From positions 1-35,657 of the forward strand of contig JAFWWO010000045.1 of assembly GCA_017523325.1 (NCBI GenBank): a stretch of 35,657 bases of DNA, read 5' to 3'. Positions 1 to 35,657 of the stretch are shown one piece after another. Source of the DNA: Anaerotignum sp. (GTDB lineage: Bacteria; Bacillota; Clostridia; Lachnospirales; Anaerotignaceae). A program made the translations under genes and the position numbers. A model generated the notes under the pieces. It worked only from the letters and a program-made list of their open reading frames with translations, was not told the DNA's origin and made no database searches. Each line of letters starts with the position of its first letter. The stretch's first letter is position 1.

Positions 1-127
1 CACCATAATGATCTATCTCAATCATCTGTTTCACAGGTCTTGCTTGGATACTTTCGGTTATCTCTGCCCCACATACAGTATTCCCCAGCAAACACACCAT
101 CATTACCATTGCGAAAAATCGTTTCAT
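1..127 (-). CDS. N-terminal part of a secreted protein (gene runs off the window)
   Basis: The first 42 codons of a minus-strand gene are present; the rest lies before base 1. The product starts MKRFFAMVMMVCLLGN and reaches a likely signal-peptidase site near VCGAE, so it looks like an exported protein. There is no lipobox cysteine followed by a typical spacer, although a Cys sits at residue 19. The ATG at 127 was chosen over the one at 133 because an AAGGAGG (complement of 136–142) lies 8 bases upstream of it and only 2–3 bases from the other. What remains after the signal sequence is too short to name a family. Confidence 0.6.
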   Translation of the reverse strand, partial: MKRFFAMVMMVCLLGNTVCGAEITESIQARPVKQMIEIDHYG

Positions 128-165
128 GCCCATAGCCTCCTTTTTCTATATCATACCATTTTTTT

Positions 166-171
166 ATTATA
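166..171 (-). promoter_or_regulatory. Extended -10 promoter for the secreted-protein gene
   Basis: On the minus strand a perfect TATAAT is preceded by TGG, giving the extended -10 form TGNTATAAT. No good -35 box lies 16–18 bases upstream, which is usual for extended -10 promoters. Transcription would start near 160, about 30 bases before the ATG. Confidence 0.5.
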
Positions 172-225
172 CCACACCCGTTTCACAACCTCATAGCACA
201 TTCAAAAAATTCACGCAATTTTTCT

Positions 226-254
226 AAAAAAAAAGACAATGCAAATGCATTGTC
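226..254 (-). terminator. Rho-independent terminator after the tRNA
   Basis: An 8-bp perfect stem (235–242 with 247–254) with a 4-base loop is followed on the minus strand by nine T residues (complement of 226–234). It begins 5 bases past the tRNA 3' end. Confidence 0.85.
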
Positions 255-259
255 GAAAA

Positions 260-331
260 GCTACTGAGGGGACTCGAACCCCTGACCTGCTGATTACGAA
301 TCAGCTGCTCTACCAACTGAGCCACAGTAGC
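260..331 (-). tRNA. tRNA-Thr (anticodon CGU)
   Basis: The minus strand folds into a full cloverleaf. The acceptor arms are GCTACTG and CAGTAGC, the D-loop region is CTCAGTTGGTAGAG, and the T-arm reads GGGGTTCGAGTCCCC. The anticodon stem GCTGA/TCAGC encloses the 7-base loop TTCGTAA, which places CGT at the anticodon and so reads the Thr codon ACG. CCA is not encoded: the stem is followed by T residues, so the 3' CCA must be added after transcription. The gene has its own promoter and terminator and is transcribed alone. Confidence 0.93.
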
Positions 332-351
332 ATATATAAAACAGCTTTATT

Positions 352-380
352 ATTATAGCACCCGCCAGCAAAAAAAGCAA
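352..380 (-). promoter_or_regulatory. Promoter of the tRNA-Thr gene
   Basis: TTGCTT (complement of 375–380), a 17-base spacer and a consensus TATAAT (352–357). The expected start is about 15 bases before the mature tRNA. Confidence 0.75.
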
Positions 381-420
381 GAGTAAAAAAACAAACAAAT
401 GTAAAAAATAATGAACCGAA

Positions 421-460
421 TTGACGAAACTATTGTATATTTGGCGAAACATGGTATAGT
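421..460 (+). promoter_or_regulatory. Putative promoter with 20-bp direct repeat upstream of the DMT gene
   Basis: A possible -10 TATAGT (455–460) is preceded at 16 bases by a poor -35 TTGTAT (433–438). TTGACGAAAC (421–430) recurs as TTGGCGAAAC (441–450), exactly 20 bases apart, close to two helical turns, and straddles the -35 region. A regulator could bind there, but this is inferred only from the repeat. Confidence 0.35.
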
Positions 461-501
461 GAATATATGTATGAATTTAAGATAAAGGCAAGAGGTGTGT
501 T

Positions 502-1374
502 ATGACAAATAAGAAAAAGGTATTCGGTTTGAGCTTTTTAACGGTGTTTTTATGGGCATCGGCCTTTCCGCTGACAAAGGTGGCACAGGAGCAATTTACT
601 TCCTACCCCTTGGGATTTTTGCGTTGTAGTCTGGCGGCTATATTTTTGCTGGTAATCGGCAAGCTATGCCATATTCATCTGCCACAGAAAAAGCATATCC
701 CTCTGTTTTTTATTTCCGGCGGGCTGGGCTTTACCTTATACATGATTACCTTTAATACGGGTATTTTGACACTGACCTCTGCCACCAGCAGTATCATCAT
801 TGCGGTGACCCCAATTTTAACGGCAATAATCGCCTCCCGCTTTTATGAAGAGAAAATCAAACCCATTGGCTGGCTGGCAATTTTAGGGGCCTTTGTCGGC
901 GTATTGATTTTGATGCTGTGGGAAGGCGTGTTTTCCATCAATATCGGCTTGCTTTGGACATTGGGTGCATCCATTGTTTTTTGCGGCTATAATATCATCA
1001 CCCGCAAGCTTTCCGCCATGGGCTATAATGCCTTGGAAATTGTGACGTATAGTATGCTTTGCGGGGCGATTTTACTGGGCTTTTGGTCCGCGGAGGGCTT
1101 CCGACAACTTGCCCTTTCCGACGCAAAGCATATTTTAGCCTTGGTATATTTAGGCGCCTTTCCCAGTGCGGCGGCGTATTTTTTCTGGGGCAAAGCCATG
1201 AGCTTTGCAGAACGTACCAGTGAAGTTACAAATTTTATGTTCGTCACACCTTTGCTCTCTACCATCATGGGCTTTATCATTTTGCATGAATTGCCCAATG
1301 CGGGAACATTCATCGGCGGCACAATCATCATTTGCAATATTGTGCTCTTTAACCTGAAGGGGAAGGCAAATTAA
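502..1374 (+). CDS. EamA/DMT-superfamily transporter
   Basis: This 290-residue protein is built of about ten hydrophobic segments, the usual size for a drug/metabolite transporter with two EamA halves (roughly residues 6–135 and 150–285). It begins KKVFGLSFLTVFLWASAFPLTK, a typical first helix with the W-ASAFP motif common in this superfamily. The second half opens near residue 150 with GLLWTLGASIVFCGYNII. It probably exports a small metabolite across the cytoplasmic membrane; substrates in this superfamily cannot be read from sequence. The ATG follows an AAGAGGTG ribosome binding site. It stands alone on the plus strand and converges with proS across a shared hairpin. The second DMT protein in this window (16113–17141) is only distantly similar. 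Confidence 0.85.
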   Translation: MTNKKKVFGLSFLTVFLWASAFPLTKVAQEQFTSYPLGFLRCSLAAIFLLVIGKLCHIHLPQKKHIPLFFISGGLGFTLYMITFNTGILTLTSATSSIIIAVTPILTAIIASRFYEEKIKPIGWLAILGAFVGVLILMLWEGVFSINIGLLWTLGASIVFCGYNIITRKLSAMGYNALEIVTYSMLCGAILLGFWSAEGFRQLALSDAKHILALVYLGAFPSAAAYFFWGKAMSFAERTSEVTNFMFVTPLLSTIMGFIILHELPNAGTFIGGTIIICNIVLFNLKGKAN

Positions 1375-1391
1375 CATTCATAGCACAGCAC

Positions 1392-1419
1392 AAAAGGCAT
1401 GGGATTTCCCATGCCTTTC
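1392..1419. terminator. Bidirectional hairpin between the DMT gene and proS
   Basis: A 12-base inverted repeat (1393–1404 with 1407–1418, arm AAAGGCATGGGA) lies between two convergent stop codons. The T-tracts are short on both sides (TTTCAT on plus, TTTTG on minus), so termination is likely but not textbook. Confidence 0.6.
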
Positions 1420-1432
1420 ATAATTGCTAATA

Positions 1433-2869
1433 TCAATATGCTCTACCCCAATACACCATGTGCTTTGCCTTTTTGCCACAGCAAACGCAGACATCAGAGA
1501 TTTCTTCCTCTTCGAAAGGAATACATCTGCTGGTTGCCGCCGTTTTTTCTTTAATGGCATCTTCGCAAGCCTGATCGCCGCACCACATGGCCTTGATAAA
1601 GCCGGGGGTTTCGTTAATGGTCTTTTCAAATTCTTCCATGTTTTTGGCGGTATAGGTCTTAGAATCCCGACGTTCAGTTGCCTTTTGTAAAAGGCTCGCC
1701 TGAATTTCCCCAAGCAGCGCAGGGATTTTTGTCTCCAATTCGTCCAAAGAAACCACGATTTTCTCGCCGGTATCCCGTCTTGCCAATACAGCCTGATTAT
1801 TTTCAATATCCTTCGGGCCAATCTCCAGACGCAGAGGCACACCCTTCATTTCATATTCGCTGAATTTCCAGCCTGCGGATTTATCGGAATCGTCCAGTTT
1901 GATACGGCAAACGGCAGACAGCTTCTGTTTCAGCTCTCCCGCTTTTTCCAATACACCCTCCTTATGCTGGGCAATGGGAATGATCATCACCTGTGTAGGC
2001 GCAATCATAGGCGGCAAAACTAAGCCACTGTTATCTCCGTGTACCATAATGACTGCACCGATCAGACGGGTGGTCATGCCCCAGCTGGTCTGATGCACAT
2101 ATTGCAGTTGGTTATCCTTATCGGTATATTGAATTTCAAAGGCTTTTGCAAAACCATCGCCAAAGTTATGGCTGGTACCGGACTGCAGTGCTTTCCCATC
2201 ATGCATCAGGCTTTCAATGGTATAGGTATGAGCGGCACCGGCAAAGCGTTCCTTTTCCGTTTTTTCGCCCTTGATAACAGGAATCGCCAATACGTCACGG
2301 CAAAAATCCGCATATACATTCAGCATTTGAATGGTTCTTTCCTGGGCCTCCTCTGCGGTAGCGTGGGCAGTATGCCCCTCCTGCCACAAAAATTCCATGG
2401 TTCTCAGGAAGGGGCGGGTCGTTTTTTCCCAGCGAACAACGGAACACCACTGGTTATACAGCTTCGGCAGGTCACGGTAGGACTGCACGATATTGGCATA
2501 GTGTTCACAAAACAGCGTTTCGGAAGTAGGACGAACACAAATGCGTTCCTCCAGCTTCTTTTCGCCGCCGTGGGTAACCCATGCCACCTCCGGAGCAAAA
2601 CCCTCCACATGGTCTTTTTCCTTTTGCAGCAGGCTTTCGGGAATGAACATCGGCATATATACATTCTCTACGCCGGTTGCCTTAAAACGTTCGTCCAACT
2701 GCCTTTGCAGTAACTCCCAAATGGCATAGCCGTAAGGGCGGATAATCATGCAGCCTTTCAGGCTGGAATATTCCGTTAAATCGGCTTTTTTCACAACGTC
2801 CGTATACCACTGGGGAAAATCCACCTCCATATCGGTGATGGATTCTACAAATTTCTTATCCTTCGCCAT
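1433..2869 (-). CDS. proS: Prolyl-tRNA synthetase, short type (ProS3, no editing domain)
   Basis: It charges tRNA-Pro with proline in the cytoplasm. The 478-residue length and lack of a large insertion between class II motifs 2 and 3 fit the archaeal/eukaryotic-like type 3 enzyme, rather than the approximately 570-residue bacterial type with its editing domain. Class II features are visible: motif 1 around [12 protein letters not shown], motif 2 with [26 protein letters not shown] split near residues 145–170, and a motif 3 arginine in [16 protein letters not shown]. The C-terminal zinc-binding domain is present, with CGDQACED and CVCCGKK, and the chain ends in tyrosine as in this subtype. The start is supported by AAGGAGG upstream. 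Expression is controlled by the T-box leader just upstream. Gene identity is firm. Confidence 0.97.
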
Positions 2870-2989
2870 ATCATATCCTCCTTATTTTCTAAAATGCCAA
2901 AAAATCAAGATATTCGCAAAAACCAAGTTTTGCATATCGGGTCAAGAGCACGATGCCCTTACAGGGTTTGGGACAGAATCCCACGGTCT

Positions 2990-3214
2990 AAAAAATAAAA
3001 AGCCTTCGTCCCAAAAAGGGACCAAGGTCATTCGGCGGTGCCACCCTCATTGACGGAAAAACCGTCCTCTCTTGCCGTTAACGCCGGAATACGCCGCATT
3101 TTCCCTACGGAACTCAAGGGGCAGGTTCAAAAAGGCTTGCCAAGGCTCGCATCAACCGCCTATTTTCTGGAGGCAAGGGGCTTTTTTACTATTCCCTCTC
3201 ATTGTTTTTCCACA
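2990..3214 (-). promoter_or_regulatory. T-box riboswitch (tRNA-Pro sensing) upstream of proS
   Basis: The minus-strand leader carries the diagnostic T-box AGGGTGGCACCGC (complement of 3035–3047) and then a terminator: stem 3003–3012 with 3018–3027, loop of five, followed by a T-rich run to 2990. Stem I starts near 3200 with GAGAGGGAATAGTA and closes with GAGTTCC. By alignment with the usual layout of the specifier loop, the specifier is CCU (complement of 3123–3125), followed by a purine, which is a proline codon. Known T-box logic then applies: uncharged tRNA-Pro pairs with the leader, the antiterminator forms and proS is transcribed. The motif and terminator are seen directly; the specifier assignment is inferred. 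Confidence 0.9.
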
Positions 3215-3220
3215 GGTAAT

Positions 3221-3250
3221 ATGATAAACCGAAAAAGCGGCGGCTGTCAA
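3221..3250 (-). promoter_or_regulatory. Promoter of the T-box/proS unit
   Basis: Consensus -35 TTGACA (complement of 3245–3250), an 18-base spacer and -10 TATCAT (3221–3226). The transcript would start near 3213, just ahead of stem I. Confidence 0.75.
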
Positions 3251-3498
3251 GGGAAAACAGCAGAGAAATCATAAAATATTGCGGGATTAAAAACGCATTG
3301 GTGATTTTAATTATCGCCCCTACGGGAGGGGCAATATTGTAATATCCGGAATAGCAACACTTACAAGACAGACTGCTCCGTCTTTTTCCCCTTCCGTTCA
3401 AATCAACCAAAAAAAGCAGACCATCAGTCATTTACCGCAAAAACCAATTCGCCTGCCTCTTTATGGTGATTTTTTAATATCGAGAAACCATTGCCATA
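3251..3498. other. Gene-free stretch with one GC-rich palindrome
   Basis: No credible gene is seen between the proS promoter and the stop of the next lipoprotein. The one clear structure is a GC-rich hairpin at 3316–3332 (arms GCCCCT/AGGGGC, 5-base loop) in otherwise AT-rich DNA. It is not followed by a T-tract, so it is not an obvious terminator. It resembles the short REP-like palindromes with a CCGTAGGGGCGA core that recur in clostridial genomes, but one copy cannot prove this. Confidence 0.4.
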
Positions 3499-4314
3499 TT
3501 ATTGTCTGCCATAACTGCTATACTCAAAAACAGTGCCGTCCGCTATATGCTCCTGCTCGTCATTCCAAGTAAGGGTGATTGGTGTACCATCGTGAAAGGC
3601 AATGGTTCCCTTCCCATTCTCATATACCACAGTTTCCGACTGAACCGTGCCGTCTTCTTTATAGACAACGTCCTTCTTCACACAATCGGAATATTCTACG
3701 GTAAGTGCAGTTGTATCAAGCTTTCCGCTCATAACCCATTCACTGTGTTCAGCGGCACTGCTGGACCACCGGATACTGATTTTTGCACCTTCTTTGCCGC
3801 TTGGCTGCACATCGATGCCGGCTCTTCCGGCACCATAGGTTCCGATGAAGTTCATAATCGGATTCTGTCTATCATCCGCAGCACTGCCGGCGGTATCCCA
3901 TGTATTCCCTTCCACAATATTACTCCATTGGCTGTAAATCCGTTCCTGCCCCTCTCCGCGGAAGGCACGCACCTTGACTCTGAAATCAAATTCGTCCTGC
4001 CCGCCCGTAGTATAAGCGCATTGCTCTGTTTCCGTAAATTGTGCATCCCTATAAGACTCTTCTTTTTTATATTTGCTTTCCTCAGAAACCTCGTATCCAT
4101 CTGCATTCTCCACAGGCTCCCATTGACACATGATTTCAACTGCATCTGTGATAGGCAGCCTTACAAACTCGCTAACCTCAGGCGCTTGGAGTTCTGTCTC
4201 TACCGATGTTGTCTCCTCGGGCGACAACGGTTCCTTTCCGTCAGCTCCACAGCCGGTAAATATCCCCATTATCGTACATACCGCAACAATAAAAATAATT
4301 TTTTTGTTTTTCAT
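3499..4314 (-). CDS. Lipoprotein with a fibronectin type III-like domain
   Basis: A 271-residue exported protein with a basic N-terminus, a hydrophobic stretch and the lipobox FTGC, so Cys22 should be lipidated and the protein anchored on the outer face of the membrane. After a Ser/Thr/Glu-rich linker (about 25–50), residues 55–135 read like an Fn3-type beta-sandwich (IMCQWEPVENADGYEV, then RVKVRAF and YSQWSN). The last 120 residues, from about NFIGTYGAGRAG, look like a beta-rich second domain with alternating polar and hydrophobic strands. I do not recognise that family. An AGGAGG lies 7 bases before the ATG. No clear partner gene is adjacent; function unknown, possibly ligand binding or envelope structure. 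Confidence 0.75.
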   Translation of the reverse strand: MKNKKIIFIVAVCTIMGIFTGCGADGKEPLSPEETTSVETELQAPEVSEFVRLPITDAVEIMCQWEPVENADGYEVSEESKYKKEESYRDAQFTETEQCAYTTGGQDEFDFRVKVRAFRGEGQERIYSQWSNIVEGNTWDTAGSAADDRQNPIMNFIGTYGAGRAGIDVQPSGKEGAKISIRWSSSAAEHSEWVMSGKLDTTALTVEYSDCVKKDVVYKEDGTVQSETVVYENGKGTIAFHDGTPITLTWNDEQEHIADGTVFEYSSYGRQ

Positions 4315-4439
4315 TGTTTTCCTCCTGAAAATGCTTTATTTTACTCCGGTATTTATTGTCTGTCTTTATATTCGTTCCGGTTGCCCTTTTGCGGTTCTTT
4401 TCAGTGCCCTTACCTGCAAAAGGCGGAATTTTTTGTATC

Positions 4440-4469
4440 GAAAAAGAGCATACCGCAATATGTGTATGC
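4440..4469 (-). terminator. Probable terminator after the small acidic lipoprotein
   Basis: On the minus strand GCATAC (4464–4469) pairs with GTATGC (4448–4453) and is followed by TCTTTTT. It lies about 65 bases past the stop of the gene ending at 4536 and before the next lipoprotein start. Confidence 0.5.
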
Positions 4470-4535
4470 CCCTTTTGTCCTTTTTTAATACTGTCATTTC
4501 ATTATAAAAAACAGCATAATCCTGCAAGCTATAAA

Positions 4536-4982
4536 TTAGCTAAGGCCTTCTTTGGAAGTGCCGTTATATAAACCTTGGTCATCTACCCAAACGGTAATCT
4601 TCATATAATCTTCGCTGAAAGGATTGTCATGTCCTTCTGCCGTAAATTTATAAAAAGATACGTTGCCATTCTCATCCATATTTGCACCGGATACATCGCC
4701 ATCAAAATATTTATCAATCAAATCTGTTGCTTTCATACCGGCCAAATCTGTTGCATTATCAAGAGCAGTAGAAATTTCTTGCAATCTTTCCACCGTCATA
4801 TATGCAGCATTTTCTTCCTCATCGCCACTGAAAAAGTCATTCAGGTCTTCTGCCAATTCATCATCCTCTTCTTCAATGGTGATATCATCTGTTTCCATAT
4901 CGGCAGGTTCATTGTTGCCGCCACAAGCCGTAAAACCACAAACCATTGCTGCACAGAACAAAGAAACTAAAAATTTTTTCAT
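4536..4982 (-). CDS. Small acidic lipoprotein of unknown function
   Basis: 148 residues starting MKKFLVSLFCAAMVCGFTAC, with a lipobox FTAC and lipidated Cys20. Next comes a very acidic linker (about 25–60, rich in E and D, including IEEEDDELAEDLNDFF). The C-terminal half is a small mixed domain (VERLQEISTALDNATDLAGMKATDLIDKYFDG … ITVWVDDQGLYNGT). The reading frame is open further upstream, to 5060. The internal ATG at 4982 is chosen because AAAGGAG precedes it, the signal peptide starts there, and the best promoter would start transcription inside the longer version. I do not recognise the family. It has its own promoter and terminator. Confidence 0.7.
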   Translation of the reverse strand: MKKFLVSLFCAAMVCGFTACGGNNEPADMETDDITIEEEDDELAEDLNDFFSGDEEENAAYMTVERLQEISTALDNATDLAGMKATDLIDKYFDGDVSGANMDENGNVSFYKFTAEGHDNPFSEDYMKITVWVDDQGLYNGTSKEGLS

Positions 4983-5060
4983 CACACATACACTCCTTTG
5001 ATTTTCTGTCGTCGCTTCATTTTTTCTGAAAAAACTTTCCTTTGCAAGTTTTACAGCCAT

Positions 5061-5090
5061 ATATTAGCACACGTTCATTCACTCTGTCAA
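5061..5090 (-). promoter_or_regulatory. Promoter of the acidic lipoprotein gene
   Basis: TTGACA (complement of 5085–5090), an 18-base spacer and TAATAT (5061–5066). The predicted start near 5054 leaves a leader of about 70 bases and supports the ATG at 4982. Confidence 0.65.
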
Positions 5091-5227
5091 TCGCTTCCTC
5101 CCTTATCTCTAAGCAAAACTCTATGTTTGATACACCTGCCGAGCAAATTATAAAATCGGGCAGATAAGCATCACAACTACCGAGAAGTTTCTTCAATCCT
5201 CAGTTTATTTCCTGCGTGTATGTATCC

Positions 5228-5920
5228 TCACATCACCAAATCCAACAACGGACAAAGCAAAATAGGTAGGAATATGGCCGGAAGGAAATTTAGCACCTTT
5301 AGCTTTGTAATCCCCACAATATTTAGTCCCAACGCAAAAATAATCAGCGAGCCGGAGCAAACCATCTCCGCAATCACCCCATCTGTCAACAGCGGAGCAA
5401 TAAACTGCGCCAACAGTACGATTCCGCCTTGAAACACAAACACGAAAGCCGCAGATAGCATCACACCAAAGCCCAAAGAAGATGCGAACACCATAGAAGA
5501 AATCAGATCAAGTACGGACTTGGTATAGAGCATTTCGTAATCCCCCGAAAGCCCTGCCTGCAATGAGCCCACAATAGTCATCGCACCTACACAAAAAAGC
5601 AATGAAGCTGTCACAAAGCCTTCTGCAAGGGAAACCTTTTCGCCGTTCTTTTTGAAACGATGTTCCATATTCTGTGCAAAACGGTTTAGTTTGTCGTCTA
5701 AATCCAAGCCCTCCCCTATCACAATACCCATGGCAACGGAAAGAATCAGTACCAATGTATTCTCTCCTTTTAAGGTACCGCTCCAGCCGATATACATAGT
5801 ACATAATCCAAGACCCTTCATCAAAATATCCGTAATCCTCTGGGGGATACCTTTCCGTAATAACAGCCCCACAGCACTGCCAATCAATACCGCCAGTGTA
5901 TTCACAAACACAGCAAGCAT
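5228..5920 (-). CDS. DUF554 family membrane protein (YdfK/YqgA-like)
   Basis: 230 residues, with roughly six to seven membrane segments. The start MLAVFVNTLAVLIGSAVGLLL and the glycine-rich conserved core (GLGLCTMYIGWSGTL, AMGIVIGEGLDLDDKLN, FVTASLLFCVGAMTIVGSLQAGL) are what I recall of the DUF554 family, and the length matches. Its molecular role is unknown; transport has been suggested for the family. The frame is open 33 codons further upstream, but the ATG at 5920 has AAGGTGG at the right distance and starts at the conserved N-terminus. It lies between a lipoprotein gene and an amino-acid transporter operon, with a terminator upstream at 6021–6052, so it is probably transcribed alone. Confidence 0.82.
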   Translation of the reverse strand: MLAVFVNTLAVLIGSAVGLLLRKGIPQRITDILMKGLGLCTMYIGWSGTLKGENTLVLILSVAMGIVIGEGLDLDDKLNRFAQNMEHRFKKNGEKVSLAEGFVTASLLFCVGAMTIVGSLQAGLSGDYEMLYTKSVLDLISSMVFASSLGFGVMLSAAFVFVFQGGIVLLAQFIAPLLTDGVIAEMVCSGSLIIFALGLNIVGITKLKVLNFLPAIFLPILLCPLLDLVM

Positions 5921-6020
5921 TCTTCCACCTTCTTTTTGGTAATTTCTTTCAAGCCTAACATTTTTCTCTGCATTTGTCCAGAAATATCTCAAAAAAGGCA
6001 TAATGCCGTCTTTCTCCAAT

Positions 6021-6052
6021 AAAAAACGGCAAAACCCCGAAAGGTCTTGCCG
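6021..6052 (-). terminator. Terminator of the amino-acid ABC operon
   Basis: On the minus strand CGGCAAGACC pairs with GGTTTTGCCG around a short loop and is followed by TTTTTT. It starts about 20 bases after the ATPase stop codon. Confidence 0.85.
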
Positions 6053-6073
6053 CCTATGTACGTGCCAAGCTAT

Positions 6074-6802
6074 TTACAGCACTTTATTCAAGAAATCCTG
6101 TGTTCTCTTATTTTGCGGGTTGCCGAAAACCTCCACCGGTGTCCCCTGCTCCACAATATAGCCGCCGTCCATAAAAATGACACGGTCTGCCACCTCTCTG
6201 GCAAAGCCCATTTCGTGGGTTACCACCACCATGGTCATACCATCAGAAGCCAGCTTTTTCATAACCTCCAAAACTTCACCCACCATTTCCGGGTCAAGGG
6301 CAGAGGTCGGCTCATCAAAAAGCATAATATCCGGCTGCATTGCCAAGGCACGGGCAATGGCAACACGCTGCTGCTGCCCGCCGGAAAGGTTCGCAGGATA
6401 TTCCGTTGCCTTTTCCGCCAGCCCAACAACGGCCAACAGGCGTTCCGCCGTTTTTTTCGCCTCTTCCTTGGACATTTTCTTTCTGTCCACGGGTGCCAGC
6501 ATAATATTTTCCAACACATTCAGGTGGGGAAAAAGGTTAAACTGCTGGAATACCATACCGATATTCTCCCGCACCTTATTGATATCGCATTTCGGATTCG
6601 TCAAATCATGATCGTCCACAATAACAGTACCCGCCGTAGTTTCCTCCAAGCGATTCAGACAACGCAGAAACGTCGACTTACCGGAACCGGATGGACCAAT
6701 CAGACAAACAACTTCCCCTTCTTTGACTTCCAAATCAATGCCCTTCAAAACCTCCAGGTCGCCAAAATTCTTTTTCAGCTGTTCCGTTTTCACTTTAATC
6801 AA
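6074..6802 (-). CDS. Polar amino-acid ABC transporter, ATP-binding protein (GlnQ/ArtM type)
   Basis: 242 residues, the standard length of this family. ATPase motifs are complete: Walker A GPSGSGKS (36–43), Q-loop in [12 protein letters not shown], signature LSGGQQQR (139–146), Walker B IMLFDE (159–164) followed by PTSALDP, and the switch His in [10 protein letters not shown]. It powers import through the permease encoded upstream. The start is a TTG at 6802, overlapping the permease stop (TTGA), with AAGGAGG 8 bases before it, so the two proteins are translationally coupled. The full set of binding protein, permease and ATPase suggests uptake of a polar amino acid such as glutamine, arginine, histidine or cystine; sequence alone does not say which. 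Confidence 0.93.
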
Positions 6803-7452
6803 TTTGACAACCTCCTTTCAATGATCCGGAAGATCTTTGTCAGGATTGTTACGACAACATAATACATAATCGCAACAATGGCATAGGTCTCAAAGCTGCG
6901 GAAATTCCTTGATACAATCTGATCTCCCTGACGCATCAATTCCCCGCAGCCGATTACGGAAAGGATAGAGGTATCCTTCAGCGTAATAATGAACTGATTC
7001 AGCACCGAGGGAATGACGATACGAATGGCCTGGGGCAAAATAATTTTACGCATTGCCACACCGTAGGGCAGTCCCAAACTTCTTGCCGCCTCCATTTGTC
7101 CTTTATTGACAGCAGCAATACCGCTTCTGAAAATCTCAGACAGGTACGCCCCTGCATTCAAGCAAAGTACCAACACTGCCGCATTAAAGCTGGAAATTTT
7201 CACATCAAGTGCAGCAGTCAATCCGAAATAGATAAAGACCGCCTGCACCATCAAAGGTGTACCGCGAATCACACTCAGGTAAACGCCGGAAATCCAGTTC
7301 AGCGGCTTTACATTGGAGATGCTGAACAAGCAAGCAATCATACCAATGATGACAGCCAAAACCAACGAGAAAATTGTCATCTTCACCGTCAGCCCCAAGC
7401 CTAAAACCAGCTGCGGCCAACATTGCACTACATATTCAAAAAAACTACTCAT
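6799..7452 (-). CDS. Polar amino-acid ABC transporter, permease (HisM/GlnP type)
   Basis: 217 residues with about five membrane segments, the size expected for the HEQRo (His/Glu/Gln/Arg/opine) permease family. The conserved EAA loop that docks the ATPase is clear near residues 121–150 ([21 protein letters not shown]). [10 protein letters not shown] is the characteristic motif of the first half of the domain. A single permease gene implies a homodimer. The ATG follows TAAGGAG at 9 bases. It overlaps the ATPase gene by 4 bases and lies 21 bases after the binding-protein gene, so all three form one transcript. Confidence 0.93.
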
Positions 7453-7473
7453 AAGGCACTGCTCCTTACAGAA

Positions 7474-8244
7474 TTACTCCTGGATATATGCATCCAGAAT
7501 TTCCTGATATTTGCCGTTTTCTTTCAGGTTCGCAAGACCTGCATCGAACATTTCCAAAAGCTCTGTATTCTGATCCTTGCCTACTGCAAAGCCGTAAGAG
7601 CTACCCTGTTCTTTTTCTGTTACCATTTTCAGTTTTACGCCCTGTGCGATACCATAACCCATTACAGGATAATCTTCAAAACAAGCCACACTGTTGCCAA
7701 CGATTACATCCATATACATTGCACTGGAATCATTGAAGGTTACTGTTTCAAAACCATACTGATCTTTGATGGATTCTGCAAAGGTCTGACCTTCTGTACC
7801 GATTTTAACGGCAACCTTTTTGCCTGCCAGATCTTCGTAGCCCTTGATTTCTTCATTATCAGCTGCAATACCCATTACCACGCCGCTGTCGAAGTAAGGC
7901 TCGGAGAAATCAAATTTTTCTTTTCTATCCTCCGTGATGCTCATACCGGCGATGACACCATCCGCTTGACCTGCCTCCAGAGCCTGCACTGCCGCTTTAA
8001 AGCCCAAGGAATTCAATTCATACTCAAAGCCCTGATCCTCAGCGATTGCCGCCAACAGGTCGATATCGATACCTACGAATTCGCCTGCTTCATTCTGGAA
8101 CTCAAAAGGCGCAAATGTTGTATCGGTGGCAATGATATACTTCTTGCCCTCCGCCTGATCGTCGGAGCCGCCGCCGCAAGCCGCAAGGCCGGCTGCCATT
8201 GCCAATACCATTGTCATTGCTGTTACTTTCTTAAATAAACTCAT
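7474..8244 (-). CDS. Polar amino-acid ABC transporter, substrate-binding lipoprotein (SBP_bac_3)
   Basis: 256 residues. The signal peptide ends in the lipobox LAAC with lipidated Cys23, followed by a GGG-rich linker. The mature domain opens with YIIATDTTFAPFEFQN and GIDIDLLAAIAEDQG, the standard start of family 3 binding proteins, followed by GVIAGMSITEDRKEKFDFSEPY, which contains the residues that usually hold the ligand amino and carboxyl groups. It captures an amino acid outside the cell and delivers it to the permease encoded next. A strong GGGAGG site precedes the ATG. It is the first gene of the three-gene operon. Confidence 0.94.
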   Translation of the reverse strand: MSLFKKVTAMTMVLAMAAGLAACGGGSDDQAEGKKYIIATDTTFAPFEFQNEAGEFVGIDIDLLAAIAEDQGFEYELNSLGFKAAVQALEAGQADGVIAGMSITEDRKEKFDFSEPYFDSGVVMGIAADNEEIKGYEDLAGKKVAVKIGTEGQTFAESIKDQYGFETVTFNDSSAMYMDVIVGNSVACFEDYPVMGYGIAQGVKLKMVTEKEQGSSYGFAVGKDQNTELLEMFDAGLANLKENGKYQEILDAYIQE

Positions 8245-8293
8245 TTCTAATTCCTCCCTTTTTTATGTGTGCGCTGCACCATTCTTCATATAT

Positions 8294-8316
8294 GTAATAT
8301 GCATCAGCATATTTAC
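8294..8316. promoter_or_regulatory. Imperfect palindrome upstream of the amino-acid transporter operon
   Basis: GTAATATGC (8294–8302) and GCATATTTAC (8307–8316) form an inverted repeat with a 4-base centre and one bulged base. It lies in the only 76 bases between deoC and the transporter operon, has no T-tract, and flanks weak promoter-like sequence. It could be an operator for amino-acid control; no known regulator consensus is recognised. Confidence 0.3.
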
Positions 8317-8320
8317 AGAC

Positions 8321-8980
8321 TCAACCTTTCATTTCCTTTCGCAAAAGAGCCAATAAGGAACTTGTTCCCAACCTCTCCGCTCCTGCCGCCAAAAAATCCT
8401 CTGCGTCTTTCACGGTTTTGATACCCCCGGCTGCCTTAATTTTTGTTCCATTGGATACATGCTCACGAAACAGCCGAATATCCGCCAATGTGGCCCCACC
8501 GCCGGCAAAACCGGTACTGGTTTTGATAAATTCCGCCTTCGAACGGCTCACCAATTGGCATAATGTGATTTTTTCTTCTTCTGTCAGCAGGCAGGTTTCA
8601 ATAATAACCTTTAATATCTTCTCACCGCAAGCCTCTTTTACCGCATTGATTTCCTGCAAAACATCATCAAATCTGCCTTCTTTGACACGGCCGATATGGA
8701 TAACCATATCCACCTCCGATGCACCGTCCTTTACAGCCTGTGCCGCTTCAAAGACTTTGACTGCTGTGCTTTGATAGCCGTTGGGAAATCCAATCACCGT
8801 ACAAATGGGCACTTTCCCCTGCACAAAATCTGCCGCCTGCAAAACAAACGATGGCGGGATACAAACAGATGCAACACCGTAATCCATGCCTTCTTGACAT
8901 AGTTCACGAATTTGCTGCCATGTAGCGTCCTGTTTCAATAAGGTATGGTCAATGAAAGGGAACATCTCACATTTTTCCAT
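8321..8980 (-). CDS. deoC: Deoxyribose-phosphate aldolase
   Basis: 219 residues, the standard length. It cleaves 2-deoxyribose 5-phosphate to acetaldehyde and glyceraldehyde 3-phosphate, so carbon from DNA nucleosides can be used. The Schiff-base lysine is Lys153 in FIKTSTGF and the second active-site lysine is Lys182 in KAAGGI. Asp92 in SEVDMVI completes the usual set. The frame extends upstream to 9061, but the ATG at 8980 has GGAGAGGAG 7 bases before it and matches the family N-terminus (IDHTLLKQDA). It has its own promoter. No other deo genes are adjacent. Confidence 0.95.
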   Translation of the reverse strand: MEKCEMFPFIDHTLLKQDATWQQIRELCQEGMDYGVASVCIPPSFVLQAADFVQGKVPICTVIGFPNGYQSTAVKVFEAAQAVKDGASEVDMVIHIGRVKEGRFDDVLQEINAVKEACGEKILKVIIETCLLTEEEKITLCQLVSRSKAEFIKTSTGFAGGGATLADIRLFREHVSNGTKIKAAGGIKTVKDAEDFLAAGAERLGTSSLLALLRKEMKG

Positions 8981-9014
8981 GTATTTTCTCCTCTCCACCA
9001 TCAAATACTTAAAA

Positions 9015-9043
9015 ATTATAGCATAAAAGACCCACTGCAACAA
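9015..9043 (-). promoter_or_regulatory. Promoter of deoC
   Basis: TTGTTG (complement of 9038–9043), a 17-base spacer and consensus TATAAT (9015–9020) with an extended -10 TGC directly before it. Besides this promoter, the 330-base gap between deoC and ispH-rpsA holds only the terminator at 9232–9264. Confidence 0.7.
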
Positions 9044-9231
9044 TGCTGTTTTTTCAATCAATTCCCAAAGGTTTTTCTATGAATCCACTCAAATTATAAA
9101 AAATTTCTATATTATTCAAAACCTGCATATATAGAAAATATAAAAAAGAGCTATTTTTCCATGATTTCCGCAATTTCTTCCATTTCCCATGTATGGAAAT
9201 ACATACAATTCTATCATTCCAAAAACGCCAC

Positions 9232-9264
9232 AAAAAAGGAGAGTCTTAAAGCTAAGTACTCTCC
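9232..9264 (-). terminator. Terminator after ispH-rpsA
   Basis: GGAGAGTCTTA (9238–9248) pairs with TAAGTACTCTCC (9253–9264, one bulge) around a 4-base loop. On the minus strand it is followed by six T residues. It closes the cmk-plsC-ispH/rpsA operon. Confidence 0.88.
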
Positions 9265-9311
9265 TTAATTTCACTTTTTATTTTTTTGTTTCCCTATTGC
9301 GGAAACCGACA

Positions 9312-11429
9312 TCATTCCTCAGTCGGTGCTTCCTCTGTAACAGGAGCTTCTTCAACAGCAGGTGCTTCCTCTATAACAGGAGCTTCCTCAACAGCAGGTG
9401 CCTCCTCTGCAACAGGAGCTTCCTCAACAGCAGGCACTTCCTCTGCAACGGGAGCTTCCTCAACAGCAGGTGCTTCCTCTGCAACGGGAGCTTCCTCCGC
9501 AGGAGCGTCAGCCTGTCTCTTGGAGAGGCTGATTTTCTTCTGTTCCAAGTTCACATCAAGCACCTTTACGTTGATGATTTCACCAACTGTCAGTTCATCT
9601 TCAGGCTTTACAACATGCTTATTGGCAATCTGAGAGATATGTACCAGACCGTCCACACCGGGCTCCAGTTCTACGAATGCACCAAAGGGCACCATACGCA
9701 CAACCTTACCTTCTACAATAGAACCAACCGCATATTTTTCAGCAGCTGTATTCCAAGGGTTCTGGGTAACATCTTTCAGGGACAGGCTGATTTTGCCTTT
9801 TTCTTTATCCACATCCAGAACAAATACTTCTACTTCCTGGCCTTCTTTCAGCACTTCCTTCGGGCTGGAAATTCTGCCCCAGCTCATTTCGGAAATATGA
9901 ATCAGACCATCTACACCGCCCAAATCCACAAATGCACCGAAATCTGTCAGTCTGCTTACTGTACCGGTTGCTTTGGAGCCTGCGGAAATGGTTTCGAACA
10001 GAGCCGCTCTCTTTGCAGCGATTTCCTGCTCAACCAAAGCCTTTCTGCCGCCGATGATACGACGTTTTACTCTATCCATTTCAATGATATTGAAATCCAG
10101 TTCCTGACCTTTGAAAACGCTCAGGTCTTCGATAAATCTATTGGAAACCTGGGAAGAAGGAATGAATACTCTCACACCTTTTACGATTGCAATCAAACCA
10201 CCTTTTACAACCTCTGTAACCGTACCTGTTACAACAGCTTTTTCATTGAAAGCAACCTCGATGTCTTCCATACCTTTCTGTTCTTCGATGCGCTTTCTGG
10301 ACAACAGCACATTGCCGTCCCCATCATTCACACGCACAACGAAAACTTCGATTTCATCACCAGGCTTAACTGTCTCGCTGGGAATAACAGCCACATCTCT
10401 GCTAAACTCACCTCTGGGAATGACACCGTCAGACTTAAAGCCAAGATTTACGGAAACTTCTTCGTTTACCACCTGGATTACAGTGCCCTTCACAACATCG
10501 CCCGTATGCAGAGTTACGAGGGTTTCTTCCAACATTTGTTCAAATGTTGCCTCCTCGCCCGCTGCATTTTGTACTGCATTTTCTAATGCTTCACTCATAG
10601 TAACAACTACCTCCTTAATTATTGCGGGGGGCGTAGACGCACCCGCAGTTATACCTATTCTATCATTGTTTGAAAAAAGATTCAACACCAAATCGCAAAT
10701 TGTTTCAATATGGAAGGTATTGTCGCAATTTTTTTTGCAAATCTCCACTAATTTTTGGGTATTGGAGCTTTTTTTATCCCCAATGACGATCATTTTATCT
10801 ACATTTCGAGCCAATTCCACGGCTTCCGATTGCCGTTTTTCCGTAGCAGAGCAAATGGTCTGAAACACCTTCAAGCGATATCCTTTTTCCTGCAAAATTC
10901 GAATCATTTCGTCAAATTTACTTTGACGGAAGGTGGTCTGGACAACCACGGCATACTCTTTTTCCGGCAAAAGCACCGCATTTTCCGCCTCCTGCGGATT
11001 TTCCAATATCACGCCGCTGTGGCCGCACCAGCCGTTGATGCCGATGACCTCCGGGTGGGCTTTATCCCCCACAATCACTATGGGATTTCCGCCTTCCCAT
11101 TCTTCTTTCACAATATTGTGTATTTTCTTCACAAAAGGACAAGTTCCATCTGCAATCGCCATTCCCTTTTCTTCCAATGCGTCGTACAACGCCTTGCCCA
11201 CACCGTGGGAACGAATCACAACTGTCCCTTTATCCACGCCGGACAAATCATCAATAATATGTAATCCTTTTTTCTCCAAATCTCCGGTTACTTCCTTGTT
11301 ATGAATCAATGGACCATAGGAATATAGGGCATCATCGGTATTTTTTTCGATCTGTTCGTAGGCCATTTCAATGGCACGCTTGACGCCAAAGCAAAACCCG
11401 GCAGATTCCGCCACTTTTATATTAGACAT
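9312..11429 (-). CDS. ispH-rpsA: Fused 4-hydroxy-3-methylbut-2-enyl diphosphate reductase / ribosomal protein S1
   Basis: 705 residues. Residues 1–277 are IspH, the last MEP-pathway enzyme, which makes IPP and DMAPP. Its three iron-sulfur cysteines are Cys13 (GFCFGVKRA), Cys97 (GTCPFVKK) and Cys193 ([10 protein letters not shown]). Residues from about 311 to 640 hold four S1 RNA-binding repeats; the third and fourth are the most typical ([41 protein letters not shown]). The last 66 residues are an acidic, proline-rich repeat of EEAP units. This fusion is known in many Clostridia. An AAGGAGG (complement of 10610–10616) followed 11 bases later by ATG (10598, Met278) lies exactly at the joint, so separate S1 may also be made. 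The gene overlaps plsC by 8 bases. Confidence 0.96.
9315..9512 (-). repeat. Tandem repeat encoding the EEAP tail of S1
   Basis: Within ispH-rpsA, ten consecutive six-residue units of the form xEEAPx (one EEVP variant) make up the C-terminus. They alternate so that the DNA period is close to 36 bases, with GCTTCCTCAACAGCAGG recurring on the plus strand. Such a tract can change length by slippage or recombination. Confidence 0.85.
10596..10616 (-). promoter_or_regulatory. Internal ribosome binding site and start codon at the IspH–S1 joint
   Basis: The codons for KEV at the end of the IspH part spell AAGGAGG, and ATG follows after 11 bases, in frame. Translation from here would give a 428-residue S1 protein beginning [10 protein letters not shown], which looks like a natural S1 N-terminus. 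The site is seen; its use is inferred. Confidence 0.5.
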
Positions 11430-12015
11430 ACTTTTCTTTCATCTCCTCCACCCTGTCCATGATAACATTGGTGATTTCCTCCAATACCTCCGTTGTCACA
11501 CGGGTATTGCGGTATTCCTCCAGCGTAATTGGCTCGCCAAACTGAATCCGCACTTTTTTTCTGAATTTATACTGTCCGCTGATGGCAATGGGGATCACAG
11601 GCGCATTTCCTTTCAAGGCGAACATGGCAACACCTGCCTTTGCGGCTTTGGCTTCCCCTTCTTTTACACGAGTACCTTCTGCAAAAATACCCAATAGCTC
11701 CCCTTCGTTTAATACCTTGATTGCCGTTTTGAAGGCTTTCATATCCATAGCCGCCTGTCTATCCACCGGAAAGGCCTCCAGATGGAACAGCAGCTTTGCC
11801 AATATCCGATTACGAAACAGCTCTTTTTTGGCAATAAATCTGGGTAAGCGATTCAGATAAATGGCCACAGTAAACGCATCGAAATTGCTGATATGATTAC
11901 TGCAAAGAACGGCAGAACCTTCCGTAGGTACATTTTCCTTCCCGATAACTTCCACCCGAAATATCAGCGCATAATAAATCTTCGCAAAAAATCGTATCAC
12001 ATAATACAATCCCAT
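11422..12015 (-). CDS. plsC: 1-acyl-sn-glycerol-3-phosphate acyltransferase
   Basis: 197 residues. It adds the second acyl chain to lysophosphatidic acid to give phosphatidic acid at the membrane. The catalytic motif NHISNFD (Asn40, His41, Asp46) and the substrate-binding motif EGTR (113–116) are intact, followed by PVIPIAISG. An N-terminal hydrophobic stretch (about 1–20) should bind the membrane. The ATG follows GAGGTG. It sits 10 bases after cmk and overlaps ispH-rpsA by 8 bases, an order familiar from other Clostridia. Confidence 0.94.
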
Positions 12016-12025
12016 ATCTTACACC

Positions 12026-12709
12026 TCATTTTAGTTTTTCCGCCACAATATCCAGTACCGCTTGGGTCGCTTCCTCCACATTCATACCCGTAGAGTCCAA
12101 CAACACTGCATCCCGGGCTTTTTTCAAAGGGCTGTGCACCCGATTCATATCGTTTTCATCTCTTTTTATGATTTTTTCCCGCAGGAGAGAAAACTCCTCT
12201 TTTTCGCCTTTTTCCAACAGTTCTCCCATACGTCTTCTGGTGCGTTCGTCCACATCTGCATCAAGATAAATTTTAATCTGTGCATCGGGCAGCACCGCCG
12301 TACCAATATCCCTGCCGTCCATAATCACGGAATGGGAGCCTGCTAAATTGCGCTGTAATTCCACCATTCGCTCCCGTACCTTTTGGAATACGCCAACGTC
12401 TGATGCACCCTGCCCGATTTCAGGGGTACGGATTTTTGCCGTTACATCCTCACCGTTCAAAAAAATACGCTGTCCGCCTTCTTCCGGCTGTATCTCCATT
12501 TGAATTTCGTCCAATGCCGCCACAACCGCCGGCTCGTCTTTTGTAGAAATGCCCTTTTCCATGCAATGTAACGCCACCGTGCGATACATGGCACCCGTAT
12601 CTACATAAATAATCCCCAGCTTTTTGGCAACGGCCTTGGCAACGGTACTTTTTCCGGAGCCCGCAGGCCCGTCCACCGCAATGGCAAAATGAAGTTCTGT
12701 ATCTTTCAT
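12026..12709 (-). CDS. cmk: Cytidylate kinase
   Basis: 227 residues. It phosphorylates CMP and dCMP, recycling pyrimidine nucleotides from RNA turnover and phospholipid synthesis. The P-loop GPAGSGKS is at residues 14–21. The CMP-binding insert with VDTGAMYRTVALHC, and DGRDIGTAVLPDA and RRMGELLEKGEKEE further on, are standard for the bacterial enzyme. A GGGAGG site precedes the ATG. It is 11 bases downstream of the HI0933-type flavoprotein gene. Confidence 0.96.
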   Translation of the reverse strand: MKDTELHFAIAVDGPAGSGKSTVAKAVAKKLGIIYVDTGAMYRTVALHCMEKGISTKDEPAVVAALDEIQMEIQPEEGGQRIFLNGEDVTAKIRTPEIGQGASDVGVFQKVRERMVELQRNLAGSHSVIMDGRDIGTAVLPDAQIKIYLDADVDERTRRRMGELLEKGEKEEFSLLREKIIKRDENDMNRVHSPLKKARDAVLLDSTGMNVEEATQAVLDIVAEKLK

Positions 12710-12720
12710 TTTTTTCCTCC

Positions 12721-13962
12721 CTATTCCCTATTGCAAATGCTTTCCCCCGCCGTGTACCCGGTGGAAAAAGCAATCTGCAAATTAAATCCGCCCGTATAGG
12801 CGTCCACATCCAGTACTTCCCCCGCAAAATGCAGGTGTTTGACCAATTTACTCTCCATAGTAGAGGGGTCAATCTCGTCCACGCAAACACCGCCACAGGT
12901 CACCACAGCTTCGTTGTAGCCCGATGTTCCCGTAATCGTCAGCGGCAATGCCTTCAAAAGTCCGCAAAGCCGCTTCCGTTCCTCCCTCGTTACAAGGTTA
13001 ACCTTTTTCCCTGCATCAATGCCGGAAAGCTCCAATATAACCGGAATAAGCTTTTGGGGCAATAAATCGTCCAATGCGTTGCCAAAATCCTTGTTGGCAT
13101 ATTTTTCAAAATCCCGCAACAGCCTTGCGTCCAGCTTTTTTTCATCCATGGCAGGCTTGAGGTCAATCAAAAGCCGATAACCCTCCTCCATGGTCAATAT
13201 CAAATGCCGGCTGGCACTTAATATCACCGGACCGGACACACCGAAATGGGTAAAGAGCATTTCCCCGAATTCCTCATACACTTTTTTGCCCTTTTGATTG
13301 AGAATTTTAATGGAAATATTCTTCAGGCTCAAGCCCATGAGCCGCCCACACCATTCCTCCGCCGTTTTCAGCGGCACCAGAGAGGGGTATAGCTTCGTCA
13401 CATGATGTCCTGCGGCCTTTGCAAAACGATAGCCGTCCCCCGTAGAGCCGGTAGCAGGATAGGACAGTCCGCCCGTTGCCACAATGACGCCGTCCGCCTG
13501 TTCCTCCCTGCCGTTTTTTAGACGGATACCGATTACCGCTCCGTTTCCCAGCAAAATCCGCTCCACAGGGCTTTCCAGATGCAGCTTCACCTTGTTTTGC
13601 TTCAAATATTTTTCCAACGCCAACACCACGTCCAAAGAACGGTCCGATACAGGAAATACCCGCCTGCCTCGCTCTACCTTCAGTTCCAATCCCAAATCCT
13701 TGAAAAATCCCTGCAATCCAAAGCTGTCCAGATGGTAAAAGGCACTATACAGAAAATAGGGATTTCCGGGGATATTTTCCAATAGGGTTTCCACATCGCT
13801 GTCGTTGGTAAGGTTGCAGCGGCCCTTCCCCGTAATCAGTATTTTTTTCCCCAGTCGGTTATTCTTTTCATATAAATGTACCTCGTGACCCTTTTTTGCC
13901 GCGCGTCCTGCCGCCATCATTCCTGCCGCACCGCCGCCAATCACGATGATTTTTTTCTTCAT
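12721..13962 (-). CDS. HI0933/YhiN-type NAD(P)/FAD-dependent oxidoreductase
   Basis: 413 residues. The N-terminal dinucleotide-binding fold reads VIGGGAAGMMAAGRAAKKG and is followed by GKKILITGKGRCNLTN, the signature of the HI0933/BaiN-like flavoprotein family. FAGEVLDVDAYTGGFNLQIA near the C-terminus contacts FAD. The physiological substrate is not established for most of these proteins; some members reduce bile acids. A GTG nine bases further upstream is also open, but the ATG at 13962 is better placed after AGGTGA and lies one base after the phosphatase stop. It is the second gene of the phosphatase–cmk–plsC–ispH/rpsA operon. Confidence 0.88.
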   Translation of the reverse strand: MKKKIIVIGGGAAGMMAAGRAAKKGHEVHLYEKNNRLGKKILITGKGRCNLTNDSDVETLLENIPGNPYFLYSAFYHLDSFGLQGFFKDLGLELKVERGRRVFPVSDRSLDVVLALEKYLKQNKVKLHLESPVERILLGNGAVIGIRLKNGREEQADGVIVATGGLSYPATGSTGDGYRFAKAAGHHVTKLYPSLVPLKTAEEWCGRLMGLSLKNISIKILNQKGKKVYEEFGEMLFTHFGVSGPVILSASRHLILTMEEGYRLLIDLKPAMDEKKLDARLLRDFEKYANKDFGNALDDLLPQKLIPVILELSGIDAGKKVNLVTREERKRLCGLLKALPLTITGTSGYNEAVVTCGGVCVDEIDPSTMESKLVKHLHFAGEVLDVDAYTGGFNLQIAFSTGYTAGESICNRE

Positions 13963-13963
13963 A

Positions 13964-14611
13964 TCATTCACCTGTATTCCAAAATTCTCCCATTTCTAGG
14001 TGCGCCTTATCGTTTAGCGTCATCAATAGCCTACGCCCGTCCTCCATTACGTCCAGCATGGTAATGGAAGTATTGGTCATCCAAGTTTTACGGTAAAACC
14101 GATTATCCAACCCCAAAAGTGCCACCAGCATCACCCGCAGCAATCCTCCATGGGAAACAATGGCGATATTTTCGCCTTTATGGCGTTTTTCCAATTCCTC
14201 AAAGCCTGCCACAGCCCGTTTCATCACATTCTGAAAGGAACCTTCCCCCGGCATGGGATAGGAAAAAGGGTCATCAAAAAAATCCGTGTAAACCTTCCCA
14301 TATTTTTCCGAAAGCTCTTGAATGGTATGCCCTTCCCATTCGCCGAAATTGATTTCCTTGAAATGCTCATCTACAATAGGTGTCAAGCCTTTGGCCTTTG
14401 CCATAGGCTCTGCCGTAGCAATGGCCCGATTTAGCGGCGAAACGTAAATGGCATCCAGGGGCAAATAGGCGAACCGCTTGCCTAAAAGCCTCGCCTGCTC
14501 TCTGCCGTTTTCATTGAGTTCTATATTTGTCCAGCCCTGATATCGTCCACCCTTATTCCAATCGGTCTCCCCGTGGCGGATCAGGTAAAACCTCGTTTTC
14601 TTCTGTTCCAT
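13964..14611 (-). CDS. Histidine phosphatase family protein (phosphoglycerate mutase-like)
   Basis: 215 residues. The phosphohistidine motif is LIRHGETDWN near the N-terminus and the second catalytic His lies in AIVSHGGLLRV; the glutamate in HFKEINFGEWEG fits the usual acid. The fold is that of small cofactor-dependent phosphatases such as CobC or GpmB-like proteins; the true substrate cannot be read from sequence. The frame opens at 14677, but the ATG at 14611 has GGAAGGGA before it and a good promoter just upstream. As first gene of the operon it sets expression of cmk, plsC and ispH-rpsA. Confidence 0.87.
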   Translation of the reverse strand: MEQKKTRFYLIRHGETDWNKGGRYQGWTNIELNENGREQARLLGKRFAYLPLDAIYVSPLNRAIATAEPMAKAKGLTPIVDEHFKEINFGEWEGHTIQELSEKYGKVYTDFFDDPFSYPMPGEGSFQNVMKRAVAGFEELEKRHKGENIAIVSHGGLLRVMLVALLGLDNRFYRKTWMTNTSITMLDVMEDGRRLLMTLNDKAHLEMGEFWNTGE

Positions 14612-14644
14612 GTTGTTCCCTTCCTTTTTGCATCTTAACAATAT

Positions 14645-14673
14645 ATTATACGCTAAAAGCGTCTGCCTTTCAA
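14645..14673 (-). promoter_or_regulatory. Promoter of the phosphatase–cmk–plsC–ispH/rpsA operon
   Basis: TTGAAA (complement of 14668–14673), a 17-base spacer and consensus TATAAT (14645–14650). The spacer contains an inverted repeat ACGCT-AAA-AGCGT (14650–14662) touching the -10 box, which could be a repressor site. Confidence 0.75.
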
Positions 14674-14883
14674 ACAAAAAGACTGTTTTCTTCCAAATCT
14701 TCTATAATCTTGCAAGCCATATATGGCATAAAGTCAAAAAAACGGAGCCTCCATTGCCTGCGTGATATTAAAGTCGTTACAAACAAAAATAAACAAACAG
14801 GCGGGTTCCGCTTAACAAGCATATTGCATATTTTCCAAGCTTTTCTTGTCCTTATTTTTTATAAAATATCCTGCCAATCCGCA

Positions 14884-15936
14884 TTATTCTATCATACTGC
14901 TTGCGGCAGTTTTTTCTTCTGCTCCATACCAATATTCTTTTTCTTCTCCGCTGTAAAAGCTTTTCAAAACAATCCTTTTATTTTCACGGTCAATTTCATA
15001 AGATTCCGCATTCCAAAGGGGCATAAAGCGTTTGCTGTCTGCTTCATAACGAATCAGGTCGGATTCCGCAAAAGAGAAATTCGCTGCAGGAAAATCTCCA
15101 TATTGTTCTCGCATCACATCATTTAATCCAAAAAAGGCCAAGCTGTCTTTGTATGCCAGTGTAAATGTAGGGTCTGCATGATACCACTCATGATCCAATT
15201 CAAGCAAAACCCATGTATGTGCCGTTTCCTTATCCCTTGAAAGAGCAGAGCAAGTCGTTGCATTGATTCCCACTTGCAGCAAATAATATATGTATTCTCC
15301 GGCAAATTCCTGACAAATCCCTTTGTCCTCCATAATCGCCCTGTATGGTTTCCATTTCAATGCATGTTCCAAGGATAGGCTTTCCTCGTCATACTGATTT
15401 TTATGGGCAACCGCAGTAAGTAATTCAATCGCCATAACAAACGGCTCCTCCCGATAAGGAACAGCGGAAGTAATTACATGGGTCACTTTTTCCCGAAACG
15501 CCGCAATACGGCTTAATAATTCCGTTTTCTCTATTGTATAAGCAATATATCCAATGCCGTTTTCCACACAAATCTTATCCTTATCCACGTATTGTGCGGC
15601 AATCGGCAGACAATTCACGGAAACAGATAAAACCTCTCGAAATTTTTCTATGGAAGGGCATGGGAAAGTGTCCTCTCCGTTCCATACCGCATCGGAAAAA
15701 TCATAAAAAATCCGTTCTATATCCGCTCCATATACAGCCAAGTATTCCTTGGAAATTACATGGGGTTGAAAGACATATTCAAATTTTTCCAAATCGACTT
15801 TCGTTTCCGCATTTTGCTCCGCCGTATTGCTTTTTATCGTTCCTTCCTCATTTGAATTGATTTGATAAAAACAATCTGCTGTTCCCAATGCGGCGAGTAT
15901 AAATAAAACGGAAAAAACTTTATATCGTTTTTTCAT
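14884..15936 (-). CDS. Exported transglutaminase-like (cysteine protease fold) protein
   Basis: 350 residues with an N-terminal signal or anchor segment (about 6–22). Residues about 195–260 form a transglutaminase-like domain with a complete triad: Cys208 in KGICQEFAGEY, His240 in ETAHTWV and Asp255 in YHADPTF. The signal region has Cys22, but Asp precedes it, so a lipobox is doubtful. Proteins of this kind in Gram-positive bacteria act outside the cell as proteases or cross-linking enzymes; the target is unknown. AAGGAG precedes the ATG. It stands alone. Only a weak T-rich hairpin (around 14800–14815) follows it. Confidence 0.8.
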   Translation of the reverse strand: MKKRYKVFSVLFILAALGTADCFYQINSNEEGTIKSNTAEQNAETKVDLEKFEYVFQPHVISKEYLAVYGADIERIFYDFSDAVWNGEDTFPCPSIEKFREVLSVSVNCLPIAAQYVDKDKICVENGIGYIAYTIEKTELLSRIAAFREKVTHVITSAVPYREEPFVMAIELLTAVAHKNQYDEESLSLEHALKWKPYRAIMEDKGICQEFAGEYIYYLLQVGINATTCSALSRDKETAHTWVLLELDHEWYHADPTFTLAYKDSLAFFGLNDVMREQYGDFPAANFSFAESDLIRYEADSKRFMPLWNAESYEIDRENKRIVLKSFYSGEEKEYWYGAEEKTAASSMIE

Positions 15937-16084
15937 ATACTGCTCCTTCCGGCGATGTTACACAAGTATGAACCGCATATTTTTCAAAATCAGATATCTG
16001 CCGCCTATTCCAAACCATCTGCCGTCTAAAATCACCGCCTATTTTGGGGCAAAAAAAGCAGCATCACAGTAACTTCGCACATGA

Positions 16085-16112
16085 CAAAAAGCCTCTGAAA
16101 TCTATGGCTTTA
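16085..16112 (-). terminator. Probable terminator after the His-tailed DMT gene
   Basis: AAAGCC and GGCTTT (16106–16112 with 16087–16093) form a stem directly after the stop codon, followed on the minus strand by a short T run. The loop is large (about 12 bases), so it is only a moderate terminator. Confidence 0.45.
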
Positions 16113-17141
16113 TCATGTATGCCCATGATAGACTGCCGGCAAATGGATATGGGTATGCCCGTCTTTCTCCAGCACATGATGATGGGAATGGACATGGATA
16201 ATCGAATGGGTATGGGTGCTTCCGTTGTGAGTGTGGGTAATGGTATGGCTATGGGCATGACAATGCCGAACCAGCAAAGTATCCACCACTACGATAACTG
16301 AGCCTGCCACCATCACAAACAGAGCAATTCCGTAATGCCTTACCAACGGCTCCCGAATCAGAATATAAGACAGCAATGCCCCGATAAAGGGTGCAACGGC
16401 ATAATAAGCACTGGTTTTTGCCGCACCCAATATTTTCTGGGCACGGATATAGAAAAAAATACTCAAACCATAGGCAACAAATCCCAAGAGCATAGCATAG
16501 CCCACATACTGCATTTGCGGAAAAGGCTCTCTCATCATTGACGCCACCACAAAAGCGCCCACGCCGGAAAATATACCTTTCAGCATCACAATTTTATAGG
16601 TGCTTTTATTGGAAATTTGCCGGGTGCAGTTGTTTTCCATGCCCCAGCAAGCAGTGGCCCCAAGTACCAGCGACGAACCGCCGGAAAATGCAAGACTTGA
16701 CATATCCTCCACAGATAAAAGTATACTGGCTACAGTAATGAATAAAATCCCGCACCATAACCAAAAAGAGATGGCTTCCTTAAAAATCACCAACGCAATC
16801 ATAGAAGTCACTACAATCTCAAAATTATTCAATAAAGATGCACCGGCTGAAGATGTGGAAGTCAACCCCAACATCAGTAAAATAGGCGCCACAATGTCCA
16901 GCACAATCATGCCGATGGTATATGGCAGGTCTTGTTTTGTCAGTCTGTTTTCCTTTTGCTTCTCACGGGAGAGCAGAGAAACCGCCATAATACCAAAGCC
17001 CGCCCCCAAGTATAAAAAAGATGCCATAAAAGTAGGTGCAACATACCCCAAAAGGAGCTTTGAAAGCGGCATATTCAGCGCATAAAAAACGGCAGCCAGA
17101 ATTGCATAGCCAATAGCGGCAATTGTTCTTTTTTTCGTCAT
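16113..17141 (-). CDS. EamA/DMT-family transporter with a histidine-rich C-terminal tail
   Basis: 342 residues. The first ~290 form two EamA halves with about ten membrane segments (AAVFYALNMPLSKLLLGY at the first helix; SFWLWCGILFITVASILLS in the middle). What follows is unusual for this superfamily: the last 52 residues contain 18 histidines in HxH and HHH patterns (for example THTHNGSTHTHSIIHVHSHH) and one Cys. Such a tail normally binds Zn, Ni, Co or Cu, so the protein may move a metal or be gated by one; this is inferred. GGAAGGA precedes the ATG. No metal-responsive regulator or other metal gene is adjacent. Confidence 0.85.
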   Translation of the reverse strand: MTKKRTIAAIGYAILAAVFYALNMPLSKLLLGYVAPTFMASFLYLGAGFGIMAVSLLSREKQKENRLTKQDLPYTIGMIVLDIVAPILLMLGLTSTSSAGASLLNNFEIVVTSMIALVIFKEAISFWLWCGILFITVASILLSVEDMSSLAFSGGSSLVLGATACWGMENNCTRQISNKSTYKIVMLKGIFSGVGAFVVASMMREPFPQMQYVGYAMLLGFVAYGLSIFFYIRAQKILGAAKTSAYYAVAPFIGALLSYILIREPLVRHYGIALFVMVAGSVIVVVDTLLVRHCHAHSHTITHTHNGSTHTHSIIHVHSHHHVLEKDGHTHIHLPAVYHGHT

Positions 17142-17212
17142 AATCCTTCCTCTCCCGTTTCTTTCATGAGAGCCCTTCCATCACACAAAGAACCGCCAAC
17201 CCATGTTTTTTA

Positions 17213-17356
17213 TCACAAGGGGCATTGTCTATCGGCTATTCTTTGCTGTTCTTCTCTTCCCTTTTTCTCTTGCTTTTTTCTCTTTCTTTTTCCCCAGAAG
17301 ATTTCTGCGAGGGTTGTGAGGATTTCCCCTGCAATTTCTATGAGTACCTCTATCAT
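17213..17356 (-). CDS. Small basic protein (47 residues), probable new small gene after rluB
   Basis: The ATG at 17356 lies 12 bases after the rluB stop codon, and those bases, read with the end of the stop codon, form AAGGAGGGCAGGGT, a strong ribosome binding site with good spacing. The product starts MIEVLIEIAGEILTTLAEIF, an amphipathic to hydrophobic helix of about 20 residues. It then turns abruptly basic (WGKRKRKKQEKKGR) and ends EEQQRIADRQCPL. That shape suggests a small membrane-bound or nucleic-acid-bound peptide. I recognise no family. The context (last gene of the scp–dacF–rluB operon) argues for real translation, but a chance ORF remains possible. Confidence 0.5.
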   Translation of the reverse strand: MIEVLIEIAGEILTTLAEIFWGKRKRKKQEKKGREEQQRIADRQCPL

Positions 17357-17368
17357 ACCCTGCCCTCC

Positions 17369-18085
17369 TTACAGGCTTTTTAGGTATTTGACCTCTTTCT
17401 CCGTCAAATGGCGAAACTTACCCTTGGGCAAATCCCCCAGCTTCAAATCTCCTGTTGCCACCCGTTTGAGCTGTGCCACCGGGTGTTTGATAGCTTCGCA
17501 CATTTTCCGCACCTGCCGATTTCTACCCTCATGAATGATAATCTCTACGGTACAAATACGCTCCCCCTTCTCCAAAATCTGTATTTTGGCAGGCTTTGTC
17601 CGTTTACCGTCCACAAAAACACCCCTGCGAAATTTCTGCAAATCCATTTCCGTAGGCGTGCCGTAAATACGGGCGATATAGGTCTTATCCACATCATGCT
17701 TAGGGTGAGTCAGCTTATAGGTCAAATCCCCGTCATTGGTCAAAAGCAGCAAACCGGAGGTATCATAATCCAGCCTGCCCACGGGGAAGATGCGCTCCTC
17801 CACGCCTTTTATCAAATCCAGCACCGCCGGTCTGCCGAATTGTTCTTTCGCCGTTGTCACATAGCCCTCCGGCTTATGGAGCATGATATAAATATGTTTC
17901 GTTTCTTTAGTGCTGATTTTTTTGCCCAGATAGGTGATCTCGTCCTTTCGAGGGTCAATTTTCGTCCCCAACTCCGTAACGGTTTTCCCATTTACCTTTA
18001 TTTTCCCCGCCACAATCAATTCTTCCGCTTTTCTGCGGGAGGCAACACCTGCCTCGGCTAAAAATTTCTGTAATCGTTCTTCCAT
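17369..18085 (-). CDS. rluB: Ribosomal large-subunit pseudouridine synthase (RluB family)
   Basis: 238 residues. An N-terminal S4 RNA-binding domain (about 2–60, RLQKFLAEAGVASRRKAEEL) is followed by the RsuA/RluB catalytic domain. The catalytic Asp lies in FPVGRLDYDTSGLLLLTNDG. It converts one uridine of 23S rRNA to pseudouridine. GRNRQVRKMCEAIKHPV near the end is the usual RNA-contact motif of this subfamily. The family member (RluB versus RluE/RsuA) is given by best resemblance. It follows the D-Ala-D-Ala carboxypeptidase gene by 81 bases, probably in the scpA operon. Confidence 0.92.
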   Translation of the reverse strand: MEERLQKFLAEAGVASRRKAEELIVAGKIKVNGKTVTELGTKIDPRKDEITYLGKKISTKETKHIYIMLHKPEGYVTTAKEQFGRPAVLDLIKGVEERIFPVGRLDYDTSGLLLLTNDGDLTYKLTHPKHDVDKTYIARIYGTPTEMDLQKFRRGVFVDGKRTKPAKIQILEKGERICTVEIIIHEGRNRQVRKMCEAIKHPVAQLKRVATGDLKLGDLPKGKFRHLTEKEVKYLKSL

Positions 18086-18166
18086 GTGCTTCTCCGTTTC
18101 TTTTGTATTTTTCCATTACGCATAGTATATCCAATTCCCGACAAAAAGTCAAAATCCACCTTGGCT

Positions 18167-19339
18167 TCACCTGACAGGAAACCGCCGCCATGTCAGCCAG
18201 CCTGCAGCCAGCCGTTCCAGTCGCTGACCTAATGTAAATGTGGGTACGTCCTCCTTCGCCAAAAGAGGAATTTCCGTCAGAGTATCCTCTCCCAGCATCA
18301 ACTTCGCACTGCCCAGTCTTTCTCCCACTTTTACGGGGGCTTCCATTTCCTCAGGCAAAACTGCTTCCAGACGCAGGCTTTCTTTCTCCTCCTCTGAAAA
18401 CAGCCCTTCATAGCCCGCTGCCAAAACCGTTCCTACACTTTCCATAGGCGAATCCAGAACTTTCACTTCACCGAAATCCGTACCCTTTTCCACCGCCCGA
18501 TAGGGGCGATAAGTGGCAAAGCCATAGGTCATAATCGCCTTGGTATCCGTCCATTTTTTCTCTTTTCCGCTGCTGCCCCAGCCACTGCCCAGAACCGTGG
18601 ATACCAACCGCACGCCGTCCCGTTCTGCCGCTCCCACAAAGCAATGGCCTGCCTTATTGGTATATCCCGTTTTCACGCCCATGGCCCCTTGGAACTCTTT
18701 CAAAAATCGGTCGGCATTGGTAACATGGCACTGCCGTTTCCCCGAAATATCAGAGCAGGTCATCTCCCCTTGGGCGATAATTTTGCAAAATTCCTCGTTT
18801 TCCAAAGCATAAGCGGCAATCAAAGCCATATCGTAGGCAGTGGAATGATGCTGTTCCATAGAAAGATGACTGTCCAGTCCGTTGGGGGAACCAAAGACCG
18901 TATCCTTGGCACCGATTTGAGCCGCTTTCGCCGTCATTTCTCCGCAGAAGGCCTCTACACTGCCACAAACGTGTTCTGCCAATGCCACTGCCGCATCGTT
19001 ATAGGAACGAAGCATCATAGCGGAAAGCAGATCGCCCAATTTCCATTGCTCCCCTTCCCGCAGCTCCATATGTACCTCCGGCTGATGGGCAGCATTTTTA
19101 CTGACCGTCACCGTATCTGTCAAATCCGCCTGTTCCAGCACCAATATGGCCGTCATGATTTTCGTGGTGCTTGCCATCGCCATAGGTGTTTCTCCGTTTT
19201 TCTCCCATAAAAGCCTTCCCGTTTTCCCGTCTATCAGCGCCGCTCCCCGGGCAGCAACCGTCGGTACATCGCCATAGACGCAAACAGTCATGCTGCACAA
19301 TAAAAAAAGCAGGAGAAAAAAGGTTCCTGCACGCTTCAT
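18167..19339 (-). CDS. D-alanyl-D-alanine carboxypeptidase (DacF/DacB-like, peptidase S11)
   Basis: 390 residues from the chosen start. A signal peptide (about 1–23) is followed by the complete penicillin-binding motifs: Ser57-x-x-Lys60 in MASTTKIM, Ser112-Tyr-Asn114 in RSYNDAA, and KTG at 223–225. It trims the terminal D-Ala from peptidoglycan stem peptides outside the membrane. In Bacillota with scpA/scpB next to it, the DacF branch, often linked to sporulation, is likely. The AGGAGGAGGG directly abuts an ATG at 19345 but lies 6 bases from the ATG at 19339, so the latter is preferred. The C-terminus (LERLAAGWLTWRR) looks like the usual membrane-binding amphipathic helix. Confidence 0.92.
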   Translation of the reverse strand: MKRAGTFFLLLFLLCSMTVCVYGDVPTVAARGAALIDGKTGRLLWEKNGETPMAMASTTKIMTAILVLEQADLTDTVTVSKNAAHQPEVHMELREGEQWKLGDLLSAMMLRSYNDAAVALAEHVCGSVEAFCGEMTAKAAQIGAKDTVFGSPNGLDSHLSMEQHHSTAYDMALIAAYALENEEFCKIIAQGEMTCSDISGKRQCHVTNADRFLKEFQGAMGVKTGYTNKAGHCFVGAAERDGVRLVSTVLGSGWGSSGKEKKWTDTKAIMTYGFATYRPYRAVEKGTDFGEVKVLDSPMESVGTVLAAGYEGLFSEEEKESLRLEAVLPEEMEAPVKVGERLGSAKLMLGEDTLTEIPLLAKEDVPTFTLGQRLERLAAGWLTWRRFPVR

Positions 19340-19403
19340 ACGCATCCCTCCTCCTGCTATCTTTATTCGGTTTTTTTCTATTTCATGAACAAAGGCTGTT
19401 TTC

Positions 19404-19949
19404 TTATGTCGTCAAAGGCTCTTGAGGCTCGTCCGCCTGTTCTGTTTCCAAGGGCGGCAATTCCTCAATGCTTTTGAAACCAAAATATCGTAAAAATTCA
19501 TTACTCGTTCCAAATAAAATGGGGCGTCCCGGTGTATCCAACCGCCCCACCTCGCAAATTAGCCGTTTTTCCACTAATTTGGCGATGGCATGATCGGAGC
19601 TGACCCCGCGAATTCCCTCTACCTGGGCTCTGGTGATAGGTTGTTTATACGCCACGATTGCCAATGTTTCCAGCAAGGATTGCGTCAATCCTTGCCGCTG
19701 AGGGCTCTGATACATATTCCGTATGTATTCAAAGCATTCCGCCGCCGTACACATCTGATAGGAGCCGTCAATCTCCACAATACGGAGTCCACGATTTTCC
19801 TGCTCATATTTATCCGCCAGCGAAAGCACAATAGCCTTTGCCGTCGCCTTATCCAATTCAATGGTCTGCGCAATAGATGTCAGCGGCACTGCGTCCCCTG
19901 CAATAAACAGCAGAGATTCTACTACTGCCTCCAATTCCGATAATCTCAT
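19404..19949 (-). CDS. scpB: Segregation and condensation protein B
   Basis: 181 residues, two winged-helix domains as in the family. Conserved features include VVESLLFIAGDAVPL at the N-terminus and QSLLETLAIVAYKQPITRAQVEGIRGV in the middle, then GRLDTPGRPILFGTS. It joins ScpA and the SMC ATPase in the condensin complex that compacts and separates the chromosome. The ATG overlaps the scpA stop (ATGA), so the two are translationally coupled and made in fixed proportion. Confidence 0.96.
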   Translation of the reverse strand: MRLSELEAVVESLLFIAGDAVPLTSIAQTIELDKATAKAIVLSLADKYEQENRGLRIVEIDGSYQMCTAAECFEYIRNMYQSPQRQGLTQSLLETLAIVAYKQPITRAQVEGIRGVSSDHAIAKLVEKRLICEVGRLDTPGRPILFGTSNEFLRYFGFKSIEELPPLETEQADEPQEPLTT

Positions 19950-20713
19950 TTTGTTTCCCCTTCACTATATCTGCGTATCATAATTTCCCCAAAGGTTTTC
20001 GTCTGCGTAATCTGCACTTCTTTTTGCTTAATCAGCTCCAGCAGGGCAAGAAATGTCACGACTTTTTCCATTTTTCCCGCATTTTTTCGGAAAATGGTAT
20101 GAAAGGCCGTTGCCGTATGGGGGTGTAAAATCAGCAAATCCCGAATATACTCCATTTTTTCGCCAATCGTAAACGTATCCCTTCGGACGGAGCGGAAGGT
20201 GCTACGTACTTTATCCACCGCAGTTTCCCGTTTTTCCATCACCTGTCGGAAAGCACGGTATAAATCGTCCATAGAAACGCCCTGCAAAATATCCTCCAGC
20301 TCTTGCGGGGGCTGTTCCTTCAACTGTTTGACGGACGCATCGGCTTCCTTAAAAAAAACCAGAGCCGCTTCCTCTTCCTTGATCTTCAAGGTATCGGTCA
20401 CGTCCTTGATTTGCTTGTATTCCAACAAACGCTGTACCAGTTCTTCCCTGGGGTCAGGACCAGCTTCCTCCTCCGTTTTGGGCGAAGGCAATAATAATTT
20501 ACTCTTGATTTCCAACAACGTAGCCGCCATGAGTAAAAATTCACTCATGCCGTCCATATCCCGATCCTCCGCCGCCTCCAGATAGGCCAAATATTGATCC
20601 GTCAATGCGGCAATGGGAATATCATAAATATCGATTTCGTTTTTTTCAATCAGGTGATACAGCAAATCCAACGGGCCTTCAAAGGCATCTAATCTGATAT
20701 TGATCGTTTCCAC
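19946..20713 (-). CDS. scpA: Segregation and condensation protein A
   Basis: 255 residues. The N-terminus has the kleisin signature FEGPLDLLYHLIEKNEIDIYDIPI. The middle is a charged helical region (DPREELVQRLLEYKQIKD), and the C-terminal winged helix carries LALLELIKQKEV. It bridges the heads of the SMC dimer and binds ScpB. The start is GTG at 20713 with AAGGGA upstream. It follows the M50-like gene by 18 bases and overlaps scpB by 4. Confidence 0.96.
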   Translation of the reverse strand: METINIRLDAFEGPLDLLYHLIEKNEIDIYDIPIAALTDQYLAYLEAAEDRDMDGMSEFLLMAATLLEIKSKLLLPSPKTEEEAGPDPREELVQRLLEYKQIKDVTDTLKIKEEEAALVFFKEADASVKQLKEQPPQELEDILQGVSMDDLYRAFRQVMEKRETAVDKVRSTFRSVRRDTFTIGEKMEYIRDLLILHPHTATAFHTIFRKNAGKMEKVVTFLALLELIKQKEVQITQTKTFGEIMIRRYSEGETK

Positions 20714-20731
20714 AAAAATCCCTTGCCTTTC

Positions 20732-21349
20732 TCAGTGCACGCCAAATAATCCGCCGAACAATGCAATCACTCCGGCAGTGATCATATTCATAAATCCTGT
20801 AATCTGCCCCAAAAACAGCAATATCAGGAAAATCATCTGTATCAGCTTTTCATGCTGCATATACTTAAAATATTGATTGGCGGGCATCAGCACGCTCAAT
20901 ACCTTGACGCAATCCATAGGTACCACAGGCAATACATTATACACCGCAATGCCAACATTATAATAGCATAAATAATGAAAAAGCTGTGTGACATAAGCAT
21001 TGCCTGACAAGGCATGAGAAACACCCAGGAAAATAATCCCCAGCACCAGATTGACCACCGATGGCAATATAGCCGTCAGAAGGGTATCTCTTTTTCTGTT
21101 TTTATAATATAGCCCGCTGGTTTCCACCGGCTTGCCCCAGCCGAAACCTCCGGTATATAGCATCAACAAAAACCCAATCGGTTCAAAGTGTTTGATGGGA
21201 TTGAGCGTCAGCTTTCCTTGGCTTTTGGGATAGGTGTCCCCAAGGGCAGCGGACACAGCCGCTCTGGTAAACTCATGGACCGTCGTGGCCACAATGATAC
21301 CCGGAAGGCCCAACAGCACCATCCATAAATGATTCATAGAATATTCCAT
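20732..21349 (-). CDS. M50 (site-2 protease)-like membrane protein with a degenerate active site
   Basis: 205 residues with about five membrane segments. The overall pattern is that of bacterial M50 proteins often found beside scpA/scpB: GLPGIIVATTVHEF, then KLTLNPIKHFEPIGFLLML and GWGKPV. The zinc motif HExxH reads H25-E-F-T-R29, so the second His ligand is Arg. The other motif, usually NxxPxxPxDG, reads NVLPVVPMDC, so Asp146 is kept and Gly is Cys. The protein may therefore be catalytically inactive, with a scaffold or binding role. The frame opens earlier (TTG at 21382), but the ATG at 21349 follows AGAAAGGA at 10 bases. It is the first gene of the scp operon. Confidence 0.85.
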   Translation of the reverse strand: MEYSMNHLWMVLLGLPGIIVATTVHEFTRAAVSAALGDTYPKSQGKLTLNPIKHFEPIGFLLMLYTGGFGWGKPVETSGLYYKNRKRDTLLTAILPSVVNLVLGIIFLGVSHALSGNAYVTQLFHYLCYYNVGIAVYNVLPVVPMDCVKVLSVLMPANQYFKYMQHEKLIQMIFLILLFLGQITGFMNMITAGVIALFGGLFGVH

Positions 21350-21395
21350 AATATGAAAATCCTTTCTGTTATTCCGTTTCAAAATTTATTTTAGA

Positions 21396-21424
21396 ATTAT
21401 ACCCCATTCCAAGAAAATAGTCAA
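21396..21424 (-). promoter_or_regulatory. Promoter of the M50-like–scpA–scpB–dac–rluB operon
   Basis: TTGACT (complement of 21419–21424), a 17-base spacer and consensus TATAAT (21396–21401). The expected start is near 21389, giving a leader of about 40 bases. Confidence 0.82.
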
Positions 21425-21604
21425 TTTTCTTGTAGGTTATAGGTTCATACCGAATTGTCACGCATCACACATTTTTTCATAAGGTTTCGGAATATACTTT
21501 GAGTTACATGGCTTAAAAAAATATTCTGCCCTTATCATAACACCCTCTCGTTTTTACATTTTTCGGCTATTCCAACCACAATGATTATAACTCATTTTTT
21601 ATCA
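21425..21604. other. Gap with a possible 26-residue ORF
   Basis: Between the scp operon promoter and the next terminator the DNA is AT-rich. The only candidate gene is on the minus strand: ATG at 21538 to TGA at 21458, encoding MIRAEYFFKPCNSKYIPKPY plus six residues. A purine-rich GAGAGGGTG lies too close to the ATG, and a TATAAT without a clear -35 lies further up. The evidence is too thin to call it a gene. Confidence 0.2.
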
Positions 21605-21651
21605 CAAAAAGTGCAGTCAATAGGAATCTTCCCTATCTGCTGCACTTTTTA
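21605..21651 (-). terminator. Terminator after the PLP lyase gene
   Basis: An 11-bp stem (21606–21616 with 21640–21650, arm AAAAAGTGCAG) with a second inner pairing (ATAGGGAA/TTCCTAT). The outer arm gives a T-run on both strands, so it can stop transcription in either direction. Confidence 0.85.
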
Positions 21652-21689
21652 AACGAAATCACCGGCTTAGAACACTACAAAACTGTTTT

Positions 21690-22970
21690 TTATGCTTGCA
21701 AATCCACTAATCCTGCTTCCCAAAGCTTTTGCAGGGACATCAATATCCCCAGCTTTGCATGGTACCAAGTCAGGCCACCTTGGAAATAGACAGAATAGGG
21801 CTCTCTGATGGGGCCATCGGCACTTAATTCAATGGAAGAGCCTTGTATAAATGCACCTGCCGCCATAATGACATCACAATGATATCCGGGCATGGCATAA
21901 GGCACCGGCGTAACATAGCTATCTACCGGCGCCGCCGCCTGAATCCCTTGGCAAAAGGCTTCCATCGCCGCCGCAGAGCCCAATTCCACAGCCTGAATGA
22001 TATCATGACGCGGCTCCGTGGCATTGGGAATGACAGGAAAGCCCAGCTTTTCATAAATATTTGCAGCAAAAATCGCTCCCTTCAGTGCCCCTGCTGTTAC
22101 CGTAGGGGAAAGGAAAAAGCCTTGATATAACGCCCGATTCAAATCCAGACTGGCCCCTACCTCCTGCCCCAGACCGGGTGCGCTCAGCCGATAGGCACAG
22201 CGGTCGATACACTCCTGCTTGCCGCAAATATAACCACCGATAGGCGCCAAACCGCCACCCGGATTTTTGATGAGAGAGCCTACAATCATATCCGCCCCTA
22301 CATCAGAAGGCTCTATGGTATCCACAAATTCGCCATAGCAGTTATCCACCATGCAAATGACATCGGGCTTTATGCTTTTCACAAATCGTATCAGCTCGCC
22401 AATCTGCTCCACTGAGAATGTGGGGCGCATCTGATAGCCCTTAGAACGCTGTATGGTAATAAGCTTTGTTTTTGCATGAATGGCTTTTTTGATATTCTCA
22501 TAATCAAAGGAGCCGTCCTCCAGCAATTCCACCTGCCGATAGGTTACGCCGTATTCCGCCAAAGAGCAAGGCGACGGTATGGTACCGATGACTTTTTCCA
22601 GCGTATCGTAGGTTTTGCCCACGGGAGAAAGCAATTCTTCTCCCGGCAAAAGATTGGCAGATAAAGCAATGGCCAAGGCATGGGTGCCGCAGGTGATTTG
22701 CGGACGTACCAACGCCGCTTCCGTATGAAAGCAAGCGGCATATACCCGCTCCAATGTATCCCGCCCCGCATCGTTATAGCCGTAACCTGTGGAGCCGGCA
22801 AAGCAAGTGGCATCTACCCGTTCCTTCTGCATCGCCTGTATCACCTTCAGCTGATTATACTCCGCCACTGCATCAATTTTTTCAAACCGTTCCTTTAAGC
22901 CCTTCAGCACATTTTCGCCAAAAGCCTCGACCTCCGGGGATATCCCCAACATTCCGTAAATATATTCCAT
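21690..22970 (-). CDS. PLP-dependent methionine gamma-lyase / aluminium resistance family protein
   Basis: 426 residues, matching the family often labelled aluminium resistance protein or methionine gamma-lyase family protein (a Cys/Met-metabolism fold type I enzyme). The PLP lysine is most likely Lys235 in GSLIKNPGGGLAPIGGYICGK. The preceding VDNCYGEF supplies the Asp that binds the pyridine nitrogen, and YGYNDAGRDTLERVYA near the N-terminus is typical. Its reaction has not been well defined; a C–S lyase is expected. The ATG follows GAGGAGAAAG. It lies 18 bases after topB and probably shares its transcript. Confidence 0.88.
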   Translation of the reverse strand: MEYIYGMLGISPEVEAFGENVLKGLKERFEKIDAVAEYNQLKVIQAMQKERVDATCFAGSTGYGYNDAGRDTLERVYAACFHTEAALVRPQITCGTHALAIALSANLLPGEELLSPVGKTYDTLEKVIGTIPSPCSLAEYGVTYRQVELLEDGSFDYENIKKAIHAKTKLITIQRSKGYQMRPTFSVEQIGELIRFVKSIKPDVICMVDNCYGEFVDTIEPSDVGADMIVGSLIKNPGGGLAPIGGYICGKQECIDRCAYRLSAPGLGQEVGASLDLNRALYQGFFLSPTVTAGALKGAIFAANIYEKLGFPVIPNATEPRHDIIQAVELGSAAAMEAFCQGIQAAAPVDSYVTPVPYAMPGYHCDVIMAAGAFIQGSSIELSADGPIREPYSVYFQGGLTWYHAKLGILMSLQKLWEAGLVDLQA

Positions 22971-22988
22971 GTCTTTCTCCTCTTATCT

Positions 22989-25145
22989 TTATGATTGTGC
23001 TTCTTCTCTGGTAAAATCCAGCACCTCTATCAAGCCGCCTTTTTCCGGCTTAAATGTCAATATTGCCGTACCTCTTTCGCCCGTCTGGGGCAAAAACATA
23101 GGCAAGCGGTCTGTTTTTCCTTCCTTCAACAGCTTCTTTACCAAACCACCGTCCAACTGAATCCCATAAGTCGACAGGCTTTCCTTCCACATACTGAATT
23201 TACAGCCGTTCTTCCAGCCGGCACAGTAAAAAGCTTTCGTGTTCTCCAAAATATCCTTGCCGCAAAGAGGGCATTTGCCGAAGGCATTGGTTTTCCGCTT
23301 TTTCCCCCGTATTTGGTCTTCGGGGAAAACCACATCGGCCCGTCTGCCCGATGCTGCATCATTCACCAAAAACTGCACATACCGCCGTATGCTTCCCATA
23401 AAGCGTTCTTCGCTCATATTTCCTTTGGCAATAGAAGAAAGACCTTTCTCCCACTTCCCGGTGGTTTGAGGGGAGCGCATTTCATCGGGAATGACCTCAA
23501 TGAGCTTTTGTCCTTTTTCCGTCGGCATCAGATTTTTGCCTTTCCTGACGATATAGCCTACCGTCAATAGGCGTTCGATGATAGCGGCTCTTGTAGCAGG
23601 CGTGCCTAAGCCGCTATCCTTCATCTGTTCCTTCAGGGCCTCGTCCTCCACAAAACGCCCTGCATTTTCCATGGCAGAAAGCAGACTGCTCTCTGTATAG
23701 GGGTTCGGCGGCATGGTTTTCTTTTGCAATATCTTTGCTTTAACCAACTTACGCTCCTCTCCCTCTTGTAAAGGCGGCAGTGTTTGCTCCTCCTCTTTTG
23801 CATTTTTCTTTTTCCGGGGCGCCGGCGTCAAAGCCTTTTCCACTGCCCGCCAACCTTCCGCAAGCACCACCGTACCCTTTGAAAGAAAGCGTTCCTTCTC
23901 TGCCTCAGCATAGACCTTGGTCACTTCGTAACGATAATGAGGATAAAACACCGATAAAAACCGTGCCGCTACCAAGGAAAACACCTTCTTCTCATCTTCC
24001 GTCAGGCTTTCCAGCGGCAAACGCCCGTCCGTAGGGATAATGGCATGATGGTCAGTGACTTTTGCGTTATCAATGATGCGTTTGGTAAACGTAAGTCCGT
24101 TTTCTTCCAAAAGTGCTTTGGCAAAGGGGGTATACTCCGACACACCCTCCAGCCTCTTCATTGTATTTTGCACCTTCCCCTTCATATCCTCACTCAAATA
24201 ACGGCTGTCCGTTCTGGGGTATGTAATCATTTTTCTCTTTTCATAGAGTTCTTGGGCAATATCCAGCGTTTTTTTCGCAGAAAAGCCGAATTTCCGGTTA
24301 CAATCCCGCTGCAACTCCGTCAAATCGTAAAGCAGCGGCGGCGGTACTTTCTTTTCTTCCTTTTCCACCTGTTGTATGAGCGCCGTCTTCCCCGTGACCT
24401 TTGCCGCAATTTCTTTCGCAATATCTTCCTTCGGGATACGGGTCTGCTCCTTTTCATCTATCCACATTCCCGTATATCCGCCAAAATCCCCCTGCACCTC
24501 AAAGTATTCCTCCGCCACAAAGGCGTCAATTTCCTTCTGCCGCTGCACAATAAGGGCAAGGGTAGGCGTTTGCACCCGCCCGATGCTCAACAAGACATTA
24601 TATCGCAGGGTATATGCCCTACTGGCATTCATGCCTACCAACCAATCCGCCTCCGAGCGGCATTTGGCGGAACGATAGAGCAAATCATACGCACTGCCGT
24701 CCTTCAAAGAGGCAAAGCCCTCCTTGATGGCCTCCTCCGTCATGCTGGAAATCCAGAGGCGGCGGAAGGTTTTTTTGCATTTGGTAATCTCATAAATATA
24801 GCGGAAAATCAGCTCGCCTTCCCGCCCACTGTCCGTGGCGCAAATGATGCTGTCAATTTCATCGCTTTTCATCCAATGATTCAGAATTTTCAACTGGGAG
24901 CGAGTTTTGGGAATGGCTTTCAGCTTCATTTGTTCAGGAAGGATAGGCAATGCAGAAAAACTCCACTTTTTATACTTTTCATCGTATTCCTGAGGCTCTG
25001 CCAGTGTCACCAAATGCCCCACTGCCCATGAAACCACATATTCCTCGCCCAAAAGACAGCCTTCACCTTTTTGGTTCGCCTTTAATACCTTGGCAATATC
25101 TCTGGCAACGGAAGGTTTCTCCGCAATAACCAATATCTTTCCCAT
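22989..25145 (-). CDS. topB: DNA topoisomerase III
   Basis: 718 residues, a type IA topoisomerase that relaxes and unlinks DNA through a 5'-phosphotyrosine. The TOPRIM domain begins ILVIAEKPSVARDIAKVL, and DSGREGELIFRYIYE follows near residue 103. The catalytic tyrosine is in KKMITYPRTDSRYLSE near residue 310. A four-Cys zinc-finger-like end is present (CPLCGKDI … FYCAGWKNGCKF), as in TopB of Firmicutes. The protein is of normal length. It has its own promoter at 25180–25208, divergent from the pyr operon, and AAGGGAG before the ATG. Confidence 0.96.
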   Translation of the reverse strand: MGKILVIAEKPSVARDIAKVLKANQKGEGCLLGEEYVVSWAVGHLVTLAEPQEYDEKYKKWSFSALPILPEQMKLKAIPKTRSQLKILNHWMKSDEIDSIICATDSGREGELIFRYIYEITKCKKTFRRLWISSMTEEAIKEGFASLKDGSAYDLLYRSAKCRSEADWLVGMNASRAYTLRYNVLLSIGRVQTPTLALIVQRQKEIDAFVAEEYFEVQGDFGGYTGMWIDEKEQTRIPKEDIAKEIAAKVTGKTALIQQVEKEEKKVPPPLLYDLTELQRDCNRKFGFSAKKTLDIAQELYEKRKMITYPRTDSRYLSEDMKGKVQNTMKRLEGVSEYTPFAKALLEENGLTFTKRIIDNAKVTDHHAIIPTDGRLPLESLTEDEKKVFSLVAARFLSVFYPHYRYEVTKVYAEAEKERFLSKGTVVLAEGWRAVEKALTPAPRKKKNAKEEEQTLPPLQEGEERKLVKAKILQKKTMPPNPYTESSLLSAMENAGRFVEDEALKEQMKDSGLGTPATRAAIIERLLTVGYIVRKGKNLMPTEKGQKLIEVIPDEMRSPQTTGKWEKGLSSIAKGNMSEERFMGSIRRYVQFLVNDAASGRRADVVFPEDQIRGKKRKTNAFGKCPLCGKDILENTKAFYCAGWKNGCKFSMWKESLSTYGIQLDGGLVKKLLKEGKTDRLPMFLPQTGERGTAILTFKPEKGGLIEVLDFTREEAQS

Positions 25146-25179
25146 TTGTTTCGCTCCCTTTCCAATCCTCTAAAATGGT

Positions 25180-25208
25180 AGTATATCATTGCAGGAAGGA
25201 AAAATCAA
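25180..25208 (-). promoter_or_regulatory. Promoter of topB
   Basis: TTGATT (complement of 25203–25208), a 17-base spacer and TATACT (25180–25185), with the start about 30 bases before the ATG. Confidence 0.72.
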
Positions 25209-25287
25209 ATCCTTGATTGATACCAAAAGACGGTCACAGCCCTTCGGCAAACTGTCCTGTGCATCCGGCTTTTTCAAAATAAAATCC

Positions 25288-25316
25288 TTGACACATCTGA
25301 CCCATCGTGCTATACT
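25288..25316 (+). promoter_or_regulatory. Promoter of the pyrimidine operon
   Basis: Consensus TTGACA (25288–25293), a 17-base spacer and TATACT (25311–25316). The start is near 25323, leaving a leader of only about 52 bases. That leader shows no PyrR-type anti-antiterminator loop and no terminator, and no pyrR gene is in the window. A second TTGACA overlaps the start site (25318–25323) but lacks a good -10. Confidence 0.85.
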
Positions 25317-25374
25317 GTTGACAATTTGTAGAGAAATATTTTTTACCCCTATTGAACGAAAGGAGCGGAACGCA

Positions 25375-26637
25375 TTGAATTACATTTTATCCAACGCAAA
25401 CGTATTTGTTCAGGGCAATTTTGTAAAAACCAACGTATTCATCTCCAATGGTATCATTTCTGATATTTCCAATCGAACACCTTCGGGCGAAAGTGTTGTT
25501 TTTGATTTGGACGGTTGTTATTTGTTTCCCGGTTTCATTGATGTTCATGTGCATCTGAGAGAACCGGGATTTTTTTATAAGGAGACCATCCAAAGCGGCA
25601 CATTGGCGGCGGCTCATGGCGGTTATACCACTGTCTGCACCATGCCGAACTTGAACCCTACCCCCGATAATGGCGAGCATCTGGAAGTGCAGCTGAAAGC
25701 CATTCGGGAAACCGCCTGCATCGAAGTCATTCCCTACGGCACCATAACCGTTGGTGAAAAGGGAGAAATTTTAGCCGACTACGAGGAATTGGTTGGGCAG
25801 GTCTGTGCCTTCTCCGATGACGGACGGGGTGTGCAAAATGACGAAATCATGGAACAGGCCATGAGAAAAATCAGCGGCTATCACAAGCTCATTGCCGCCC
25901 ATTGTGAGGATAATACATTGCTGGAAGGGGGCTATATCCATAAAGGGGAATATGCCGCAAAGCACGGGCACAAAGGAATTTGCTCCGAAAGCGAATGGAG
26001 GCAGATTGCACGGGATTTGGCTCTGGTAAGGAAAACAGGCTGCGGCTATCACGTTTGCCATATCTCCGCAAAGGAAAGCGTGGATTTGATTCGCAAGGCA
26101 AAGGCAGAAGGCTTGAACGTCAGCTGTGAAACCGCACCCCACTATCTGACCATGAACGATTCCATGCTGCAGGAGGACGGACGGTTCAAAATGAATCCGC
26201 CTATCCGCAGCGAAGCAGACAGACAGGCACTGATTGCCGGTATTTTGGACGGCACCATTGATATGATTGCCACCGACCATGCGCCCCATTCCGCAGAGGA
26301 AAAAAGCAAAGGGCTGGCTGACAGTATGATGGGCGTTGTCGGTCTGGAAACGGCATTCCCTGTGCTTTATACGGAGTTGGTGAGGAAAAACATACTATCC
26401 TTGCCTCGCCTCATTGATTTGATGCACACCAATCCCCGAAAGCGTTTCGGTGTGGGCACGGCTCTGGAGATTGGACAGCCCGCCAACCTCACCGTCTACG
26501 ATTTGGAAAAGAACTATACCATCGACCCCCAATCCTTCCTGACAAAAGGACGGGCAACACCCTTCGCAGGAAACTCCGTTTGGGGTCAATGCAGGCTCAC
26601 CATGTACCACGGTAATATCGTATGGCAGGAAAAATAA
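25375..26637 (+). CDS. pyrC: Dihydroorotase
   Basis: 420 residues from a TTG start at 25375. The open frame continues upstream to 25189, across the operon promoter, so that longer version cannot be right; AAAGGAG lies 9 bases before this TTG. It closes carbamoyl aspartate to dihydroorotate. Zinc-binding and catalytic motifs of the class I enzyme are seen: DVHVHLREPG near residue 55, GGYTTVCTMPNLNP, IAAHCEDNTLL, CHIS and ATDHAPHSAEEK. It is the first gene of the pyr operon; carB follows after 47 bases. Confidence 0.95.
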   Translation: MNYILSNANVFVQGNFVKTNVFISNGIISDISNRTPSGESVVFDLDGCYLFPGFIDVHVHLREPGFFYKETIQSGTLAAAHGGYTTVCTMPNLNPTPDNGEHLEVQLKAIRETACIEVIPYGTITVGEKGEILADYEELVGQVCAFSDDGRGVQNDEIMEQAMRKISGYHKLIAAHCEDNTLLEGGYIHKGEYAAKHGHKGICSESEWRQIARDLALVRKTGCGYHVCHISAKESVDLIRKAKAEGLNVSCETAPHYLTMNDSMLQEDGRFKMNPPIRSEADRQALIAGILDGTIDMIATDHAPHSAEEKSKGLADSMMGVVGLETAFPVLYTELVRKNILSLPRLIDLMHTNPRKRFGVGTALEIGQPANLTVYDLEKNYTIDPQSFLTKGRATPFAGNSVWGQCRLTMYHGNIVWQEK

Positions 26638-26684
26638 CCGATACCGACAAACATACATTTCTATATATTTAAGGAGGAGCTATT

Positions 26685-29600
26685 ATGCCAAAGAGAACAG
26701 ACCTAAAGAAAATACTGATTATCGGTTCCGGCCCTATTGTCATCGGACAGGCAGCGGAATTTGACTATGCAGGCACCCAAGCCTGCCTTGCCTTAAAGGA
26801 AGAAGGCTATGAGGTGGTATTGGTCAACTCCAATCCCGCCACCATTATGACTGATACTACCATCGCCGATAAAGTTTATATGGAACCCTTGACGCTGGAG
26901 TATATCGCCAGAATACTGCGGTATGAGCGTCCTGATGCCATTGTTCCCGGTATCGGCGGGCAGACAGGTCTGAATTTGGCCATGCAGTTAGAGAAAAAAG
27001 GTATTTTGAAGGAATGTCAGGTAGAGCTTTTGGGAACAAGCTGCGAAAGCATCGAACGTGCAGAGGATAGAGAACTCTTTAAGGAGCTTTGTCAGGAAAT
27101 CAATGAACCGGTAATTCCTTCTGTTATCACCTATTCCGTAGAGGAAGCCATTGCGGCGGCAGAAGAAATCGGGTATCCCGTTGTACTGCGTCCCGCCTTC
27201 ACGCTGGGCGGTACCGGCGGCGGATTTGCGGAAAACGAGAGCGAATTGATTGATATTATGAAAAACGCCCTGAAACTCTCCCCTGTTCATCAGGTATTAG
27301 TAGAGAAAAGCGTAAAGGGCTATAAAGAAATTGAATTTGAAGTGATGCGTGATGCCACAGACCGTGCCATCACCATCTGCGGCATGGAAAACGTAGACCC
27401 CGTCGGTGTTCATACCGGCGACTCCATCGTTGTGGCGCCCATATTGACACTGAACGACCATGATTTCAATATGCTGCGGGACAGTGCCTTAAAAATCATT
27501 CGCGCCTTAAAAATCGAGGGCGGGTGTAACGTGCAGTTTGCCCTTGACCCCAATTCCTCCCAGTATTATCTGATTGAGGTGAATCCTCGGGTATCCCGTT
27601 CCTCTGCATTGGCATCAAAGGCCAGCGGTTACCCCATCGCCAGAGTAACGGCAAAAATCGCCGTGGGCATGACACTGGAAGAAATCAAAATCTCCGAAAC
27701 CAACGCCAATTTCGAGCCCGCCTTGGATTATATCGTGGCAAAAATGCCCCGTTTCCCCTTCGATAAATTTGCAACTGCCGCAAATACACTGAGCACGCAG
27801 ATGAAAGCCACAGGGGAGGTCATGGGTATCGGCCGTACATTGGAGGAATGTCTGCTGAAATCCATTCGCTCCTTGGAAATCGGCGTTTCTCACCTGCATA
27901 TGGCAAAATTCGATACAATGCCCAATGAGGAAATGCTGGCGTACATCGCCAAAAGCCCCGATGACCGTATTTACGCCATCGCCCAGTTGATTCGCAACGG
28001 TGTTTCTCTGGATACCATTTTCGATGCCACCAAAATCACAAAATACTTTTTGGAAGTGATGAAAAATATCGTAGACTACGAAACGGTTCTGGCTGAAAAC
28101 GTCGGGAATACAGAAATTCTGGCAAAAGCAAAGAAAATGGGCTTCTCCGATAAATTCATTGCAAAGCTGTGGCAATGGGACGAAGTAAAAGTATTCAACC
28201 TGAGAAAGGAAATCAAACTCTTCCCTGTTTATAAAATGATTGAAACAAGCGGCTGCGGCGGTTATATCCCCTACTTCTACTCCACATACGAAGAAGGGAA
28301 CGAATCCCGTATCAGCGATAAAAAGAAAATCATTGTACTGGGTTCCGGCCCTATCCGTATCGGTCAAGGGGTCGAATTTGACTACTCCACCGTCCATGCC
28401 GTTACCACCATCAAACAGTTCGGCTATGAATCCATCATCATCAACAATAACCCCGAAACGGTTTCTACGGACTACACCACCAGCGATAAGCTGTATTTCG
28501 AGCCACTGACCGTGGAGGACGTTATGAATGTAGTAGAATTGGAACAGCCGCTGGGTGTCATCGCCTCTTTGGGCGGACAGACTGCCATCAATCTGGCAGA
28601 GCCCCTTATGGCACGGGGCGTGAAAATCATCGGTACAGACGTTGCCGCTATTGAAAAAGCAGAAAACCGCGATGCCTTTGAACGCATTATGGAGGAATTG
28701 GAAATCCCTCAGCCCAAAGGACAGGCTGTCACCAATATCGAGGATGGGGTGAAAGCGGCAAATGCCATCGGCTATCCCGTTCTGGTGCGTCCTTCTTATG
28801 TTCTGGGCGGCAGAGCCATGCAGATTGTTGCCAATGAGGACGCCATGCGTACCTACCTGAAGAGTGCCGTTGCCATCAATGAAGACCAGCCCGTATTGGT
28901 AGATAAATATATCCAAGGGAAGGAATTGGAGGTGGATGCGGTCTGCGATGGCTGCGACGTGTTCGTTCCAGGCATTATGGAGCATGTGGAGCGTACCGGT
29001 ATCCACTCCGGCGACTCCATCAGCGTGTATCCTACCTTCAGCGTATCCTCCAAGGCGAAGGGCACCATATTAAGCTAAACGAAAAAGCTGGGTCTGGGCA
29101 TCGGCATCAAAGGGCTGTTTAATATCCAGTTTATTGTAGATGCAGAGGATAATGTCTATGTCATCGAGGTCAATCCTCGTTCCTCCAGAACGGTACCCTT
29201 CCTTTCCAAGGCAACGGGCTATTCTCTGGCGGATATTGCCACATTGGTCATTCTGGGTAAGAGCCTAAAGGAACAGGGCATTTTCACCCTCTACCCCGAT
29301 GAAAAGAACAGATGGTATGTCAAGGTACCGGCTTTTTCCTTCTCGAAGCTGCATGGCATGGATACCTACCTTTCCCCCGAAATGAAATCCACCGGGGAAG
29401 CCATCGGATATGATAATAAGCTGAATCGTGCATTATATAAGGCATTGCAGGCATCAGGCATGCACATCTTGAATTATGGCACCGTCCTTGCTACCATTGC
29501 CGATAAGGATAAAGAGGAGGCCCTGCCCCTCATTCGCCGGTTCTATGAATTGGGCTTTAATATTGAGGCCACAAATGGTACAGCGGAATTTTTGAAACAG

Positions 29601-29858
29601 CATGGGATTCGTACCCGTGTGAAGAAAAAGCTCTCCGAGGGCAGCGAAGAAATCTTCGATTCTATCCGTCAGGGCTATGTCAGCTACGTCATCAACACCA
29701 GAGATATCAACTCCGACTCCAGCAACACCGATGGTCAGGTGATTCGCCAGTGTGCCGTAGAAAATAACGTAACGGTATTTACCGCTCTGGATACAGTGCG
29801 GGTACTGCTGGACGTTTTGGAGGAAACAACGCTGTGTATCTCAACCATTGATGCGTAA
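26685..29858 (+). pseudogene. carB: Carbamoyl-phosphate synthase large subunit, interrupted by an in-frame TAA
   Basis: The full frame spans 1,058 codons, the normal CarB length, but codon 798 (29076–29078) is TAA. Reading through it gives the usual sequence: ...GTILS, stop, TKKLGLGIGIKGLFNIQF, where relatives have Tyr in that place. No frameshift is present. Both halves are otherwise well conserved: the first ATP-grasp unit ([38 protein letters not shown]) and the second ([30 protein letters not shown]), then the MGS-like allosteric domain. The metal-binding residues of the second unit and the whole regulatory end lie after the stop. No start with a ribosome binding site follows. The most likely cause is a point mutation or a sequencing error of T/C to A at 29078. 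Confidence 0.9.
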
Positions 29859-29893
29859 TGATAAGAACTTTCAGACTAATTTAGGAGGATTCC

Positions 29894-30634
29894 ATGAAGC
29901 AATCCATCTTTACCATACAAAGCAATGAAAAGCTGACCGATACGGTCTGTAAAATGGTTCTGGCCGGAGATGTTTCCGCCATTACCGCCCCCGGTCAGTT
30001 TGTGAATATCAAAATCAAGGGCTTTTTTCTCCGCCGCCCCATTTCCGTCTGTGATTACGACGAAACAGCGCAGACCCTTACCCTGCTTTATAAAATCGTT
30101 GGCAAGGGCACGGAGGCTTTAAGTAACATGAAACCCCCTCATAAATTGGATATTTTGACAGGCTTAGGCAACGGCTATGATACCGCCCTCAGCGGGGAGA
30201 AACCCCTGCTGATTGGCGGCGGCGTCGGGATTCCCCCTCTTTATCGTCTGGCAAAAAATCTGATTGCAGGGGGAAAACAACCGATTGTGATTTTAGGGTT
30301 CAATACAAAATCAGAAATTTTCTATGCAGAAGAATTTGAAAAGCTGGGTGCAGAAGTCCATATTGCCACAGCCGATGGCTCCTTGGGCACCAAAGGCTTC
30401 GTGACAGATGTTCTGAAAGCCTTGACGGATTATACCTATTTTTATACCTGCGGTCCGGAGCCCATGTTAAAAGCCATATCCGACTGTGCCGTAACGGAAG
30501 GTCAGCTTAGCTTTGAGGAACGAATGGGCTGTGGCTTTGGCGCCTGTATGGGCTGTTCCTGTCAGACGAAATACGGCAGCAAACGCATCTGCAAAGATGG
30601 CCCCGTACTGAAAAAGGAGGAGATCATATGGTAA
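29894..30634 (+). CDS. pyrK: Dihydroorotate dehydrogenase (NAD+), electron-transfer subunit
   Basis: 246 residues. A ferredoxin-reductase-like FAD domain (RRPISVCDYDE, LLYKIVGKGTEALS) is followed by the NAD-binding region (GGGVGIPPLYRLAK). The C-terminal iron-sulfur site has the cysteine set ERMGCGFGACMGCSCQ then ICKDGPVL. It passes electrons from PyrD to NAD+ in the PyrD2-PyrK2 complex. AGGAGG precedes the ATG. It overlaps pyrD by 7 bases. Confidence 0.95.
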   Translation: MKQSIFTIQSNEKLTDTVCKMVLAGDVSAITAPGQFVNIKIKGFFLRRPISVCDYDETAQTLTLLYKIVGKGTEALSNMKPPHKLDILTGLGNGYDTALSGEKPLLIGGGVGIPPLYRLAKNLIAGGKQPIVILGFNTKSEIFYAEEFEKLGAEVHIATADGSLGTKGFVTDVLKALTDYTYFYTCGPEPMLKAISDCAVTEGQLSFEERMGCGFGACMGCSCQTKYGSKRICKDGPVLKKEEIIW

Positions 30635-31542
30635 ATACAAAGGTGACACTCAGCGGTATCACGCTGGATAACCCCGTAATCCCCGCCAGCGGTACTTTCG
30701 GCTACGGCTATGAATTTGCAGAATTATACGACATCAATATACTGGGGTCTTTTTCTTTCAAAGGCACGACAAAAGAGCCCCGCTTCGGCAACCCTACCCC
30801 TCGTATTGCAGAATGCCCCTCCGGTATGATTAACTCTGTGGGGCTGCAAAATCCCGGTGTAGAAAAAGTCATCACCGAAGAACTGCCAAAGCTGGCGAAA
30901 TGCTTTCATAAGCCTGTAATTGCCAACATCAGCGGCTTTTCCGTGGAGGAATACGCTTATACCTGCGAAAAACTGGATAAAGCACCGCAGGTGGGTATTT
31001 TAGAGGTCAATGTCAGCTGTCCCAATGTACACCACGGCGGCATGAGCTTCGGCACCAGCCCCGAAGCGGCAGCAGAAATCACAAAAGCCGTAAAAGCCGT
31101 GACCTCAAAGCCGGTTTATATCAAGCTCAGCCCGAATGTAACGGATATTGTTTCCATCGCCAAGGCCTGCGAGGACGCCGGCGCCGATGGCATCAGCCTT
31201 ATCAACACCCTCATGGGCATGCGGATTGATTTGAAAACAAAAAAACCGGTGATTGCCAATAAAATGGGGGGATTTTCCGGCAGCGCCATATTCCCTGTGG
31301 CACTTCGTATGGTCTATCAGGTGGCAGAGGCTGTCACAGTGCCTGTTATGGGCATAGGCGGTGTATCCTCTGCAGAAGACGTACTGGAAATGATGCTGGC
31401 GGGCGCTACTGCCGTGCAGGTGGGAGCAGCTAATTTGGTCGACCCTTTTATCTGCAAAAAAATCATTGAGGATTTACCTCGAGTAATGGAGAAATATCAT
31501 ATCAAAGATTTGAACGATATCATAGGAGGTGCCCATATATGA
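30628..31542 (+). CDS. pyrD: Dihydroorotate dehydrogenase, class 1B catalytic subunit
   Basis: 304 residues. It oxidises dihydroorotate to orotate with FMN. The catalytic Cys lies in [14 protein letters not shown], as in class 1 enzymes, and the FMN/phosphate-binding segments are present ([35 protein letters not shown]). Adjacent pyrK marks it as the NAD-linked 1B type. It overlaps pyrK by 7 and pyrF by 4 bases, implying coupled translation. AAGGAGG lies before the ATG, within pyrK. Confidence 0.96.
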
Positions 31543-32252
31543 AAGACGTCATCATCGCCTGCGATTTCAACAGCAAAACAGAGTTGATGGCATTTTTGGA
31601 CCAATTCCAAGGGGAAAGCAGAAAACCCTTTTTGAAAGTCGGAATGGAACTATACTATGCCGAAGGCCCTGCAATCATCAGGGAAATCAAAGCCAGAGGA
31701 CATCAAATTTTTCTGGATTTGAAACTCCACGATATTCCTAATACGGTGAAGAAAGCAATGGCGGTCCTTTCCGCACTGGACGTAGATATTTGCAATCTCC
31801 ATGCCGCCGGCACAAATGCCATGATGGAAGCGGCTTTAGAGGGATTGACCCGTCCTGACGGCACCCGTCCCCTTCTGATTGCCGTTACCCAACTAACCTC
31901 CACCAGTGAGGAACGTATGCAAAAGGATTTGCTCATTGACCACCCTCTGGAGGAGGTTGTGCTCCATTATGCTGCCAATGCCAAAGCCGCCGGTCTGGAC
32001 GGTGTTGTTTGTTCCCCTCTGGAGGCAGGCAAGGTGAAGGCCGCTTGCGGACAAGCATTTTTAACCATTACCCCCGGTGTGCGCTTTGCCGATGGCGAGG
32101 TGGGCGATCAGGTACGTGTCACCACCCCTGCAAGGGCAAGAGAACTGGGTTCTGATTATATCGTTGTGGGTCGCCCGATTACCCAAGCGGCAGACCCCGT
32201 TGCGGCATATCAGAGATGTATCGCTGAATTTTTAGGAGGAGAGGCAAAATGA
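31539..32252 (+). CDS. pyrF: Orotidine 5'-phosphate decarboxylase
   Basis: 237 residues, a TIM barrel. The catalytic motif is [13 protein letters not shown] with the Asp-Lys-Asp network, and the phosphate-binding end reads [17 protein letters not shown]. It converts OMP to UMP, the last step of the pathway. ATGA overlaps link it to pyrD before and pyrE after. Confidence 0.96.
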
Positions 32253-32893
32253 ATATCAAAGAACAAATTGCAAAGGATCTTTTATCCATCGGCGCTGTAT
32301 TTTTGCGTCCCGAGGAGCCCTTTACCTGGGCAAGCGGTATCAAAAGTCCCGTTTATTGCGATAACCGCCTGACATTAACCGCTCCTGAAGTACGCAATCA
32401 TGTAGAAAATGCTCTGGCGGAAACCATCAAAAGAGAATACCCCGACTGCCAGGTGCTGATGGGCACCAGTACGGCAGGCATCGCCCATGCCGCGATTACG
32501 GCGCATATTCTGGGTCTGCCCATGGGCTATGTACGCTCCGGCGCAAAGGACCACGGCAGAAATAACCAAATCGAAGGCAAGCTGGAAAAAGGGCAGAAAG
32601 TCGTTGTAGTCGAGGATTTGATTTCCACCGGCGGCAGTGTGCTGGAGGTTGTCAATGTACTGCGAGAAGCAGGTGCTGAGGTGCTGGGTGTTGTCAGCAT
32701 ATTCACCTATGGCATGAAAAAGGGTCTGGAACGCCTGGCCGCCGCCAATGTAAAAAATATCAGCCTTTCCGATTTCGATGCCGTAACAGAGGTTGCCGCA
32801 AGGGAAGGTTATATCAAAGAAAGGGATATTGCCCGACTGATTGCTTTCCGCAATAATCCCGGCGACGAAAGCTGGAGGAGTGATGTAAAATGA
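32249..32893 (+). CDS. pyrE: Orotate phosphoribosyltransferase
   Basis: 214 residues. The PRPP-binding loop is [18 protein letters not shown] (about residues 112–129), and the flexible loop region has [13 protein letters not shown]. It joins orotate to PRPP, giving OMP. AGGAGG sits 8 bases before the ATG, which overlaps the pyrF stop by 4 bases; pyrB overlaps its own end by 4. Confidence 0.96.
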
Positions 32894-33801
32894 GAAGCCT
32901 CATAGATATTATTGATTTGAGCGTAGAGGAAATTGACTCTCTGATAACCACTGCCAATGATATCATCGCCAATCCCGATAAATACTGCGAAAAATGCAAT
33001 CGAAAAAAACTGGCAACACTGTTTTTTGAGCCCTCCACCCGCACCCGCCTGAGCTTTGAAGCGGCAATGCTGGAATTGGGCGGCAGTGTCATCGGCTTTT
33101 CCGGTGCGGACAGCAGCTCTTCCGCCAAGGGGGAAAGCGTTTCCGATACGGTGCGTACCGTAGGCTGTTATGCTGATATCATCGCCATGCGCCACCCTAA
33201 GGAAGGAGCGCCCATGATTGCCTCTATGCGTTCCTCCGTACCCATCATCAATGCCGGAGATGGCGGCCATAACCACCCTACCCAGACATTGGCAGATTTG
33301 CTGACGATACAGCGGGAAAAGGGGCATTTTGACCATCTGACCGTAGGTCTTTGCGGCGATTTGAAGTTCGGGCGAACGGTGCATTCCCTCATTCACGCCT
33401 TGAGCCGCTATGAAGGCGTACAGTTTATCATGATTTCTCCTGATGAGCTGAAAATCCCCGATTATATCGTCCATGAGCTGGAAACCGCAGGGATACCCTA
33501 TACAGAAACCCGTTCCTTGGAGGAGGCCATGCCCCATCTGGATATTCTCTATATGACACGAGTACAGCGGGAGCGTTTCTTCAACGAAGCCGATTATATC
33601 CGCCTGAAGGATAGCTATGTACTAACACCGGAAAAACTGACACCTGCAAAAAGAGACCTGTCTATCCTGCATCCCCTGCCCCGGGTCAATGAAATTTCCG
33701 TGGCCGTGGACAATGACCCCAGAGCCTGCTATTTCAAGCAGGTACTGAACGGAAAATTTATCCGTATGGCTTTGATACTGAAACTTTTGGGGGTGGAGTG
33801 A
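32890..33801 (+). CDS. pyrB: Aspartate carbamoyltransferase, catalytic subunit
   Basis: 303 residues. The carbamoyl-phosphate site is [15 protein letters not shown], followed by SSSAKGES with the mobile-loop Lys, and the aspartate-binding loop has [18 protein letters not shown] near the end is invariant. With PyrI it should form the E. coli-like regulated dodecamer. GGAGTGATGTAAAATG holds a ribosome binding site and its overlap with pyrE. Confidence 0.97.
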
Positions 33802-33802
33802 T

Positions 33803-34222
33803 ATGAAGATTGATTCTATCAAAAACGGCATTGTCATCGACCATATTCGTGCCGGAAAAGGCATGGAATTGTATCATTTCCTGCATCTGGACAATCTGGA
33901 TTGCTCCATTGCCTTAATCAAAAACGTCCCCAGCAAAAAGCTGGGCAAAAAGGACATCATAAAGGTGGATACGGATTTGCAGCTGAATCTGGATATTTTG
34001 GGCTATATCGACCCCGGTGTTACCATCAATATCATCAAAAACGGCGAACGGGTGGAAAAATTTCATCCCCAACTGCCGGAACGACTCACAAATATCATAC
34101 AATGCAAAAACCCTCGTTGTATCACCTCTGTGGAACAGGAAATTCCTCATATCTTTAAGCTGTCGGATAGGGAAAACGGCGTATATCGCTGTATTTACTG
34201 CGAATCCAAGGCAAAAGGGTAA
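33803..34222 (+). CDS. pyrI: Aspartate carbamoyltransferase, regulatory subunit
   Basis: 139 residues. The N-terminal nucleotide-binding domain (IKNGIVIDHIRAGKG) is followed by a zinc domain with four cysteines: CKNPRC and, 29 residues on, CIYC. It binds CTP or ATP and passes feedback control to PyrB. It starts one base after the pyrB stop, closing the operon; the terminator begins about 30 bases later. PyrI is missing in Bacillus but is found in many Clostridia. Confidence 0.95.
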   Translation: MKIDSIKNGIVIDHIRAGKGMELYHFLHLDNLDCSIALIKNVPSKKLGKKDIIKVDTDLQLNLDILGYIDPGVTINIIKNGERVEKFHPQLPERLTNIIQCKNPRCITSVEQEIPHIFKLSDRENGVYRCIYCESKAKG

Positions 34223-34249
34223 ATTGGGAGGTAAGAATACATTTTCAAC

Positions 34250-34284
34250 AAAAAACGCTGTCTATCGATAGACGGCGTTTTTTT
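34250..34284 (+). terminator. Terminator of the pyr operon
   Basis: A 12-bp stem with one G·T pair (34254–34265 with 34268–34279, arm CGCTGTCTAT) is followed by TTTTTTT. The A-run on its left could also act for the other strand. Confidence 0.9.
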
Positions 34285-34433
34285 ATATAGCAAAAACCAT
34301 CGGTCAAGCCAATGGTTCTGATTGCTTTTTTCAATATTCTTTATTCTTAACTTTTCTTCATGATACACGAAAGCATCGTTAATACCAAATTCGGATAACT
34401 CTTTATCGATAAAAAGAATAGCCAGAGGAGGTG
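34285..34433. other. Gap between pyr operon and next gene; second hairpin and a doubtful minus ORF
   Basis: A second hairpin lies at 34290–34331: AACCAT/ATGGTT arms, with GCAA/TTGC at the base, followed by TTTTTT on the plus strand, so it may be a back-up terminator. On the minus strand a long open frame crosses this gap (for example ELSEFGINDAFVYHEEKLRI), but it runs through both hairpins and into the next gene and has no ribosome binding site. It is either chance or a decayed gene end. Confidence 0.3.
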
Positions 34434-34462
34434 TTGAATTATTTTTCAAAATAGAGTATGAT
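34434..34462 (+). promoter_or_regulatory. Promoter of the DUF3791-like gene
   Basis: TTGAAT (34434–34439), a 17-base spacer and TATGAT (34457–34462). An AAGGAGAG site then lies 6 bases before the ATG at 34507. Confidence 0.65.
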
Positions 34463-34506
34463 AGGTCTTGACTGAAACGGATATACATATTTAAGGAGAG
34501 AATAAA

Positions 34507-34914
34507 ATGGATCAACGGACACTGATTGTTTCCTGTATCGAATATTACAGCTATTTGAAGAATATCCCCGCCAATAAGGTATTTTCCTCTTTTCACCGCA
34601 ATGCAATACTCCCTCTTATTTTAGAAAGCCACGAACAATTCCCGGAAATGGGTGTAGGCTTTTATATGGGAATGATTGATGGTTTGATCGCTCTGGAAAG
34701 CGACGCTCAGGCTGATGATTATCTGCATTTTGAGGAACGGACAGCCTTGGGGCTGGAAGTGGTTGCCATGCTGGCGAAACGCCATCGCATGAACGACAGA
34801 GAAGCCTGCGAGATGTATTACCATTCCAAAACCGCGGAATCTGTCAGCGAAGATAAAACAGGCTATTACTTAAAGTCCGCCAAAGAAATTTTTGAACTTA
34901 TCGAAGCGGAATAA
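34507..34914 (+). CDS. Small helical protein, DUF3791-like
   Basis: 135 residues, predicted mostly helical, soluble and acidic at the end. From memory both halves resemble the small DUF3791 proteins of gut Clostridia: [21 protein letters not shown] in the first, and [20 protein letters not shown] followed by [15 protein letters not shown] in the second. This could be two tandem copies of one fold. DUF3791 proteins often sit beside DUF3990 genes, a possible toxin partner, but none is visible here. AAGGAGAG precedes the ATG. The acetyltransferase gene begins 32 bases later and may share its transcript. Confidence 0.65.
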
Positions 34915-34945
34915 CGCATCATTTTTATATCACGGAGGAAATACA

Positions 34946-35515
34946 ATGGAATTAAAAGAACTGTTGGCGCATTTTGAAAAGGGAGATACATTGGGCGAAG
35001 ATTTCGCTGTTATAGAGCTCATGCGGTATTATAGTCGGGAAGCACAAAAAATCACTTTAGAAATCAACACAAAATTTCATGAGCCGGAAGAATTGGCAGA
35101 ACTATTTTCTAAGCTGATCGGTAAAGATGTCGGCGAAGGCTTTGGCTTATTCCCACCCTTTTATACCGATTTTGGGAAAAACATTACTGTCGGAAAAAAC
35201 GTATTTATCAACGCAGGCTGTAAATTCCAAGATCAAGGGGGAATTACAATAGACGACGGCGCACTCATCGGCCACGGTGTTGTTCTTGCAACACTGGATC
35301 ATGACCTTGCACCTATGAAAAGACAACAGCTGCACCCTGCACCCATTCACATCGGAAAACGGGTATGGATCGGTGCAAACGCCGTTATTACAAAGGGCGT
35401 AACTATCGGAGATAATGCAGTTGTTGCCGCAGGCGCCGTAGTCAATAAAGATGTGCCTGCAAACGCCATTGTAGGCGGCGTGCCTGCAAAAATCATCAAA
35501 TGGATAGAGCAATAA
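34946..35515 (+). CDS. Sugar O-acetyltransferase (maltose/galactoside acetyltransferase type)
   Basis: 189 residues. The C-terminal two thirds are left-handed beta-helix hexapeptide repeats (for example [58 protein letters not shown]). The catalytic His lies in ATLDHDLAP, where LacA-type enzymes carry it. The helical start is shorter and less typical than in maltose O-acetyltransferases. It should transfer acetyl from acetyl-CoA to a sugar. The frame is open from 34892, but the ATG at 34946 follows CGGAGGA and gives the better N-terminus. Confidence 0.88.
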
Positions 35516-35573
35516 CACAGGTGTTTTTATTTCATAGGCAGTTTATGGTTTCTTTCAGTTATTTTTCAGACAT

Positions 35574-35607
35574 AAAAAAACGACGGAGTATCCTCCGCCG
35601 TTTTTTT
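35574..35607. terminator. Bidirectional terminator
   Basis: An 8-bp stem with one mismatch (35581–35588 with 35593–35600, loop of four) is flanked by seven A residues on the left and seven T residues on the right, so it serves the acetyltransferase gene and the convergent gene to its right. Confidence 0.9.
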
Positions 35608-35612
35608 ATGGA

Positions 35613-35657
35613 TCAAATTTCGATTTTTGCACCCATCAGCTTGACAAACTCTGCTAC
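35613..35657 (-). CDS. C-terminal end of a minus-strand gene (runs off the window)
   Basis: The last 14 codons and TGA are visible: VAEFVKLMGAKIEI. The terminator directly after it in that orientation supports a real gene end. Too short to name. Confidence 0.5.
   Translation of the reverse strand, partial: VAEFVKLMGAKIEI

Follow-up and report, generated by a model that had tools for sequence, protein, structure and literature searches.

A nested ribosome-binding site and start codon for ribosomal protein S1, predicted at the joint of the clostridial IspH–S1 fusion gene

We consider it very likely, with a probability of roughly 0.9, that the IspH–S1 gene in the window (the whole stretch of 35,657 nucleotides of Anaerotignum sp. 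DNA analysed here) comprises two nested, in-frame translation units, one specifying the IspH–S1 fusion and the other specifying free S1 from Met278. In the mechanism that we propose, ribosomes that begin at the ispH start codon would read through to give the fusion, and 30S subunits binding to the sequence AAGGAGG, among the last IspH codons, would initiate at Met278 and produce a complete free S1. This second initiation would take place on the long mRNA and perhaps also on a shorter one. The idea that one gene might give two products had been put forward in a preliminary description of this DNA, and it is supported by the comparative evidence below, from which we infer that free S1 would be made in this organism and would supply a share of its S1.

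The fusion gene is an open reading frame of 705 codons on the minus strand (positions 9312 to 11429), which matches the family NF000907 (bifunctional IspH / 30S ribosomal protein S1) at 789.9 bits against a cut-off of 624. The match spans both halves of the protein (profile positions 2–648 of 671), and a domain search found LYTB (IspH) together with four S1 repeats in this one frame. Anaerotignum and similar clostridia are the closest named relatives. Within the assembly, which is 80.5% complete, the fusion is the sole IspH match, and eight S1-domain matches were found, four inside the fusion and the remaining four each at a different place. At the joint, the gene reads ATT AAG GAG GTA GTT GTT ACT ATG, in which the ATG is codon 278 and lies in frame. 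AAGGAGG, the predicted ribosome-binding site (10610–10616, minus strand), is therefore separated by an 11-nt spacer, TAGTTGTTACT on the minus strand, from the predicted start codon of free S1 (10596–10598, minus strand), exactly as had been described. The nested frame (9312–10598, minus strand) has 428 codons, in agreement with the size previously given for free S1; the predicted product has a calculated mass of 46.1 kDa, as against 76.6 kDa for the fusion, and includes all four S1 domains, which lie within 9516–10508. The statement that the S1 part begins at Met278 needs qualification in that the first S1 domain follows 30 residues later, but it holds in another sense, because the S1 reading frame of relatives with separate genes opens at the codon matching Met278. 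The C-terminal tail of S1, which is acidic and rich in Ala, Pro and Glu, is encoded by a tandem repeat of a 36-nt unit in 4.8 copies (9325–9497, minus strand).

The motif by itself is weak evidence, because AAGGAGG followed after 5 to 13 nucleotides by ATG occurs 306 times in the genome, and the same pattern read backwards occurs 115 times. The 229 fused genes examined for this contain 609 other GGAGG sequences, 12 of which have an in-frame ATG 5–12 nt further on. Conservation at the joint, and not the motif, is what goes beyond chance. The spacing is also unusual: among the first 100 of the 306 AAGGAGG–ATG pairs listed, 73 have a spacer of 6–8 nt and four have one of 11 nt, close to the background of 4.2. 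The nested site thus combines strong pairing with a spacing longer than most in the genome. In Staphylococcus aureus, the Shine–Dalgarno (SD) spacing exceeds that of Escherichia coli by two to three bases because the helix extends further, according to the parts of PMC13009471 available to us; by analogy, such a longer spacing may also apply to the site described here.

To what extent is this arrangement conserved? We collected IspH loci from named genomes and from further genomes of the class, the phylum and a sister family of the same order (f2, probably the Lachnospiraceae). In the class, 225 of 291 sampled genomes have a match above the cut-off of the fusion family. Nine loci (L001 and L037–L044) belong to the same genome as the window and were excluded, which left 308 sequences, the window included. 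The joint was not found by pattern in nine (L030, L033, L290, L306, L307, L311, L312, L314 and L316), two of which, L307 and L311, were read separately and have no GGAGG at the joint. Removal of three duplicates gave 296 distinct IspH C-termini, which a script classed as 236 fused, 37 split with a start at this place and 23 other, where ‘fused’ denotes a frame that stays open for 150 codons or more past the motif, or as far as the stretch extends, and is defined by this frame rather than by an S1 match in each locus. Among the split loci listed, S1 was unrecognised by pattern in L164, L262 and L265. One locus, L298, was reassigned to the ‘other’ class, which thereby rose to 24, and three that were cut or contained N (L272, L273 and L301) were dropped, leaving 232 fusions. 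In L298, IspH is fused to a cytidylate-kinase-like sequence (CMK) in a frame of 512 codons, and its joint reads AAA GAA, with no GGAGG.

Every one of the 232 fusions has an in-frame start after the joint (ATG at 11 nt in 223, GTG at 11 nt in five and ATG at 8 nt in four), and 227 have GGAGG there. The five others are L198 (AGAGAGG), L283, L288, L289 (GAGGGGG) and L069. Pairing energies remain at −10.3 to −12.0 kcal/mol in the first four of these. In L069, a fusion of the genus coded g65, the old place pairs at −2.3 kcal/mol, and an in-frame ATG lying 18 nt downstream is preceded by GGAGGGG, which pairs at −10.4 kcal/mol. The S1 start has also moved in L300, a split locus with Met at the Met position, where GGAGGG precedes an ATG 17 nt downstream. 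These two loci share one genus code, so that a shift of the S1 start by 17–18 nt is seen there once in the fused and once in the split state, with the old site gone. Loss of AAGGAGG by synonymous change in close relatives was sought and is absent; AAG GAG G and the ATG are kept in all 31 readable fused loci, which range from 85% to 43% identity. The site is present in both A. lactatifermentans DSM 14214 and A. neopropionicum DSM 3847.

The strength of the site is consistent with a role in initiation. The median pairing energy of the nested site is −12.5 (n = 232), compared with −9.3 (n = 198) for the best candidate start of ispH and −3.5 (n = 1539) for other in-frame Met codons. The folding of 60-nt segments is weakest at the nested start, with a mean of −5.36 versus −6.15 to −11.3 at ten other offsets. 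In the open frame of 30 close relatives, codon identity beyond that expected from codon usage peaks in the interval centred on residue 278 and remains high into the first S1 codons. When six protein clusters were considered, the joint ranked first for codon conservation in three and among the top eight intervals in f2; conservation there was weak in one cluster and outside the top eight in another.

Could the motif be a by-product of the protein? If the C-terminal helix of IspH needed Lys-Glu-Val and Met, AAGGAGG might follow from codons chosen for those residues, which lie within IspH; of the 232 fusions, 229 keep Glu at this place and 223 keep Met. Such a constraint acting on the protein only is contradicted by codon choice, for which other positions of the same genes served as controls (229 fusions; three more were fetched later). 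Lys-Glu before a G-codon is written AAGGAG in 158 of 158 cases at the joint, as against 34 of 686 elsewhere in these genes, and the Glu codon is GAG in 225 of 226 cases, as against 27.6% elsewhere. The Lys itself is not required: on a tree of 241 fused and split rows, its position underwent at least 28 residue changes, and although Lys is swapped for Glu, Arg, Gln, Gly or Leu, the codon ends in G in 239 of the 241 (the other two being AAA and AGA). Where Glu has replaced Lys in the 229 fusions, the codon is GAG in 51 of 51. The residues encoded by the spacer also vary, with 78 combinations at two positions. The same constraint is difficult to reconcile with the 24 control IspH sequences that have no S1 start at the place (seven from family f132, four from f40, the far Pseudomonadota locus L036 and the split locus L156 with a changed ATG among them). 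There, GGAGG occurs in three (L156, L299 and L313), Glu is encoded by GAA in 11 of 14 cases, and the Met position holds Ile (13), Leu (8) or Val (2) in all but one, which has Met. We regard an explanation by protein constraint as extremely improbable. Judged by these codon patterns, the site is conserved beyond the requirement of the protein, and in the phylum sampled, selection on the DNA itself is shown for the bases of the site and of the start codon, as well as for the spacing between them.

Relatives in which the two genes are separate provide a further line of evidence. In f2, 27 of the 30 loci read have separate genes and three are fused. In 26 of the 27 split loci, the same ATG is preceded, with a 9- or 10-nt spacer, by (A/G)AGGAGG, and S1 lies in a different frame that crosses the end of ispH; in L156, a split locus of this family, the site is present and the ATG is changed. 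Across the whole sample, GGAGG precedes the apparent S1 start in all 37 split loci that have a start at this place, even though GGAGG formed no part of the class definition. The out-of-frame start at this place is ATG at 9 nt in 22 loci, ATG or GTG at 10 nt in six and eight, respectively, and ATG at 13 nt in one. At the old Met position, IspH now has Val (23), Cys (12) or Trp (2), which indicates that the start codon has been kept though it no longer serves IspH, a finding that also speaks against the protein constraint discussed above. In a tree of 47 IspH sequences rooted on three fused outgroups, f2 forms one supported clade within the fused lineages, and the tree implies three fused/split changes and eight spacer changes. 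A quick tree of 253 of the 296 rows gave 11 fused/split changes, five of which concern rows using the site. Splitting in f2 is thus probably derived, by way of one or two base changes (or their equivalent) in the spacer. Many of the split loci with a 9-nt spacer in the series L155–L183 end ispH in TTT TGA or CTT TGA. At such an end, a +1 shift would recreate the fusion, but these endings probably result incidentally from the codons for Phe-Glu in S1.

The comparison of split and fused loci bears on two other readings. One is that the SD-like stretch pauses elongating ribosomes at the domain border, allowing IspH to fold or take up its cluster, without any initiation. The position at the border of two domains and the strong pairing with the anti-SD sequence would fit, but a pause needs no start codon, and ATG or GTG follows in every fusion; the same site, moreover, stands before the apparent S1 start in the 37 split relatives. 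We judge this reading very improbable. Programmed frameshifting was also considered as a role for the SD-like stretch and is not favoured here. The preliminary description also allowed that the site might be a relic of two genes whose separating stop codon was lost; such a relic would have no present use, and related genomes with two genes split at the same point might seem to favour this. It is unsupported, because a useless site would have decayed, whereas synonymous positions are conserved across the phylum sample and the lost site of L069 has been replaced; in addition, the split state of f2 lies inside the fused lineages in the rooted tree. We give the relic almost no credence.

On which mRNA might the nested start be used? 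In the window's family, a second peak of codon conservation lies about 30 codons upstream of the joint and corresponds, with few exceptions, to TTGAA(T/A)-17-TA(A/G)AAT. In the window, a tentative internal promoter, TTGAAT-17-TAGAAT (10657–10685, minus strand), occupies this family consensus place, the end of its −10 element being 58 nt before the nested ATG. We assessed such pairs in nine groups by permuting synonymous codon columns while preserving relatedness (300 trials). The consensus of the window's family, TTGAAT-17-TAAAAT, was equalled by none of the 300 permutations, and that of f2, TTGAAA-17-TATGAT at 260 nt before the site, by two. Three further groups have TTTGCA or TTGCAA with TACAAT at 231–237 nt before the site (20, 16 and 8 of 300). 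In f2 loci such as L155, TTGAAA-17-TATGAT/TACAAT is conserved about 260 nt before the S1 site, at a place that differs from that of the window's family. Predicted internal promoters are therefore likely in two of the nine groups on this permutation evidence, which is weaker or absent in the other seven, and they may have arisen more than once. From these patterns, we infer a promoter inside ispH that would give free S1 its own mRNA.

Taken further, this leads to the possibility that most S1 is made from an mRNA of its own, with its 5′ end inside ispH, on which the nested start is the first, a possibility compatible with our preferred explanation. The permutation results in the window's family and in f2, the promoter-like pairs in the three further groups and the codon conservation at the same places speak for it. 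Against it, the remaining four of the nine groups gave 6, 51, 189 and 241 of 300, at other places, and the most frequent promoter-like place over the fusions (98 of 227, at 240–280 nt upstream) could stem from an AT-rich protein code. We hold the chances of such a predominant separate mRNA to be a little short of even.

If two nested translation units are indeed present, the annotation of one protein misses a free ribosomal protein S1 in the genomes that have the fusion. There would also be a simple answer to how these anaerobes can produce S1 without having to produce as much of an Fe-S enzyme, and this explanation, offered in the preliminary description, is plausible. Two nested units would, in addition, weaken the argument from fusion to shared function and make the role of the fusion directly testable. 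We see about equal odds for and against a broader proposal for the phylum. In this proposal, the ‘bifunctional IspH/S1’ gene would be two nested genes, with the ribosome-binding site of S1, and often its promoter, inside ispH; free S1 would be the main S1; the spacer would determine whether the fusion can be read (8 or 11 nt keep the frame, whereas 9, 10 or 13 nt give split genes); and no functional link between IspH and the ribosome would be needed to explain the fusion. The loci also form a natural series in which the ribosome-binding site stays fixed while small changes of the spacer fuse and split two genes.

The IspH–RPS1 fusion itself is already known. In the parts of the paper available to us, Rao et al. 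(2015; PMC4746011) reported 447 sequences as ‘Rosetta stone’ fusions, named fusobacterial examples, stated that organisms with the fusion have no other ispH or rps1 gene, and interpreted it as a functional fusion. The gene studied here is the same one, with IspH and four S1 repeats and a score above the cut-off of NF000907; that paper, as far as its available parts show, regards the product as a single polypeptide whose functions are linked, whereas we propose a second product. A 46-kDa protein seen there with the Clostridium thermocellum fusion is similar in size to free S1, but we did not count it as such because it was identified as E. coli Rho (69% coverage; PMC4746011, in the parts available). 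The terms ‘Shine’, ‘internal’ and ‘start codon’ are absent from the main text of PMC4746011. We found no report of an internal start in an IspH–S1 gene, or of free S1 from the fusion, among the titles and abstract beginnings listed from the open-licence PMC literature. The main text of PMC7438776 contains neither ispH, rpsA nor ‘ribosomal protein S1’, that of PMC9045289 neither ispH nor rpsA, and that of PMC4102724 no IspH.

How does the proposed arrangement compare with known systems? Overlapping gene pairs can be translationally linked. The split relatives are alike in that their S1 start lies inside the end of ispH; the gene in the window differs in that its overlap is in frame without a stop, so that the fusion can be read as well. 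A C-terminal product from an in-frame internal start is known for spaO/sctQ (PMC13059759) and for Cas11b, both according to the parts of the sources available to us, and an internal ribosome-binding site followed by an in-frame start is what these share with the IspH–S1 gene. In contrast to them, the nested product predicted here, known so far from sequence, would be a complete and otherwise independent housekeeping protein, and its site has been kept across the phylum sample and through gene splitting; it is in these features that the IspH–S1 gene would be new.
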